Origin: Albidovulum sp.
GTDB lineage: Bacteria > Pseudomonadota > Alphaproteobacteria > Rhodobacterales > Rhodobacteraceae
Length of the DNA stretch: 64,000 bases
Reading direction: 5' to 3'
Assembly (NCBI GenBank): GCA_026989275.1
Contig: JALSJQ010000005.1
Coordinates: 1-64,000, forward strand
The number at the start of each line of letters is the position of its first letter. Within the stretch, counting starts at the first letter, position 1. A program made the position numbers and the translations under genes. The notes under the pieces were generated by a model, which made no database searches, was not told the DNA's origin, and saw nothing but the letters and a program-made list of their open reading frames with translations. Positions 1 to 64,000 of the stretch are shown in pieces.

Positions 1-398
1 ATCTTGACCCCGGTCCAGCCATTGGGGTTGTGCGAGGCCGTCACCATCGCCACCGCGGGCACGTCGAGATGGAACTGGGCGAAATAGGCGGTGGGCGACA
101 GGCAGGTGCCGATGTCGTGCACGGTGATGCCGGCCTCGATCAGCCCGAGGATCAGCGCATCCTTCACCGCCACCGAATAGTCGCGGTAGTCGTTGCCGAC
201 GACGATTTCGGGCCGCACCTCCATTTCGTGCATCTGCGTGCCGATGCCGCGGCCGAGCAGGGTCATGCCGGGAAGGTTGATCTCCTCGGGAAAGCGCCAG
301 CGGGCGTCGTATTCGCGAAAGCCGGTGGGCGCGATCATCGGCGTGACGAGGAAGTCCCAGCTGTTCGGGGTGACGGTGGTGCGGGGGGCGTCGTTCAT
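1..398 (-). CDS. manB: Phosphomannomutase/phosphoglucomutase, N-terminal part (cut by window edge)
   Basis: This is the first 132 codons of an alpha-D-phosphohexomutase, which interconverts hexose 6- and 1-phosphates for nucleotide-sugar synthesis. The catalytic phosphoserine loop TASHNPNGWTG lies near residue 120 and is diagnostic of the superfamily. The preceding segment (GTQMHEMEV, VVGNDYRDYS) fits the AlgC/ManB-like branch. Translation starts at an ATG with GGAGAA about 8 nt upstream. The gene continues beyond base 1. It follows kdsA on the same strand with a 65 bp gap and lies downstream of capsule-export genes, so a role in surface polysaccharide supply is a reasonable inference. Mannose versus glucose preference cannot be told from this part. 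Confidence 0.9.
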   Translation of the reverse strand, partial: MNDAPRTTVTPNSWDFLVTPMIAPTGFREYDARWRFPEEINLPGMTLLGRGIGTQMHEMEVRPEIVVGNDYRDYSVAVKDALILGLIEAGITVHDIGTCLSPTAYFAQFHLDVPAVAMVTASHNPNGWTGVK

Positions 399-463
399 GC
401 CTGAATTCTCCGGGTGCTGCGAGGAATGCATGACAGGAAGAAGTTGCGGAAGGGTGAACGCCG

Positions 464-1300
464 CTAGCCGATCTCGATCGGGGCCGCCTTGGCCGGGGCG
501 TCGAAACGGGCGAGATCGGCCACGAGCGCGTCCATCGCCGCGAGCGGGATCATGTTCGGCCCGTCCGAGGGGGCGTTGTCCGGGTCTTCATGGGTTTCGA
601 TGAAGACCGCGGCGATGCCGAGCGCCACCGCCGCGCGCGCCAGCGCCGGGGCGAAGCGCCGGTCGCCGCCCGAGGCGCCGCCGAGTCCGCCCGGCTGCTG
701 GACGGCATGGGTCGCGTCCATCACCACGGGGTAGCCCGTGCGCTTCATGATCGGCAGGGCGCGCATGTCCACCACGAGGTTGTTGTAGCCGAAGGTGGTG
801 CCCCGCTCGGTGAGGAGAATGCGGTCGTTGCCGGTCGCGGCGATCTTCTCGGCCACCTTTTCCATGTCCCACGGGGCGAGGAACTGGCCCTTCTTGACGT
901 TGACGGCCCGCCCCGTGCGGCCCGCGGCCAGGAGAAGATCGGTCTGGCGGCAGAGGAAGGCCGGGATCTGGAGCACGTCCGCCACCTCGGCGACCGGGGC
1001 GCATTGCTCGGGCAGGTGCACGTCGGTCAGCACCGGCAGGCCGGTCCGCTCGCGCACGGCGGCAAGCACCTCCAGCCCCTTCTCGAGACCGAGGCCGCGC
1101 CTGCCCGAGAGCGAGGTGCGGTTGGCCTTGTCGAAGGATCCCTTGAAGATGACGCCGACGCCGTGGCGCGCCCCGATCTCCTTCAGCCGTTCGGCGATCA
1201 TCAGCGCATGGTCGCGTCCCTCGAGCTGGCAGGGGCCGGCGATGAGAACGAGGGGGGCGTCGTTGGCCAGGGTGACGGGGCCGACGGAAAAACGGGTCAT
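464..1300 (-). CDS. kdsA: 3-deoxy-8-phosphooctulonate synthase (KDO-8-P synthase)
   Basis: The enzyme condenses phosphoenolpyruvate with arabinose 5-phosphate to make KDO-8-phosphate, the precursor of lipopolysaccharide KDO and of the KDO linker of many capsules. The 278-residue product is full length for the family. Recognisable stretches are [10 protein letters not shown] near the N-terminus, [17 protein letters not shown] and the late [13 protein letters not shown]. The ATG at 1300 was chosen because AGAAGGGAG sits about 10 nt upstream and the protein then begins right at the family start. An in-frame upstream ATG adds 28 unconserved residues. It lies between kpsE and the phosphohexomutase on the same strand. 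Confidence 0.96.
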
Positions 1301-1448
1301 GCTGTGCTCGCTCCCTTCTGGGCTCCGTTGCGGGGCGGGTTGCGCCGCCGCTTCCGAGATTGCCTTCCGGGCGACGGGACGCAAGGGGAAATCGTGTCGG
1401 GGCGCGGAAGGCGCGGCGGTTCGCCCCGCTCCGGGGCAGGGAGACGGG

Positions 1449-1469
1449 GCCGCCCGGCGCGCGGGCGGC
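1449..1469 (-). terminator. GC-rich hairpin after kpsE
   Basis: GCCGCCCG and CGGGCGGC form a perfect 8 bp stem around a 5 nt loop, about 20 bp past the kpsE stop codon. The outer GGGG and CCCC could extend it with a bulge. There is no U-tract, so the terminator role is only inferred. Confidence 0.35.
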
Positions 1470-1490
1470 CGGCCCCTCCCGCGGCTTCTC

Positions 1491-3137
1491 TCAGCTCGCG
1501 ATCTGTTCGCGCAGCACCGAGATGGTCAGCGAGATCACGAGATAGATGCCGGCGAAGACCAGGAAGGCGAGAATGGTGTTCTCGAAGGCCCGCGGATAGG
1601 CCGCGGCATCGGGCTTCACCGGCTTCACGCCGAGCGAGAGGTAACGCACCTGGCGGTTGGCCTCGAGGCGCGCCGTCTCGAGCTGCTGGAGCGCCTGCGA
1701 CAGGAGCGCCTGCCGCGTCTCGAGATCGGCCTTGGCGATCGCCAGCTCCGAGGAGATGCGGGCGATCGAGGCCGAATCGACGCCGGTCTCGGTCAGTTCC
1801 TTGCGCATTTCGGCAATCAGCCGCTCGAGCCGTGCGATCGAGCGTTCGAGCACCTTGACCTTGGTCGGGTTCGGCCGCGGATTGTCGCGCAGGGATTCGA
1901 GTTCGAGCTGCTTCTTCTTCAGCTCGAGTTCGAAGGTGGTGATCTGCTGCATCCGGGTGGAGACCTCGAGATCGCCGCTGATGACGCCCCGCTTCTCCTG
2001 CAGGTCGATGATGCGCTGCTGGGCCTCCCTGACCTTGCGCTCGGCCTCCTCGTAGGCCTTGCGGGCGCCGCGCATCTGGTCTTCGCGCATGCGCTGGGTC
2101 ATCTGGTCGACCTGCTCCTCGGCATAGCCGACAAGGGCATTGGCGAAGGTGACAGCCGCTTCCGGGGTCGGGGCGATCACCTCCATCTTGACGACGCCTT
2201 CGGTCGGATCGAAGCCGATCTTGACCACCCGCCTGTAGAGCCGATAGGCCTCCTCGTTGCTGGCACCGGCGGGCAGGCGCTGGATCGGGTCGATCCAGGG
2301 CTTCTGGAAGGCCGCCTTGAAGCCGTGCTCGCGGTCGAGCCGGAGCATGGCGTCACGCGACTGGAGATAGCCCTGAACGGCGATGGCGTCCTGGGAAGTG
2401 GCGAAGCTGGTGCCGGCGAAGAGACCGCCACCCTTGGACTGGCCGAAGGGGCTGTCGGCCTTCTGGATGACGAACTCGGCCTGGGTGGCATACATCGGCG
2501 TGGCGACATTGTAGTAGTAGTAGCCCGCGATCAGGGTCGGCAGGAAGATGAAGAAGAACAGCCGCACCGCCAGGAGCGCCAGCCGCCGCCGGCGGCGGCG
2601 CACGAGATCGCGCTGGATGCGCAAGAGCTCCTTCGCGCGGGCGGCATCGTCATAGACATCCTTCGAAGGCAGCGCGGCCTTGCCCTTTTCGGCAGGCAGG
2701 GGCGGTTTCTCCTGCACCGCCGGCGAGGTTTCCTTTCCGGTATCGACCAGCTCGAGCAGGTTCGCCCGCTGGAACGGGTCGATCCCGCGCTTGCGCAGCA
2801 GCCGCACGGCATCGAGATCGGAGGCGGGTTTCAGCCCGTGGCGCTGGGCCACGCGGCGGGCCATGCGCAGCTGGCGGCCCGTCAGGCCCTCGGCGCGAAT
2901 CGCCGCGAGCTCGGCCTCGACCCGGGCGCGGTCCTCCCCGTCCCCGGCGGCACCGGCGGCAGCCGCGGCCGCTGCGGGCGCCATATCGGCCAGGGCGGTG
3001 CCGGCCTCCTTCGCGAGCGCGGCGTTGCCGTCGGTGGCCGGCGGCGTCCCGGCCTCGGCCTCGGCGGCCGGGCGGATGTCGCCCTTGCGGCGGATCAACG
3101 GGCGGCGGATGCGGTATTTGCTGGCCTTAAGCGTCAT
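1491..3137 (-). CDS. kpsE: Capsule polysaccharide export inner-membrane protein, KpsE/polysaccharide co-polymerase type
   Basis: This 548-residue protein is the periplasm-spanning partner of an ABC-2 capsule exporter. Residues 20-70 are Ala-rich and disordered. Residues 70-130 form a charged helical domain ([14 protein letters not shown]). A run of arginines (180-185) precedes the first membrane segment (about 186-208). A long periplasmic part follows, with a coiled-coil rich in E/K/Q/L (about 340-500), and a second membrane helix near 519-541 close to the C-terminus. Two membrane anchors around a coiled coil is the KpsE/Wzz layout. The cytoplasmic N-terminal domain makes it longer than enteric KpsE (about 380 residues). 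It overlaps the end of kpsT by 11 nt, so the two are translationally coupled. Confidence 0.9.
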
Positions 3138-3846
3138 ACTGATACATCTCTTTGGCTTCTTCGAGCGTGTCGAACATGTAGAGCCGACCGTCGCGCAGCA
3201 CGGCGGCCTGCCGGGCGAACTTCTCGAGAATCTTCGGCTGGTGGGAGACGATGACCACGGTGGCGTTCCTCAGCCTTTCGCTGAGGATGTTGCCGGCCTT
3301 GCGGTTGAACTCGGCGTCCGTGGTCATCGGCATGCCCTCGTCGATGAGATAGAGATCGAAGTCGAGGGAGAGCAGGAGCGCGAGGTTGAGCCGGGCGCGC
3401 ATCCCCTGGGAATAGGTGCCGACGGGCTGGTTGAAATACTCGCCGAGATCGGCAAGCCACATGCAGAAGGCCTCGACGTAATCGGGGTCGAGCCCGTAGA
3501 GCTGGGCGATGAAGCGCACGTTCTCGCGGCCGCTGAGCTTCGGCATCACCCCGCCCATGAACCCCAGAGGGAAGGACACGCGGCCATAGCGGATGATCTC
3601 GCCCTCGTCGGGCTGTTCGATGCCGGCCATCATGTTGATGAGCGTGGTCTTGCCGGTGCCGTTGGGAGCGAGAATGCCCAGCGAGCGCCTTTCCTCGATG
3701 CGGAAGGTCGCCCGGTCGAGGATGATCTTGCGCCGCTCGCCGGTCCAGAACGACTTGCTGACGTCGATGAAGTCGATCAGGGGCCGGGCCGGCGCCGCGT
3801 TACGGTCCGCATCGACCGCGGGGGATGTCATCGCCTGGGTGTCCAT
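3127..3846 (-). CDS. kpsT: Capsule polysaccharide export ABC transporter ATP-binding protein
   Basis: This ABC-2 subfamily ATPase powers export of capsular polysaccharide. It has a Walker A of APNGTGKTT (Ala replaces the usual first Gly, still within the P-loop consensus), the signature YSQGMRARL, a Walker B ending LYLIDEG and the switch histidine in VSHQPK. The length, about 239 residues, is near the family norm. The start is uncertain: the ATG at 3846 is used, an upstream TTG at 3876 and an inner ATG at 3831 are alternatives, and none has a strong SD. The AT-rich sequence just upstream may hold the promoter. No KpsM permease is present in the window, so the channel subunit must be encoded elsewhere. 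Confidence 0.9.
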   Translation of the reverse strand: MDTQAMTSPAVDADRNAAPARPLIDFIDVSKSFWTGERRKIILDRATFRIEERRSLGILAPNGTGKTTLINMMAGIEQPDEGEIIRYGRVSFPLGFMGGVMPKLSGRENVRFIAQLYGLDPDYVEAFCMWLADLGEYFNQPVGTYSQGMRARLNLALLLSLDFDLYLIDEGMPMTTDAEFNRKAGNILSERLRNATVVIVSHQPKILEKFARQAAVLRDGRLYMFDTLEEAKEMYQYDA

Positions 3847-3921
3847 GGGAAAATCAATAACCGCCGATTTCGGCAATTATGTGGGAAGAACCATGCGAAA
3901 TGCAAATTTCCCCGCGCGAAT

Positions 3922-3954
3922 GGGGCGCCATCCGGGCAGGAGGGCGCCCCTTTT
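3922..3954 (+). terminator. Intrinsic-terminator-like hairpin with T-tract on the plus strand
   Basis: GGGGCGCC (3922-3929) and GGCGCCCC (3943-3950) form a perfect 8 bp stem over a 13 nt loop, followed by TTTT on the plus strand. Both flanking genes (nhaA ending at 3996, kpsT starting at 3846) are on the minus strand. The stem could stop nhaA transcripts without a U-tract, while the T-tract is oriented for plus-strand RNA. Confidence 0.5.
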
Positions 3955-3995
3955 GTGGCGGGAGCCACGATCCGGGAGATGATTCGCGCCTGCGG

Positions 3996-5264
3996 TCAGT
4001 TCTGTTTCTGAACCCGGAACAGCTTGCCGACGACAAGGGCGATCACCGAGGCGCCGAAGCTGAAGAGCGCACCCATCTTGGCCGCATCCTGCACCGCGCC
4101 CGGCGGGAAGGCGACCGCGGCGACGAAGAGCGCCACCGTGAAGCCGATGGCGGCGACGCAGCCGAGCACGAAGAGGTCGGACATGCGCATGCCCTTCGGC
4201 AGGCCGAGCCGCATCGGCGCCGCGGCGAGCCAGCCGAAGAGGAAGATGCCGAGGGGCTTGCCGACGACGAGACCTGAGAGCACCAGCCAGGTCGGCGCGC
4301 CGATGGCCGAGAATACCACCCCGGCATTGGCGAGGCCGAAGAAGAACAGGATCACCTCGACCGGGGTCTTCAGCATGTGCTCGATCTGGTTGAGCAGGTC
4401 GCGCAGATGTTCTTCCGCGGCGGCGAAGATGCCGAAGCTGCGATCGGCATGGGGGACGGCCAGCACCACCGGGATGAGGCCGAGGGCCGGGTGCAGGCCG
4501 GCCCGGTAGAAGCCGTACCAGGAGAGGGCCCCGGCGACGGCATAGGGATACCATTTGAGATGGCGGTGCACCCAGCTCGAGACCGGCCGGCTCTCGCGGC
4601 CGCGATCGAGACGGATCGGCAATTCGTTGAAGAGGAGCCACACGAGGCCTGCCGCCGCGACCGAGAGGAGGAGCCATTCGGGGTTGACCTCGCCCGTCGG
4701 GTAGAAGATCGCCAGGATGACGAGGCCGGCGGCATCGTCGGCGATGGCGAGAAGCAGCAGGAAGCGGATCGCCGGATGGGCGGCGCCGAACACCATCCGC
4801 CCCACGAGATAGGCGAAGGCGATGTCGGTCGCGGTCGGGATCGCCCAGCCGCGGTGCACCGCCTGGAAGGTTTCCCACCCCATCAGGGCGGCAAGGCCGA
4901 GATAGACGCTCACCGGCCCGATCATGCCGCCGGCCGTGGCGATCAGCGGCGTCATCGCCTTGCGGCCGCGCAGCGCCCCGTTCTTCAGGATGATCGCCTC
5001 CCACACTTCCTTGGCGGCGATGGCGAAGAAGAAGGCCATGAGAATGTCGTTGACAAGGAAGTGCAGCGTGAGCACGCGCATTCCGTCCCTGCCTTCCTCG
5101 ACGATGCCGATCCAGGGGTTTTCCCACAGCGGCGTCTCGATGAAATGGTGATAGCTCGCCGCGTCGAGATTGGCCCAGATCAGGGCGATGACGGCCCCCG
5201 AGATCAGAAGAAGCGAATATTCCTGGATGAAATTCCAGACCCGATAGGCTCTGCGCCGTGCCAT
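3996..5264 (-). CDS. nhaA: Na+/H+ antiporter NhaA
   Basis: This inner-membrane antiporter exchanges sodium for protons in pH and salt homeostasis. The 422-residue protein has about a dozen hydrophobic segments. TDIAFAYLVGR carries the equivalent of the E. coli Asp133 region, and AIADDAAGLVI carries the paired aspartates (Asp163/Asp164 in E. coli) that bind Na+ and H+. The ATG at 5264 has GAGGGAGA 6 nt upstream; a start further upstream would add 18 unconserved residues. It is somewhat longer than E. coli NhaA (388), mainly through a charged insert near EEHLRDLLNQIEH. It appears to be transcribed alone. Confidence 0.95.
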   Translation of the reverse strand: MARRRAYRVWNFIQEYSLLLISGAVIALIWANLDAASYHHFIETPLWENPWIGIVEEGRDGMRVLTLHFLVNDILMAFFFAIAAKEVWEAIILKNGALRGRKAMTPLIATAGGMIGPVSVYLGLAALMGWETFQAVHRGWAIPTATDIAFAYLVGRMVFGAAHPAIRFLLLLAIADDAAGLVILAIFYPTGEVNPEWLLLSVAAAGLVWLLFNELPIRLDRGRESRPVSSWVHRHLKWYPYAVAGALSWYGFYRAGLHPALGLIPVVLAVPHADRSFGIFAAAEEHLRDLLNQIEHMLKTPVEVILFFFGLANAGVVFSAIGAPTWLVLSGLVVGKPLGIFLFGWLAAAPMRLGLPKGMRMSDLFVLGCVAAIGFTVALFVAAVAFPPGAVQDAAKMGALFSFGASVIALVVGKLFRVQKQN

Positions 5265-5372
5265 CACTGTCTCCCTCGTTGTCTGGCTCCAATTAGGCCG
5301 GGCGGAGCGGGAGATCAACTCTCGCTGACGGAATTGTCAGATGAAAGCGTCGCGCGAAGGGGCCGGGGCGGC

Positions 5373-6401
5373 TCAGGCGGCGCCGTGGACGTGTTCGCGG
5401 TGCCAGCGGAGAAAGGCGGGGTGGGGATGCTCGCGCGGATCTTCCGGCAGGCGCAGCTTGCGGTCGGGAACGAAAAGGCGCCGCGCCACCTCGGCCGGAA
5501 CCTTGTTGTGCGAGACGAGGATCGTCATGTCGTCGGCCACCGCCACCAGGCCGCGGTCGAACATCCAGTGGACGGTGCCCGAAAGGGCGAGGCCGTTCTG
5601 GACGATGTCCGGCCCGCCCGCGTGGACCGGCATGATATGGGCCGCCTCCACCTCCGGCCGTCCGCCGCCGTTCCGGAGGGCCAGACCGGTCATGGCGCAG
5701 CGGCCGCCATAGGCGCGCTTGACGCGGCGGGCGAAGGCGGCGTCGCGTTTCGGACGCGAAAGCAGCAGCCGGTCGCGCTCGGCGGGATCGAGAAGGGCGC
5801 GGCGCAGCTCTGCGGGGTCGAAATCGGCGGGCGGCGGGGCCGGTGCATGGGTGGCGGCATCCCCGGCGGGAAAGGCGAAGGGGGTCTGCGGTTCGGCGAA
5901 GCCCGGCACGGGAGCGCTCCGGTTCCCCCATGACGGGGTGGGCGGCACCGTGCCTTCACGGGGCAGCGCCTCGGGCACGTCGAGCCGCGGAGCGAGGCCG
6001 AGGCTGACGATGGCGGCGAAGGCCGCGGGCTCGAGCGGGCGCACCGCCGAAGTGTTGGCGCCGCCGGTGGCGGGGCGGCCGTCGGCGCCGCGCAGGCTCT
6101 TCTCGAAGGCGGTGCCCGTCGTCGGGTCTCCCCGGGGCACCACCGTCTCGAAGTCGAGATAGCTGCCCCCCTGGTAATATGCGTAGTAATGGGCTTCCCG
6201 TGCCGGGTCCGGGGCAATGGTCTCGACCCTGGCGATGGCGACATAGCCGCCACGACCGCCTTTGACGCCTTCGTAGATCACGACCCAGTCGCCCACCGTC
6301 TTCTTCACCCGTTCGAGATAGCGGTGGGGGAAGTGGTAGGCCTGACCGAGCCTGTCGTCATAGGGTGAATTCGGGTTCTGGACGAAAACCGCATTGGCCA
6401 T
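5373..6401 (-). CDS. HNH endonuclease with an N-terminal PUA/EVE-like domain
   Basis: Residues 1-100 form a compact domain with YHFPHRYLERV, GDWVVIYEG, VAIARVETI and HYYAYYQGGSYLDF. This resembles PUA/EVE-superfamily folds that read modified bases in DNA or RNA (inference from pattern). A Pro/Ala-rich linker follows. Residues about 215-300 form an HNH nuclease module: CAMTGLALRNGG, then EAAHIMPVHAGG, then NGLALSGTVHWMFDRGLV, giving the His-Asn-His triad. This layout resembles modification-dependent restriction proteins of the McrA type. There is no methyltransferase partner nearby. The SD is weak. Alternatively it is a general alphaproteobacterial HNH protein with a repair role. Confidence 0.8.
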   Translation of the reverse strand: MANAVFVQNPNSPYDDRLGQAYHFPHRYLERVKKTVGDWVVIYEGVKGGRGGYVAIARVETIAPDPAREAHYYAYYQGGSYLDFETVVPRGDPTTGTAFEKSLRGADGRPATGGANTSAVRPLEPAAFAAIVSLGLAPRLDVPEALPREGTVPPTPSWGNRSAPVPGFAEPQTPFAFPAGDAATHAPAPPPADFDPAELRRALLDPAERDRLLLSRPKRDAAFARRVKRAYGGRCAMTGLALRNGGGRPEVEAAHIMPVHAGGPDIVQNGLALSGTVHWMFDRGLVAVADDMTILVSHNKVPAEVARRLFVPDRKLRLPEDPREHPHPAFLRWHREHVHGAA

Positions 6402-6435
6402 GGCGGGAGGATAGGGCGGGGGTGCGGGCGGGACC

Positions 6436-6465
6436 AGGAAAATCTTCCCGGCGGATCTTGCCGGG
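6436..6465 (-). terminator. Hairpin plus TTTT after the formate dehydrogenase alpha gene
   Basis: On the minus strand CCCGGC and GCCGGG form a 6 bp stem with a 7 nt loop, then AAGATTTTCC. It lies just after the stop codon at 6471, so it is a plausible weak intrinsic terminator. Confidence 0.4.
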
Positions 6466-6470
6466 GCGTC

Positions 6471-9266
6471 TCACTCCGCCGCCATGGTCTCCACGGGTTC
6501 GACCCTGAGCGCCGAGAACTTGAATTCGGGGATCTTGCCGAACGGGTCGAGCGCGGGGTTGGTCAGGCAGTTGGCCGGGGCCTCGCGATAGGCGAAGGGC
6601 AGGAAGACCGCGTCCTCCGGCACGGCCCGGTCGGCCCGCGTGGGGGCGATGACGGCGCCGCGGCGGGTCACGAGCCGCACGTTCTGGCCGGGGCGGATGC
6701 CGAGCCGGGCGAGGGTGCGCGGATGCAGGGCGGCGACGGGGCCGGGTTCGAGCGCGTCGAGCACCGGGGCGCGCCGCGTCATCGCGCCGGTGTGCCAGTG
6801 TTCGAGCTGGCGGCCGGTGATGAGGATCATCGGGAATTCGGCGTCGGGCAGCTCCGCGGGCGGTGCCACCTCGGCCGGGGTGAAGCGGGCCCGGCCCGAG
6901 GGGCGGGGGAAGCCGTCGGAGAACACAACCGAAAGCCCCGGATGATCGGGGGCCGGGCAGGGATAGGTGACGGCGTGTTTGCGCTCGAGCCGCTCCCAGG
7001 TGATGTTGTCGAGCGAAGGCATCAGCCGCTTCATCTCGGCGAAGACTTCCCGCGGATGGCCGAAATCCCAGGGCAGGCCGAGCCGCTTGCCGATCTCGAC
7101 GATGATTCGCCAGTCGGGACGGGCGTCGCCCGGAGGCGGCACCAGCGGCCGCAGCATCTGCACCTGGCGGTTGGTGTTGGTGACGGTGCCGGCCTTCTCG
7201 TAGGCCGCGGCCGCGGGCAGGATCACGTCGGCGAACATGGCGGTTTCGGTGAGGAAGATGTCCTGCACCACGAGATGCTCGAGCTTCGCCAGCGCCGCGC
7301 GGGCATGCGCGAGGTCGGGGTCCGACATGGCCGGGTTCTCGCCGGCGATGTACATGGCGCGGATCCGGCCTTCGTGGATCGCGTCCATGATCTCGACCAC
7401 GGTCAGCCCCGGCTCGGGCGAGAGCGCGCCCGGGGGCAGGCCCCAGAGCTCCTCGGCCCGGGTGCGGGCAGCCGCGTCGCCCACCGGGCGATAATCGGGC
7501 AGCACCATCGGGATGAGCCCGGCATCGGAGGCGCCCTGCACGTTGTTCTGGCCTCTCAGCGGGTGCAGCCCGGTGCCGGGCCGGCCGACATGGCCGCACA
7601 TGAGGGCGAGGGAGATCAGCGAGCGGGCGTTGTCGGTGCCGTGGACGTGCTGACTCACCCCCATGCCCCAGAAGATCATTCCGGCCCGGGCGGTGGCGAA
7701 GCTTCGGGCGACGGCGCGGATGGTGGCGGCGTCGATGCCCGTGACGGGGGCCATCTTCTCGGGGCTGAAGGGGGCGAGATGACGGCGGAAGGCTTCCCAG
7801 TTCTCGGTCCGCCGGGCGATGTAGTCGGCGTCGAACAGCTCCTCCGCCGCGATCGCGTGCATGATGGCGTTGAGAAGGGCGACATCGGTGCCGGGGCGGA
7901 ACTGGAGCGGGAAGGTCGCATGGCGGAAGAGGCCGTTCGCCCGCGGATCCATCACGATCAGCGTGCCGCCCCGGGCGGCGAAGTCCTTGAAGAAGGTGGC
8001 GGCGATCGGATGGTTCTCGACCGGGTTGGCGCCGACGACGATGGCGCAGTCGGCGTTCTCGATCTCGTTGAAGGTGGCGGTCACGGCGCCCGATCCGATG
8101 TTTTCCATCAGCGCCGCCACCGAGGAGGCATGGCACAGCCGCGTGCAGTGATCGACGTGGTTGTGCCCGAAGCCCTGGCGGATGAGGCGCTGGAAGAGAT
8201 AGGCTTCCTCGTTGCTGCACTTGGCCGAGCCGAAGCCCGCCACCGCCGCGCCGCCATGGGCGTCGCGGATGCGCGCAAGGCCCCCTGCCGCCACGTCGAG
8301 CGCCTCCTCCCATGTGGCTTCGCGGAAATGGGTGAAGGGATCGGCCGGATCGACCCCCATCTCCTTCGGTGCGCCGGGCTTGCGGATCAGCGGTTTCGTC
8401 AGCCGCTCGGGATGGTGGATGTAATCGAAGCCGAAGCGACCCTTGACGCAGAGCCGCCCGCGATTGGCCGGCCCGTCCGCCCCCTCGACGGCGCGGATGC
8501 GCCCCTTCGCACCGAAGGCCTCGATCTGGCAGCCGACGCCGCAGAAGGCGCAGACCGTGCGGCCGAGGGAGGGTGCGGCGGCGCGGTCGCCGTTGCCGGC
8601 CGCGTCCACGAGCGCCGCCGGCATCAGCGCTCCCGTCGGGCAGACGGCGACGCATTCGCCACAGGCCACGCAGGTGCTCTCACCCAGCGGGTCGTCGAGA
8701 TCGAAGGCGACATGGGTGGCAAGGCCCCGGCCGGCCATGCCGATCACGTCGTTGTGCTGCACCTCGCGGCAGGCCCTCAGGCAGAGCGTGCAGTCGATGC
8801 AGGCGCCGTGATCGACCCGGATCGCCGGGTGGCTGTCGTCGATCGCGCCGGGCGCCCCGCTCGGGGGGAAGGCGCCGGTTTCGGCACCGGCCAGTTCCGC
8901 CATGCGCAGGAGATGGGCGCTTTCGTCGGGCGTGCGATCTTCGGGCAGATCCGCGAGGAGCAGTTCGATCACCCCCTTGCGCGCCGCTGCGGCCCGCGGG
9001 CTCGTCACCCGCACCACCATGCCTTCGGCGGGAATGCGGATGCAGGAAGCGGCGAGGCTGCGTTCTCCCTCGATCTCGACCATGCAGGCGCGGCAATTGC
9101 CGTCGGCCCGGTAATCGGGCGCGTCGCGATGGCACAGATGGGGGATGGTGAGGCCGTGCCGCTTCGCCACCTGCCAGATGGTCTCGCCGGGGCGGGCGAG
9201 CACCTCCCGGCCGTCGAGGATGAAGCGGATGGCCGCGTTGCCTGCTTCCTCGCTCGTTCCCGTCAT
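6471..9266 (-). CDS. NAD-type formate dehydrogenase, molybdenum/iron-sulfur alpha subunit
   Basis: This 931-residue protein oxidises formate to CO2 at a bis-MGD molybdenum centre and passes electrons to a diaphorase. A [2Fe-2S] ferredoxin domain carries Cys45, 58, 61 and 75. Two [4Fe-4S] sets follow (CIDCTLCLRAC at 156-166, CVACGECVAVC at 199-209), then the molybdopterin-domain cluster (CAFCGVGC at 239-246 plus Cys273). VDHCTRLCHASSVAAL aligns with the FdhF active site and puts the Mo-ligand cysteine at 378, followed by His379. The segment 93-130, where FdsA/NuoG relatives carry a His-Cys3 cluster, has no cysteine here. The start has GGGGAGG about 7 nt upstream. The NuoE-NuoF fusion at 11050-12744 is the probable partner. 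No fdhD or fdsD is adjacent. Confidence 0.92.
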   Translation of the reverse strand: MTGTSEEAGNAAIRFILDGREVLARPGETIWQVAKRHGLTIPHLCHRDAPDYRADGNCRACMVEIEGERSLAASCIRIPAEGMVVRVTSPRAAAARKGVIELLLADLPEDRTPDESAHLLRMAELAGAETGAFPPSGAPGAIDDSHPAIRVDHGACIDCTLCLRACREVQHNDVIGMAGRGLATHVAFDLDDPLGESTCVACGECVAVCPTGALMPAALVDAAGNGDRAAAPSLGRTVCAFCGVGCQIEAFGAKGRIRAVEGADGPANRGRLCVKGRFGFDYIHHPERLTKPLIRKPGAPKEMGVDPADPFTHFREATWEEALDVAAGGLARIRDAHGGAAVAGFGSAKCSNEEAYLFQRLIRQGFGHNHVDHCTRLCHASSVAALMENIGSGAVTATFNEIENADCAIVVGANPVENHPIAATFFKDFAARGGTLIVMDPRANGLFRHATFPLQFRPGTDVALLNAIMHAIAAEELFDADYIARRTENWEAFRRHLAPFSPEKMAPVTGIDAATIRAVARSFATARAGMIFWGMGVSQHVHGTDNARSLISLALMCGHVGRPGTGLHPLRGQNNVQGASDAGLIPMVLPDYRPVGDAAARTRAEELWGLPPGALSPEPGLTVVEIMDAIHEGRIRAMYIAGENPAMSDPDLAHARAALAKLEHLVVQDIFLTETAMFADVILPAAAAYEKAGTVTNTNRQVQMLRPLVPPPGDARPDWRIIVEIGKRLGLPWDFGHPREVFAEMKRLMPSLDNITWERLERKHAVTYPCPAPDHPGLSVVFSDGFPRPSGRARFTPAEVAPPAELPDAEFPMILITGRQLEHWHTGAMTRRAPVLDALEPGPVAALHPRTLARLGIRPGQNVRLVTRRGAVIAPTRADRAVPEDAVFLPFAYREAPANCLTNPALDPFGKIPEFKFSALRVEPVETMAAE

Positions 9267-9600
9267 CGTCCGTCCTCCCCGTCCGGTCTTCCGGCTTGTG
9301 CGCCCCGGCACCGGTCGGGCCCGCTGCGGGGCGTTGCCGGCCGCTCATGCCGCCCCGCCCGCTCCCTCGTCATCGATGCGGACCCGGCCGCGGGCGAAGC
9401 GGGCGGCTGCGGGCCGCCTTCCCTCGTCCATTCCCTTTCGGCGGGGCACGCTGGTCTTCCGTGCCGTTTCCTGTCAGTCTCCGATGACGGGAGTGCGGAT
9501 GCAAGCCCGGATCCGCCTTCTGCCGGCCCGCTTGCGGCATGGGGGGCGGGGAGAGAAGCGAAAAAAGCGGGAACAAGAAGAAAGCGGGAGGGACGAGAAG
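9267..9600 (+). promoter_or_regulatory. Divergent intergenic region between formate dehydrogenase and dipeptidase
   Basis: These 334 bp separate two divergent starts and must hold both promoters. I see no clear -35/-10 pair. The last 60 bases are strongly purine-rich on the plus strand and end in the SD GGGAGGG of the dipeptidase. Confidence 0.5.
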
Positions 9601-10749
9601 ATGCGCAGACGGTGGTTCGTGCTCGGCGGGGCGGCGCTTGCGGCCGGTGCCGGCGGCTGGTGGGCCCTGGGGCGGGGCAAGGCGCCGGAGGTCGGTTTCA
9701 CCTTGACCGACGCCCAGCTTCAGGCCGCGCGGCGGTTGATGGCCGCCCATCCGGTGATCGACGCCCATGCGCATCCGGGGCGCACCTTCCTGCGCGACGG
9801 GGAGAATTTCGCCGACTGGAAGATCCGGCTCTATGCGCTTTTCACCGCCGGTTTCGAGGACGATGCCGTGGCCGACATGACGGCCGGCGGCGTCGATGCG
9901 GCGGTGTGGAACGGGGTCGCCGACGTCCAGATCCTCAAGCTCGGCGACGGCGGCCTCACCCCCGGGCGCGACTTCGCCCCCGGCGAGGCCTGGGCCAGCT
10001 ACGAGCGCCAGATCGCCAATCTCGCCGCGCTCGAGAAGGAGGGGCTGGTGCAGATCTGTCGTGCCCCCGAGGACGTGCTGGCCGCCAAGGCCGCCGGTCG
10101 TCGCGGCGCCATCCTCGGCATGGAGGGAGCGGATTTTCTCGAGAACGACCTCTCGCGTCTCGACCGGGTTCATGCCGACGGGGTGCGGATGCTGACGCTG
10201 GTGCATTATCACGACAACCCCATCGCCCCGACCATGACCGGCGCGATGCGCAAGGGGCGGCTGACGGATTTCGGCCGCGCCGTCGTCGCCCGCTGCAACG
10301 CGCTCGGCATCATGATCGACGCAAGCCATGCCGCCGAGCCGGCCGTGGCCGACATGGTGGCGGCCTCGCGTTCTCCGGTCGTCCTCACCCACACCCATAT
10401 CCGCACGCCGACCCTCGGCCATCCGCGTTTCGTCGATCCGTCGCTTGCGCGCAAGGTGGCGGAACAGGGCGGCTATATCGGCGCCTGGCCGGCCGGCATC
10501 GGCCAGTCGAGCCTGCGCGATTTCGTCGATCGGATCGTCTGGCTGATCGACGAGATCGGCGCCGCCCATGTCGCCATCGGCTCGGACATGGACGCCAATT
10601 ACAAGCCGGTGCTCGAGACCTATCGCAAGTTTCCGCTGGTGGTGGGCGCGCTCCTCGCCCGCGGGCTCGACGAGGCGGTCGTGACCGGTGTGATGGGCGG
10701 CAATTTCCTGCGCGTGTGGCGCGAGACGGTTGCGGCCGCCGGCGGCTGA
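9601..10749 (+). CDS. Membrane dipeptidase, peptidase family M19, exported
   Basis: This 382-residue zinc dipeptidase starts with MRRRWFVLGGAALAAGAGGWW, a twin-arginine-like or membrane-anchoring signal, so it probably acts at the periplasmic face. Metal-site candidates are VIDAHAHPG (residues about 53-61), the glutamate in LGMEGADFL, the histidines in LTHTHIRTP and the aspartate in IGSDMD. M19 enzymes usually have HxD in the first motif; HxH here is a variation. The ATG has GGGAGGG 8-9 nt upstream. Such enzymes cleave dipeptides, some with D-residues or beta-lactams. It sits on the opposite strand between the two formate dehydrogenase genes, with no obvious link to them. Confidence 0.88.
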   Translation: MRRRWFVLGGAALAAGAGGWWALGRGKAPEVGFTLTDAQLQAARRLMAAHPVIDAHAHPGRTFLRDGENFADWKIRLYALFTAGFEDDAVADMTAGGVDAAVWNGVADVQILKLGDGGLTPGRDFAPGEAWASYERQIANLAALEKEGLVQICRAPEDVLAAKAAGRRGAILGMEGADFLENDLSRLDRVHADGVRMLTLVHYHDNPIAPTMTGAMRKGRLTDFGRAVVARCNALGIMIDASHAAEPAVADMVAASRSPVVLTHTHIRTPTLGHPRFVDPSLARKVAEQGGYIGAWPAGIGQSSLRDFVDRIVWLIDEIGAAHVAIGSDMDANYKPVLETYRKFPLVVGALLARGLDEAVVTGVMGGNFLRVWRETVAAAGG

Positions 10750-10758
10750 GCCGCCGGC
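10738..10758 (+). terminator. Hairpin spanning the dipeptidase stop codon
   Basis: GCCGGCGGC and GCCGCCGGC form a perfect 9 bp stem whose 3 nt loop is the TGA stop codon. No U-tract follows. It could help terminate transcription or protect the mRNA end. Confidence 0.35.
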
Positions 10759-11049
10759 ATTCTCCCGATTGTGCGGGAATCTTTGTGCTTGCTCCTCGCG
10801 CGAAACTCCTGTTTGAATGAAAATGCATTTGAGTGGGGTGCCGAGGGTGTTGTGTCGGCCCTGCCGGGGAGATGTATGGCCCTTGCGGGGAAGGACGCCG
10901 ATTGCAAAGCGCGCCTGCCCGTGGGGCCGGCGCGCGCTTCCCCCTCCCGGTTCGGCCGTGGGGGCGGCTGTCGGACGGCCACGGCCTTGCCCGCGGCCTG
11001 CTCCTCGGCACGGGCCGCGGCGGCCGGGCGCGCCGGCCTTCAGCTTTCT
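10759..11049. other. Intergenic region with an AT-rich palindrome
   Basis: This lies between convergent genes (dipeptidase and diaphorase fusion). It holds an AT-rich stretch around 10790-10835 with the perfect palindrome AAATGCATTT at 10821-10830, unusual at this GC content. I see no gene in it. Confidence 0.4.
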
Positions 11050-12744
11050 TCAGCTTTCGCGAGCCGCATCCGGGAAATGCCGCAGCACCGTCTCGAAGGC
11101 GTTTGGCGCCGCCTGGCCGAGACCGCAGATCGAGGCGTCGCGCATGAGGGCGCCGAGCCTGCCGAGCCTTTCCGCGTCCCACGGGCCTTCCATCAGTTGA
11201 AGCGCCTTGGCGCAGCCGGCGCGACAGGGCGTGCACTGGCCGCAGCTTTCATGGGCGAAGAAGGCGAGGAAGCCGCGCGCGGCATCGGCGATGTCGTCCC
11301 GGTCCGAGAGCACCATCACCGCCGCCGAGCCGATGAAGGCGCCATGCGGTTCGAGACAGCCGAAGTCGAGCGGCACGTCGTCGAGCGTGGCCGGCAGGAT
11401 CCCCGAGGAAGCGCCGCCCGGCACCCAGGCGGCGAAGCGGTGCCCCTCCTCCATCCCTCCTGCCGCGGCGATCACCTCGCCGATGGTCGCACCCGCGGGC
11501 AGGAGGTGGACACCGGGCCGTTTCACCCGCCCCGAAACCGAATAATGCCTCAGGCCGCGGCGGCCGTTGTGTTCGACGGCGAAGATTTCGGGCCCTTCGG
11601 TGACGATCCGGCCCGCCCACCAGAGCGTCTCGACATTGTTGACGAGGGTCGGCTTGCCGAAGAGGCCCTTCTCGGCGACATAGGGCGGGCGGTGGCGCGG
11701 CAGGCCGCGGCGGCCTTCGAGCGATTCGATCAGCGCCGATTCCTCGCCGCAGATATAGGCTCCGGCGCCGCGCCGCAGGACGATCCGCCCCGGTGCCGCG
11801 AGGCCGGCTTCCTCGAGGGCGGCGATCTCCTCGGCGAGGAGCGCGTGCAGCGCGGGGTATTCGTCGCGCAGATAGATCCAGACCGTGCGCGCGCCCACCA
11901 CCTCGGCCGCGATCAGCGCCCCTTCCAGCACCCGGTGGGGGGCGGTCTCGAGCAGGTGGCGGTCCTTGAAGGTGCCCGGTTCGCCCTCGTCGGCATTTAC
12001 GACGACATGGCCTTCGCCGGCACGGGCGACGTTTTCCCTCACGATCCGCCATTTGGCATGGGTCGGGAAACCGGCCCCGCCCATGCCTCGCAGACCCGCC
12101 GTCTCGAGCGCGGCCAGAACCTCCCCGGCGGCCGGGGGGCGGTCGCGCCAGCGATAGGCGCCGCGGGCGCGGGCGGCGGCGAGCCGCTCGGCCGGGGGCG
12201 GGGCCTGTCGGGTGCGGGCCGGGTCGGCCGCCGCGGCGCGGGCTTCCGCCGCCAGCTGGGCCACATTCCGTCCCGAAAGATCGCGCTTGCCGAGCATCAC
12301 CGCCGGCGCCCTGTCGCAGCGGCCCATGCAGGGAGCGCGCAGCACCCGCACCTTTCCGGGGTCGAGCGTCGCGGCGAGAGCCTCGGCCAGCGCCTCGGCG
12401 CCCCGCATCCGGCAGGGAAGCGAATCGCACACCCGGATGGTGAGGGTCGGCGGCGGCGTCTCCCCCTCCTTCACCAGATCGAAATGGGCGTAGAAGCTCG
12501 CGACTTCCCAGACCTCCGCCTGCGACAGCCCCAGGATCTCGGCCAGCGCCCGCAGATGACGGGCCGCCAGATGGCCGAAACGGTCCTGCAACAGATGCAG
12601 ATGCTCGATGAGCAGGTCGCGCCGCACCATCTTTCCCTCGAGGAGTTCCCGCACCTCCTCGAGCGCCGCCTCCTCGAGCGGGCGGCCCTTCGGAAAGGGG
12701 CGCGGCCGCCGCCCGTTCTTCGTGATGGCTGTCTTCTTCGTCAT
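11050..12744 (-). CDS. NuoE-NuoF fusion: diaphorase (gamma-beta) subunit of NAD-dependent formate dehydrogenase
   Basis: The 564-residue protein joins a NuoE/FdsG-like [2Fe-2S] domain to a NuoF/FdsB-like FMN and NAD domain. The first part binds its cluster with Cys106, 111, 139 and 143 (VCDSLPC and APCMGRC). The second starts near residue 190 with [15 protein letters not shown] (FMN/NAD site) and [14 protein letters not shown]. It ends with the [4Fe-4S] motif [12 protein letters not shown] and SICGLG. It takes electrons from the alpha subunit and reduces NAD+. Complex I keeps these as separate genes, and no other nuo genes are nearby. The ATG has AGGGAG about 8 nt upstream. The partner alpha gene lies 1.8 kb downstream on the same strand, past the dipeptidase. 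Confidence 0.92.
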
Positions 12745-12927
12745 CCGTTCTCTCCCTGCCTGCCCCATGGTTGCGCTTCGGGGCGCCGGTCGCAAGCCCG
12801 GATGCGACGCGCCGGGTCGACAAACGCCCCGACCGGCGGCGCCCTGCCGCAGAGCGGGGCGGCCGGGCGGCGCCCTTGCGGTCGGTGCTCCTGTCGGCGA
12901 AGCTGCCCGGCGAGGGAGGATCGGGCG

Positions 12928-14046
12928 ATGACGCGGACCGGGATGCAGGGCAAGGGGCCGTTGGCGGGGCTCAGGATCGTCGAGTTCGAGGGGCTCGGCC
13001 CCACCCCCTTCGCCGCCATGCTGCTGGCCGACATGGGCGCCGAGGTCGTCCGCATCGCCCGCCCCGGCGGCCGGCCGCTCCTGCCGCAGAGGCCCGATTT
13101 CCTCGAGCGGGGGCGGGGCCGCCTGCCGCTCGATCTCAAGAGCGCGGCCGGGCAGGAGACGGCGCTGCGGCTCCTGGCCCATGTCGATGCGCTGATCGAG
13201 GGGCATCGCCCCGGCGTGATGGAACGGCTCGGTCTCGGTCCCGACGACGTGTTCGCCGTCAACCCGCGCCTCGTCTATGGCCGGATGACGGGCTGGGGCC
13301 AGAGCGGCCCGCGGGCGCGGACGGCGGGGCACGACATCAACTACATCGCCCTCACCGGGTTGCTCCACGCCATCGGCCCGAAGAGCCGCCCGCTACCGCC
13401 GCTCAATCTCCTGGGTGACTTCGGCGGCGGTGCGCTCTACCTCGTCGCCGGGATGCTCGCCGCGCTCCTGGCCGCCCGGCGGACCGGGCGGGGCCAGGTG
13501 GTGGATGCGGCGATCGTGGACGGGGCGAGCCATCTCGGCACGATGATCTTCTCGCTGCTCGAGAGCGGCCTGTGGGCCGATACGCGCGAGGCCAACCTGC
13601 TCGACGGCGGCGCGCCGTTCTATACCACCTATCCCTGCGCCGATGACCGCTTCGTTGCCGTGGGGGCGCTCGAGGAGAAGTTCTATCTCGCCCTTCTCGA
13701 CGGGCTCGGGCTCTCGCCGGCGGAGCTGCCCGACCGGGCCGACCCCGCCAACTGGCGGCTGCTGCGCAACCGCTTCGCCACCGTCTTCCGCACCCGCACG
13801 CGCGACGAATGGGCCCGGCATTTCGCCGGCACCGATGCCTGCGTCACCCCGGTGCTGAGCCTTTCGGAGGCGCCGCACGATGCCCACATGGCGGCCCGCG
13901 GGGTGTTCATCGACGTGGCGGGCACGCCCCAGCCGGGGCCGGCGCCGCGGCTTTCCGCCACGCCCGGCGAAGCCCGGCCGGAGCCCCCGGAACCGCTCGA
14001 CGCGGCCTCCCTCCTCGAGAGATGGCGGCGGGAGGAGAGCGGCTGA
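12928..14046 (+). CDS. Alpha-methylacyl-CoA racemase (CoA-transferase family III fold)
   Basis: The 372-residue protein epimerises the alpha carbon of 2-methylacyl-CoA esters, a step in degradation of branched-chain fatty acids or isoprenoids. The family III fold is clear ([18 protein letters not shown]). The catalytic set of the racemase branch is present: His135 in [13 protein letters not shown], Asp164 in LLGDFGGG and Glu249 in GALEEKFY. These match His126/Asp156/Glu241 of the mycobacterial enzyme. GAGGGAGG lies 8 nt before the ATG. It is divergent from the diaphorase fusion. A formyl-CoA transferase role would have suited the formate dehydrogenase neighbourhood, but the active site argues against it. 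Confidence 0.9.
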
Positions 14047-14146
14047 GGCGCTTCCGGCATCGGGAGGGGCATGGCGAGGGGCCTTTTGCGGCGAAGGGGA
14101 GGCGGGGTGTGCCCTTCTCCTGCCCTCCGCCCCGGTGCTTCGGCCC

Positions 14147-14935
14147 TCAGTCGAGGGGGCGGGGGATGTCGGCGAAGGGATCTTCGGGATAGTCCACCCG
14201 GGTGAGGACCAGCCCGTGGGGCGGGGCCACCGGCCCGCAGGCGGCGCGGTCCTTCGCGTCGAGGGCGGCGGCCACGTCCTCGGGCCGCCATCGTCCACGG
14301 CCGACCTCGACCAGCGTGCCTACCATGCTGCGCACCTGGTTGTGGAGGAAGGATCGGGCCGAGAAGCCCAGCCGGATCTCGCGACCGCCCGGAGCGGGGC
14401 GGTGCGTGACGGCAACGCCGTCGAGGGTCTTCACCGGCGACTTCGCCTGACAGATGGAAGCGCGGAAGGTGGTGAAGTCGTGCCGGCCGACGAGATGGGC
14501 CGCCCCGGCACGCATCGCCTCGACATCGAGCTGCCGGCGCAGATGCCAGACCCGGCCGCGCTCGAGCGCAGGCGGGGCGCGACGTTCGAGTATGCGATAG
14601 AGATAATGCCGCTTTTGTGCCGAGAAGCGGGCGTGGAACGCTTCCGTCACCTCCCGGGCCGCGAGAATGGCGACGGGGGCGGGCCGCAGATGGGCGTTGA
14701 GCGCCTCCGTCAGGCGGAACGGTTCCCATGCGCGATCGAGATCGACATGGGCGACCTGGCCGCTGGCATGAACGCCCGTATCCGTCCGCCCGGCGCCCTG
14801 AATCCGCACGGGCGCGGCCGTGAGCCGGGCAAGCGCCGCCTCGATCGTCGCCTGCACGGAGGGACAATCGGCCTGGGCCTGCCAGCCGCAGAAGGGGGCG
14901 CCGTCATATTCGATCAGAAGGGCGTAGCGGGGCAT
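14147..14935 (-). CDS. truA: tRNA pseudouridine(38-40) synthase TruA
   Basis: TruA isomerises uridines 38-40 in the tRNA anticodon arm. The 262-residue protein carries the catalytic aspartate in [17 protein letters not shown] (near residue 52) and the family stretches [17 protein letters not shown] and [12 protein letters not shown]. The ATG at 14935 has no strong SD but matches the usual start [12 protein letters not shown]. It converges on the racemase gene with a 100 bp gap. Confidence 0.95.
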
Positions 14936-15217
14936 GGGGGGGCGATAACGCCCGCGGACGCGCTTGCCAAGGGGCGAGCGCCCTTCCGCCGGCAGGGTGC
15001 CGGGACGGGTGGCCCTGCGGCGGCGGAAGCGGTGGAGATGCGGCCGGCCGCGCCGCTTCGCCCGGATCCCGCTTCCTGCCGGTGGCGTCCGGGGTGCTGG
15101 AAGCCGCTGCGCCCTCGTGCTATCGCGGCCGCGAAGAGCCGGCGGGCCGGTGCGCGCGAGGCCGCCGCCGGTTCCGCCACATGGCGCATGACACCGCACG
15201 GGGTCTGTGGGAGACGG

Positions 15218-16966
15218 ATGATGAACCTCTTTGCCGACATGCACCGCAAGGTGCACGAGACGCTTCGGGAAATGCAGGCGGCGGGCGAGCTGCCGGCCGA
15301 TCTCGATCTGAAGAATGTCGCCGTCGAGCCGCCGCGCGATCCGGCTCATGGCGACATGGCGACGAATGCGGCCATGGTGCTGGCAAGGCCCGCGGGCAGG
15401 CGGCCGCGCGAGATCGCCGAGCGTCTTGCCGAGCGGCTCGCCGCCGATGGGCGCATCGCCTCGGCCGAGGTGGCTGGGCCGGGCTTTCTCAACCTGCGCC
15501 TCGCCCCCGACGCGTGGCGCGCCCTCGTGCCGGCCGTGCTCGCGGCCGGCCCCGATTACGGTCGCTCCGGCATGGGCGCGGGCCGCAAGGTCAATGTCGA
15601 GTTCGTCTCCGCCAACCCGACCGGGCCGCTCCATGTCGGCCATACCCGCGGGGCGGTCTTCGGCGACGCCCTTGCCAATCTCCTCGATTTCGCCGGCTGG
15701 CAGGTGACGCGGGAATACTACATCAACGATGGCGGCGCCCAGGTCGATGTGCTCGCCCGTTCGGCCTATCTGCGCTATCTCGAGGCCAATGGCCGCGAGG
15801 TCGCCTTCCCCGAAGGCACCTATCCGGGGGATTATCTCGTCGCCGTCGGCGAGGCACTCAAGGAACGCTATGGCGACCGGTTCGTCGATGCGCCCGAGGA
15901 GGAATGGCTCGATCTCTTCCGCCGCTTCGCCACCGAGCGGATGATGGAGATGATCCGCGCCGATCTCGCGGCCCTGGGCGTCAGGATGGACGTCTATTTC
16001 TCCGAGCGCTCGCTCTATGAGGGGGGCCGCATCGAGGAAACGCTCGAGAAGCTGCGGGAGATGGGCCTCGTCTATGAAGGCGTACTCGAGCCGCCCAAGG
16101 GCCGGAAGCCCGAGGACTGGGAGCCGCGGGTGCAGACACTGTTCCGCTCCACCGCCTTCGGCGACGATGTCGATCGGCCGCTGAAGAAGTCCGACGGTTC
16201 CTGGACCTACTTCGCCCCCGACATCGCCTATCACTACGACAAGATCCTGCGCGGCTACGATGCGCTGATCGACGTGCTCGGCGCCGATCATGGCGGCTAT
16301 GTCAGGCGGATGAAGGCGGCGGTGGCGGCGCTTTCGGAAGGCAGGGTCGATTTCGACATCAAGCTCGTCCAGCTGGTGCGCCTCTTCAAGGGCGGCCAGC
16401 CCTTCAAGATGTCGAAACGGGCCGGCACCTTCATCACCCTGCGCGACGTGATCGACGAGGTCGGCCCCGACGTCACCCGCTTCGTCATGCTCACCCGCAA
16501 GAACGACGCGCCACTCGATTTCGACTTCGAGAAGGTGCTCGAGCAGTCGAAGGACAATCCGGTCTTCTATGTGCAATACGCGCATGCCCGCATTTCTTCG
16601 GTGCTGCGCAAGGCGGAAGCGGCCGGCATCGACGTGTCCGACGCTGCGCTCGGGGCGGCCGATCTTTCGGTGCTCGACGATCCGGCCCAGCTCGAGCTTC
16701 TCAGGCGCATCGGCGCATGGCCGCGCACCGTCGAGCTGGCGGCGACCCACCACGAACCCCATCGCATCGCCTTCTATCTCTACGATCTCGCCTCCGCCTT
16801 TCATGCGCTGTGGAACCGCGGCAACGACGACCCGACGCTGCGCTTCATCGATGCGGACGACGTGCCCGGCTCCCGGGCCCGCATCGCCCTTGCCCGGGCC
16901 ACGGGCGTTGTCATTTCGTCAGGACTTGGTATTCTCGGCGTGAAACCGGTCACGGAAATGCGCTGA
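15218..16966 (+). CDS. argS: Arginyl-tRNA synthetase
   Basis: This class I aminoacyl-tRNA synthetase charges tRNA-Arg. The 582-residue protein shows the HIGH-type motif in [12 protein letters not shown] (near residue 130), FKMSKRAG in the role of KMSKS, an N-terminal additional domain (residues 1-100) and a DALR-like anticodon-binding C-terminus ([13 protein letters not shown] onward). Two ATGs are adjacent; GGGAG precedes the first by about 5 nt. The next gene on the same strand is the SPOR protein, the usual order in Rhodobacteraceae. Confidence 0.97.
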
Positions 16967-17267
16967 CGGTGCGCGGTGCACGGCCGTTCCGGGTGCGGCG
17001 GGGCGTGCGGTGAAGTGCGATGATCCTCGCGGGCACGGGTTCGCGTCTCGGAAACCGCACCCCCGAGGCCGCGGCGCCGCGGAGCGGCTGGCGCCGGTCC
17101 GCTCGGCGGATCGATGGCGGGATCGGCGCAGGACGGCGCAACAAGGACGGGCAATGGAATGCGGGAGAAGAGGGCGAAGCCCCACCCGCGACGGGCCGCG
17201 AGCCGGCCCGGAAGGCACCCCGGCCGGGCAGCGGTCGGTCGGGATCGAGCAGAAGAGAGGCAGGCAG
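16967..17267. other. argS-SPOR intergenic region
   Basis: These 301 bp can be read in frame with the SPOR gene, but the translation is Arg/Gly-rich, lacks family features and has a weaker coding bias. I see nothing definite here apart from the SD of the downstream gene. Confidence 0.4.
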
Positions 17268-18239
17268 ATGGTGGCGTCTCCCATCCCCGATCCGGGTCTG
17301 CGCGGCGGGCGCAGCGCCCGGGACGACGAATCCGCCGAAAGCGGCCCCGGGGCATTCGGCGCTCTTGCCCGCGGGGCGATGGCGCTGGGTTCCCTCGGCA
17401 TCATTCTCGGGGTCGGCTGGTGGAGCTACGGGCTCGCGGTGCGCGATCCGGCCGAAGTGCCGGTGATCCGGGCATTGCCCGAGCCGATCCGCGAACGCCC
17501 GGCACGGGCGGAGGAAGGCGACCGGATCGACACACGTGGCCTCGGCGAGGTGCAGGCGATCGGTCGCGTGCCGCCCCCCGAAAGCGAGGTGGTGATCGCG
17601 CCTGCGGATACGCCGCCGCTCCCGGCGGCGCGTGAGGCGGCCGGGAGGTCGGCGGCAGGGGCGACGGGTGCCGCTGCCGCTCCGGCCGGCGAGACGCTGC
17701 CGCCGGTGAAGGTGCCGCCGCCGCTCGAGAGCGCTGCGGCGACGGCCTCGTCCCCGTCTGCCGCCGCCGCGACCGTGAGCCCGGCACGCCTCGAGGACAC
17801 CGCTTCCCGCCTGTCGGCCGGGGCGGTGCCGGAAACACCCCGTCCCGCCGCGTCCGGCCGGGGCGACCCGCTTGCGGGGCTGCGCCCGCGTGCCCGTCCG
17901 CGGGGCCTGACGCGCCTTGCCGTCGCCACGCCGTCGCGGCCCGTGGACGAGAGGAGCGCCGCGCGTCCGGCCGCGGCGAAGCTCGTGCCGGGGATGGCGA
18001 TGGTGCAGCTCGGCGCCTTCGCCTCGCCCGAAGAGGCCGAAGCCGCCTGGCAGCGCTTCCGCCGCCGGGAGGGCGACCTTCTTGCCGGGCGGCGCCATCA
18101 TGTCCTGGCATATGACCGCGCCGGGCGGCGCTATTACCGCCTGCGGCTTTCGGGTTTCGAGAACTTCCGCGCCGCCACCCGCTTCTGCAAGGCCTGGGCC
18201 GCCCGCGGCGGCGAGTGCATCCCGGTAATCTACAAGTAG
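17268..18239 (+). CDS. SPOR domain membrane protein
   Basis: This 323-residue bitopic protein has a short cytoplasmic N-terminus, one membrane helix (about residues 33-55, GAMALGSLGIILGVGWWSYG), a long Pro/Ala-rich periplasmic linker and a C-terminal SPOR domain (about 245-323, MVQLGAFASPEEAEAAW and YYRLRLSGFEN). SPOR domains bind denuded glycan strands at division septa, so a cell-division or envelope role is likely. GAGAGGCAGG precedes the ATG. In related genomes the gene lies between argS and nagZ; here nagZ is 6 kb further on. Confidence 0.9.
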   Translation: MVASPIPDPGLRGGRSARDDESAESGPGAFGALARGAMALGSLGIILGVGWWSYGLAVRDPAEVPVIRALPEPIRERPARAEEGDRIDTRGLGEVQAIGRVPPPESEVVIAPADTPPLPAAREAAGRSAAGATGAAAAPAGETLPPVKVPPPLESAAATASSPSAAAATVSPARLEDTASRLSAGAVPETPRPAASGRGDPLAGLRPRARPRGLTRLAVATPSRPVDERSAARPAAAKLVPGMAMVQLGAFASPEEAEAAWQRFRRREGDLLAGRRHHVLAYDRAGRRYYRLRLSGFENFRAATRFCKAWAARGGECIPVIYK

Positions 18240-18385
18240 CCTTCTTTGATGCCCTGCCGGGACGCCGGTCCCGCGGGTGCGGGCGGGGCGCGGTGCAGCC
18301 CCCTCGAAGCCGGGGCGCTCGGCCCGCCCCTGTCCTTCATCCGTCGAATGCCGCCCCTTCGTGCCGCTTCGTTGCCCCCGCCCCC

Positions 18386-19174
18386 TCAGCCCGACAGCAG
18401 CGGCAGGATCTCCTCGTGCAGCGCCGGGTTGGCCGATGCCAGAACATGGCCCGAGGAAGCGAGGGTCAGCGGTGCGCCCTGCCAGTCGGTGATGACGCCC
18501 CCCGCGCCCTCGATCACCGGCACCAGCGCCATGTAGTCATAGGGATGCAGCCCCATTTCGACCACCGCATCCACATGGCCCGCCGCCAGCAGCCCGTAGG
18601 CGTAGCAGTCGCCGCCGAAGCGCCGCATCAGCGCCCGGGCACTGACGCGCTCGAAGGCGGCGCGGCCCGCCTCGTCGAAGATGTCGGGGGAGGTGGCATA
18701 GAGCCGGGCTTCGCCGAGGCGCCGCCCGCTGCTGTGGCAGGGAGCGCCGTCGAACAGGGTGGGCCGCCCCGCGACGCCCAGCCAGCGCTCCCCGGTCGCC
18801 GGCATCGCTACGACCCCGAGGACCGGCCGCCCGCCGACGAGATGGGCGATCAGCGTGCCGAAGGTGGGCATGCCGGTGATGAAGCTGCGGGTGCCGTCGA
18901 TCGGGTCGATCACCCAGACATGGTCGCTGTCGGGATTGTCCTGCCCGTGCTCCTCGCCGAAGATGCCGTGATCGGGCCAGGCACGGGCGATCCGCTGTCG
19001 AATCGCGGCCTCGATCTCGCGGTCGGCGGCGGTGACCGGGGAAAGGTCCGCCTTGTGCTCGACATCCAGCTTCCGGCGGAACCAGCGCATTGCCATCGGC
19101 GCGGCCAGATCGGCCAGCGAGAGGGCGAAATGCGACAACTCGTTCAGGGAAGGGGATTTCTCCGGTTCTGCCAT
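18386..19174 (-). CDS. hisN: Histidinol-phosphatase / inositol-monophosphatase family phosphatase
   Basis: This 262-residue Mg2+-dependent phosphatase has the IMPase metal sites GEEHGQ (near residue 73), WVIDPIDGTRSF (near 90) and GGDCYAYGLLAAGHVD followed by HPYDYMALVPVIEGAGG. The sequence is closest in style to HisN-type histidinol-phosphatases, the penultimate step of histidine synthesis. The ATG at 19174 was chosen because GAGG lies 8 nt upstream; another ATG is two codons earlier. It is divergent from the transporter operon, sharing a 216 bp control region. A role in dephosphorylating an imported organophosphate is an alternative to histidine synthesis. Sequence alone does not decide. 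Confidence 0.88.
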   Translation of the reverse strand: MAEPEKSPSLNELSHFALSLADLAAPMAMRWFRRKLDVEHKADLSPVTAADREIEAAIRQRIARAWPDHGIFGEEHGQDNPDSDHVWVIDPIDGTRSFITGMPTFGTLIAHLVGGRPVLGVVAMPATGERWLGVAGRPTLFDGAPCHSSGRRLGEARLYATSPDIFDEAGRAAFERVSARALMRRFGGDCYAYGLLAAGHVDAVVEMGLHPYDYMALVPVIEGAGGVITDWQGAPLTLASSGHVLASANPALHEEILPLLSG

Positions 19175-19230
19175 CGTCATCGCCTCGGCCTGGCGCCCCG
19201 TTTGCGCGTCGGGGTGGTGGCGCGCCGGCG

Positions 19231-19273
19231 GCAAAAGGGGCTGGACAAAAAGCAAAAAAGTGCAAAACTGCAC
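19231..19273. promoter_or_regulatory. Candidate operator between hisN and the transporter operon
   Basis: An AT-rich patch in the divergent region carries the dyad GTGCA-AAAC-TGCAC (19260-19273) and four CAAAA repeats beginning near 19232, 19246, 19252 and 19263. DeoR-family regulators often bind such repeats, and a deoR gene ends this operon. The site could control both directions. Confidence 0.5.
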
Positions 19274-19390
19274 AATAAAACACATTGCCCGAGCTTGCCG
19301 GGACTTGCAACGGGCAGGAACAACAACGGGGCCCGGCCGAAGGAAGGCGCTCCCGCAACGTCGGGGCGTCGCGCAGATGGGAGGGAAGTC

Positions 19391-20398
19391 ATGAAGAAAT
19401 GGATCAGGAGCACCGCTGCGGCGCTGGTGTCGCTGGGTCTGGCCGGGATGGCCTCGGCCGGCTCGATCACGGTCTATACCGCGCTCGAGGAGGAAGAGAT
19501 CGCCGATTACATCGCCGCCGCCAACAAGGCGATGCCGGATATCGAGATCAACGTGCTGCGCCTGTCCACGGGCAAGCTGGGGGCGCGGCTCCTGGCCGAG
19601 GCCGCCAATCCGCAGGCCGACGTGATCTGGGGCTGGGCGGTCACGGCGATGATGGATCCGCGGATCCTCGAGATGCTGGAGCCCTACCAGGCCAAGGGGT
19701 CCGAAGTGCTGCCGGCCGCCTTCCGCGACCCGGAAGGGCGCTGGTTCGCCCCTACGGGCTACATGGGCGCCTTCTGTGTCAACACCGAGCGGCTCAGGCA
19801 GAAGAACCTGCCGATGCCGAAGAGCTGGAAGGATCTGGAAGACCCCGCCTTCAAGGGTGAGGTGCTGATGCCCGATCCCAACTCCTCGGGCACCGGATAT
19901 CTGCATGTCGTCGCGCTGCTGCAGACCCTCGGCGAGAAAGAGGGCTGGGCGCAGCTCAGGCGTATCGACCCCAATATCGCCCAATACACTTCGTCGGGGT
20001 CGAAACCCTGCAAGGCCGCGCGGGCGGGGGAATACACGGTGGGCATCTCGCTGGCCTTCACGGCGCTGAAGTCGATCGAGGCCGGCTATCCGCTGGCCAT
20101 GGTGTTCCCGGAAGGCGGCGTCGGCTACGAGCTGGAGGCCTCGGGGCTGATGAAGAGCTCCGACAACAAGGCGGACGCCAAACGCTTCCTCGACTGGACC
20201 ATGTCGCCGGAGGCGGTCGCTCTCTACGGCAAGTTCAAGGCGCTGGTGACGGTGCCCGGCGTGAAGCCGTCCGCAGCCGCGGTCAAGGCCGGGCTGCCCG
20301 CCGATGTCGGCACGGTGCTGGCGAAGATCGATTTCGCCGAATCGGCCCGGCGCCAAAGAGAGATCAAGAAGAAGTGGAAGGAACTGTTCGGTCGCTGA
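19391..20398 (+). CDS. ABC transporter periplasmic substrate-binding protein, 2-aminoethylphosphonate/sugar-phosphate/Fe3+ family
   Basis: This 335-residue binding protein has a Sec signal peptide (residues 1-23, ending GMASA). The mature part begins with SITVYTALEEEEIADYI, typical of the FbpA/AfuA/PhnS-like class. GVGYELEASGLMKSSDNKADAKRFLDW is characteristic of the class that binds phosphate-bearing or ferric ligands. The usual iron-binding tyrosine pair is not evident. The fused permease downstream points to the putative 2-aminoethylphosphonate (AepXVW/PhnSTU-2) branch. It is the first gene of a three-gene transporter operon and is preceded by GGGAAGTC at its start codon. Confidence 0.85.
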   Translation: MKKWIRSTAAALVSLGLAGMASAGSITVYTALEEEEIADYIAAANKAMPDIEINVLRLSTGKLGARLLAEAANPQADVIWGWAVTAMMDPRILEMLEPYQAKGSEVLPAAFRDPEGRWFAPTGYMGAFCVNTERLRQKNLPMPKSWKDLEDPAFKGEVLMPDPNSSGTGYLHVVALLQTLGEKEGWAQLRRIDPNIAQYTSSGSKPCKAARAGEYTVGISLAFTALKSIEAGYPLAMVFPEGGVGYELEASGLMKSSDNKADAKRFLDWTMSPEAVALYGKFKALVTVPGVKPSAAAVKAGLPADVGTVLAKIDFAESARRQREIKKKWKELFGR

Positions 20399-20572
20399 GA
20401 GCGGAGGATGGCGCGGCGGGCGGTTTCCTTCCGGCGCGCCGTCCTCCTTCGCATCGGCCAGTGTCGTTTCGGCTCGTCTCGTTCGGGCCGGTGCGCTTGG
20501 CTGACGATCCGTGTGCCGGGCCGCGTCTGATCCTGCGCCCGGGACCCCGCTTTCTTCTTGAGGGAACTTGCC

Positions 20573-21628
20573 GTGGATCCGACCAGCTTTCTCGATGTCG
20601 TCAGCCTGACCAAGAGATACGGCACCTTCGTCGCGCTTGACGATGTGTCGGTGACGGTGGGCGAAGGGGAATTCGTCTGCCTTCTCGGCCCGTCGGGTTG
20701 CGGCAAGACCACGCTGTTGCGGGTGATTGCCGGGCTCACCGGGTTCGATGCGGGCGATGTGCGGCTCGAGGGGCGCTCGATCGCCGATCTGCCGGCGCGC
20801 AAACGCGGCTTCGGCATCGTGTTCCAGTCCTATTCGCTGTTTCCCGACATGACCGTTGCCGAGAACATCGCCTACGGCCTGAAGATCCGCAACGTGTCGC
20901 CCGAGCGGATGCGCGCGCGCGTGCGCGAGCTTCTCGAGATGATCCGCCTGCCGCATCTGGCCGACCGGCTGCCTTGGCAACTTTCTGGCGGCCAGCAGCA
21001 GCGCATCGCGCTCGCCCGGGCAATCGCCGTCGATCCGCGGGTGCTGCTCCTCGACGAGCCGCTCTCGGCGCTCGACGCCAAGGTGCGGGCCGAGCTGCGC
21101 GGCGAGATCCGCCGCCTGCAGCGCGATCTCGGCATTCCGACGCTGATGGTCACCCACGATCAGGAGGAGGCACTGGCGCTGGCCGACCGCATCATCTGCA
21201 TGAACAACGGCCGGGTGGTGCAGGCCGGCACCCCGGAAGAGCTCTACCTGCGGCCGGCCACGCGCTTCGTGGCCGAGTTCATGGGCACCTCGAACCTGCT
21301 CGACGTCGAACAGGTGCGGGCGCTGTTCCCCGATCTGCTGCCGGGCAGTCCCGAGACCGGGGCCGGCCGCCGCTACGCCTGCATCCGGCCCGAACATGTC
21401 GAGCTCAGGCCCGACCCCGGGGGCGTGGCGACGGTGCGGGGGGTGACCTTTCTCGGCCACCTCCGCCGGCTCGAGGTGGAGAGCCCGGCCGGCCTGCTGA
21501 CGGTGGAAACCCACGGGTCGGCGGAGGTGGCCGAGGGCAGCCGGGTTGCCCTTTCGGTGGATCCGCGGCACTGCACCTGGGTGATCGACGACATGGAGGC
21601 CGCCGCGCCGGGCGGCACCGGGGCATGA
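20573..21628 (+). CDS. ABC transporter ATP-binding protein, 2-aminoethylphosphonate/sugar-phosphate/Fe3+ type
   Basis: The 351-residue importer ATPase has Walker A LGPSGCGKTTLL (near residue 45), a Q-loop in VFQSYSLFPDM, the signature LSGGQQQRIALARA, Walker B VLLLDEPLSALD and the switch MVTHDQEEAL. A TOBE-like regulatory domain occupies the last 90 residues (CIRPEHVEL). The GTG at 20573 is preferred, with GAGGGAA about 6 nt upstream. Its stop codon overlaps the permease start as ATGA, so the two are coupled. Confidence 0.93.
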   Translation: MDPTSFLDVVSLTKRYGTFVALDDVSVTVGEGEFVCLLGPSGCGKTTLLRVIAGLTGFDAGDVRLEGRSIADLPARKRGFGIVFQSYSLFPDMTVAENIAYGLKIRNVSPERMRARVRELLEMIRLPHLADRLPWQLSGGQQQRIALARAIAVDPRVLLLDEPLSALDAKVRAELRGEIRRLQRDLGIPTLMVTHDQEEALALADRIICMNNGRVVQAGTPEELYLRPATRFVAEFMGTSNLLDVEQVRALFPDLLPGSPETGAGRRYACIRPEHVELRPDPGGVATVRGVTFLGHLRRLEVESPAGLLTVETHGSAEVAEGSRVALSVDPRHCTWVIDDMEAAAPGGTGA

Positions 21629-23307
21629 GCCGCCCCGGCTCCGCTCCCTTCCTGCGCCGCACGTTCGACGGCGACCGGCTGCTGGCGGCGGTCTGCCTGG
21701 GCGTGCCGGCGCTGGGGCTGGTGGTGTTCTTCCTCTATCCGATGGTGATCGTGTTCCTGCGCTCGATCACCCTGGGCGACGGCAGTTACGGGCTTGCCAA
21801 TTATGCCGAGGTGCTCTCCACCCGCGGCTTCTGGCGCGCCACCCGTCACTCGATGGTCATGGGGCTTTCGACCGCGGCGATCTCGGTGCTCCTGGGCTTC
21901 GTGATCGCGCACGGGCTCCATCGCTGCGCCTTTCGCGGCAAGGCGCTGATCCGCGCGGCCATCGTGCTGCCGCTGCTGGCGCCGTCGCTGGTGCAGGCGC
22001 TGGGGCTGATCTTCCTTCTGGGGCGCAACGGGCTGGTCAACCGGCTGTTCGGCACCGATCTCGACATATACGGCTTCTGGGGGCTCCTGATCGCCAACAC
22101 GCTCTATGCGCTGCCGCAGGCGGTGATGATCATCGGCGCGGCGCTGGCGTTGTCGGACGCGCGCACCTACGAGGCGGCCGAGGTGCTCGGCGCTTCGCCC
22201 TGGCGGCAGTTTCGCGACATCACCCTGCCGGCGGCGCGCTTCGGCATCCTCAACGCCGCCTTCGTCACCTTCATCATCACCATCACCGATTTCGGCAATG
22301 CCGCGGTGATCGGCGGCGACTATTCGGTGCTGGCGACCGAGATCTATTCGCAGGTGATCGGCCAGATGAACTTCAACCTCGGCGCGGTGGTGGGGATCAT
22401 GCTGCTGCTGCCGACGGTGGTGGCCTATGTCATCGAGCGTCAGGCATCGAAGCGCCAGGAGGGGCGGGGCGGCAGCGCCGCGGTGCCCTTCGTGCCCACC
22501 CCCTCGGCGGTGCGCGACCTGCCGATGGGGGCGCTGTCCTTCCTGCTCGCGGCCGCCATTGCGCTGGTGATCGGGATCGTGGTCTATGCCAGCTTCGTCA
22601 GGCTCTGGCCCTACCGGTTCGACCTCACCTTCAGACATTACGCGATCACGCTCGCGGGGGGGTATTCCTCGCTCTGGACGACGATCTACGTCTCGCTGAT
22701 CGCGGCGACCGGCGGCACGGTGCTGGTGTTCCTCCTCGGGCTGGGGCTGCGCCGCGCCCCGGCGGCCGTCGCCCGCCCGATCCAGATGATCGCGGTGATG
22801 CCGGCGGCGGTGCCCGGCATGGTGCTGGGGCTGGCCTACATCCTGACCTTCAACTCGACAGCAACGCCGCTCCATCTGCTCTACGGCACCGCAGCGCTGA
22901 TCGCGGCGGTGAACTTCTACCATTACCACACGCAGGCCTTCCTGACGGTGATGACCGGCTTCCGCCAGCTGCCGGTGGCGCTGGAGGAGGCGGCGGGCAG
23001 CCTCGGCGCCGGGCTGGGGCGGATCGCGACCGGGGTGATCGCCCCGTTCCTAGCGCCGATGCTGATCTCGGCCTTCTTCTTCCTGTTCATGCGCTCGATG
23101 GTGACGCTGTCGGCGGTGGTCTTCCTGACCACGCCGAAGCTGACGGTGGCTTCGGTCACCATCATGCGGCTGGACGATGCCGGGCTGACCTCGCAGGCGG
23201 CGGCATTCTCGACCGTGGTGATGCTGGTGGTGGCTCTGGCGCTGGGCAGCATGAAGCTGCTGATGCGGCGCCTCGGCAGGGCCGCACATGGTGCAGGGGC
23301 GGGCTGA
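21625..23307 (+). CDS. ABC transporter permease, two fused BPD domains (putative 2-aminoethylphosphonate type)
   Basis: The 560-residue membrane protein contains two binding-protein-dependent permease domains in tandem, each with about six helices. The EAA loops are YEAAEVLGASPWRQFRDITLP (near residue 180) and LEEAAGSLGAGLGRI (near 455). The stretches ITDFGNAAVIGGDY and SVLATEIYSQVIGQ, and the late TVASVTIMRLDDAG, resemble the fused permeases annotated as PhnU-2/AepW. Leucine is mostly CTG and valine GTG, whereas neighbouring housekeeping membrane genes such as nhaA favour CTC. This hints at a different origin. Confidence 0.9.
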   Translation: MSRPGSAPFLRRTFDGDRLLAAVCLGVPALGLVVFFLYPMVIVFLRSITLGDGSYGLANYAEVLSTRGFWRATRHSMVMGLSTAAISVLLGFVIAHGLHRCAFRGKALIRAAIVLPLLAPSLVQALGLIFLLGRNGLVNRLFGTDLDIYGFWGLLIANTLYALPQAVMIIGAALALSDARTYEAAEVLGASPWRQFRDITLPAARFGILNAAFVTFIITITDFGNAAVIGGDYSVLATEIYSQVIGQMNFNLGAVVGIMLLLPTVVAYVIERQASKRQEGRGGSAAVPFVPTPSAVRDLPMGALSFLLAAAIALVIGIVVYASFVRLWPYRFDLTFRHYAITLAGGYSSLWTTIYVSLIAATGGTVLVFLLGLGLRRAPAAVARPIQMIAVMPAAVPGMVLGLAYILTFNSTATPLHLLYGTAALIAAVNFYHYHTQAFLTVMTGFRQLPVALEEAAGSLGAGLGRIATGVIAPFLAPMLISAFFFLFMRSMVTLSAVVFLTTPKLTVASVTIMRLDDAGLTSQAAAFSTVVMLVVALALGSMKLLMRRLGRAAHGAGAG

Positions 23308-23311
23308 GGGC

Positions 23312-24070
23312 ATGTGGGCGACGGAACGCAGGCGGCGGATCATGGAGATCCTGACCGCGCGTCGGCAGGTCAGCGCCGGCACGCTGGCCGACCTTCTGGG
23401 CGTCTCGCGCGAGACGGTACGGCGCGATCTGGTCGAGATGGAGAAGGAGGGCCGCCTCACGCGGGTGCACGGGGGGGCGGTCCTGCCGCCGCAGAGCTCC
23501 GAGCCGCCCTTTCGCAAGCGGCTGAACACGAAGCTGCGCGAGAAGCGCGAGATCGCCCGCAAGGCCGCAGGGCTGATCCGGCCCGGTCAGTGCGTGATGA
23601 TCGATGCGGGCACCACCACCTCGGTCTTCGCCCGCGAGCTGATCCGGGTGCCGGACATCATGGTGGTGACCAATTCGATCGACATTGCCACGACGATCCA
23701 GAATGCGAGGACGAACATCGAACTCGTGCTGCTCGGGGGCGCACTCGTCAGCGACGTGCCGGGCACTTACGGCGTGATGACGCTGGCCGAGATCGAGCGC
23801 TTTCGTGCCGACATCGCCTTCGTCGCCCCGGTGGCGCTCGATGCGGCCGAGGGGGCGTTCGACTTCGAGCTGCACGAGGCCGAGGTCGCCGGGGCGATGG
23901 CGGCGCAGGCGCGGCGGGTGGTGATGCTGGTCGATCACGGCAAGCTCGGCGTGACGAGCCGCGTGCGCTATTGCCGGCCCGAGGAAATCGACACCCTCGT
24001 GACCGACACCGGCGCGCCCGCCGAGATGGTCCGCGCCTTCGAGCGGGCCGGCATCGAGGTGGTGCGCTGA
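23312..24070 (+). CDS. DeoR-family transcriptional regulator
   Basis: The 252-residue regulator has an N-terminal winged helix-turn-helix (residues 3-57, ERRRRIMEIL through SRETVRRDLVEMEKEGRLTRVHGGA). A DeoR-C sensor domain follows, with DAGTTTSVFARELI and the LVDHGKLG stretch, which in relatives binds phosphorylated sugars or related effectors. The ATG at 23312 matches the family start and has GAGG close upstream. An ATG at 23288 overlapping the permease is possible. It ends the transporter operon and is probably its local regulator. Confidence 0.9.
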   Translation: MWATERRRRIMEILTARRQVSAGTLADLLGVSRETVRRDLVEMEKEGRLTRVHGGAVLPPQSSEPPFRKRLNTKLREKREIARKAAGLIRPGQCVMIDAGTTTSVFARELIRVPDIMVVTNSIDIATTIQNARTNIELVLLGGALVSDVPGTYGVMTLAEIERFRADIAFVAPVALDAAEGAFDFELHEAEVAGAMAAQARRVVMLVDHGKLGVTSRVRYCRPEEIDTLVTDTGAPAEMVRAFERAGIEVVR

Positions 24071-24505
24071 CGCCCCCCGGCGCGTGGCGCGCCGCCTGCT
24101 CCGGTGGGGCGCACGACTCTGCCGCCCTGCACCGCCTTCGCACGCGCGCCGGGGCCGTTCGCGGGCGCGGACTTGCGGACGAGGCCGCAGGGGCGCCGGC
24201 TTCTCCCCGGCCCGCCGGCGCAGGAATGATCGTTCCCGCTCGACAAGACCGGCAGTCCGGGAGCCGGCCCTCTCGGGCGGGGGATGATCGTGCCTGCCGA
24301 TCCTGCCTTGCGGCAGGGATGGGCACCGGGGGCGCGGGGATGGCGCTCGAGCATGTGCGGTCCCGCCATCTGCACCGCAGAGCCACGGGCGGGGGGACGA
24401 CCCGGCGGGGATCGCCGCTTCCGCTTCATTCCCGGCGCAGCCCCCCCGAAGCCCCTTCTTCGCCGCGGTCTGGAAACCGGCCCGGCTTCGTGGCAGGGGG
24501 GGAGC
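24071..24505. other. Intergenic region between deoR and nagZ
   Basis: The 435 bp contain no convincing gene. Two near-identical 14-mers, ATGATCGTTCCCGC (24226-24239) and ATGATCGTGCCTGC (24284-24297), lie 58 bp apart and match at 12 positions. The region marks the right-hand edge of the inserted transporter block. Confidence 0.4.
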
Positions 24506-25519
24506 ATGACGACGGCCGCCATATTCGGGCTCGCGGGCCCCGAACTCACCGCCGGGGAGCGGGCTTTCCTGCGCGAGGCGCGACCCTGGGGGCTGATCCT
24601 CTTCGCCCGCAACATCGCGAGCGCCCCGCAGCTGCGGCGGCTGGTGGAGGAGGCGCGCGCCGCCGTCGGCCGAGCCTGCCCGGTGCTGATCGACCAGGAA
24701 GGAGGGCGGGTCGCCCGGCTGCGTCCGCCGCTTGCCCATGCCTTCCCCCCGGCGGCGGAAGACGCCGCCCGCCCCGCGGCGCGGCGGCTCTTCCACCTGC
24801 GCGGGCGCATCATCGCCCATGACCTCGGGCGCTTCGGCATCGACGTGAATTGCGCCCCTCTGGCCGATCTCGGCCTTCCCGGCACCCATGCGGTGCTGCG
24901 CGACCGCTGCTATGGCGCCGACCCCGCAAGCGTCGCTGCCAATGCCCGGGCCATGGCCGAGGGGCTGGCGCAAGGCGGGGTGCTGCCGGTGCTCAAGCAC
25001 ATTCCCGGTCATGGCGGCGTGGCGGTGGACAGCCATGCGGCGCTGCCGCGCCAGCCTGCCGGGGGGACGGTGCTCGCGGCGCATTTCGCCCCCTTCCGGG
25101 CCCTTGCCGATCTGCCGCTCGGCATGACGGCCCATGTGGTCTATCCGGCGCTCGATGCGGCACGCCCCGCCACGCTCTCGCCACTCGTCATCGACCATGT
25201 GCGGCGTGAGATCGGCTTCGACGGGCTGCTGATGAGCGACGACATCTCGATGGGAGCGCTCTGGGGCGACGTGGCCCGGCGCAGCGCCGCCGCCCGGGCC
25301 GCGGGGTGCGACCTCGTTCTGCATTGCAATGGTGATCTGGCCGAAATGGAGGAGGTGGCACGGGCCGCCGGGCCGCTCGATGCGGCCGCCCGGCGCCGCG
25401 AGGCCGCCCTTGCCCGCTGGCGCGCGATGGCCGATGCGGCCGGAGATGTCGACATGGGCGCCCTCATCGCCGAATATGAGGCACTGAGGCAGCGAGGCCC
25501 CGAGCAGAGGAGGCCCTGA
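24506..25519 (+). CDS. nagZ: Beta-N-acetylhexosaminidase NagZ
   Basis: This GH3 enzyme removes N-acetylglucosamine from muropeptides during cytoplasmic cell-wall recycling. The 337-residue protein carries LIDQEGGRVARL, the bacterial NagZ motif KHIPGHGGVAVDSH (acid/base His-Asp loop, near residue 165) and the nucleophile aspartate in MSDDISMGAL. GGGGGGAG lies a few bases before the ATG. No signal peptide is seen. It is followed by scpA after a 37 bp gap, the standard order in the group. Confidence 0.94.
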   Translation: MTTAAIFGLAGPELTAGERAFLREARPWGLILFARNIASAPQLRRLVEEARAAVGRACPVLIDQEGGRVARLRPPLAHAFPPAAEDAARPAARRLFHLRGRIIAHDLGRFGIDVNCAPLADLGLPGTHAVLRDRCYGADPASVAANARAMAEGLAQGGVLPVLKHIPGHGGVAVDSHAALPRQPAGGTVLAAHFAPFRALADLPLGMTAHVVYPALDAARPATLSPLVIDHVRREIGFDGLLMSDDISMGALWGDVARRSAAARAAGCDLVLHCNGDLAEMEEVARAAGPLDAAARRREAALARWRAMADAAGDVDMGALIAEYEALRQRGPEQRRP

Positions 25520-25556
25520 GCGCCACCGGAGGGTGGTTGCGCGGAGGAGGCGGGCG

Positions 25557-26360
25557 ATGGGAGAGGACGGCGTCAGGAAGGCGGAGGAGGACGCGCTGCC
25601 GGCCGCAGCCGGCGGCGAGATGCGCCTCGTCGTCGATGTCGAGGGCTATGAAGGACCGCTCGATCTGCTGCTGTCGATGGCGCGGACCCAGAAGGTCGAT
25701 CTGCGCCAGATCTCGGTGCTGGCCCTGGCCGAGCAGTATCTGGCCTTCGTCGAAGAGGCCAAGCGGCTGAGACTCGAGCTTGCAGCCGATTATCTGGTGA
25801 TGGCGGCGTGGCTCGCCTATCTCAAGTCGCGGCTCCTGCTGCCGCCAGACCCGGAGGAGGAGGGGCCTTCGGGCGAGGAGCTGGCGGCCCATCTGGCATT
25901 CCAGCTCGAGCGGCTGCAGGCGATGCGCGAGGCTGCGGCGCGGCTGATGGCGCGCGACCGGCTCGGCCGCGACATCTTCCCCCGCGGCCGGCCCGAGAAC
26001 GTGACCGAAAGACGCAACGTGGCCTGGAAGGTCGGTCTGATGGATCTGCTCCAGGCCTATGCCCGCATCCGCACCCGCGACGAGTTTCGCCCCTATGCCT
26101 TCGACCGCCGCGATGTCTATACCATGGAGGAGGCGCTGGAGCACCTGCGCGGGGTGATCGGTGCCGCCCTCGACTGGGTGCAGCTGGAGACCTTCCTGCC
26201 CGAAGGCTGGCGCACCGAGCCGCGCCGGCGCCGCGCGGCGCTGGCCGCCACCTTCGCCGCATCGCTCGAACTGGCCAGGGCCGGTGCGGTCGAGATCTTC
26301 CAGGAGGCGACCTTCGCCCCGATCCGCATCCGCCGCCGGCAGGAGGGACGGGGAGAATGA
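25557..26360 (+). CDS. scpA: Segregation and condensation protein A
   Basis: ScpA is the kleisin that bridges SMC heads in chromosome condensation. The 267-residue protein starts with the conserved YEGPLDLLLSMARTQKVDL (near residue 30) and LAADYLVMAAWLAYLKSRLLLP. A charged middle and a C-terminal winged-helix segment follow. GGAGGAGG 6 nt before the ATG at 25557 decides the start. scpB follows after an unusually long 204 bp gap. Confidence 0.95.
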   Translation: MGEDGVRKAEEDALPAAAGGEMRLVVDVEGYEGPLDLLLSMARTQKVDLRQISVLALAEQYLAFVEEAKRLRLELAADYLVMAAWLAYLKSRLLLPPDPEEEGPSGEELAAHLAFQLERLQAMREAAARLMARDRLGRDIFPRGRPENVTERRNVAWKVGLMDLLQAYARIRTRDEFRPYAFDRRDVYTMEEALEHLRGVIGAALDWVQLETFLPEGWRTEPRRRRAALAATFAASLELARAGAVEIFQEATFAPIRIRRRQEGRGE

Positions 26361-26564
26361 CGGCGCGATTGCGGGGCAGGGGCGCCGGCGGTCCGTCGGG
26401 CGGTCCGGGAGCGGCCGGGGATTCGGGGATGGCGTCCCTGTCCTGCGGCGCGTCCGGTGTCTTCGGACTGGTTCTGCGGAAGCACTTCGGGCAGAAGCGG
26501 CGGGGAAGGCCGGTTGGAACAGGCGGGCGAAGGGGCGGGAGGTGAGGCAGTGAGGAAGGGCGCG

Positions 26565-27350
26565 ATGGAGGACGACGCGAAGCGACCGCCCGCCGCGGCC
26601 GGAGGCGCGAGCGGGGCGACCGGGGACGGGGCGCGGCAGACGCACGAGCGGAAGGCCGGTGCGACGGCCGATGACGTTGGTGCGGCGGCCGAAGCCGCCC
26701 CCATGCCGCCCGAGGGGCCGGAGGAGAGCCTTTTCGAGGCGCCGCCCCTTGCCGAGCAGGAGCGCATGGTCGAAGCGATCCTCTTCGCCAGCGCCGAGCC
26801 GGTGAAGCGCGCCGAGCTCGAGGCCCGGCTGCCCAGGGGGTCGGACCCTGCCGCCGCCATCGCCCTTCTCGAGAAGCGCTACGAGGGGCGGGGCGTGCGG
26901 CTGATGAAGATCGGAGACGGCTGGGCTTTCCGCACCGCCCCCGATCTCGCCTTCCTGATGACCCGCGAACGGCGCGAGGAGCGGCGGCTTTCCCGTGCCG
27001 CCCTCGAGACGCTCGCCATCATCGCCTATCACCAGCCGGTGACGCGGGCCGAGATCGAGGAGATCCGCGGCGTCTCCGTCTCCCGCGGCACGATCGATCT
27101 TCTGATGGCACTCGGCTGGATCCGCTTCGGCCGTCGGCGCGACACGCCGGGCCGGCCCGTGACCTTCGTCGTCACCGATGCCTTTCTCGATCATTTCGGC
27201 CTCGAGAGCACGAAGGATCTGCCGGGTCTCAAGGAGTTGCGTGCGGCGGGGCTTCTCGAGCGGCGCCCCCCTCCGGGCGGTCTGCCCGCGAGCGGCGGAA
27301 ACGGGGACGGGGAGGAGGACGAGGAAGGGCCGCGCCTCGAGGGGTTGTGA
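26565..27350 (+). CDS. scpB: Segregation and condensation protein B
   Basis: ScpB binds ScpA in the SMC complex. The 261-residue protein has an unusually long Ala/Gly-rich N-terminal extension of about 65 residues, then the winged-helix core (VEAILFASAEPVKRAELE, LETLAIIAYHQPVTRAEIEEIRGVS, TDAFLDHFGLESTKDLPGL). The C-terminal tail is acidic. The ATG has GAGGAAGG about 5 nt upstream; a GTG five codons earlier is an alternative. Confidence 0.94.
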   Translation: MEDDAKRPPAAAGGASGATGDGARQTHERKAGATADDVGAAAEAAPMPPEGPEESLFEAPPLAEQERMVEAILFASAEPVKRAELEARLPRGSDPAAAIALLEKRYEGRGVRLMKIGDGWAFRTAPDLAFLMTRERREERRLSRAALETLAIIAYHQPVTRAEIEEIRGVSVSRGTIDLLMALGWIRFGRRRDTPGRPVTFVVTDAFLDHFGLESTKDLPGLKELRAAGLLERRPPPGGLPASGGNGDGEEDEEGPRLEGL

Positions 27351-27434
27351 GCCGCCGCCTTCATTTCGCCACCTTTCTCTGCCACAATCCCCGGCAGGCG
27401 CCCGGCCCGTGCCGCCGGGCGCAAGGAGGACGTG

Positions 27435-27638
27435 ATGGACCGGATTCTCGACATGCTTCTGCGCCTGTTCCTGCGCCGCGGGGTGAACATGGCCCTGCGC
27501 AAGGGCACCGACATCCTGGCCCGGCGTGGGGCGAAGAAGGGGGAGGCCGCCGATTCGCGTCTGGCGAAGACGGGCCGTGAAGACGCCCGGCGCATAAGGC
27601 AGATGATGCGGATCACGCGGCGGATCACCCGCTTCTGA
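27435..27638 (+). CDS. Small basic protein, 67 residues, unknown function
   Basis: A near-perfect SD (AAGGAGGA) 4 nt before the ATG and strong GC3 bias support this gene. The product has an amphipathic N-terminal helix (MDRILDMLLRLFLRRGVNMAL), then a very basic C-terminus ending in RRITRF. No cysteine or known motif is seen. It follows scpB by 84 bp, where tatA often follows in related genomes. A membrane- or nucleic-acid-associated role is possible but unproven. Confidence 0.75.
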   Translation: MDRILDMLLRLFLRRGVNMALRKGTDILARRGAKKGEAADSRLAKTGREDARRIRQMMRITRRITRF

Positions 27639-27738
27639 ACGGTCGGCGGGGCGGTGGTCCGGCGTGGAGCCGTGGGCGAGAGGCCCTGTGCGCCTCGAGG
27701 AAGGGGAACGGCAGCGGTCTGCCCAGGCTGCTGCGGGT

Positions 27739-27772
27739 CGGGCATTTTTGCCGGATTTGTCGAAAATGCCCG
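27739..27772. repeat. 10 bp perfect inverted repeat between convergent genes
   Basis: CGGGCATTTT and AAAATGCCCG flank a 14 nt spacer between the small basic protein gene and the DegT gene. The A/T runs are on the inner side of the stem, unlike a standard terminator, but the location suits transcription termination in either direction. Confidence 0.5.
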
Positions 27773-27821
27773 GTATTTTCCCGATGATTTTCCGCTCCGG
27801 GAGCGCCCGGCGGCGGGCGCG

Positions 27822-29120
27822 TCAACCTTTCGTCAACCTCTGACGGCGAAGATGGCCCTGCCTGCGGCGAATCTCGCCGTCGAGCGCGTCGATCTCCTCG
27901 ACGAGGATGCGGGCGATCCGGCGGGCGTCGTCGGGCGTGAAGAGGAGCGAGATGCGCATGTCGAGCAATGTGCGCAGGATCTCGTCGGTGCGCGGCAGCG
28001 GTATCCGGGGCACATGCCGCCACATGTCGTGGCGCGAGGTGTAGCCGTGGGGGCGGGGCGCGCCGAACCATTTGAGCACCACGCCGCGCCGCCGCGCCCG
28101 CTCGACGAGCGCGGCCACGGCCGCCGACGGCCAGCCCGGCAGGCGGAACTGGAGCGACGAGCCGACGCGCACCGCCCCCTCGGGCGGCTTTGGCAGGGCG
28201 ACGGCCGGCAGGGCGGCCAGGGCGGTGGCGATGATGTCGTGCAGCCCGTTCCAGCGGGCGACCCGGCCGGCAAGGAGCGGCAGTTGCGGCCGCAGGACGG
28301 CGGCGCGCAGCTCGTCCATGCGTCCCGAGATGTTGGGCGTGGCGGCCACATGGCGGCGGATATGCGCGGCCGGCGGGGCGGCGCCGTGGCGATCGAAGAA
28401 CATGTAGCTGCCCGAGAGCAGGATCGCCCGGGCCATGGCGTCGTCGTCATCGGCGACGAGCAGCCCGCCCTCGCCCGAGTTGAGGTGCTTGTAGCTCTGG
28501 GTCGAGTGGGCGGCGAAGAGCCCGTGGCGCCCCGCCGGCCGGCCGCGCCAGAGCGCGCCGGTGGCATGGGCGCAATCCTCGATCAGGGTCAGCCCCATCG
28601 TTTCGCAAAGGGAAACGATGGCGTCTATGTCCGGGACATGTCCCCGCATGTGCGACAGGAGCAGGCAGGTCGCGCCGCTTTCGCGGGCCTTGGCGGCGAG
28701 GTCCTCGAGATCGATCGCGAGGTTGTCGTCGATCTCGACTAGCACCGGGGTCGCGCCGGCGGCCAGGATCGCGCCCGGCACCGGGGCGAGGGTGAAGCTG
28801 CCGGTCAGCACTCGCGTGCCCGGTCCGGCGCCGGCGGCCCGCAGGGCGGTGGCGAGGGCATATCCGCCCGAGGCGACGGCAAGGGCATGGCGTCGGCCGG
28901 CAAGGGCGGCGAATTCGGCTTCGAGACGGGCGGCCTCGGAGATTTCCCCCCGGGCCGGGTCGGCCGTGTAGCGGTGCAGCCTGCCCGTGGCGAGAAGGGC
29001 CGTGGCGCGCGCGGCCGCTTCGCGGGGCAGGGGTTCCTGCGCGGTGAAATCCCCCTCGAAGATCGGCGCCGCATGTGCCGGTTCGGGCGAAAACGCCATG
29101 TCGCTTGCCTCCTGAGCCAT
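27822..29120 (-). CDS. DegT/DnrJ/EryC1/StrS-family PLP aminotransferase
   Basis: This 432-residue sugar-aminotransferase-type protein has the PLP phosphate and ring contacts in VASGGYALA (near 85) and IEDCAHATGAL (Asp182). The Schiff-base lysine is Lys211 in STQSYKHLNSGEGG. Such enzymes aminate nucleotide-linked keto-sugars for surface glycans or secondary metabolites. The Met at 29120 was chosen because GGAGG lies 6 nt upstream; an ATG at 29201 adds 27 unconserved residues. The gene is isolated, with no sugar dehydratase or glycosyltransferase beside it, so the substrate cannot be guessed. Confidence 0.88.
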   Translation of the reverse strand: MAQEASDMAFSPEPAHAAPIFEGDFTAQEPLPREAAARATALLATGRLHRYTADPARGEISEAARLEAEFAALAGRRHALAVASGGYALATALRAAGAGPGTRVLTGSFTLAPVPGAILAAGATPVLVEIDDNLAIDLEDLAAKARESGATCLLLSHMRGHVPDIDAIVSLCETMGLTLIEDCAHATGALWRGRPAGRHGLFAAHSTQSYKHLNSGEGGLLVADDDDAMARAILLSGSYMFFDRHGAAPPAAHIRRHVAATPNISGRMDELRAAVLRPQLPLLAGRVARWNGLHDIIATALAALPAVALPKPPEGAVRVGSSLQFRLPGWPSAAVAALVERARRRGVVLKWFGAPRPHGYTSRHDMWRHVPRIPLPRTDEILRTLLDMRISLLFTPDDARRIARILVEEIDALDGEIRRRQGHLRRQRLTKG

Positions 29121-30341
29121 GCAAGCCTCCGTTCTCTGCTGCAGCCGCTGCGCTCGGCATCCGGCCATGGGTTCCCGTGCCGAAGCATGCCCTTTCCGCA
29201 CGCGCAGGGAAAGATCGAATGGCCGACCCGCTCCCCCCCGGGCAGGCGGGTGCGAAGGGCCTCTCCCGGAACATGAAGGCGCACCGGCTCGGCCCTTTCG
29301 TAGCGCGTTTCGCCTCTCCGGTCTTTCCGGTGCTCCGGTCGGCCGCGTGCCGACGAGGGCGCTTCTTTCCCGACACGGAGAAACCCTGTCGTGCGATGGC
29401 GGAACACCGCAGGGAGATCCGATCCGGCTCGTTCTTGCCGCACGATGCCCGGAAGCGTTCTGCTGTCTCGGCGGCGGATCTGCGGGGAAGCGGGGAGTTC
29501 CCGCAGATCACGGCCCCCTTGTCCCCATCGCCCGCCCTCTTCGGCGCTTCCGGCGCCTGGCCGCTCCCCGGATTCGAGTGGCGACCGGGGCAGTCCCGGG
29601 CGGGGCGCCGGCCTGCCGCGTGCGATGACGACGAGCCGCCGCCTTTTGCGCGGGGAGAGCTTTCCCGGCCGGTTCGTGCCTTGCATGCGGGTCATGGGGA
29701 CGAAGCCTGCCGTGCGGTGTCGCGGTCTTGCCGGCAAGGTCCCGGATCGGACACGGGGCCGCGAGGGGGCGGGTCTTCTTCCCGTCCCGCTTGCCGATCC
29801 TTCCCACCTGCCTTGCCGAAGGGGATGTCGCGTCCCTTCCGCCCTTGCCGCTCACCGGCACCGATCCGCAGCCGCGTCGGTTGCCCCTCGGGGCGGCGGT
29901 GTGGCGACCGGGGTCTGCCTCGCATATGCGCACCGGTCGCAGGGGGCTGTTCCTCGCGGGGAGATTTGCCCGTTTCGAGATGGAAGAACGCAAAGCCGCT
30001 CCCGGCGCGGGGGCTGTCCCTGCCTAGCGGTCACCGCAGAACGCGGCCCGCTCCGATGCGGCGGCGCTGCGTTGCCGAGCGTGCCGCCGATCGCAGGCCA
30101 TGCGTCTGTCGATGCGCCGTGTCTGTCGATGCGCCGGCAGGTGGAAGTGTCTTCCTCGCGGGACGTGCCGGAGGGCGGTGCTGTTGCGGCGCCTGCTTGC
30201 CTCCCGCGATCGCCGCTGCCGGAAGGGCGCCGGCGCAACCGTCATTCCTGTCCCGAATCCGAGCCGGAAGCGCAGGCGGCGGTTCCGGCAGGCACGGGAG
30301 GATCCTCCCGGAGTGCCCCGGGGAGCGCAGATCGGACCGGA
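29121..30341. other. 1.2 kb stretch without a convincing gene
   Basis: Open frames exist on both strands, but all are Arg/Pro/Cys-rich with no family motif, poor codon bias and no good SD. One clear structure is a hairpin at 29478-29508: ATCTGCGGGGAA pairs with TTCCCGCAGAT over an 8 nt loop, with one bulged G. It lies between the start of the DegT gene and the end of gph. It may be a decayed gene, a long control region or an untranslated RNA. Confidence 0.5.
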
Positions 30342-31049
30342 TCAGCGGTGCTCGGAAAGCGCCAGCCGGGCGAGGGCCCGTTCGATGCCGTCGAAGCTTC
30401 CGAGCAACCCTTCGGGCTCGAGCGTGGCGACGTCGCGCCCGAGCGGGCCGAAGGTGACGAGGAGGCAGGGAATGCCGGCCGCCGCGGCGGCCTGCCGGTC
30501 GGTCGCCGTATCGCCGACGAGCACGGCGCGCTCCGCCAGCCCGCCTGCCGCCGCGATCGTGCGGAGGAGGGGGCGGGGGTCGGGCTTGCGCCACGGGTAG
30601 GTGTCGGCTCCCGCAAGATGGGCGAAACGGTCGAGAATGCCGAGCCGCGCGAGCAAGGCCCGGGCCAGCCCTTCGGGCTTGTTGGTGCAGACGGCAAGGC
30701 CGTGCCCGGCCTCCGCAAGGCGCGCCAGCGCCGCCTCGACCCCGGGATAGAGCCGCGTGTTCCGGTCGAGGTTTTCTCCGTAATATGCGATCAGGAAAGG
30801 GAAATCCTCCTCGACGAGTGGTGCGGTCTCCGCCTCGCCCCGTTCGGGAAAGGCCCGGGCGAAGCCGGCGCGGAGCATCGCCCGTCCCCCCTGAAAGGCG
30901 ATGGCCGCATCCGTGAGCGGATCGAGCCGCACCGCAAGGCGCCGCCGGGCGAAACAGGCATTGGCCGCGGCAATGAGATCGGCCGAGGTGTCGGCCAGGG
31001 TGCCGTCGAGATCGAAGACCACGGTCAGGGGGGGCATGGATGCGGGCAT
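30342..31049 (-). CDS. gph: Phosphoglycolate phosphatase
   Basis: This HAD-superfamily phosphatase removes 2-phosphoglycolate formed by oxygenase reactions or DNA repair. The 235-residue protein has motif I VFDLDGTLADT (nucleophile Asp near residue 12), motif II CTNKP and motif III/IV KPDPRPLL with VGDTATDRQAA. The ATG at 31049 has AAGG about 6 nt upstream; an ATG four codons on and one 20 codons earlier are alternatives. It is divergent from glmU, a common arrangement in Rhodobacteraceae. Confidence 0.93.
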   Translation of the reverse strand: MPASMPPLTVVFDLDGTLADTSADLIAAANACFARRRLAVRLDPLTDAAIAFQGGRAMLRAGFARAFPERGEAETAPLVEEDFPFLIAYYGENLDRNTRLYPGVEAALARLAEAGHGLAVCTNKPEGLARALLARLGILDRFAHLAGADTYPWRKPDPRPLLRTIAAAGGLAERAVLVGDTATDRQAAAAAGIPCLLVTFGPLGRDVATLEPEGLLGSFDGIERALARLALSEHR

Positions 31050-31298
31050 GGCGGGGCCTTGGGCAGAACTTCGCCGAACGGAGCCGCGAAGAGGCGTCGG
31101 ACGGGGCAATGCTGTAACATTCGGAAAGGCCGTGTGAAAGATGACATTTGCAGCTTCGGCGCGAAGCCCCTACTTCTTCCGGCAGCCCATGAGCGACTCG
31201 GCTTCTGCCCGGGGAGCGGCCGGGCGGGGCGTGTGGAAGGTGGCGCGGGGTGCCGGAGGCCCGGGTGCGGGGCGGCCGCGCTTGTCGGGGAGGTTCGA
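31050..31298. promoter_or_regulatory. Divergent control region gph / glmU
   Basis: The 249 bp contain a relatively AT-rich patch (31105-31180) with the small dyad CTTCG-GCG-CGAAG (31154-31166). A convincing sigma-70 pair is not visible. Both promoters must lie here. Confidence 0.4.
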
Positions 31299-32765
31299 AT
31301 GGCCGGGAACGAGGAAGCGCTGGCAGCGGTGATCCTGGCGGCCGGGGCCGGCAGCCGGATGCGCTCGGCGCTGCCCAAGGTGCTGCATCCGGTGGGGGGC
31401 GAGCCGATGATCGCCCATGTGCTGGCGCTGGCCCGCGAGGCCGGGGCGGCGCGGATCGTCGTCGTCGTCGGTCACGGCGGGGAGGAGGTGGCGCGGCGGC
31501 TGCCCGATCTCTTGCCGGAAGGCGCGGCTGCGGCGTCCGGCGAGGCCGGGGCCCTTCCCGGCGCCGGAGGGCACGGGGCGCCCGGCGCAGCGGCACCGGC
31601 GCGGCCCGAAATCGTCTGGCAGCACGAACGGCGCGGCACGGGCCACGCGGTGGCGATGGCGGCGCCGCTTCTGGCGGATTTCCCGGGTGACGTGCTGGTG
31701 CTCTATGGCGACACGCCCCTCATCCGCCCCGAAACCGTCCGGTCCATGCAGGATGCCCGCAGGGCCGGGCATGCGGTGGTGGTGCTCGGCTTTCATGCCG
31801 CCGAGCCCGGCGACTATGGCCGGCTGGTTCGCGGTGCCGACGGCACGCTCGAGCGCATCGTCGAGGCCCGCGACGCCACCGCCGAGGAGCGGGCGATCCC
31901 CCTGTGCAATTCCGGGGTGGTGCTGGCGCGGGCCCGGCTGCTGTTCGATCTTCTCTCCACCCTCGACGACGACAACGCCGCCGGCGAGATCTATCTGACC
32001 GATATCGTCGCCGCCGCCCGTGCCCGCGGCGAGAGCGCCGCCGTCGTCCTCTGCCCCGAGGCCGAAACGCTCGGCGTCAACACGCGGGCCGATCTCGCCC
32101 GGGCCGAGGCCGCCTTCCAGGCGCGCCGCCGCCGGGCGCTTCTCGAGGCCGGGGTGACGCTGGTCGCCCCCGAAACCGTCTTCCTCGCGCGTGACAGCGA
32201 GATCGCCGCCGATGTGGTGATCGAGCCCTTCGTCGTTATCGGGCCGGGGGTGAAGATCGGGCCCGGCGTTCATCTGCACAGCTTTTCCCGTCTCGAGGGC
32301 TGCACGATCGGCTCCGGCGCCACCATCGGCCCCCATGCGCGGTTGCGGCCCGGCACCCGCATCGCCGCCGGGGCGCGGGTGGGCAATTTCGTCGAGATCA
32401 AGAATGCCGAGATCGGCGAAGGGGCCAAGGTCAACCATCTTTCCTATGTCGGCGACGCGTCGGTCGGGGAGGCGGCCAATATCGGCGCCGGCACCATCAC
32501 CTGCAATTATGACGGCGTGATGAAGCACCGCACCGAGATCGGCCCTCGGGCCTTCATCGGCTCGAACACGGCGCTGGTAGCCCCGGTGCGCGTCGGCGCC
32601 GAGGCGATGACGGGCTCGGGCTCGGTCGTCACCGAGGACGTGCCCGACGGGGCGCTGGCCATCGCCCGGGCGCGGCAGGTGACGAAGCCGGGCTTCGCCC
32701 GCCGGCTGATGGCGCGGCTCGGGGCGATGCGGGCACGGTGCGAGAAGGCGGCGGGGCGGGAGTGA
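31299..32765 (+). CDS. glmU: Bifunctional GlmU: glucosamine-1-P acetyltransferase / GlcNAc-1-P uridyltransferase
   Basis: GlmU makes UDP-GlcNAc for peptidoglycan and LPS. The N-terminal pyrophosphorylase domain carries AVILAAGAGSRMRSALPKVLHP and QHERRGTGHAV. The C-terminal left-handed beta-helix carries NAEIGEGAKVNHLSYVGD and NIGAGTITCNYDG, the acetyltransferase active site. At 488 residues it is about 30 longer than usual, mostly from an Ala/Gly/Pro-rich insert near residues 65-100 (EGAAAASGEAGALPGAGG). GGGGAGG precedes the ATG. glmS follows after 81 bp. Confidence 0.96.
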   Translation: MAGNEEALAAVILAAGAGSRMRSALPKVLHPVGGEPMIAHVLALAREAGAARIVVVVGHGGEEVARRLPDLLPEGAAAASGEAGALPGAGGHGAPGAAAPARPEIVWQHERRGTGHAVAMAAPLLADFPGDVLVLYGDTPLIRPETVRSMQDARRAGHAVVVLGFHAAEPGDYGRLVRGADGTLERIVEARDATAEERAIPLCNSGVVLARARLLFDLLSTLDDDNAAGEIYLTDIVAAARARGESAAVVLCPEAETLGVNTRADLARAEAAFQARRRRALLEAGVTLVAPETVFLARDSEIAADVVIEPFVVIGPGVKIGPGVHLHSFSRLEGCTIGSGATIGPHARLRPGTRIAAGARVGNFVEIKNAEIGEGAKVNHLSYVGDASVGEAANIGAGTITCNYDGVMKHRTEIGPRAFIGSNTALVAPVRVGAEAMTGSGSVVTEDVPDGALAIARARQVTKPGFARRLMARLGAMRARCEKAAGRE

Positions 32766-32846
32766 ACCCGCAAGGCGGCTCCCCCGGCGGGCGCCGTTCC
32801 ATGCGGGCAATTCGTTCGGAAGATTGGCGGATCGGGAAATTTCGAC

Positions 32847-34667
<1,821 letters not shown>

Positions 34668-34742
34668 GGGCGCGACGGGCGGCCCCGCCCTTGCTGCCGG
34701 TGCCGGTGCAACGCACGGCCGCCACCACCACCGCCGCCGCCT

Positions 34743-35621
34743 TCAGGGCCTCGAAGCTGCGCGTTCGGCCCGGCTTGCGAGGGTGATGTTGACATGATTG
34801 CCGGCGAAGATCAGCGCCGCCCCGACGAACACGAACGGGTCGAGCGGCTCGCCGTAGAGCACCATGCCGATGATGGCGATGAGCGGCAGGCGGGCGAAGT
34901 CGAGCGGCATCACCACCGAGGCCGGGGCGAGGGCGAGGGCCCGGGTGAAGCAGTAATGGGCCAGGAGCCCGCCCGCGGCGATCACGCTCACCCACAGCCA
35001 GTCGCGCCCTGCCGGCAGGGCGATGTCGAGATCGGCCCCGGCGAAGAGCAGGGCGAGGCCGGCCTGCATCGTCGTCATCCAGAAAAGGATGGCGAGGGCG
35101 CCGTTGCTGCGGGTGAGAACACGGGTGACGAGGGCCGAGCCGGCAAAGCCGATCGCGGCGCCTGCGGCGGCCAGCGTTCCGGGAGAGAGGGTGTCGAGCC
35201 CCGGCCGCACGACGATCAGGATGCCGAGAAAGCCGAGCAGGATCGCCCCGAGACGCCGGGCCCCGAGCCGCTCGTGCAGGAAGAGCGCCGCGCCGAGCGC
35301 CGCCCAGATCGGCGAAGAGAACTCGAGAGCGAAGACCTGCGCCAGCGGCACGGTGAAGATGGCGAAATACCACAGGTTCTGCCCGGCGAAGTGAAAGAGG
35401 TTGCGCAGAAGATGCAGGCCGGGGCGGCGGGGGACGAAGGCCTCCACCCGCCGGCCGGCGAGGATGACGGCCGTCATCAGCCCCATGCCGATCAGCGAGC
35501 GCCAGAGCATGAGCTCGAAGGTGTCGAGCGCATGGGCCAGCTCCCGCCCCGCGACCGCCAGCGCCGAGAAGTTGACGATGGCGCCGATCATCCACAGCGC
35601 TGCCTGGAGGGGGGTGCTCAT
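34743..35621 (-). CDS. EamA/DMT-superfamily transporter
   Basis: This 292-residue inner-membrane protein has ten predicted helices in two EamA repeats; the first repeat ends near ALFLHERLGARRLGAILLGFLGILIVV and the second near MVLYGEPLDPFVFVGAALIFAGN. DMT carriers export metabolites such as amino acids or drugs; the substrate is not evident. It lies 12 bp downstream of the ABM monooxygenase gene on the same strand and probably forms an operon with it. Confidence 0.9.
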   Translation of the reverse strand: MSTPLQAALWMIGAIVNFSALAVAGRELAHALDTFELMLWRSLIGMGLMTAVILAGRRVEAFVPRRPGLHLLRNLFHFAGQNLWYFAIFTVPLAQVFALEFSSPIWAALGAALFLHERLGARRLGAILLGFLGILIVVRPGLDTLSPGTLAAAGAAIGFAGSALVTRVLTRSNGALAILFWMTTMQAGLALLFAGADLDIALPAGRDWLWVSVIAAGGLLAHYCFTRALALAPASVVMPLDFARLPLIAIIGMVLYGEPLDPFVFVGAALIFAGNHVNITLASRAERAASRP

Positions 35622-35633
35622 GCGTCTGTCCCG

Positions 35634-35921
35634 TCAGTCCTTTTCCGTCACGATCTCGTAATTCCGCCGGAGCTCCCGGGTGATGCGCCCCCGGGAGCTG
35701 GCAGCGGCGCGGCGCTGATGTGCCGCGAATGGGGCCTGCGAGACGAAGAGCTCGGCGACGCGAAGCCGCGTCTCGTCTTCGGGGGCGGGCGTGACGGAGA
35801 AGGCAAGGCAGCCCGGCTCGGCCCGGCTTGCCGCCACATGTTCCGGCAATGCCGCCACCTCCGCCCGCCGCCCGGCCGGCGCATGCAGAACCCCTGTCAG
35901 GCGAACCCGCCCCTGCGCCAT
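35634..35921 (-). CDS. Antibiotic-biosynthesis-monooxygenase (ABM) domain protein
   Basis: The 95-residue protein matches the YgiN/ABM dimeric ferredoxin-like fold: VRLTGVLHAPAGRRAEV, EPGCLAFSVTPAPEDETRLRVAELF and FAAHQRRAAAS. Relatives act on quinones, haem or polyketides; some are small stress proteins. GGAGGGG lies about 5 nt before the chosen ATG; an upstream in-frame ATG adds 14 residues. It is coupled to the EamA transporter. Confidence 0.85.
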   Translation of the reverse strand: MAQGRVRLTGVLHAPAGRRAEVAALPEHVAASRAEPGCLAFSVTPAPEDETRLRVAELFVSQAPFAAHQRRAAASSRGRITRELRRNYEIVTEKD

Positions 35922-36320
35922 CGTCCCCTCCATTGTCAGACACATCCCGCCTGCCCCAGCCATCGGCGAATGGCAAGGGGGGTCGGCAACGGTAGGGGCA
36001 TGGGCGTGGCGGAAGGGGATGGCACCCGCCGCGGGCCGGTCGGATGCCGGGCCGACATCAAACGCGAGATCAGACGGCTGCGGGGCAGGATCACCCGGCT
36101 CCGGCGGTGCGGACGCGAACCGGAGCGGGAGATCCGCAAGAGGCGGAGCCGAGTTTCACGCGCGGGGCGGGGTGCAAGCCGCGCACGCTCGTGCCCCAGG
36201 TGCCGGACGATCGCGACCGATCCGCCTGCCGGGCCGCGTTTGCCGGGGTCAGCCGTGGCCTTCAGCCGTGCCGGGCGCGCGGTGCCGGGCGGCGTGCGGC
36301 CCCCTCGTCCGAAGCTCCCC
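35922..36320. other. Intergenic region between the ABM gene and guaA
   Basis: The 399 bp hold the promoter of the ABM-EamA pair and the 3' flank of guaA. One plus-strand frame near 36050-36150 is rich in R/E (IKREIRRLRGRITRL), but it lacks an SD and a good codon bias. I see no RNA gene or clear terminator. Confidence 0.4.
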
Positions 36321-37910
36321 TCATTCCCACTCGATGGTGCCGGGAGGCTTGGAGGTGATGTCGTAGGTGACGCGGTTGATTCCCGGCACCTCGTTGATGA
36401 TGCGCGTGGCCGTCTCGCCGAGAAATTCGTGCGAGAAGGGGTAGTAGTCGGCCGTCATGCCGTCGACCGAGGTGACCGCCCTGAGCGCGCAGGCATGATC
36501 GTAGGTGCGTCCGTCTCCCATCACCCCGACGGTCCGCACCGGCAGGAGCACGGCGAAGGCCTGCCAGATCTCGTCGTAAAGCCCGTGCCTGCGGATCTGG
36601 TCGATGAAGATGGCGTCGGCCTTGCGCAGGATCGCCAGCTTCTCGCGGGTGACCTCGCCCGGGCAGCGGATCGCGAGCCCCGGCCCCGGAAAGGGGTGGC
36701 GGCCGATGAAACGCTCCGGCAGGCCGAGTTCGCGGCCGAGCGCCCGCACCTCGTCCTTGAAGAGCTCGCGCAGCGGCTCGACCAGCTTCATGCCCATCTT
36801 TTCGGGCAGCCCGCCGACATTGTGATGCGACTTGATGGTCACGCTCGGCCCGCCCGCCACCGAGACGCTCTCGATCACGTCGGGATAGAGCGTGCCCTGG
36901 GCGAGGAATTCGGCGCCACCCGCTGCCTTCGCATGCTTCTCGAACACCTCGACGAACAGCCGGCCGATGATCTTGCGCTTCTCCTCCGGGTCCGAGACGC
37001 CCTCGAGGGCACCGAGGAAGAGATCGCTCTCGTCGGCATGGATCAGCGGGATGTTGTAATGGTCGCGGAACATGCCGACCACATCTTCCGCCTCACCCGC
37101 GCGCATCAGCCCCGTATCGACGAAGACGCAGGTCAGCCGGTCGCCGATCGCCTCGTGAACGAGCACGGCGGCCACCGAACTGTCCACCCCGCCCGAAAGC
37201 CCGCAGATCACCCGCCCCTCGGGGCCGACCTGTTCGCGGATGCGGGCGATGGCCTCGTCCTTGTAGGCCTTCATCGTCCAGTCGCCGGAAAAGCCGGCGA
37301 TGTTGCGGGCGAAATTCGCCAGAAGCCGTGCGCCGCGCGGCGTGTGATGCACCTCTGGGTGGAACTGCACGCCGTAGAAGCGGCGCCGGGGGTCACCGAT
37401 GATGGCGAAGGGCGCGCCGGGGGAGGTGCCGTAGACCTCGAAACCCGGCGGCAGGGCCGTCACCCGGTCGCCATGGCTCATCCACACCTCCTCGGGGCCG
37501 TTCTCGAACAGCCCCTCGAAGAGCGGATCGTTCGCGTGTTCGCCGGCGGGGCTGACATGGGCGCGGCCGAACTCGCCGGCATGCCCGCCCTCGACCGAGC
37601 CGCCGAGCTGCACGGTCATCACCTGCTGGCCGTAGCAGATGCCGAGTACCGGCACGCCGAGGGCGAAGATCTCGGGCGCGGCGCGCGGGCTGCCCGCCTC
37701 GAGCACGCTCGCCGGGCCGCCCGAAAGGATCACCCCCTTCGGGCGGATCTCCTCGAGAAGCGCCGGCGTTACCCGGTTGTAGGGGTGGATCTCGGCATGG
37801 ACATGGGCCTCGCGGAGCCGCCGGGCGATGAGCTGGGTGACCTGGGAGCCGAAATCGACGACCAGCATCGTCTCGTGCGGCCTTGTGGCGGGGGCGGGGG
37901 TCTCGGTCAT
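36321..37910 (-). CDS. guaA: GMP synthase (glutamine-hydrolysing)
   Basis: GuaA aminates XMP to GMP. The 529-residue protein has the class I glutaminase domain (catalytic Cys in [10 protein letters not shown], His/Glu in [11 protein letters not shown]) and the PP-loop of the synthetase domain ([13 protein letters not shown]). The C-terminal dimerisation domain ends in [25 protein letters not shown] precedes the ATG. It appears to be monocistronic. Confidence 0.98.
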
Positions 37911-38247
37911 CTCGATCCTCTCGACTGGGCCGGCTTCGGGCGGTGCAGAGGGCGTTGCGCCGGGCCGAGGCGGCGCCGGGTCGCTTTCCTGCCGGCCTGT
38001 TAGTTGCTCGCGGGGCGAATCGCAAGGATGGGCGGCCCGGAGGGTGGCAGCGGCCGGGCCGGATCGAGGAGGGCGATGTCGCTCGGAAGCCCGGGAAGGC
38101 CGCTAACGGTCGGCGACGGATCCGCCGTGCGCTGTATCGCTGTATCCGTGAAGGGCGCGAGCCCCCGAAGGGCGGGGCGCCCGCGGCGCGCGGGGCCTTC
38201 GGCGCGACGGGGCGCGGCGCGAGCGATGCAGGGGAGGGCGGCGGAAG
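37911..38247. other. Divergent region guaA / methyltransferase
   Basis: These 337 bp must hold the guaA promoter and that of the MttB-like gene. I see no strong promoter pair, riboswitch or RNA gene. The last bases form the SD GGGAGGGCGG of the downstream gene. Confidence 0.35.
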
Positions 38248-39783
38248 ATGGCACGCGAACGCAGGAGGCGACGGGGGGGTGGCGCGGCCCGCAGGCAAAG
38301 GCGGTCCGAGGCCGAGATCCGCGCCGCGCGGGTGATCGAGAACCGCCTGCCGCGGATCGAACTGCTCGACGAGGAAGGGCTGGCGCGGATCGAGGACGTT
38401 GCCGAAACCGTGCTCGAGGAAATCGGCATCGCCTTTCCCGAGAACCCGGCGGCGCTCTCGCGCTGGCGCGCGGCCGGCGCCGATGTGCGGGGGGATCGGG
38501 TCCATGTTCCGCGTGGTCTTGCGCGGGCCCTGTGCGCCACCGCGCCCGCACGCTTCGTCCAGGAGGCCCGCAACCCGGAGCGATCGGTCGAGATCGGCGG
38601 GCGCAACACCGTCTTCGCCCCGGTCTATGGCCCGCCCTTCGTGCGCGATCTCGAGGGGCGGCGGCGCTATGGCACCATCGAGGATTTCCGCAATTTCGTG
38701 CGCCTCGGGCAGATGACCCCCTGGCTGCACCATTCGGGCGGCACGTTGTGCGAGCCGACCGACATTCCCGTCGCCAGGCGCCATCTCGACATGCTGATGG
38801 CGCATGTCACCCTGTCGGACCGGCCCTTCATGGGGGCGGTCACGGCGCCCGAACGGGCGGCCGACAGCGTCGAGATGGCGCGGATCCTTTTCGGCGCCGA
38901 TTTCGTGGACGAGCATGTCGTACTGCTCTCGCTGGTCAATCTCAACTCGCCGCTCGTCTTCGACAGCACCATGGCCGGCGTCCTCGAGACCTATGCGGCG
39001 GCCGGGCAGGCCTGCATCCTCTCGCCCTTCATCGTCGGCGGAGCGATGAGCCCGGTGACGGAGGCGGGCACGCTGGTGCAGATCTGCGCCGAAGTGCTGG
39101 CGGCGGTGGCCTATTCCCAGCTCGTGCGGCCGGGTGCGCCGGTGGTCTTCGGGGCCTTCGTCACCTCGATCGACATGGGTTCGGGCGCTCCGACCTTCGG
39201 CACGCCCGAGGCGAGCCGCATCCTCTGGGGGGCGGGGCAGCTGGCGCGCCGGCTCGGCCTGCCGTTCCGCTCGGGCGGGGCGCTGACCGGGGCGAAGCTG
39301 CCCGATGCCCAGGCGGGCTACGAGAGCGCCAACACCTTGCAGGCGGCGATGCTCGGCGGCGTCAACTTCATGCTCCATGCCTGCGGCTGGCTCGAGGGCG
39401 GGCTCGTTGCCTCCTTCGAGAAGTTCGTTCTCGACGCCGACCAGCTTGCGGCGCTCCACACGCTGGCGGGGCCGATGGCGGTGGATGAAGACGCGCTCGC
39501 CCTCGAGGCGCTGCGCGAGGTTGGCCCCGGCGGGCACTTTCTCGGTTGCGCCCATACCCAGGCGCGTTTCCGTGATGCCTTCTGGCGTTCCGCCGTCTTC
39601 GACACGCGCCCCTTCGAGACCTGGAGCGAGGCCGGCGGCCCCGATGCGGCGGCACTCGCCAATGCCCGTGCTCGCCGGCTGCTGGCCGATCACGAGCCGC
39701 CGCCGCTCGATCCGGGCATCCGCGAGGCGCTCGAGGATTTCGTCGCCCGCCGCAAGACCGAGCTGCCCGACAGCCCCGCCTGA
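38248..39783 (+). CDS. Trimethylamine methyltransferase family protein (MttB-like, non-pyrrolysine)
   Basis: The 511-residue TIM-barrel protein belongs to the MttB/MtgB superfamily, which moves methyl groups from quaternary or tertiary amines to a corrinoid protein. Conserved stretches include DEEGLARIEDVAETVLEEIGI, GGTLCEPTDIP, SPFIVGGAMSPVT and GAPTFGTPEASRILWGAGQ. There is no in-frame TAG, so it is a non-pyrrolysine member like glycine-betaine methyltransferases. No corrinoid protein, reductive activator or folate methyltransferase is adjacent. The first 20 residues are Arg-rich. GGGAGGGCGG precedes the ATG. The substrate is unknown. Confidence 0.9.
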   Translation: MARERRRRRGGGAARRQRRSEAEIRAARVIENRLPRIELLDEEGLARIEDVAETVLEEIGIAFPENPAALSRWRAAGADVRGDRVHVPRGLARALCATAPARFVQEARNPERSVEIGGRNTVFAPVYGPPFVRDLEGRRRYGTIEDFRNFVRLGQMTPWLHHSGGTLCEPTDIPVARRHLDMLMAHVTLSDRPFMGAVTAPERAADSVEMARILFGADFVDEHVVLLSLVNLNSPLVFDSTMAGVLETYAAAGQACILSPFIVGGAMSPVTEAGTLVQICAEVLAAVAYSQLVRPGAPVVFGAFVTSIDMGSGAPTFGTPEASRILWGAGQLARRLGLPFRSGGALTGAKLPDAQAGYESANTLQAAMLGGVNFMLHACGWLEGGLVASFEKFVLDADQLAALHTLAGPMAVDEDALALEALREVGPGGHFLGCAHTQARFRDAFWRSAVFDTRPFETWSEAGGPDAAALANARARRLLADHEPPPLDPGIREALEDFVARRKTELPDSPA

Positions 39784-39800
39784 AGCCGACGCGGCGGCTG

Positions 39801-40175
39801 TCAGCGCGCCCCGGCCGTCGGCATTTCCTGGAGGATCGCCGCCAGAAGCTCGACATGGCGTCGGGCCGAATAGGCGGGGGCGCCTTCCCGGCGCTGCGCC
39901 TCGGCATCGGCTTCGAGCGCGAGCAGCCGGCCGAGCCGCGTGCCGCGGCCGGTGGGCGGCCCCTTGAGCAGACGTCGCGTCAGGCTTCCCCGGGGCGCTT
40001 CCCGGGCCAGATGCCGGGCGGCCCGACCCAGAAGGCGGGGACGGCGAAGCCGCCCCGGCGGCGCGGCTGTGTCGTCGCCGGGATGGGCGATGACGACGGG
40101 CTTGTCCGGCTTTTCCCCATTCGTGTCCTGCACGGGCCGCGGATCTGCCGGCCGGAACGCGACGCACATGTTCAT
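39801..40175 (-). CDS. Hypothetical protein, 124 residues
   Basis: I do not recognise this protein. It starts MNMCVAFRPADPR, has a Pro/Arg-rich basic middle (RRPRLLGRAARHLAREAPRG) and a more helical C-terminus (ARRHVELLAAILQEM). No membrane segment or signal is seen. GGGGGAGAGG before the ATG at 40175 supports the start. It is divergent from the HTH/DUF6456 gene across an AT-rich control region, so the two may be co-regulated. Confidence 0.65.
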   Translation of the reverse strand: MNMCVAFRPADPRPVQDTNGEKPDKPVVIAHPGDDTAAPPGRLRRPRLLGRAARHLAREAPRGSLTRRLLKGPPTGRGTRLGRLLALEADAEAQRREGAPAYSARRHVELLAAILQEMPTAGAR

Positions 40176-40380
40176 GACCTCTCCCCCTCTGTCTCGCTCT
40201 GCATGTCGCTGGCCCAGTATGAGTGCGGGGAAGCGGCATTGCGTATCAACCTTGGGTTGCGTTCGCTCTTGCCTTGTTGTCTCCAATATGGAAACAATTA
40301 TCGAAAAACGACTCAATTTTCAGCAATTTATCGACAATACCTGGGGTTGAGTCGATTCCGGGCGGATGCAGGAGGGCGGG
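40176..40380. promoter_or_regulatory. AT-rich divergent control region with two dyads
   Basis: This is one of the most AT-rich patches in the window. It contains the near-palindrome TTGTCTCC-AATAT-GGAAACAA (40277-40297, one mismatch) and the inverted repeat CGACTCAA (40309-40316) / TTGAGTCG (40347-40354). Between them are two copies of CAATT(T)ATCGA. The HTH protein beside it may bind here. Confidence 0.6.
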
Positions 40381-41523
40381 GTGACGGCTGCAAAGGACAT
40401 GACAGGTGCGCGGCGAGCCGTGGAGGAGAGCCGGGAGATGGCCGGGCTGCCCGCGGCGCTGCGCCATTACCTCGTGCACGTGATCGACGGGGTGCCGATC
40501 CGGCGGATCGCGGCGCGTGAGGGGCTCGCTCCCTCGACGGTGCTGCGCCATGTGCGGGCCGTCGAGCAGCGGCGCGACGACGTGGTGTTCGACCGGGCGT
40601 TGGCGCGTCTCGAGACGTTGCCGCGCCGGTCGGGCGCGGGGTTCGGAAGCGATGAAGGGGGAAGAGCGATGGGAAAGCACATGCGGCAGGGCGAAACGGG
40701 CGCGACCTCGCGGTTCAACCGGGCGCTGATGCGGCTTCTGGGCCGGCTCGACGAGCGCGACGCCTATCTGGCCGTCCTGCCCGGAGCGGGGCGCGGAGCG
40801 GTCTTCCGCAACACGGCGACGGGGGAGCCGGTGCGGCTGGCCGGGGCGGATGACGCCGAGATTCACGCGCTGGTGCTGCGGGACTGGCTGGCGCTCGAGA
40901 AGCGCGGCAAGGTGCATGTCTATCGGCTGAACCGGGCGGGCCGGGCGGCGCTGGCGCGGATGCGGGCCGCGGCGCGACGGGGCGCGGACGAGGCGCTGCC
41001 CGACCCGTTCGCCGCCCAGCATTTCGTGCCCGGAGAGCGCGTCGTTCCCGACGAGGAAGGCGCGCCGCGGCGGATCCGCTGCAACATGGCCGAGAGCCCG
41101 CTGCATCTCCTCGCCCGGCGGCGCGATCGCTCGGGACGTCCCTTTCTCACCACCGCCCAGGTGCAGGCCGGGGAGCGCTTGCGGGAGGATTTCGAGCTCG
41201 GGCAGATGGCGCCCCGCGTCACCCAGAACTGGGAGCGCTTCCTGACCGCGGGCACGTCGAGCCCGGCGCCGACCGAGCGCGAGAACCTGCCGCGGGGACA
41301 GGCGGCCGCGCGCGAGCGTTTCGCGAAGGCGGTGGAAGCCATGGGGACGGGGCTTGCGGACATCGCGGTGCGCTGCTGCTGCTTTCTCGAGGGGCTCGAA
41401 CAGGCCGAACGCCGTCTTGGCTGGTCGGCCCGCTCGGGCAAGATCGTCCTTCGGATCGCCCTCGAGCGTCTGGCGCGGCACTACGAGGAGACCTACGGAC
41501 CCCGCGGCCCGCTGATCGGCTGA
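40381..41523 (+). CDS. Helix-turn-helix protein with C-terminal DUF6456-like domain
   Basis: The 380-residue protein has an N-terminal HTH (about residues 20-60, GVPIRRIAAREGLAPSTVLRHVRAVEQ) and a middle region of unknown role. The C-terminal domain (about 225-375) is of the DUF6456 type: AESPLHLLARRRDRSGRPFL, AGERLREDFELGQMAPRVTQNW and CCCFLEGLEQAERRLGW. DNA binding and transcription control are inferred. The GTG at 40381 has AGGAGGG 5 nt upstream; an in-frame ATG at 40366 lacks an SD. It may regulate itself and the divergent hypothetical gene. Confidence 0.82.
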   Translation: MTAAKDMTGARRAVEESREMAGLPAALRHYLVHVIDGVPIRRIAAREGLAPSTVLRHVRAVEQRRDDVVFDRALARLETLPRRSGAGFGSDEGGRAMGKHMRQGETGATSRFNRALMRLLGRLDERDAYLAVLPGAGRGAVFRNTATGEPVRLAGADDAEIHALVLRDWLALEKRGKVHVYRLNRAGRAALARMRAAARRGADEALPDPFAAQHFVPGERVVPDEEGAPRRIRCNMAESPLHLLARRRDRSGRPFLTTAQVQAGERLREDFELGQMAPRVTQNWERFLTAGTSSPAPTERENLPRGQAAARERFAKAVEAMGTGLADIAVRCCCFLEGLEQAERRLGWSARSGKIVLRIALERLARHYEETYGPRGPLIG

Positions 41524-41678
41524 AGGACAGCGGCTTCGCGCGCGGCCCGAGAGGGCGGGGCGGAGACGGGGGCGGGCGCCTCGACACCCGTTTTCTCCGC
41601 TTCCCGTCCCCTGGTCGTTCCGAACGGGCTGCCGATCGCCAGCGGGCCCCGAGAACTCCGGGCCGCGAGACTCTGCAT

Positions 41679-41706
41679 CCCCGGCGCTCCGCAGAGCGCC
41701 GCGGGG
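41679..41706 (-). terminator. Hairpin after the alpha/beta hydrolase gene
   Basis: GGCGCTC and GAGCGCC pair over a CGCA loop, extended by CCCC/GGGG with a 2 nt bulge, immediately after the stop codon at 41709. No U-tract is present. Confidence 0.45.
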
Positions 41707-41708
41707 TG

Positions 41709-42365
41709 TCAGCGGGTGTTCTCCTTCAGCCGCCGGGTGACGTAATCCTCGACCTTGCCGATCATCCGGTCCATGTGGTCGCCCTCATAGAAATGGCCGG
41801 CGCCCTCGATCACCTCGTGGGTGATGGTGATGCCCTTCTGCTCCTGGAGCTTGGCGACGAGCCCGTCCACCGCCTCGGGCGGGGCGACCCGGTCGGCTGC
41901 GCCGTTGATGATGAGGCCCGAGGCCGGGCAGGGGGCGAGGAAGGAGAAGTCGTACATGTTGGCCGGGGGCGAGACCGAGACGAAGCCCGTCACCTCCGGC
42001 CGCCGCATCAGCAGCTGCATGCCGATCCAGGCGCCGAAGGAGAAGCCGACCACCCAGCAATGGCGGGCGTTGGGGTTGAGCTGCTCGAGATAGTTGAGCG
42101 CGGCGGCGGCGTCGGCCAGCTCCCCCACCCCCTGATCGTATTCGCCTTCCGAGCGGCCGACGCCCCGGAAGTTGAAGCGCAGCACGTTGAAGCCCATGCG
42201 GTGGAAGGCATAGTGCAGATTGTAGACCACCTTGTTGTTCATGGTCCCGCCGAATTGCGGGTGCGGGTGCAGAACGAGGGCGATCGGGGCGTCCTTCACC
42301 CCGGGATGATCGTGATAACGCCCCTCGAGACGACCACATTCCCCGGCAAAGATCACATGCGGCAT
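41709..42365 (-). CDS. Alpha/beta hydrolase
   Basis: The 218-residue cytoplasmic hydrolase has the oxyanion region HPHPQFGG, the strand-turn FNFRGVGRSEGEYD, the nucleophile elbow GFSFGAW (Ser near residue 109), the acid loop GAADRVAPPEAV and the histidine in GAGHFYEGD. AAGGAG lies 8 nt before the ATG. It is divergent from iscR, an arrangement I recall from related genomes. The substrate is not evident; esterase or thioesterase activity is possible. Confidence 0.92.
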   Translation of the reverse strand: MPHVIFAGECGRLEGRYHDHPGVKDAPIALVLHPHPQFGGTMNNKVVYNLHYAFHRMGFNVLRFNFRGVGRSEGEYDQGVGELADAAAALNYLEQLNPNARHCWVVGFSFGAWIGMQLLMRRPEVTGFVSVSPPANMYDFSFLAPCPASGLIINGAADRVAPPEAVDGLVAKLQEQKGITITHEVIEGAGHFYEGDHMDRMIGKVEDYVTRRLKENTR

Positions 42366-42469
42366 GTCGGTCTCTCCTTGTCTCCGGCCTTGCTGTTCCT
42401 GTTCCGAGCTCGCTTCCGGGTGTTCGTCTTCTTGCGGATCTGGTCATGACGGCCGCTCGGGCGGCATTG

Positions 42470-42498
42470 TTGACAAAACTTCTCGGAATACCTAGAAC
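42470..42498 (+). promoter_or_regulatory. Sigma-70 promoter of the iscR-suf operon
   Basis: TTGACA (42470-42475), a 17 bp spacer and TAGAAC (42493-42498) form the best promoter match in the window: 6/6 at -35 and 4/6 at -10. It lies about 190 bp upstream of iscR. Confidence 0.75.
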
Positions 42499-42510
42499 AA
42501 TTCCAGAGAA
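42480..42510. promoter_or_regulatory. Dyad overlapping the iscR promoter, candidate IscR or iron-response operator
   Basis: TTCTC-GGAAT (42480-42489) and ATTCC-A-GAGAA (42500-42510) form a two-part inverted repeat around the -10 element. A protein bound here would block RNA polymerase. IscR feedback or iron control is inferred. Confidence 0.6.
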
Positions 42511-42690
42511 GGGCCGCGCGGGCGGCCATGCGCTCGGTGATGCGGCTCCCCGCCCGGGATGCGGGGGTGCCGTCGATCGGGAGTTAAGGACTGGCGGCGC
42601 CCGGGTCAACCATGAGGAACGGGGGCAGGTGCCGGGGCGGCGGCGGTTTTCGTGACGGGGTGAAGCGGCCGGGCGGAGGAGAGACGCGCG

Positions 42691-43185
42691 ATGCGATTGA
42701 GCACGAAGGGGCGGTATGCGGTGGTGGCGCTGGTCGATCTGGCGCTGCGAGGGGGCGAGGGGCTCGTCCCCCTTGCCGAGATCTCCGTGCGGCAGAACAT
42801 CTCGCTCACCTATCTCGAACAGCTCTTCGTGCGCCTGCGCCGGGCCGGCATCGTCGAATCGGTGCGGGGGCCGGGGGGCGGCTATGCGCTGGCGCGGCCG
42901 GCGTCCGAGATCCGCATCGCCGAGGTGCTCGAGGCGGTGGACGAGGAGATCGACGCCATGAAGCCCGGTGCCGGCGCCTCGGGCGCGTCCTCGGGCACGC
43001 GCGAACAGTCGCTTGCCAACCGGCTGTGGCAGGGGCTGTCGGCCCAGCTCTATGTCTATCTGCACCAGACGCGCCTTTCCGACGTGGCCGAGAACCAGCT
43101 GATGCCGTGCCCGGCGGTGCCGTCGATCCTCGCCGTCGAGGATGACGCGGCCCCGTCCGCCGTCCTGCGGGAGGAGGCCGGATGA
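42691..43185 (+). CDS. iscR: Rrf2-family Fe-S/iron regulator IscR lacking the classical cysteine cluster
   Basis: The 164-residue regulator begins with the typical MRLSTKGRYAVVALVDLAL and carries the Rrf2 winged helix (SLTYLEQLFVRLRRAGIVESVRGPGGGYALAR). E. coli IscR binds [2Fe-2S] through three cysteines and a histidine near residues 92-107. Here that stretch is GAGASGASSGTREQS with none. The only cysteine is Cys140 near the C-terminus. Rhodobacter sphaeroides IscR is reported to share this lack, so it is probably a lineage feature and the protein may hold a cluster differently. GGAGGAGAG precedes the ATG. The stop overlaps the cysteine desulfurase start by 4 nt. Confidence 0.93.
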   Translation: MRLSTKGRYAVVALVDLALRGGEGLVPLAEISVRQNISLTYLEQLFVRLRRAGIVESVRGPGGGYALARPASEIRIAEVLEAVDEEIDAMKPGAGASGASSGTREQSLANRLWQGLSAQLYVYLHQTRLSDVAENQLMPCPAVPSILAVEDDAAPSAVLREEAG

Positions 43186-44333
43186 CGCGTCGGGTCTATC
43201 TCGACTGGAACGCCACCGCCCCCCTGCGGCCCGAGGCGCGGGCGGCGATGATCGCGGCGATGGATGTCGTCGGCAACCCTTCCTCGGTCCATGCCGAGGG
43301 GCGGGCGGCGAAAGGGCTCGTCGAGCGTGCCCGCGAGGAGATCGCCGCCGCCTTCGGGGCGACGGGTGGGCGCGTCGTCTTCACCTCGGGGGCGACCGAG
43401 GCGGCGGCGCTGGCACTCGCGGGGCGGGGGCTGCATGGCGCGCCGATCGAGCATCCTTGCGTGCTGGCCCATGTGACGGCCGATCTGCCGGTTGACGGCA
43501 GGGGGCAGGTTCGCCCCGTCGATCCGGCGGTGACGGCGCTGCAATGGGCCAACAGCGAGACCGGCATCCTCCAGTCGCCTCCCCCGGGGGTGGCGGTGGT
43601 CGATTTCGTGCAGGCCTTCGGCAAGCTGCCGCTCGCCTTCGACTGGAGCGGCGCGCGGGCGGGGCTCCTCTCGGCGCACAAGATCGGTGGGCCGAAAGGG
43701 GTCGGCGCGCTGGTGCTGGCCGAGGGTGAGGAGGTGGTGCCGCTCCTCAGGGGGGGCGGTCAGGAGCTCGGCAGCCGCGCCGGCACGGAGAACGTCATCG
43801 GCATTGCCGGATTTGCCGCGGCGGCGAAGGCGGCGGTGGAGGATCTGGCGCGCGGGCTGTGGGAAGAGGTGGCCGAGCGGCGCGACCGCCTCGAGGAGAT
43901 GCTGCGCGATGCCGCGCCCGAAGCGGTCGTCATCGGTGCGGATGCGCCGCGTCTGCCCAATACCCTTGCCATCGCCGTGCCGGGCTGGAAGGGCGAGACG
44001 CAGGTGATGCAGATGGATCTTGCGGGCTTTGCCGTGTCGGCGGGCTCGGCCTGTTCGTCGGGCAAGGTGCGCCGCTCGGCGGTGCTCGCGGCGATGGGTT
44101 TCGACGATCTCGCCGCCGCAAGCGCGATCCGCATCTCCCTCGGGCCGACGACGCGCGAGGAGGAGATCGCGGCCTTTGCCAGGGCCTGGGCTCTCGGCTA
44201 CAAGCGCTGGCGGGAGCGCAGGATGCAGCGAACGGGGCAGGAGGCGGCAGGGCTGGCCTCCGTCCGCCATGAAGGACAGGATGTGACCGCCGCGCCCGGA
44301 GGCGCCGGCGCAAGGAAGGAAGCGACGCAATGA
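43182..44333 (+). CDS. Cysteine desulfurase, NifS/IscS type
   Basis: This PLP enzyme supplies sulfur for the Suf scaffold. The 383-residue protein has His91 (IEHPCV), the PLP-binding region [13 protein letters not shown], the Schiff-base Lys167 in [10 protein letters not shown] and the catalytic cysteine near 291 in [10 protein letters not shown]. The N-terminal half is shortened between His91 and Lys167 relative to IscS, and about 40 C-terminal residues are unconserved. It overlaps iscR and sufB by 4 nt each. A SufS-type desulfurase is not seen, so this enzyme is the sulfur donor here. Confidence 0.93.
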
Positions 44334-45859
44334 TGGACGGGGACGATCTGCGGATCCGCGAAGGGGTCGATCGGGAGACGGTCGAGACCGTGAAATCGGT
44401 CGGCGAACGCTACAAGTACGGTTTCTCGACCGACATCGAGACCGAGTTCGCGCCGAAGGGGCTCGACGAGGACATCATCCGGCTGATCTCGGAGAAGAAC
44501 GAGGAGCCCGAATGGATGCTCGAATGGCGCCTCGGGGCCTATCGCCGCTGGCTCAGGATGGAGGAGCCGCGCTGGGCGATGCTCGACTATCCCGTGATCG
44601 ACTATCAGGACCAGTATTACTACGCCAAGCCCAAGAGCATGGAAAAGCGGCCGAAATCGCTCGACGAGGTCGATCCGAAGCTCTTGGAGACCTACGAGAA
44701 GCTCGGCATTCCGCTGCGCGAACAGATGATCCTTGCCGGCGTGGAGGGCGCGGAGCAGCTGCCGCCGGCCGAAGGCGGGCGCCGCGTGGCCGTCGATGCC
44801 GTGTTCGACAGCGTCTCGGTCGGCACCACCTTCCAGGAGGAGCTGAAGAAGGCGGGGGTGATCTTCTGCCCGATCTCGGAGGCCATTCGCGAGCACCCCG
44901 ATCTGGTGCGGAAATATCTCGGCTCGGTCGTGCCCCAGGGCGACAATTTCTTCGCCGCCCTCAACTCGGCCGTCTTTTCCGACGGCTCCTTCGTCTATGT
45001 GCCGCCCGGGGTGCGCTGCCCGATGGAGCTTTCCACCTATTTCCGCATCAATGCCGAGAAGACCGGCCAGTTCGAACGCACCCTCATCATCGCCGACAAG
45101 GGCTCCTATGTGAGCTATCTCGAGGGCTGCACCGCGCCCATGCGCGACACGACGCAGCTGCACGCGGCGGTGGTCGAGATCGTCGTGCTCGAGGATGCCG
45201 AAGTGAAATATTCCACCGTGCAGAACTGGTATCCCGGCGACGAGGAGGGGCGCGGCGGCATCTACAATTTCGTCACCAAGCGGGCCGACTGCCGCGAGGC
45301 GCGGGCGAAGATTTCCTGGACCCAGGTCGAGACCGGCTCGGCCATCACCTGGAAATATCCTTCCTGCATCCTGCGGGGGGACGAATCCCAGGGCGAGTTC
45401 TACTCGATCGCCATCACCAACAATCGCCAGCAGGCCGATACCGGCACCAAGATGCTGCATCTGGGTCGGAACACCAGAAGCCGCATCGTCTCGAAGGGCA
45501 TCTCCGCCGGCCGGTCGCAGAACACCTATCGCGGCCTCGTGCGGATCCACCCCAGGGCTACCGGAAGCCGCAACTTCACCCAGTGCGACAGCCTGCTCAT
45601 CGGCAACGAGTGCGGCGCCCATACCGTGCCCTATATCGACGTGCGCAACAATTCGAGCCGCGTGGAGCACGAGGCGACGACCTCGAAGGTGGACGAGGAC
45701 CAGCTGTTCTACTGCCGCCAGCGCGGCATGGACGAGGAGGAGGCGGTGGCGCTCGTGGTCAACGGCTTCTGCCGCGAGGTGCTGCAGGCGCTGCCCATGG
45801 AATTCGCCATGGAAGCCCAGCAGCTGGTGGCGATCAGTCTCGAGGGGAGCGTGGGATGA
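44330..45859 (+). CDS. sufB: Fe-S cluster assembly scaffold SufB
   Basis: SufB forms the SufBC2D scaffold on which clusters are built. The 509-residue protein shows [39 protein letters not shown], the [11 protein letters not shown] stretch and the C-terminal core [27 protein letters not shown]. The length is normal. AAGGA precedes the first of two ATGs. The stop codon overlaps the next small gene as ATGA, so translation is coupled. Confidence 0.98.
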
Positions 45860-46071
45860 TGCATGGCCGTTCGGTGGCCGCGCTGGCGCTCGATGTGGCG
45901 CTCGGGGCGGCGAGCTTCCTTCTCGTCGATCTGTGGTTCGCGCTCGGCGGGGAAATCCGATGGCCCGAACTCGTCCTCCGCACGCTGATGTTCGCGCTCC
46001 TGTTCGGCGCGATCCAGGTCGGCCGGCTCCTCATGGCCACGGGTGGGGAGGGCGGCGATGACCGGGGCTGA
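45856..46071 (+). CDS. Small two-helix membrane protein in the suf operon, 71 residues
   Basis: This gene overlaps the sufB stop as ATGA and has strong GC3 bias. It encodes two hydrophobic helices (about residues 8-30 and 38-60) joined by GGEIRWPEL, with a short acidic tail. I do not recognise a family. Its position between sufB and sufC suggests a membrane link to the Suf machinery, but this is inference only. It ends 88 bp before the YbjQ-like gene. Confidence 0.8.
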
Positions 46072-46159
46072 GCGCGGCCCCTGGGGGCGCGGCGGCCGGC
46101 AGGCCGGGAGCGGCGAGAGAGGCGAGAGACGGGAACAATCGCAGAAGGAGGGCCGGCAG

Positions 46160-46480
46160 ATGACGGCAATGATCGTGACGACCACCCCATCGGTCGAGGG
46201 GCGGAAGATCGCCACCTATCATGGCATCGTCACCGGCGAGGCGATTCTCGGCGCCAACATCATCCGCGATCTCTTCGCCCAGGTGACCGACATCTTCGGC
46301 GGCCGTTCCGGCGCCTACGAGGCCGAGCTCGGCAAGGCGCGGGAGACCGCGCTCGACGAGATGCGCGCGCGGGCGCAGGCGCTGGGGGCCGACGCGATCG
46401 TCGGCGTCGATCTCGATTACGAGGTGATCAACAACATGCTGATGGTTTCCGCCTCGGGCACCGCCGTCACCCTCGAGTGA
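46160..46480 (+). CDS. YbjQ/UPF0145 heavy-metal-binding-domain-like protein
   Basis: The 106-residue protein matches the YbjQ family, a pentameric fold once proposed to bind metals: [46 protein letters not shown] and [15 protein letters not shown]. Function is unproven. AAGGAGG lies 9 nt before the ATG. Inside the suf operon it could serve in metal or redox sensing; this is speculation from context. Confidence 0.88.
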
Positions 46481-46562
46481 CCGGGCCCGGGCCGGACCCG
46501 GACAGGGCGCGCCGGCGCGGCCGGGGCGCGAGAAACGCCAGAACATCGAAGAGGAGAGCGCA

Positions 46563-47318
46563 ATGCTCGAGATCCGCAATCTGCACGTCAAGCTCGAGGA
46601 AGAGGACAAGGTGATCCTCAAGGGCGTGAACCTCGCCCTGCCCGACGGGGAGGTGCATGCCATCATGGGGCCGAACGGCTCGGGCAAATCCACCCTGTCC
46701 TATGTGCTCGCGGGGCGCGAGGGCTATGAGGTGACCGAGGGGGAGGTGCTGCTCGACGGGGAGAACCTGCTCGAGATGGAGCCCGAGGAGCGGGCGGCGA
46801 AGGGGGTCTTCCTGGCCTTCCAGTATCCGGTGGAGATTCCGGGCGTCGGCAACATGACCTTCCTGCGCACCGCTCTCAACGCCCAGCGCAAGGCCCGCGG
46901 CGAGCCCGAGCTTTCGGGGGCGGAGTTCCTGCGTCTGGTGCGGGAGAAGGCGAAGGCCCTCGAGATCGACCCGGAGATGCTCAAGCGTCCGGTCAATGTC
47001 GGCTTCTCGGGCGGGGAGAAGAAGCGCAACGAGATCCTCCAGATGGCGGTGCTCGAGCCGAAGCTCGCCATTCTCGACGAAACCGATTCGGGGCTCGACA
47101 TCGACGCGCTGCGGCTGGTGGCCGAAGGGGTGAATGCGCTGCGCGCGCCGGACCGGTCCTTCCTCGTCATCACCCATTATCAGCGCCTCCTCGACTACAT
47201 CGTGCCCGACGTGGTCCACATCATGGCCGACGGCCGCATCATCAGGACGGGCGATGCCGATCTGGCACGCGAGGTCGAGAAGACCGGCTATGCCGACATT
47301 CTGAAGGAGCTTGCGTGA
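46563..47318 (+). CDS. sufC: Fe-S cluster assembly ATPase SufC
   Basis: SufC is the ABC-type ATPase of SufBC2D. The 251-residue protein has Walker [18 protein letters not shown], the SufC-typical [13 protein letters not shown], signature [11 protein letters not shown], Walker [14 protein letters not shown] and H-loop [12 protein letters not shown]. An SD (AAGAGGAGAG) precedes the ATG. The TGA overlaps the sufD ATG. Confidence 0.98.
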
Positions 47319-48616
47319 TGGCCGAGGTGCACGAACGGGACAATCCCGCCGAGGCGCGGCTGGCCGCCATCCGCCTGCCCGAGGAGGAGGCGGGCTGGGC
47401 CCGGGCGGCGCGCGCGGCGGCGCTCGCGCGTCTGCGGCGGACGGGCCTGCCGAACCAGCGCGACGAATACTGGCGCGAGACCGACCCTTCGGCCTTCGTC
47501 GCTCCCGAGCCGGTGCCGGCGGCGCCGCTCGTCACCGACGAGCCCCCGGTCTTCGACGCGATCGACCGGCTCAAGGTGGTGTTCGTGGACGGCGTGTTCG
47601 ACCCGGAGGCGTCCGACCCGCTGGCGCTCGATCATGTCGAGATCGAACGGCTGGCCGACGTGCTGCAGGCTGATATCCACTGGGCGCGGGATCTCTTCGG
47701 CCGGCTCGAGGAAACGGCCCATGATCCGGTTCCGCGGCCCTTCGCCGCTCTCAACACCGCCGTTGCCGGCGACGGCATCGTCATCCGGGTGCGGGGCAGG
47801 GCGCCGAAGCCGATCTCGCTGATCTATCTGCATCGCGATGACCGCTCGGATGCGGTGCTGCATCACCTCGTGCGGATCGAACCCGGCGCGGAGCTGACGC
47901 TTCTGGAGAACGGGCCCGCGGCCGCCCGCTTCAACCAGCTGCTCGAGGTGGAGGTGGCCGCGGGCGGCAGTTTCCACCATGTCCGCGCCCAGGGGCGGGA
48001 CCACGAGCGCCGCGCCGTCACCCATCTCGTGGGCCGCGTGGCCGAGGGCGGCGTGCTCAAGTCCTTCACCCTCACCGCCAATGGCGCCCTCTCGCGCAAC
48101 GAATACGTCGTCCGTCTCGAGGGGGCCGAGGCGGTGACCCATCTTGCCGGCGCGGCGGTGGGAGACGGGGCGGTGCATCCCTTCCATCACGACGACACCA
48201 TCTTCGTCACCCATGCCGCCGAAAGCTGCGAGAGCCGGCAGGTATTCAAGAAGGTGCTGCGAAACGGTGCGGTCGGTGTCTTCCAGGGCAAGATCCTCGT
48301 CCGGTCCGTGGCTCAGAAGACCGACGGCTACCAGCTCTCCCAGGGTCTGATGCTCGACGGCGACAGCCGTTTCTTCGCCAAGCCGGAGCTCGAGATCTAT
48401 GCCGACGACGTGAAGTGCTCCCACGGCTCGACCTGCGGAGCGATCGACGAGGAGCAGCTGTTCTATCTGCGCGCGCGCGGCGTGCCGCGCCCCGAGGCGG
48501 AGAACCTTCTGGTGCTGGCTTTCCTCGCCGAGGCGCTCGAGGAGATCGAGGATCCGGCGCTGGCCGACGACATCCGCGCCCGGCTCGAGGCCTGGCTGCG
48601 CCGCCGCCAGGGCTGA
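47318..48616 (+). CDS. sufD: Fe-S cluster assembly protein SufD
   Basis: SufD is the SufB paralogue of the scaffold complex. The 432-residue protein has the divergent N-terminus typical of SufD and the conserved C-terminal beta-helix core SHGSTCGAIDEEQLFYLRARGVPRPEAENLLVLAFLAE. AAGGAG lies 8 nt before the ATG, which overlaps the sufC stop. The next gene starts 8 bp after its stop. Confidence 0.97.
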   Translation: MAEVHERDNPAEARLAAIRLPEEEAGWARAARAAALARLRRTGLPNQRDEYWRETDPSAFVAPEPVPAAPLVTDEPPVFDAIDRLKVVFVDGVFDPEASDPLALDHVEIERLADVLQADIHWARDLFGRLEETAHDPVPRPFAALNTAVAGDGIVIRVRGRAPKPISLIYLHRDDRSDAVLHHLVRIEPGAELTLLENGPAAARFNQLLEVEVAAGGSFHHVRAQGRDHERRAVTHLVGRVAEGGVLKSFTLTANGALSRNEYVVRLEGAEAVTHLAGAAVGDGAVHPFHHDDTIFVTHAAESCESRQVFKKVLRNGAVGVFQGKILVRSVAQKTDGYQLSQGLMLDGDSRFFAKPELEIYADDVKCSHGSTCGAIDEEQLFYLRARGVPRPEAENLLVLAFLAEALEEIEDPALADDIRARLEAWLRRRQG

Positions 48617-48624
48617 GAGGGCGC

Positions 48625-49344
48625 ATGGGCGGGAGCGGAGAGCCGCAGGGCGCCGGGGTTGCGTCCGGGGGGGCATTGCCGCCGCGGCCTGCTTCCGGTG
48701 CAAACCGGCCGGGCGCGGCTGGAGAGAGGGCCGTGGCGCCGTGTAGGGAGCGGGCGGGTTCGGAGGATGCCGGCGGCGACGGCGCCGCCGCCCGCATGGC
48801 GACCGGAACGCGCGCGGGGAGCGGGGCCGCGGCCGATGCCGGGGCGGGGAGCGGGGGCACCGTCGGCCTGCTCGCGCAATGGCGCGATCCCGCCGCCGCC
48901 TTCGCCGCCCTTCTGGCCGCGCCGCCCGGGGAAGGGGCGCGGCTCCTTCCCTGGCTTCTCGGCGGGGCGCTCGCGCCGCTCGTCGCCGACATGCCGGCCC
49001 TTGCCGGGCAGGCGGCGGGAGAGGGGGTGCCGCTTGCCGGGCTGCTGGCCGGGCGGTTGATGGCGGCGGTGCTGTTCGTGCCGCTGCTCTTCTACGGGCT
49101 TGCGGCGGTGGTCTGGGTGCTCCTGCGCCTTGGCGGACGCCCCGTTCCGGGGGCGGGGCTGCGGCTCGTGCTCTTTCGCTCCCTGTGGCTGGTGGCGCCG
49201 CTCGTCATCCTCAGGGGCTGGGCGGCGGCGCTGTGGCCGGTGCTGACATCGCCGCAGGCGGCGCTTCTTCTCGGCCTTGCGATCTGGAGCGCCTTCCTCT
49301 GGCAGCTGGCAGGCGGCCTGCGGGCGCTGCTGCGCCGCGGCTGA
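48625..49344 (+). CDS. Yip1-like polytopic membrane protein 1
   Basis: The 239-residue protein has a low-complexity Gly/Ala-rich first 75 residues. Residues 80-235 contain about four to five hydrophobic helices (LLPWLLGGALAPLVADM, LAGRLMAAVLFVPLLFYGLAAVVWVLL, ALLLGLAIWSAFLWQLAGGL). The pattern fits the Yip1 family commonly annotated downstream of suf genes in Rhodobacteraceae. AGAGGG precedes the ATG; a start at 48796 would drop most of the disordered part. Function is unknown; it is probably the last gene of the suf operon. Confidence 0.72.
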   Translation: MGGSGEPQGAGVASGGALPPRPASGANRPGAAGERAVAPCRERAGSEDAGGDGAAARMATGTRAGSGAAADAGAGSGGTVGLLAQWRDPAAAFAALLAAPPGEGARLLPWLLGGALAPLVADMPALAGQAAGEGVPLAGLLAGRLMAAVLFVPLLFYGLAAVVWVLLRLGGRPVPGAGLRLVLFRSLWLVAPLVILRGWAAALWPVLTSPQAALLLGLAIWSAFLWQLAGGLRALLRRG

Positions 49345-49350
49345 CACGGA

Positions 49351-49368
49351 GGGCGGCCCTTGCCGCCC
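49351..49368 (+). terminator. Hairpin at the end of the suf operon
   Basis: GGGCGGC and GCCGCCC form a perfect 7 bp stem with a CCTT loop, 6 bp after the Yip1-like 1 stop codon. No U-tract follows. It may end the suf transcript. Confidence 0.45.
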
Positions 49369-49573
49369 CGCCGGTGCCGATCCGCGTCGGGCTGTCGGTG
49401 GACCGGTCGCCCGCCAGCGCCATTCCCATGTTTTTCCCCGGTTCCGCCACAATCTCCTCATGTTTTATCGGCATCACAAGTTGCATCTGACGGTTGTGCG
49501 TGTCGTCCGCAAGAAGGTTGTCTTGCTCACTGGCGGTTCAGCCGCCGATTTCCAGCCCGGGGGAACCTGAAGG

Positions 49574-50287
49574 ATGGACATGCGAATGAATGATCTCATG
49601 GGGGATCTCGAACCCGGCATTCCCGGCTGGGACGATGCGCTTCTGCCCCATCGTCGGGAGCGGCGCTTCCCCGGCCGGCGGATGCAAAGGGGCGACTTCC
49701 TGCCGCGCCTTGCCCAGAGCCTGCTTGCGCCGGTGCCGACCTTCCGCCGGATCGGACTCGAGAAACACGGGCTCGGCGCCCTTCTTTTCTGGCTGAGCCT
49801 GTCCAATCTCGCCTTCTTCGTCGCCTGGGCGATCCGGCTCTATCTCGTACCGCTGCCCCATGTGCTGCACGCCTTCCAGATCCCCGTCGGGGTGCTCGTC
49901 GTGGGGGCGCTGGTCGGCCGCTATTTCTTCGTCGGCTGGTTCGCCCTCGCGATGTGCGCGCTGATGCACATTCTCGGCGGCAGGGGCCGCAACCGCAGCT
50001 GCTTCGTCGCCCTCCTCTGGGCCGATCTCGTAACGGCGCCGATCAGCCTTGCCCTGGCGCTGCTGGCCCTGGCCTTCCATTATCTCAGCTACATCTCGCC
50101 GGTCTTTTCCGCCGACTGGTTCACCCTGCCGCTCTACTGGCTGGGGCTGGTGTCCATCGTCTATTACGGTGCGATGGCGCTGGCGGGGGTGCACAAGATG
50201 CCCCCGGGGCGGGTTCTGCTCGTCATGAGCCTCGTGACGCTTGCCGGGCTGGGTCTCGGCCTGTATCTCCTCTTGAAGCTGAACTGA
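49574..50287 (+). CDS. Yip1-like polytopic membrane protein 2
   Basis: The 237-residue protein has a basic cytoplasmic N-terminus (residues 1-65) and about five helices (GALLFWLSLSNLAFFVAW, GVLVVGALVGRYFFVGWFALAM, VALLWADLVTAPISLALALLAL, YWLGLVSIVYYGAMALAG, LLVMSLVTLAGLGLGLYLLL). This fits the Yip1 fold. The 229 bp upstream are AT-richer with small hairpins (GGCGG-TTCAG-CCGCC at 49532-49546), so it may have its own promoter. ATGs at 49580 and 49586 are alternative starts. Confidence 0.78.
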   Translation: MDMRMNDLMGDLEPGIPGWDDALLPHRRERRFPGRRMQRGDFLPRLAQSLLAPVPTFRRIGLEKHGLGALLFWLSLSNLAFFVAWAIRLYLVPLPHVLHAFQIPVGVLVVGALVGRYFFVGWFALAMCALMHILGGRGRNRSCFVALLWADLVTAPISLALALLALAFHYLSYISPVFSADWFTLPLYWLGLVSIVYYGAMALAGVHKMPPGRVLLVMSLVTLAGLGLGLYLLLKLN

Positions 50288-50337
50288 GCCCGCCCGCCCG
50301 GTCGGGCTCGTCACACGGGCTCTGGATGGGGGACGGC

Positions 50338-50925
50338 ATGGGGCAAGGGATCGGCGATCTGGTGCGGACCGGCTTGCGCCATCCGCGCGAAGGCGCGCGG
50401 CGGTTTCTTTCCCTGCCGTTCGACGAACGCCATACCGGCGAGCTCGTGGCCGCGGCGATCCTGCTCGGGAGCGTCACGGAATATCTCTTCGCGCTCGTTC
50501 TGGTCACGGTCAGCCGGAGCTCGGGCCAGCCGCCGGGGCAGATCGAACGGATGCTCGAGGCGGTGCTGGCCGGCGGGCCGATCACGCTGGCCATCGCCGG
50601 CACGCTGGCCTTCGGGCTGCGCTGGGGGCTCGTGATGCTGGCGGGGCGTCTTTTCTCGGGCAGGGGCGGACCGGGCGAGGCGGCCCGGCTTCTGGCCTGG
50701 TATGACATCCTCTGGACGCTGCTCTTTCTGGCGATCCTGCTCGTGGTGGTCGTCCTGCCACCGATCGGGGTGCTTCTTCTGCTGTTCGCCGGCTTCTGGA
50801 GCGTGTGGATGATGGTCGAATTCGTCTCCGCCCTTCATGGCTGGGAGAACCGCATGGCCGTGTTCTTCGGTCTCATGACCGGCTATCTCTTCCTCCAGAT
50901 CCTCCTGGGCCTCCTGCCGATCTGA
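50338..50925 (+). CDS. Yip1-like polytopic membrane protein 3
   Basis: The 195-residue protein has about four to five helices (LVAAAILLGSVTEYLFALVLV, GPITLAIAGTLAFGLRWGLVML, ILWTLLFLAILLVVVVLPPIGVLLLLFAGFW, MAVFFGLMTGYLFLQILLGLL). GGGGGAC before the ATG at 50338 supports this start; an ATG at 50326 is possible. It follows Yip1-like 2 by 50 bp and is probably co-transcribed with it. Function is unknown. Confidence 0.76.
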   Translation: MGQGIGDLVRTGLRHPREGARRFLSLPFDERHTGELVAAAILLGSVTEYLFALVLVTVSRSSGQPPGQIERMLEAVLAGGPITLAIAGTLAFGLRWGLVMLAGRLFSGRGGPGEAARLLAWYDILWTLLFLAILLVVVVLPPIGVLLLLFAGFWSVWMMVEFVSALHGWENRMAVFFGLMTGYLFLQILLGLLPI

Positions 50926-51012
50926 CACGCATCGCTCCACCGCGGCCGCATGCCTCGCGCATGTTCCGGCCTGCAGACCGTTCGTGCCTGCAGGTGCAGC
51001 GTGCGGCGGTGG

Positions 51013-51044
51013 GGACGGAAAAGGGGGAGCCGCATGGCTCCCCC
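51013..51044 (-). terminator. Intrinsic terminator of the rhlE-type helicase gene
   Basis: GGGGGAGCC and GGCTCCCCC form a perfect 9 bp stem with a GCAT-type tetraloop. On the minus strand it is followed by TTTTCCGTCC. It lies 34 bp past the helicase stop and may also slow plus-strand transcripts from the Yip1 genes. Confidence 0.75.
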
Positions 51045-51077
51045 CGGTTCGTTTCCGTGGTTGCCTTTCGCGGCGGC

Positions 51078-52355
51078 TCAGGCGCTGCGCCGGCGCCGGG
51101 GGCGTCCGCCCTGACCGTGCCGCGGGCCGGCGCCGCGACCACGGCCGCCCGCGGGCCTGCGCGATTTGGTCGCCGAGCTGCGCATGCCGGGCCAAGGCGT
51201 GCCTTCGGCCACCGGGATCGCCGTGCCGAGAAGTTTCTCGATGGCGTGAAATTCCTTCATCTCCTCGGCCGAGCAGAAGGCGATGGCCGCGCCGCTGGCG
51301 CCGGCCCGGGCCGTCCGGCCGATGCGGTGCACGTAGTTGTCGGCCACATTGGGCAGATCGAAATTGTAGACATGGCGCACGGCCGGAATGTCGATGCCGC
51401 GCGCGGCGACATCCGTCGCCACCAGCACCCGGCTGCGTCCGTCGCGGAAAGCCCGGAGCGCCCGGTCGCGCTGCCCCTGGCTCTTGTTGCCGTGAATCGA
51501 GCCGGCTTCGAGACCGGCGCGCTCGAGAGCGGTGCGGATCTTCTCGGCGCCCCGCTTGGTGCGGGCGAAGACGAGGGCGTTCTCGTCCCGGTGGGCGGTC
51601 AGAAGTTCGATCAGCCGCTCTATCTTGGTGGCCGGGTCGAGAAAGCGCACCGACTGGGCGATGCGCGAGACCGGCCGGCCCGGCGGCGTGACCTCGATGC
51701 GCACGGGATCCTCGAGCCATTCGGCGGCCACGGCTTCCATCTGCCGCGGCATGGTGGCCGAGAAGAGCACGGTCTGCCGGTCGCGGGGAAGGGCGCGGGC
51801 GATGCGCTTGAGCGCATGGATGAAGCCCATGTCGAGCATCTGGTCGGCCTCGTCGAGCACCAGGTGGCGCGTGGCCGACAAGTCGATCGCACGGCGCTCC
51901 ATCAGGTCGATCAGCCGGCCCGGCGTGGCGACGAGAATGTCGGCGCCGCGGGCGATCTGGCGGATCTGGTTGTTGATGGAGCTGCCGCCGGTGACGAGCG
52001 CAAATCCGAGGCCGGTGCCGCGCGAGAAGGCGCTGAGGGCGTCGAGGATCTGGCGGGCCAGTTCGCGCGTCGGGGCGAGGATGAGCGCGCTGGCCTGGCG
52101 CGGCGCGGCCGGCAGGCGGGCCGCGGCCAGCTGATGGATCAGCGGCAGGCCGAAGGCAGCGGTCTTGCCGGTGCCGGTCTGGGCCAGGGCGAGCACGTCG
52201 GCCCCTGCCAGCATCGGCGGAATGGCACCGGCCTGAACCGGCGTCGGCGTCTCGATGCCCAGCCCGGCGAGCCGCGCCACGAGGCGGGAATCGAGCCCGA
52301 GATCGGCGAAACCGGAGGGGGTGGCCGTCTCGGCCAGGATGTCTGTGGTCTTCAT
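51078..52355 (-). CDS. rhlE: DEAD-box RNA helicase, RhlE type
   Basis: This ATP-dependent RNA helicase acts in ribosome assembly or RNA decay. The 425-residue protein has the Q-motif region (GIETPTPVQAGAI), motif I AQTGTGKTAAF, PTRELARQI, TPGRLIDLM, the DEAD box VLDEADQMLDMGF, SAT in FSATMP, ARGIDIPAV and HRIGRTARAG. The C-terminus is a basic Gly/Arg-rich tail (RPAGGRGRGAGPRHGQGGR). AAGGA precedes the ATG at 52355. Confidence 0.95.
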   Translation of the reverse strand: MKTTDILAETATPSGFADLGLDSRLVARLAGLGIETPTPVQAGAIPPMLAGADVLALAQTGTGKTAAFGLPLIHQLAAARLPAAPRQASALILAPTRELARQILDALSAFSRGTGLGFALVTGGSSINNQIRQIARGADILVATPGRLIDLMERRAIDLSATRHLVLDEADQMLDMGFIHALKRIARALPRDRQTVLFSATMPRQMEAVAAEWLEDPVRIEVTPPGRPVSRIAQSVRFLDPATKIERLIELLTAHRDENALVFARTKRGAEKIRTALERAGLEAGSIHGNKSQGQRDRALRAFRDGRSRVLVATDVAARGIDIPAVRHVYNFDLPNVADNYVHRIGRTARAGASGAAIAFCSAEEMKEFHAIEKLLGTAIPVAEGTPWPGMRSSATKSRRPAGGRGRGAGPRHGQGGRPRRRRSA

Positions 52356-52724
52356 GGAAAATCCTTCGAAGCCGCCGGGGGGCGGCGATGCGGGCCGACG
52401 GGCGGCCACGGGTGATCAGCGCCGGCGACATGCCCTGCGCGCAGCTCCCGTGCGTGATGTGGAGGCTGGATTGCGCCTGCCGAGCGGCTCGAAAGGACGT
52501 CGGAAGGCTGGCCCGGCGGCTCGAAAGCCGTTCACGCGGCCGTTGAACATGGCTTCCATCTGCGCCTTCGCGGCCTCGAAGTCAATGGGGCGGGGCGGAA
52601 AAGATGCGATTGCGCGGCGAATGCGTGGCAAACGGCGCAAATGCCGCGGGCGAGGGGCCATGCCCGCCGCCCTTGACGAAGCCGCCGTCACGCCACAAGA
52701 GGGGCGGAGGGCAGGGAAGCGGGA
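52356..52724. other. Divergent region between rhlE and the FAD oxidoreductase
   Basis: The 369 bp hold both promoters and possibly a long rhlE leader. On the minus strand around 52530-52590 a short well-biased stretch reads IDFEAAKAQMEAMFNGRVNG but has no start or SD; it may be a gene remnant. No clear -35/-10 pair is seen. Confidence 0.4.
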
Positions 52725-53930
52725 ATGACGGAGATGCGAAGGGCGGATGTGGTCATCGTCGGCGGAGCGGCCATGGGGTCGGCCCTGGCCTTCTTCCTGG
52801 CGGACGATCCCGCCTTTCGCGGCCGTATCCTCGTGATCGAGGCCGACATGTCGCTCGCCCGCTCCGCCACCGCCCGCTCGCACGAATCGATCCGCGGGCA
52901 GTTCACCACCGAGGTCAACATCCGCCTGTCGCGTTTCTCTCTCGCCTTCCTGCGCGACTTTCGCGCCCGGCTCGGCGGGGACAGGGACATTGCCGACATC
53001 CCCATCCGCGAACACGGCTATCTCTATCTTGCCGCCACCGCGGAAGGGGCGCGGCAGCTCGCGGAAAGCGCGGCCCTGCAACGCCGGCTCGGCGTGCCGA
53101 CCGAGCTGCTCGGCCCCGACGAGATTGCCCGCCGCTTTCCCGACATCCATGTGCAGGACATCCGCCTCGGCGCCCTCAACACCGACGGCGAGGGCCGGTT
53201 CGACGGCTCGGCGATGGTGGCGGGGTTCCGCCGGGCCGCCCGCCGTCGCGGGGTCGTCTTCCACGAGGACGAGGTGGTGGGGCTCGAGCGGCAGGGGGCA
53301 CGGGTGACCGCCGTCATGCTCGCTTCGGGGGAGCGGATCGCCTGCGGGCTTGTCGTCAACGCCGCCGGCACCCGGGCCGCCGAAATCGCCGCGCTGGCGG
53401 GCATCGATCTGCCCGTGGAGCCGCGCAAGCGCTTCTCCTGGGTGTTCCGCACCGCCCGGCCACTCAGGGGGCCGCTGCCGCTCGTCATCGACCCGGCAGG
53501 GGTGCATGTGCTGCCCGAGGGGAGGGACGGCCGGCATTTCCTGTGCGGGGCCCGGCCCGAACCCGACCTGCCGGCGGCACCGGACGATTTCGACGCTCCC
53601 GAGGAGGACGCGTTCTGGCTCGCCCGGGTCTGGCCCGTGCTCGCGGCCCGGGTTCCCGCCTTCGAGACGATCCGTCCGATGCGCTTCTGGGTCGGCCATT
53701 ACGATTACAACACCCATGACGCCAACGCCCTTCTGGGCTTTCATCCGGCTCTCGAGAACTTCGTCTGCATGAACGGCTTTTCCGGCCACGGGCTCCAGCA
53801 GGCGCCGGGGGTGGGGCTGGCGGTGGCCGAGGCGATCGTCCACGGCAACTGGCGGAGCCTTGCCCTCGACCCGCTCCATGTCGGCCGGCTCCAGCGCGGC
53901 GAGAAGGTGGTGGAAAAGGCGATCATCTGA
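52725..53930 (+). CDS. FAD-dependent oxidoreductase, DadA/GlpD-like family
   Basis: The 401-residue flavoprotein has the N-terminal dinucleotide fold VVIVGGAAMGSALAFFLA with IEADMS, then ATARSHESIRGQF, VVNAAGTRAAEIAALAG and a C-terminal NGFSGHGLQQAPGVGLAVAEAI typical of DAO-family amino-acid or sarcosine-type oxidases. FOXRED1-like relatives share this layout. The substrate is unknown. GGGAAGCGGG lies just before the ATG. The next gene starts 75 bp downstream on the same strand. Confidence 0.88.
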   Translation: MTEMRRADVVIVGGAAMGSALAFFLADDPAFRGRILVIEADMSLARSATARSHESIRGQFTTEVNIRLSRFSLAFLRDFRARLGGDRDIADIPIREHGYLYLAATAEGARQLAESAALQRRLGVPTELLGPDEIARRFPDIHVQDIRLGALNTDGEGRFDGSAMVAGFRRAARRRGVVFHEDEVVGLERQGARVTAVMLASGERIACGLVVNAAGTRAAEIAALAGIDLPVEPRKRFSWVFRTARPLRGPLPLVIDPAGVHVLPEGRDGRHFLCGARPEPDLPAAPDDFDAPEEDAFWLARVWPVLAARVPAFETIRPMRFWVGHYDYNTHDANALLGFHPALENFVCMNGFSGHGLQQAPGVGLAVAEAIVHGNWRSLALDPLHVGRLQRGEKVVEKAII

Positions 53931-54005
53931 GCCGGCCGGGGTTGACCCGGGGCGAGAGGGCGGGAAACTGGCGCAGACCGCCGGGCGGTGCGGGAGGAGA
54001 GGGGC

Positions 54006-55103
54006 ATGGCCAGGACGGTGCGGAAGGCAGGAGGGAAACTCCGCCCCGGTGCGGAGGAGGGAAGCGGGCCGGAGGCGGAAGGCGCGCCCCACGCCGCCGC
54101 CCCGGCGGTGCGGCACGAGGCCGTTCCCAATGTCGTCATCGTCGCCCAGAAGGGCCGGCTCGAATACGAGGCGGTGCTCTTTGCCGCCTCCTTCCGCAGC
54201 GCCAATCCCGATTTCGCCGGCCGGCTCCTGGTGATGGAGCCGCAGCCCGGCCCGCTCTGGCCGGCCGATCCGCGCATTTCCTCCGAGGCCGTGCGCCGCC
54301 TTCTCGTCGAGGAGTTTGGCGCCGAGATCGTTCCCTTCGAGAGCCGTCATTTCGGCGCGTCCTACCCCTACGGCAACAAGATCGAGATGCTCAGGGCCCT
54401 GCCGGCGGGCGCGCCCTTCGTCTTCTTCGATACCGACACGCTCTTTCTCGGTCCGCTTTCGGAGGTGCCCTTCGACTTTTCCCGCCCTTCCGCCTCGATG
54501 CGGCGCGAGAACACATGGCCGAAGATCGAGCTTTACGGGCCGGGTTACACCGCGATCTGGGGTAGCCTTTACGCGAAGTTCGGCCTCGATTTCGCAAGTT
54601 CGCTCGATACGCGCTACCCCGACGAATACTGGGAGCGTTATCTCTATTTCAACGCCGGCTGGTTCTTCCACGAGGACCCGGCCCGCTTCGGCGCCCTCTT
54701 CGAGGAATATGCCGTGGCCATTCGCGACGACCCGCCGCCCGAGCTCGTCTGCCAGCCGCTCGACCCGTGGCTCGACCAGGTGGCGCTGCCCCTCGTGATC
54801 CATGCGCTCGGGGGCGGACGCGAGACGATTCCGCCGGGGCTTCTCGACGGGCGCATCACCTGCCACTGGCGGGCGCTGCCGCTGCTCTACGCCCGCGAGA
54901 GCGACGAGGTGGTGGCCACGCTCGAGCGGGTGGCCGCGCCCAACCGCATCAAGAAGGTGCTGAAGGAATACGAACCCTTCAAGCGCATGATCTACCAGCG
55001 GCGCGGTCACAAGGTGCGGGCCCTTTTCGACCGCGAGAACCTGCCGCGCAGGGAGCAGGCGATCCGCAACCGTATCAGGCGCGAGAAGCTGTGGATGCGG
55101 TGA
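54006..55103 (+). CDS. Glycosyltransferase-like (GT-A) protein, conserved hypothetical
   Basis: The 365-residue protein has a variable first 40 residues, then a GT-A-like core with a DxD motif in FVFFDTDTLFLG (near residue 140), the usual metal/nucleotide-sugar site. Other aromatic-rich segments are YGNKIEMLRAL, RYPDEYWERYLYFNAGWFFHEDP and CHWRALPLLYARES. The C-terminus is basic. No membrane segment is seen. GGAGGAGAGGGG precedes the ATG. A polysaccharide or protein glycosylation role is inferred from the fold only. Confidence 0.7.
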   Translation: MARTVRKAGGKLRPGAEEGSGPEAEGAPHAAAPAVRHEAVPNVVIVAQKGRLEYEAVLFAASFRSANPDFAGRLLVMEPQPGPLWPADPRISSEAVRRLLVEEFGAEIVPFESRHFGASYPYGNKIEMLRALPAGAPFVFFDTDTLFLGPLSEVPFDFSRPSASMRRENTWPKIELYGPGYTAIWGSLYAKFGLDFASSLDTRYPDEYWERYLYFNAGWFFHEDPARFGALFEEYAVAIRDDPPPELVCQPLDPWLDQVALPLVIHALGGGRETIPPGLLDGRITCHWRALPLLYARESDEVVATLERVAAPNRIKKVLKEYEPFKRMIYQRRGHKVRALFDRENLPRREQAIRNRIRREKLWMR

Positions 55104-55426
55104 GGGCGGGGGCACGATCTTCCGTCCGGGCCGCTCCGGCCCTGTCGCGCTGCGATCTTGCGCCGCTTCGCCCCTGTCGCATCCCGGAACTGCCACATTG
55201 CGCCCTGCACTCATCCTGACCGTGTCGTGCCCGGGGCGCTCGAGCACGAGAGGCTCTGCCGGGCCGCGGGGTGCCGGGCGCCGGGCAGCCGGGCAGGCAG
55301 GCGGCCCTGCCGGACGGAGAACGGAAAAGGGGCCGGCATTCGGCGCCGACCCCTTCTCTCCCCGACCGGAAACCTTCTCTGACCGGAATCTGACCGGAAA
55401 CGCTGCCCGCCGCCTGCGGGCCGTCC
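55104..55426. other. Convergent intergenic region with repeats and the pgk terminator
   Basis: The 323 bp hold three short direct repeats of GACCGGAA(A/T) (55364-55372, 55381-55389, 55392-55400) between the pgk stop and its terminator hairpin. The rest is GC-rich without a gene. Confidence 0.5.
55321..55355 (-). terminator. Intrinsic terminator of pgk
   Basis: AAGGGGCCGGC (55327-55337) and GCCGACCCCTT (55345-55355) form an 11 bp stem with one mismatch and a 7 nt loop. On the minus strand it is followed by TTCCGT, so the transcript ends CCCCTTTTCCGT. It lies about 70 nt past the pgk stop. Confidence 0.75.
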
Positions 55427-56623
55427 TCAGTTGCCGCCCATGAGCGCGGCGACGCTGGGCAGCTCCTTGCCTTCCATCCATTCGAGGAAGGCACCGCCGG
55501 CGGTCGAGACATAGGTGAAGTCGTCGGCGACCCCGGCCTTGTTGAGCGCGGCCACGGTGTCGCCGCCGCCGGCGACCGAGACGAGGCGCCCGGCGCGGGT
55601 GAGGTCGGCGGCCTTCTTCGCCGCGGCGTTGGTCGCCCTGTCGAAGGGTTCGATCTCGAACGCCCCCAGCGGGCCGTTCCAGATCAGCGTCTTCGAGTCC
55701 TCGAACACCCTGGCGATCTCCTCGACGGTCTTCGGCCCGGCATCGAGGATCATCGCGTCGGCCGGGCAGGCATCGGCCGGCACGGTTTCGTTCGCGGCAC
55801 CGGCCCTGAATTCGCGGGCGACGACCACATCGACCGGCAGGATGATGCGGCAGCCCCGGGCCTCGGCCTCCCGGAGGATCTCGCGGGCCGTCCCGGCCAT
55901 CTCGTGTTCGCAGAGCGACTTGCCGACGTCGATTCCCCGGGCGGCGAGGAAGGTGTTGGCCATGCCGCCGCCGATGACGAGATTGTCCACCTTGCCCACG
56001 AGATTCTTCAGCAGATCGAGCTTGGTCGAAACCTTGGCGCCGCCGACCACCGCCGTCACCGGCCGTTCGGGGGCGCCGAGGGCGGCCTCGAGGGCCTTGA
56101 GCTCGGCCTCCATCAGCCGGCCGGCGGCCGCGGGCAGGCGCCGGGCAAGCCCTTCGGTCGAGGCATGGGCGCGATGGGCGGTGGAGAAGGCGTCGTTGAC
56201 ATAGACATCGCCGAGCGCGGCGAGCGCGTCGATGAAGGCCGGGTCGTTCTTGGTCTCGCCGGGATGGAAGCGGGTGTTCTCGAGAAGGAGCACCTCCCCC
56301 TCGGGCAGCGCGGCGATCGCCTTCTCGGCCTCGGGGCCGATGGTCTCGGGCACGAAACGCACCGGCACGCCGAGGGCGGCCTCGAGTGCGGGGCGGACGA
56401 TCTCGAGCGACATTTCCGGCACGCGCTGCCCCTTCGGGCGGCCGAAATGGGCCAGGAGCACCGGCTTGCCGCCCTTGGCGAGAATGTCGCGGATGGTCGG
56501 CACGATGCGGCGGATCCGGGTGTCGTCGGTCACGGTGCCGTTCTCGACCGGCACGTTGATGTCCACCCGTGTCAGCACCACCTTGCCGGCGAGATCCATG
56601 TCGTCGATCGTCTTCCAACCCAT
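55427..56623 (-). CDS. pgk: Phosphoglycerate kinase
   Basis: This glycolytic/gluconeogenic kinase exchanges phosphate between 1,3-bisphosphoglycerate and ADP. The 398-residue protein carries [68 protein letters not shown] and the C-terminal [17 protein letters not shown] lies 8 nt before the ATG at 56623; a start 30 codons earlier adds unconserved sequence. A 47-residue membrane protein gene lies just upstream on the same strand. Confidence 0.98.
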
Positions 56624-56749
56624 CGGCGCAACTCCTGTCTGTCGATTGTCCGTCGGCAGCCCGGGTCGGGCGCCTTGCGCGGCCGTGATTGCAGCTGGGG
56701 CGCGATCCGTCAACGGGACAGATTGCGGCAGGGCGGCGGGTGGCGCGGC

Positions 56750-56893
56750 TCAGCGCCAGAAGGCGAGATATTCGAGCAGCGCGTCGAGCTTGCGGCCGAG
56801 AAAGAGCGGCAGATCGAGATGGAGCCAGAAGGCATCGGCCACGAACAGGGCGAGGATCGCGAGGATGAGAAGGGCGGCTGCACGGTCGGTCAT
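56750..56893 (-). CDS. Small single-span membrane protein, 47 residues
   Basis: This short gene has strong GC3 bias and GGAG 6-7 nt before its ATG. The product has one hydrophobic helix (residues 5-24, AAALLILAILALFVADAFW), then LHLDLPLFLGRKL and an aromatic C-terminus (LEYLAFWR). It lies 126 bp upstream of pgk on the same strand. I recall similar small proteins next to glycolytic genes in Rhodobacteraceae, but I know no function. Confidence 0.75.
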   Translation of the reverse strand: MTDRAAALLILAILALFVADAFWLHLDLPLFLGRKLDALLEYLAFWR

Positions 56894-57070
56894 CGGTTTC
56901 TCCGGAGGGCTCGGATGCCATTTTCACCCGTTCGGCGCATGAGGCAAGGGGCGAGAGCGGGAAAGCACGGCGCCTTCCGCCGGCGCACTCCACGGGTCGC
57001 GCCGTTGCGGAAAGGGCGAACGGTGCGGTGGTTGCGGAGGAGCGGGTGCGGCGCCGTTCCCCTGCAAGGG

Positions 57071-57661
57071 TCAGTCGAATTCCTCGTCGGGATAGACCCC
57101 CCAGAGCGCCTTTCGCGGCACCCAGCCCGAAAGGCCCGCCGCGCGCACCTTGCACCAGGCGCCCGTGCAGGCGACGAGCCTGAGAAGCGCCCCCCGTTCG
57201 ATCCGGGCGACGAGAAAGGATTGCCGGTCGGGCCGGCTCAGCATCTCCACCTTCTCGCGGGCCAGGGCGGTGCGTCGGCCCGAGAGCAGCGGTGCGTAGA
57301 TCCAGCCGGTGATTCCCTCCCAGTCGCGCACCCGCCGCCAGTTGCCGTATTCGCCGATCACCTCGAGCGGCAGGCCGCGCCGGCGATAGACCCAGTCGAT
57401 GCGATACTTGGCTGCCGGTCCGCGGCGCAGATTGGCCCGGTCGGGCTTGAGAGAGACGAAACGCGGCAACGGCAGGCCGGTGACCGGGCCGCGTGCCGGC
57501 GCGGCGCGGCGCGTCTCGTCGGCCCGGAGCCGCCGGGTCGGGCCGAGAGCGGCGATCACGGCAAGGCCCGCCGCAAGCGCTGCGCGGCGGCTCACGAAAA
57601 GAACCGGTGGGGGAGCGCCACACGCGCTGGCCCGCAGGGGCGGATCATGCCGTTTTGTCAC
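57071..57661 (-). CDS. Exported SH3-domain protein
   Basis: The roughly 196-residue protein has an N-terminal export signal (SRRAALAAGLAVIAALG, ending near LRADE) and two bacterial SH3-like segments: FVSLKPDRANLRRGPAAKYRIDWVY with GNWRRVRDWEGITGWIY, and LLRLVACTGAWCKVRAAGLSGWVP. Such proteins bind cell-wall peptides or act as targeting modules. The start is uncertain: the GTG at 57661 has AGGA 6 nt upstream, while the GTG at 57595 would start right at the signal. It is divergent from the hydroxyacid dehydrogenase. Confidence 0.82.
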   Translation of the reverse strand: MTKRHDPPLRASACGAPPPVLFVSRRAALAAGLAVIAALGPTRRLRADETRRAAPARGPVTGLPLPRFVSLKPDRANLRRGPAAKYRIDWVYRRRGLPLEVIGEYGNWRRVRDWEGITGWIYAPLLSGRRTALAREKVEMLSRPDRQSFLVARIERGALLRLVACTGAWCKVRAAGLSGWVPRKALWGVYPDEEFD

Positions 57662-58022
57662 CTCGGTCCTGCCTGTCGCCTCTGTTCTGTCGCCTGCCGG
57701 CCCGTTGCCAATTGCCGACGGCCTCTGCCGGGTTCGCGGAGCGCCCGCCTCCGGCCCCGGCCTCGTCTTTCGTTCCGATGATCTTCCCGTCATGGGGCGG
57801 CGTCAACCGTTTCCGGCATTTCCGGGTGGATCTTCCCTCGCTGCCCGTGCCGCCTGCGGCGCCGGTCTTCCGCGTACGGTCGCCTCGCGCAACAATGTTG
57901 CGCGTCGCGCCTCTTCCGGCTTGCCCCTGCCCGGAATATCCTGTCACTATGGCGCGGCGGGAGCGGCGCAGCGGGGCGTCGCCGGGCTCTCACGGTTTCA
58001 CGCAAAGGCTGCAAGGGGTGTC
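57662..58022. promoter_or_regulatory. Divergent control region SH3 protein / hydroxyacid dehydrogenase
   Basis: The 361 bp contain the 19 bp palindrome listed separately and, 17 bp further on, a weak sigma-70-like pair: TTGCCC (57921-57926) and CACTAT (57945-57950), 18 bp apart, pointing to the dehydrogenase. Confidence 0.45.
57886..57904. promoter_or_regulatory. Perfect 19 bp palindrome, candidate operator
   Basis: CGCGCAACA-A-TGTTGCGCG is a perfect 9+1+9 palindrome in the divergent region, just upstream of a plausible promoter for the D-2-hydroxyacid dehydrogenase. Its symmetry and placement suggest a dimeric regulator site. Confidence 0.65.
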
Positions 58023-59012
58023 ATGCCGAGGAAGGAAAAGCTGCATGTCGTCGTCACGCGCCGGCTGCCCGAGGTGGTCGAGACGCGGATGAAGGAGCTG
58101 TTCGATGTCGAGCTCAACGAGGATGACCGGCCGCTGAGCCGCGAGGAGCTGGCCGCGGCCATGCAGCGGGCCGACGTGCTGGTGCCGACCATCACCGACA
58201 CCATCGACCAGGCCCTCCTCGCGCGGGCGGGGGAGCGGCTGCGCCTCATTGCCAATTACGGCGCCGGGGTCGATCACATCGACGTGCACACCGCCCGTCA
58301 GCGCGGCATTCTCGTCACCAACACGCCCGGCGTTCAGGCCGAGGACACGGCCGACATGGCAATGGCGCTGATCCTCGCGGTGATGCGGCGGATTCGCGAA
58401 GGGCTCGAGGTGATGGAGCGCGGCGAGTGGGAAGGCTGGGCACCCACCGCCTTTCTCGGGTCGCGCATCGCCGGCAAGCGCCTCGGCATCCTCGGCATGG
58501 GGCAGGTCGGCCAGGCGGTGGCGCGGCGGGCACGGGCCTTCGGGATGCAGATCCACTACCACAACCGCCGCCGGGTCCACCCCGACATCGAGGCCGAGCT
58601 CGAAGCCACCTGGTGGGAGAGCCTCGACCAGATGGTGGCGCGAATGGACGTGATCTCGGTCAACTGCCCCCATACGCCGGCGACCTTTCATCTCATGAAC
58701 GCACGGCGGCTCAAGCTGATGAAGCCGACGGCGGTGATCGTCAACACTTCCCGCGGCGAGGTGATCGACGAGAACGCCCTCACCCGGATGCTGCGCTCGG
58801 GCGCGATCGCCGGGGCCGGGCTCGACGTCTATGAGCGCGGCACCGACATCAACCCGCGGCTGCGGCAGCTGAAGAACGTCGTCCTATTGCCGCATATGGG
58901 TTCGGCGACCCACGAGGCGCGGCGCGAGATGGGCGAGAAGGTGCTGCTCAACATCAAGACCTTCGACGACGGCCACCGTCCGCCGGATCTGGTGCTGCCG
59001 AGCATGCTCTGA
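58023..59012 (+). CDS. D-2-hydroxyacid dehydrogenase, glyoxylate/hydroxypyruvate reductase type
   Basis: The 329-residue NAD(P)-dependent enzyme reduces glyoxylate, hydroxypyruvate or similar 2-keto acids. It has the substrate-side ANYGAGVDHID, the Rossmann motif LGILGMGQVGQAVARRA (near residue 160), the catalytic arginine in VNTSRGEVID, the glutamate after AGAGLDVYE and the histidine in LLPHMGSAT. NRRR after the second strand suggests NADP preference (inference). AAGGGG precedes the ATG. Confidence 0.93.
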   Translation: MPRKEKLHVVVTRRLPEVVETRMKELFDVELNEDDRPLSREELAAAMQRADVLVPTITDTIDQALLARAGERLRLIANYGAGVDHIDVHTARQRGILVTNTPGVQAEDTADMAMALILAVMRRIREGLEVMERGEWEGWAPTAFLGSRIAGKRLGILGMGQVGQAVARRARAFGMQIHYHNRRRVHPDIEAELEATWWESLDQMVARMDVISVNCPHTPATFHLMNARRLKLMKPTAVIVNTSRGEVIDENALTRMLRSGAIAGAGLDVYERGTDINPRLRQLKNVVLLPHMGSATHEARREMGEKVLLNIKTFDDGHRPPDLVLPSML

Positions 59013-59429
59013 GGGGGCGGTTCGCCGGTCGATGTGATCCGGCGGGGCGTTCGGGGGAGCGTGCGGGAGCGCGAGCCGCGGGCGCTGCCCACTGCCGCCG
59101 GCGGCTCGGTCGGCTCCGAGGACGGGCGGGCCATGCCGGGCCGCGTCTTCCGCCCGTGGCGCCCCGGGCACCGGCGCTTGCCTTCGGGGCATTGGCGGCA
59201 TCGCTGCAGGGGTGCGGCTCGGGGAAGGTCTTCGCGATTCGCCTCCGTCTCCGGCGCCCTCGTCCTCCGTCTTCCGGTCCCGCCCCGCGCCCCCTTTTCA
59301 TTTGTCCCGTCACTGCGTAGCTTCCCGTGAGCCACGGGGAACGTCCGGGCGGTGGAGGAACGGGCAGGCAGGAAGGGGAGCCGGAGCGGCATGGCGCGCA
59401 GACGGAGCAACGGGCGGCAGGAGAAGCGG
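59013..59429. other. Intergenic region upstream of rnd
   Basis: The 417 bp are GC-rich for the first 270 bases with no gene seen. The last part contains the putative rnd promoter (59295-59323). An upstream in-frame ATG at 59391 could lengthen Rnd by 13 residues. Confidence 0.4.
59295..59323 (+). promoter_or_regulatory. Possible rnd promoter
   Basis: TTTTCA (59295-59300), a 17 bp spacer and TAGCTT (59318-59323) make a weak sigma-70 match about 105 bp upstream of the rnd start, in the only AT-rich patch of the gap. Confidence 0.35.
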
Positions 59430-60638
59430 ATGGCGCAAGGTGGCGGGGGCGACATTCCCGTCATCACCCGCACCGAGGATCTCGCGGCCTTCTGCGAACG
59501 GGCCCGCCGGGCGCCCTTCGTCACCCTCGATACCGAGTTCCTCCGTGAGCGGACCTATTTCGCCCAGCTCTGCCTCGTGCAGATGGCCCTGCCGGAGGAG
59601 ATGGCCGACGAGGGGCCCGATGCCGTCGTCATCGACCCGATCGCCGGCGATCTCGACCTCGCCCCGCTCTGGGCGCTTCTGGCCGACGAGAACGTCATCA
59701 AGGTGCTGCATGCCGCGCGGCAGGATGTCGAGATCTTTCACAACCGGGGCGGGGTGATCCCGGAACCGCTCTTCGATACCCAGGTTGCCGCCATGGTCTG
59801 CGGTTTCGGCGAACAGGTCGGCTACGAGACGCTGGTGCGCAGGATCGCCGGCGCCCGGATCGACAAGACCTCGCGATTCACCGACTGGTCGCGCCGCCCG
59901 CTGAGCGAGGAGCAGCTCCGCTATGCGCTGGCCGATGTCACCCATCTGCGGCAGATCTATCGCCACCTGTCTTCCTGCCTGAAGGAGAGCGGTCGCGAGG
60001 AATGGGTGCGCGAGGAAATGGCGGTTCTGACCGACCCGGCCACCTACGAAGCCGTGCCCGGCGAGATGTGGAGGAAGATCCGCACCCGCACCACCACGCC
60101 GACCTTTCTTGCCGTGGTGCGGGAGCTGGCGCGGTTTCGCGAGGAATACGCCCGGGCGAAGAACATTCCCCGGGGGCGGGTGTTCAAGGACGATGCGCTC
60201 CTGGAGCTGGCCTCCGTCAGGCCGCAATCGGAGGCGGATCTCGCCCGCACGCGGCTGTTGCAGCGCGAGGCGCGGCGCGGCGAGATCGCGAAGGGCATAC
60301 TCGCCGCCATCCGCCGCGGGATCGAGACCCCGCCCGAGGCGCGGCCGCGGCTCGAGAAGACGCAGGAGCAGGAGCAGAAGAACCCGGCCCTGGCCGATCT
60401 CTTGCGGGTGCTGCTCAAGGCCAGGGCCGAGGAGGCCGGCGTCGCCCAGAGGCTCATCGCCACCGCGGCCGATCTCGACGCCCTGGCGGCCGGCCGGCGC
60501 GATGTGCCGGCCCTGCGGGGCTGGCGCCACGAAGCCTTCGGCAAGGCGGCGCTCGAGCTGATCGAGGGGCGCATCGCCCTTGCCGTCGATGGCCGGCGGG
60601 TGCGCGCCGTGCCGCTCGAGGACGGGAAGAAAGACTGA
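59430..60638 (+). CDS. rnd: Ribonuclease D
   Basis: This 3'-5' exoribonuclease trims tRNA precursors. The 402-residue protein has the DEDD residues in VTLDTEFLRERTY, LHAARQDVEIF and YALADVTHLRQIY. HRDC-type helical domains follow (KNIPRGRVFKDDALLELA near residue 230). AGGAGAAG 5 nt before the ATG at 59430 decides the start; the ATG at 59391 is an alternative. Confidence 0.95.
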   Translation: MAQGGGGDIPVITRTEDLAAFCERARRAPFVTLDTEFLRERTYFAQLCLVQMALPEEMADEGPDAVVIDPIAGDLDLAPLWALLADENVIKVLHAARQDVEIFHNRGGVIPEPLFDTQVAAMVCGFGEQVGYETLVRRIAGARIDKTSRFTDWSRRPLSEEQLRYALADVTHLRQIYRHLSSCLKESGREEWVREEMAVLTDPATYEAVPGEMWRKIRTRTTTPTFLAVVRELARFREEYARAKNIPRGRVFKDDALLELASVRPQSEADLARTRLLQREARRGEIAKGILAAIRRGIETPPEARPRLEKTQEQEQKNPALADLLRVLLKARAEEAGVAQRLIATAADLDALAAGRRDVPALRGWRHEAFGKAALELIEGRIALAVDGRRVRAVPLEDGKKD

Positions 60639-60746
60639 GATCGTGCCGGCGGCGGGCGTGGCCCGAAGCGCGCCCTGCACCGCCTTCCGTGGTTTCGATC
60701 GCCCTGCGATTGTTTCCGATCGGCCATTAATCATGCAGTTGCCCGC

Positions 60747-60761
60747 CGATTGGCCCAATCG
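60747..60761. promoter_or_regulatory. 15 bp perfect palindrome upstream of the lipoprotein gene
   Basis: CGATTGG-C-CCAATCG lies 48 bp before the start of the lipoprotein gene in an AT-richer patch. It is a candidate operator. Confidence 0.4.
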
Positions 60762-60808
60762 CGCCACATTTCCCCGCCATGACTTCGGCAAAGGAATGGA
60801 GGGGCAAC

Positions 60809-61528
60809 ATGACCAGATGGATGATTGCAGCGCTGCTGTCGGCGAGCGGGCTTCTTGCCGGTTGCGCCGGCATCGAGGCCACCCGGGCGGTCGGCATGGC
60901 CAATCTGCCGATCGCCGGCATCGAGGAGGTCAGGGCCGAGGGCGCGGCCGTGGATGCCAGCCCCGCGGAAGTGCGGGGGTGGAAGGTGGTGGACGTCGTC
61001 GTCAACGTTCCCGAGGATCTCAAGGTCTCGGAAGCCAATGTCTTCTTCCCCATCGCCGACATCGTCTGGCACGGCGATCCGGCCGGAGAGAGTCCCGCCA
61101 TCCGCAAGGTGCAGGTGGCGCGGATACTGGACGACGCGCTGACCGAGGCCTTCACGGTCGTTGACGGCACGCGGCCGGTGGTGATCGAGCTCACGCTGAG
61201 GCGGTTCCACGCACTGACGCCGAAGACGCGCTACACCGTGGGCGGCACCCACGACATCCGCTTCGACATCGTCGCGCGCGACGCCGAAAGCGGCGAAACG
61301 CTCTGGGGGCCGCGTTTCGCGCATCTCGAGTTTCCGGCCTATGGCGGCGACAAGGCCCTCGAGGCCGAACGGATGGGGCTGACGCAGAAGGTCCGCATCA
61401 CCCGCCATCTCATCGCCTGGGCATGGAAGGCGTTTCTCGGGGTCGAGAACCCCGATCCCGAAACCCTGCCGGTCGGCCCGCTGGCCGCGCATCTTTCCCC
61501 CGAAGGGGCAACGGGCGTGGCTGGTTGA
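60809..61528 (+). CDS. Conserved lipoprotein, DUF6778-like
   Basis: The 239-residue protein has a lipoprotein signal with lipobox LLAGC (Cys19), then a conserved region (WKVVDVVVNVPEDLKVSEANVFFP, IADIVWHGDP, VVIELTLRRFHALTPKTRY, GGTHDIRFDI). It matches a family I recall from Rhodobacteraceae as DUF6778. No Asp follows the lipid-bearing Cys (CAG), so outer-membrane sorting is likely. GGAGGGG precedes the ATG. Function is unknown. Confidence 0.82.
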   Translation: MTRWMIAALLSASGLLAGCAGIEATRAVGMANLPIAGIEEVRAEGAAVDASPAEVRGWKVVDVVVNVPEDLKVSEANVFFPIADIVWHGDPAGESPAIRKVQVARILDDALTEAFTVVDGTRPVVIELTLRRFHALTPKTRYTVGGTHDIRFDIVARDAESGETLWGPRFAHLEFPAYGGDKALEAERMGLTQKVRITRHLIAWAWKAFLGVENPDPETLPVGPLAAHLSPEGATGVAG

Positions 61529-61969
61529 ACCGTCCGTCCGCCGGATCGGAGAGGCGGCCGAAGCGGTGATCCGCGGTGACTGCCCGCTTCGACCGCCACA
61601 GCCGCCAGATCGGGGAGATGCCGTGCGCGGTGTCTCCCCTTTTTCGCGCATCACGTGGCGGGGCATCCGGCCGCCCCTTGCGGAGAGGGACAGGGCCTGC
61701 GGAAAGAAGCCGGTCACGGCCGCCGGACTGCCTCCCGGGGAGGCGCAGCGGCACGAGCGCCCCGATCCCGCCCCCGTGCGGGGAAGGCGGGCGCACCGGT
61801 CATGTGCCCTTCGGAAGATCGCCGCGACTGGTGCTTCCCGGCGCGGGTGAGGCAGGCGCGCGGCGGCCCGTCACCCGCCCTTGCCCCTCTCCCATAGCGT
61901 GGCACACCATCGTGCCCCCCTGACGGAAACCGCCTTTCCTCCGCATGGGGGAGGCGGTAGGGGAAGGGC
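61529..61969. other. Intergenic region lipoprotein / RlmI-type gene
   Basis: Apart from the terminator at 61612-61644, these 441 bp show no gene. Several short frames exist on both strands but lack an SD and codon bias. Confidence 0.45.
61612..61644 (+). terminator. Intrinsic terminator after the lipoprotein gene
   Basis: GGGGAGA (61612-61618) and TCTCCCC (61633-61639) form a perfect stem over a 14 nt loop that can itself pair weakly, followed by TTTTT (61640-61644). It lies 84 bp past the lipoprotein stop and is one of the best intrinsic terminators in the window. Confidence 0.75.
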
Positions 61970-63223
61970 ATGGAACACGAAGTATCCCGTGCCGCTGACC
62001 TCGTCGATGCACTCGATCCGGCCCGCCGCCCCGTCATCCGCCTGCGGCCCGGGCGCGACGGGCGTGCTCTGGCCCGCGGCGCGCCCTGGGCCTTTGCCGA
62101 CGAGATCGCCCTCGACCGGCGCACGCGGCGGCTTGCCCCCGGCACGATCGTCCGGCTCGAGAGTGCCCGCGGGCAGGCGACGGGGTCGCGGCCGCTCGGC
62201 ACCTTCGCCTTCAACCCCCGTTCGAAGATCGCCGCCCGCCGGCTCGACGACGACCCCGAGGCCGTCATCGACCGTTCCTGGATCGCGCGGCGCCTGGCCG
62301 GTGCCGCCCGGCTGCGCGATCGTCTGTTCGACGCGCCCTTCTGGCGCTGGGTCCATGCCGAGGGGGACGGGCTGCCCGGCGTGGTGATCGACCGGTTCGG
62401 CGAGGCCGCCGTCATCCAGCCCAACGCCGCCTGGGCCGAGCGGCTCCTGCCCTGGTTCGTCGAGGTTCTCGCGGAGGCCGGCATCGGCCCCGTCGTCATG
62501 AACGGCATGAGCCGCGGACGGGCGCTCGAGGGGCTGGAGGAGCGGGTCGATCTCCTGGCCGGCACGCTGGACGGGCCGGTGAAGGTGCCGATGAACGGGG
62601 CCGTCTATCTCGCCGATCTGCTCGGCGGACAGAAGACCGGGCTTTATTACGACCAGCGGCTCAACCATGCCTTCGCCGCCCGTCTCGGCCGCGATGGGCG
62701 GATGCTCGACGTCTTTTCCCATGTCGGCGGTTTCTCCCTCGCGGCGCTCGCGGCCGGTGCCCGGGAGGCGCTGGCGGTCGATGCCTCGGCGCCGGCGCTG
62801 GCTCTGGCGCGGACCGGAGCGCGCGAAAGCGGCGTGGCCGAACGCTTCCGCACCCTGCGGGCCGATGCCTTCGAGGCGATGGCAGGGCTGGGGGCCGAAG
62901 GGCGGCGCTTCGATCTGGTGGTGGCCGATCCGCCGGCCTTCGCCCCCAACCGTGCCGCGCGCGAGGCCGGGCTCCGGGCCTACGAGAAGGTCGCGCGGCT
63001 CGCGGCCCCTCTGGTGGCGCCGGGCGGATTCCTCGTGCTCTGCTCCTGCTCCCATGCCGTCGATCTCGAGGCCTTCCGCGGCGCCTCGCTGCGCGGCATC
63101 GGCCGGGCCGGGCGCCGCGGTCAGCTGCTCCACACCGGCTTTGCCGGCCCCGATCACCCGCAACACCCCCATCTGGCCGAGACCGGCTATCTCAAGGCGC
63201 TTTTCTGGCGCCTCGACGGCTGA
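61970..63223 (+). CDS. Class I SAM-dependent rRNA methyltransferase, RlmI/RlmK-like
   Basis: The 417-residue protein has an N-terminal PUA domain (RPVIRLRPGRDGRALARGAPWAFADEI), a linker domain and a methyltransferase domain. SAM motif I is LDVFSHVGGFSLAAL (near residue 245). The motif IV is VVADPPAFAPN (near 322), and the CSCSH stretch carries the cysteine pair seen in m5C methyltransferases. E. coli RlmI methylates C1962 of 23S rRNA. GGGGAAGGG precedes the ATG. The PIN gene follows after 7 bp. Confidence 0.92.
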   Translation: MEHEVSRAADLVDALDPARRPVIRLRPGRDGRALARGAPWAFADEIALDRRTRRLAPGTIVRLESARGQATGSRPLGTFAFNPRSKIAARRLDDDPEAVIDRSWIARRLAGAARLRDRLFDAPFWRWVHAEGDGLPGVVIDRFGEAAVIQPNAAWAERLLPWFVEVLAEAGIGPVVMNGMSRGRALEGLEERVDLLAGTLDGPVKVPMNGAVYLADLLGGQKTGLYYDQRLNHAFAARLGRDGRMLDVFSHVGGFSLAALAAGAREALAVDASAPALALARTGARESGVAERFRTLRADAFEAMAGLGAEGRRFDLVVADPPAFAPNRAAREAGLRAYEKVARLAAPLVAPGGFLVLCSCSHAVDLEAFRGASLRGIGRAGRRGQLLHTGFAGPDHPQHPHLAETGYLKALFWRLDG

Positions 63224-63230
63224 GGGCGGC

Positions 63231-63839
63231 ATGGGAGCGGCGACGGCAGGGGGAAGAAGGGGCGAGCGGCTGGTGCTCGACACCTCGGTGCTCGTGCCGC
63301 GCGATCTGCGCCGCCTGCTGCTGACGCTGGCCGATCTCGGCGCCTTCACGCCGGTGATCTCGCCGGGCATCGTCGGGGAATGGCGCCATCGGACCTGTCT
63401 GGACGGCGCGGCGGCGCTTGCCGAGATGGAGGCGGTGCATGCCCGGCTTCTTGCTCGCTGGCCCGGTGCCGAGATCATGCCGCGGGAGGAAGACCTCCGA
63501 GTGCTGAGCCTGCCGGACCCGGCCGATGTGCATGTGCTGGCCGCTGCCCTCGCCGCCGGGGCTGCCGGCATTCTCACCGCCAATCTGCGCGACTTTCCCA
63601 CCCGCACCCTCGCCCGTCACGGCCTCCTGCGCCATGCTCCCGACCCGTGGCTGGCGTCGGTGCTGGCCGAGGATCCGGCGCGGATGGCCGCAGCGCTCGA
63701 TGCGGTTTTCGCGTTGCGCGGCGCGGCGCTGCCCGCCCGGCTCCGGCGGCTCGGGCTCCGGCGCCTTGCCCGGGCGCTGCAGACCGGAGGCGGCGCCGGG
63801 AGCGGGAACGAAGGGTCGGCTCAGAAATCGCGCCAGTAG
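63231..63839 (+). CDS. PIN-domain protein, RSP_2648-type
   Basis: The 202-residue protein starts its PIN fold with LVLDTSVLVPRDLRRLLL (first acidic residue) and has GEWRHR, PDPADVHVLAAALAAGAAGILTANLRDFP with further acidic sites. PIN domains are metal-dependent RNases; many are toxins, but this type is chromosomally conserved without an antitoxin beside it. It follows the RlmI-like gene directly, so an RNA-processing role is possible. Its 3' end overlaps the convergent trkH by 19 bp. Confidence 0.85.
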   Translation: MGAATAGGRRGERLVLDTSVLVPRDLRRLLLTLADLGAFTPVISPGIVGEWRHRTCLDGAAALAEMEAVHARLLARWPGAEIMPREEDLRVLSLPDPADVHVLAAALAAGAAGILTANLRDFPTRTLARHGLLRHAPDPWLASVLAEDPARMAAALDAVFALRGAALPARLRRLGLRRLARALQTGGGAGSGNEGSAQKSRQ

Positions 63840-64000
63840 CGGGCCGAGAGCACCACCAGCACCGTCAGCATCTCCAGCCGGCCGATATACATGCCGAAGA
63901 CCAGAACCCATTTGGCACTGTCGGGGAGGGCGGCGAAATTGCCGGCCGGGCCGATCACCGGGCCGATTCCGGGGCCGACATTGGCCACCGCCGTGAGTGC
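63821..64000 (-). CDS. trkH: Trk potassium uptake protein TrkH, C-terminal 59 residues (cut by window edge)
   Basis: The last 59 codons read ALTAVANVGPGIGPVIGPAG and then NFAALPDSAKWVLVFGMYIG, ending RLEMLTVLVVLSARYWRDF. This is the final pore loop and helix of TrkH, with the fourth selectivity-filter glycines (NVGPGIGP). TrkH conducts K+ with TrkA. The gene enters from the right edge. Its stop codon lies inside the PIN gene on the other strand. Confidence 0.93.
   Translation of the reverse strand, partial: ALTAVANVGPGIGPVIGPAGNFAALPDSAKWVLVFGMYIGRLEMLTVLVVLSARYWRDF

Follow-up and report, generated by a model that had tools for sequence, protein, structure and literature searches.

A probable stand-alone EVE-HNH restriction endonuclease of Albidovulum sp. 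and its mainly alphaproteobacterial relatives

Described enzymes and the window gene

The first description of EVE-HNH enzymes is said to be that of Lutz in 2019. VcaM4I, TspA15I and CmeDI are named members of this kind (PMC7897488), and a census reports "a substantial variety" of EVE-PD(D/E)XK and EVE-HNH enzymes (PMC7641849). In VcaM4I of Vibrio campbellii (PDB 6yex, PMC7897488) the EVE domain precedes the HNH domain within a single ORF of ~300 amino acids. Other enzymes with a related HNH module differ in the reader: TagI (PDB 6ghs) has an SRA domain, not an EVE domain (PMC7897488), and the m6A-dependent HHPV4I, of SRA-wH-HNH architecture, senses Gm6ATC through its winged helix (PMC10101028), for which the protein described here has no Pfam match. 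The SRA domain of HHPV4I is dispensable for m6A-dependent cleavage (PMC10101028), and therefore a PUA domain beside the HNH module of the protein described here need not be the sensor.

The window analysed (64,000 nucleotides, positions 1 to 64,000 of contig JALSJQ010000005.1 in assembly GCA_026989275.1 of Albidovulum sp.) encodes on its minus strand a 342-amino-acid protein (5373..6401, ATG start) of a mainly alphaproteobacterial branch of the EVE-HNH kind already known. No characterisation of this alphaproteobacterial branch was found in the accessible parts of the literature on EVE-HNH and related enzymes, and the supplements of the census (PMC7641849) may include it. The ORF, its translation and the family alignment identify a real gene, with 26 invariant columns in 65 aligned sequences and full-length relatives across many genera (39-58% identical across genera and 82% within the same genus, among the best 80 of 256 loci). 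Its GC content (0.709) and GC3 (0.845) lie within the span of values measured for six neighbours, in a window of 70% GC. A Paracoccus HNH endonuclease (PMC11473606), considered as a possible family member, is too small at 16.2 kDa.

The gene lies between two genes of its own strand that are outside the system: upstream fdhA (6471..9311, minus strand), read as a formate dehydrogenase subunit from its Pfam molybdopterin oxidoreductase match and from synteny, which marks a recurrent location, and downstream nhaA (3996..5318, minus strand), a Na+/H+ antiporter gene according to Pfam. The five neighbour proteins scanned with Pfam are the products of metabolic, transport or peptidase genes, with no methyltransferase among them, and the methyltransferase matches of the genome (one N6_N4_Mtase, PF01555, and two N6_Mtase, PF02384) are on contigs C40, C14 and C44, apart from contig C5 that carries the gene. 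The nuclease thus stands alone, as had been claimed from the sequence, and a Type II restriction-modification system with an HNH endonuclease was rejected because no methyltransferase adjoins the gene and the matches are on other contigs. The same genome encodes a second HNH protein (G000:C43:1152-1280, L001; PF01844, 3.3e-14) in an open frame of 475 amino acids.

An AlphaFold2 model built from 65 sequences (mean pLDDT 87.4) predicts two domains joined by a low-confidence linker (residues 139-214; 5760..5987, minus strand), in which pLDDT is low at about 141-190 and helices are predicted at 196-204 and 206-213. When the full-length model is compared with the PDB by Foldseek, VcaM4I is first (E 3.4e-7) and TagI second (1.4e-4), followed by lone EVE-kind proteins. 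Superposition of the whole chain on VcaM4I is poor (rmsd 18.6 by Foldseek and 16.6 by VIA-align) and the linker of VcaM4I is shorter; in the predicted model, the individual domains are like those of VcaM4I and their arrangement is unlike. Counted from where the match starts, the relatives are 284-308 amino acids long, versus 342 in the window protein.

The protein is likely to be a stand-alone, NTP-independent, modification-dependent (type IV) EVE-HNH restriction endonuclease. The mechanism that we infer from VcaM4I and its kind, including the base flipping, the autoinhibition by the linker, the dimer, the restriction of phage and the base that is read, is as follows: the EVE-like domain would scan incoming DNA and bind a base with a modification, most likely of cytosine, which would be flipped into its pocket; the linker would hold the HNH module off until modified DNA is bound; and the HNH module, probably as a dimer, would then cut nearby, giving the protein an anti-phage function in the restriction of modified DNA. 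The sequence-only reading, which had recognised the architecture of modification-dependent restriction enzymes, was right in that respect, the predicted EVE-like and HNH folds being combined as in VcaM4I, and the function that it proposed is plausible. This reading gives a widespread family (256 loci by tblastn) a concrete function that can be tested. If it is true, a single gene in alphaproteobacteria acts as a barrier both against modified phage and against DNA from methylating hosts, which bears on the transformation of Rhodobacteraceae and rhizobia, and the family is a source of new modified-base readers.

The HNH nuclease module

The nuclease module (residues 215-338; 5388..5759, minus strand) contains a Pfam HNH_2 (PF13391) core with H255, N269, H278 and D282 (residues 235-288; 5538..5699, minus strand; E 2.7e-9, 37.2 bits versus a cut-off of 21), and HNH_2 is matched at E<=1 by all 65 family members. 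The best structural match of the module is TagI, which is closest to residues 216-342 by VIA-align (Z 14.4, rmsd 2.8, 109 residues aligned, 28% identity); the C-terminal part of the NCBIfam profile PT-DNA_restrict also matches here (4.3e-26). A search of PDB sequences with the single protein finds TagI (2.5e-7) and VcaM4I (0.011), and with the 65-member profile VcaM4I is first (1.1e-9), through the HNH part. Over residues 216-340 of the query, identity to the HNH gene of virus HHPV4, which presumably encodes HHPV4I, is 40.9%.

H255, N269 and H278 are present in all 86 aligned sequences (the window included), and D282 in 85 of them, in keeping with the clear HNH domain noted earlier. The spacing of H255, N269 and H278 (14 and 9) is identical to that of H296, N310 and H319 in HHPV4I, the alanine mutants of which have lost cleavage (PMC10101028). 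The spacing of N269, H278 and D282 (9, then 4) equals that of N241, D250 and D254 in VcaM4I, of which the H224A, D250A and D254A variants are drastically impaired (PMC7897488). Neither protein has a metal ligand before the first histidine (A254 in the window protein, S223 in VcaM4I). Unlike VcaM4I, the window protein has a histidine, H278, at the position of D250, and its first histidine is separated from the asparagine by 14 positions rather than 17. Because the catalytic set is conserved and its spacing is shared with HHPV4I, mutants of which have lost cleavage, and from N269 on with VcaM4I, mutants of which are drastically impaired, the nuclease module is predicted, very likely correctly, to be active.

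The EVE-like domain and the base that it may read

The presumed modified-base reader is a PUA-superfamily, EVE-like domain (residues 1-138; 5988..6401, minus strand) delimited by the AlphaFold2 model, VIA-align and conservation. A PUA/EVE-like fold had been proposed for the first 100 residues on the strength of the motifs YHFPHRYLERV and GDWVVIYEG, which are present within residues 22-45; structure prediction and fold search of the N-terminal domain bear out the likeness, and the extent is to be corrected to residues 1-138. In the full-length model, residues 1-136 align best by VIA-align with PH1033 (Z 12.2, rmsd 2.6, 123 residues aligned). When the domain is predicted alone (pLDDT 92.2), VIA-align ranks 1-11 are all of the EVE kind, from Z 12.1 (PH1033) to 10.1; we take PH1033, MJECL36, Atu2648, Rpa0253, Q88CH6 and a Leishmania protein to be EVE proteins. 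The VcaM4I reader (Z 10.1, rmsd 3.0, 122 residues aligned), THYN1 with 5mC DNA (Z 10.1) and PSPTO5229, which is likewise within ranks 1-11, are called EVE in PMC7897488. Like the EVE topology described in PMC7897488, the model has a strand after the core, at 120-123, the comparison being by strand position and not by pairing.

The modelled domain can be assigned firmly to the PUA superfamily. Among the sub-classes EVE ranks first, if narrowly, and is less firm than the superfamily because the YTH rows start at Z 9.9; these and the ASCH rows (Z 9.2) are close behind, level with the 10.1 of VcaM4I, and both classes were set aside since the best rows are EVE. SRA rows are absent among the VIA-align matches listed, which does not count against SRA. 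A resemblance to the EVE-like domain is also seen in the N-terminal part of DrmA, from the DISARM system (PDB 7s9v and 7s9w, chain A residues 13-128, Z 8.8-9.1, 104-110 residues aligned), where a PUA-like domain may therefore be present.

By comparison of predicted and known folds, the likeness of the reader to known EVE proteins is one of fold only, and similarity of sequence to the VcaM4I reader is undetectable. The Pfam EVE (PF01878) match is weak (residues 33-76, E 0.33, 11.4 bits versus a cut-off of 23) and is found at E<=1 in 10 of the 65 family members (best 0.0054); a profile-against-profile comparison with the VcaM4I reader, for which the VcaM4I side comprises only 4 sequences, gives a probability of 0.3%; a search of PDB sequences with the reader profile yields no EVE protein; and Foldseek with the lone domain gives no match at E<=0.001 (best 1.4e-3).

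In the family alignment Y14, D16, Y22, F24, P25 and Y53 of the reader are invariant, and Y28, D65 and A74 are invariant or nearly so. The base pocket of VcaM4I is hydrophobic (P24, W82 and Y130), and in the first round of variants E15A and Y130A were those that clearly impaired its activity on 5hmC DNA (PMC7897488). In a hand alignment with an ungapped offset of one, T11, E15 and P24 of VcaM4I are placed against S12, D16 and P25; Y130, likewise aligned by hand without coordinates, falls on the conserved alanine A119, with no counterpart assigned to W82, and the wedge residue Q128 falls on T117, in a column that is glutamine in 43 of 86 sequences. Because there is no profile relation to VcaM4I and the residue matches are hand alignments only, the pocket may differ in chemistry from that of VcaM4I.

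An appreciable possibility, which would leave the enzyme in type IV as a variant of the preferred reading and not exclusive of it, is that the base read by the EVE-like domain is neither 5mC nor 5hmC but, for example, 6mA, 4mC or a hypermodified phage base. It is favoured by the lack of a detectable sequence relation to the VcaM4I reader, by the apparent absence of the stacking tyrosine in the hand alignment, and by the YTH folds, known for reading 6mA, that score close behind EVE. Against it, EVE-kind folds are the best matches, and of these THYN1 and VcaM4I have been linked to 5hmC and 5mC (PMC7897488), and the S12-D16-P25 spacing in the hand alignment mimics T11-E15-P24 of VcaM4I.

If the enzyme targeted 5mC, one might expect it to be rarer in hosts that carry C5 methyltransferases. 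The Albidovulum genome has no C5-methyltransferase (PF00145) match; 37 of the 75 carriers in its taxonomic family hold one, which also favours a different base, versus 182 of 319 non-carriers, a null difference by Fisher's test (p=0.25) among genomes that are not independent. The comparison gives no support for general targeting of 5mC; this could reflect a requirement for sequence context or a different modification.

Distribution, divergence and genomic location

The type IV reading had been coupled with the expectation that universal vertical conservation without a restriction phenotype would count against it, and no universal conservation is seen: the distribution is patchy, with 75 carriers among 394 genomes of the taxonomic family (E<=1e-30), 30 among 289 of the class (E<=0.001, several through the HNH part only) and 24 among 101 relatives (E<=0.001). 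The 256 loci in genome contigs were confirmed by tblastn, and the best 80, which were kept, are by their titles mostly from Rhodobacterales, Sphingomonadales and Hyphomicrobiales, plus Corallococcus. Matches occur in 134 of 72,556 plasmid records, 42 of them covering at least 80% of the query; where annotations are present among the 40 plasmid matches listed, they are "HNH endonuclease", "restriction endonuclease" or "hypothetical protein". With the reader alone as the query, 49 plasmid records match, and the annotated ones among the 40 listed are HNH or restriction endonucleases and one hypothetical protein. A pattern scan of viral contigs gave 11 stretches, none of which was confirmed, and 5 of 50,697 phage records match, in the HNH part only.

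Across 74 loci, at most 3 of the 133 immediate neighbours match known defence genes of PADLOC at E<=1e-10, the neighbours being chosen by a longest-ORF rule that errs in GC-rich DNA and leaves out the window and proteins of more than 1000 amino acids. For this reason the gene is not, as a rule, an island gene. Pfam families of the neighbours are mostly metabolic or regulatory, among the 25 of 90 families listed. Such surroundings, and the fact that YTH and EVE domains have mostly been tied to modified RNA (PMC7897488), would suit a nuclease acting on RNA or in housekeeping, such as quality control of RNA modification or repair, rather than in defence; this is nevertheless unlikely, given the patchy presence, the copies on plasmids, the absence from most of the family genomes sampled, and the closest enzymes, whose HNH modules cut DNA.

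It is very improbable that the protein is a phosphorothioate-dependent HNH endonuclease of the ScoMcrA kind (NCBIfam NF045808), with the same HNH module and an N-terminal domain that senses sulphur-modified backbones: PT-DNA_restrict is the best NCBIfam match and is matched by 65 of 65 members at E<=1, and ScoMcrA is in the full-length Foldseek list (E 0.029), but the match is limited to the C-terminal part of the profile (157-282 of 284), its N-terminal part having none, and reaches 91.7 bits, about half of the cut-off of 180, and the N-terminal model matches EVE-kind folds. The genome has no match to dndC, which is neutral for this explanation.

Within the EVE-HNH family, the reader domains diverge faster than the nuclease domains: mean pairwise identity is 45.8% for the reader versus 58.5% for the nuclease, and the reader is the less identical of the two in 3538 of 3655 pairs, which are not independent. 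Compared with the same-genus locus L003, the first 72 residues are 71% identical and the rest 82%; six of seven neighbours (kdsA, the gene at 1491-3137, an ABC gene, nhaA, fdhA and a piece of fdhB) are 90-96% identical, and the seventh, an M19 peptidase gene, at 83%, has diverged as much as the nuclease part. We tentatively suggest that the family is a separate EVE-like reader branch, not detectably related in sequence to the VcaM4I reader, in which the pocket has no stacking tyrosine and another DNA modification is read, perhaps one of alphaproteobacterial phages, the reader evolving under changing phage modifications; it may recognise something new.

Four of the 75 family copies are flagged as broken in frame. 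The same-genus copy is among them (L003, 6001-7045, noted together with L113 and L176), its first 72 residues being out of frame with the rest, possibly owing to a broken gene or to an error of draft assembly. On the Sinorhizobium medicae plasmid pMl1 (L252), a VcaM4I-like HNH gene (3009-3542) is ~8.5 kb from a family member (12001-12912), and an Agrobacterium tumefaciens F2 record matches both the family query and the VcaM4I query. The Rhizobium phaseoli plasmid pRphaR744a (L254) has a VcaM4I-like EVE-HNH gene followed by a gene annotated as a very short patch repair endonuclease.

The position beside fdhA recurs: fdhA is upstream on the same strand in 14 of the 75 family loci, within 500 bp in 13 of them, and downstream in one further locus, these counts being lower bounds as some loci end at contig ends. 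The fdhA-adjacent copies are from many genera (the window, 5373-9311, L176, L177, L180, L182, L184, L189, L218-L221, L231, L232 and L236). The fdhA gene itself is in 355 of 394 family genomes (E<=1e-150), and 1 of 28 other high-scoring fdhA loci has an EVE-HNH gene within a flank of 1.5 kb or less; what comes after fdhA varies among these 28. An M20-peptidase-like gene (Pfam) directly follows fdhA in L171 and L152, whereas two such genes are separated by the EVE-HNH gene in L177, L219, L220 and L232, and likewise, by a short match, in L218. A tree of 79 rows was built from 69 of the 75 family copies (6 under 250 amino acids being left out) and 10 others; L231 (branch 10) and L221 (branch 1) were apparently extracted badly, which makes it a rough tree. 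For the 12 fdhA-adjacent copies among its rows, a minimum of 10 changes is required, versus a mean of 11.5 when shuffled, with 48 of 500 shuffles as low. Because the well-supported branches force only 3 changes, the tree leaves room for one origin of the location as well as for several. The spot beside fdhA is read as a tolerated site for a lone defence gene.
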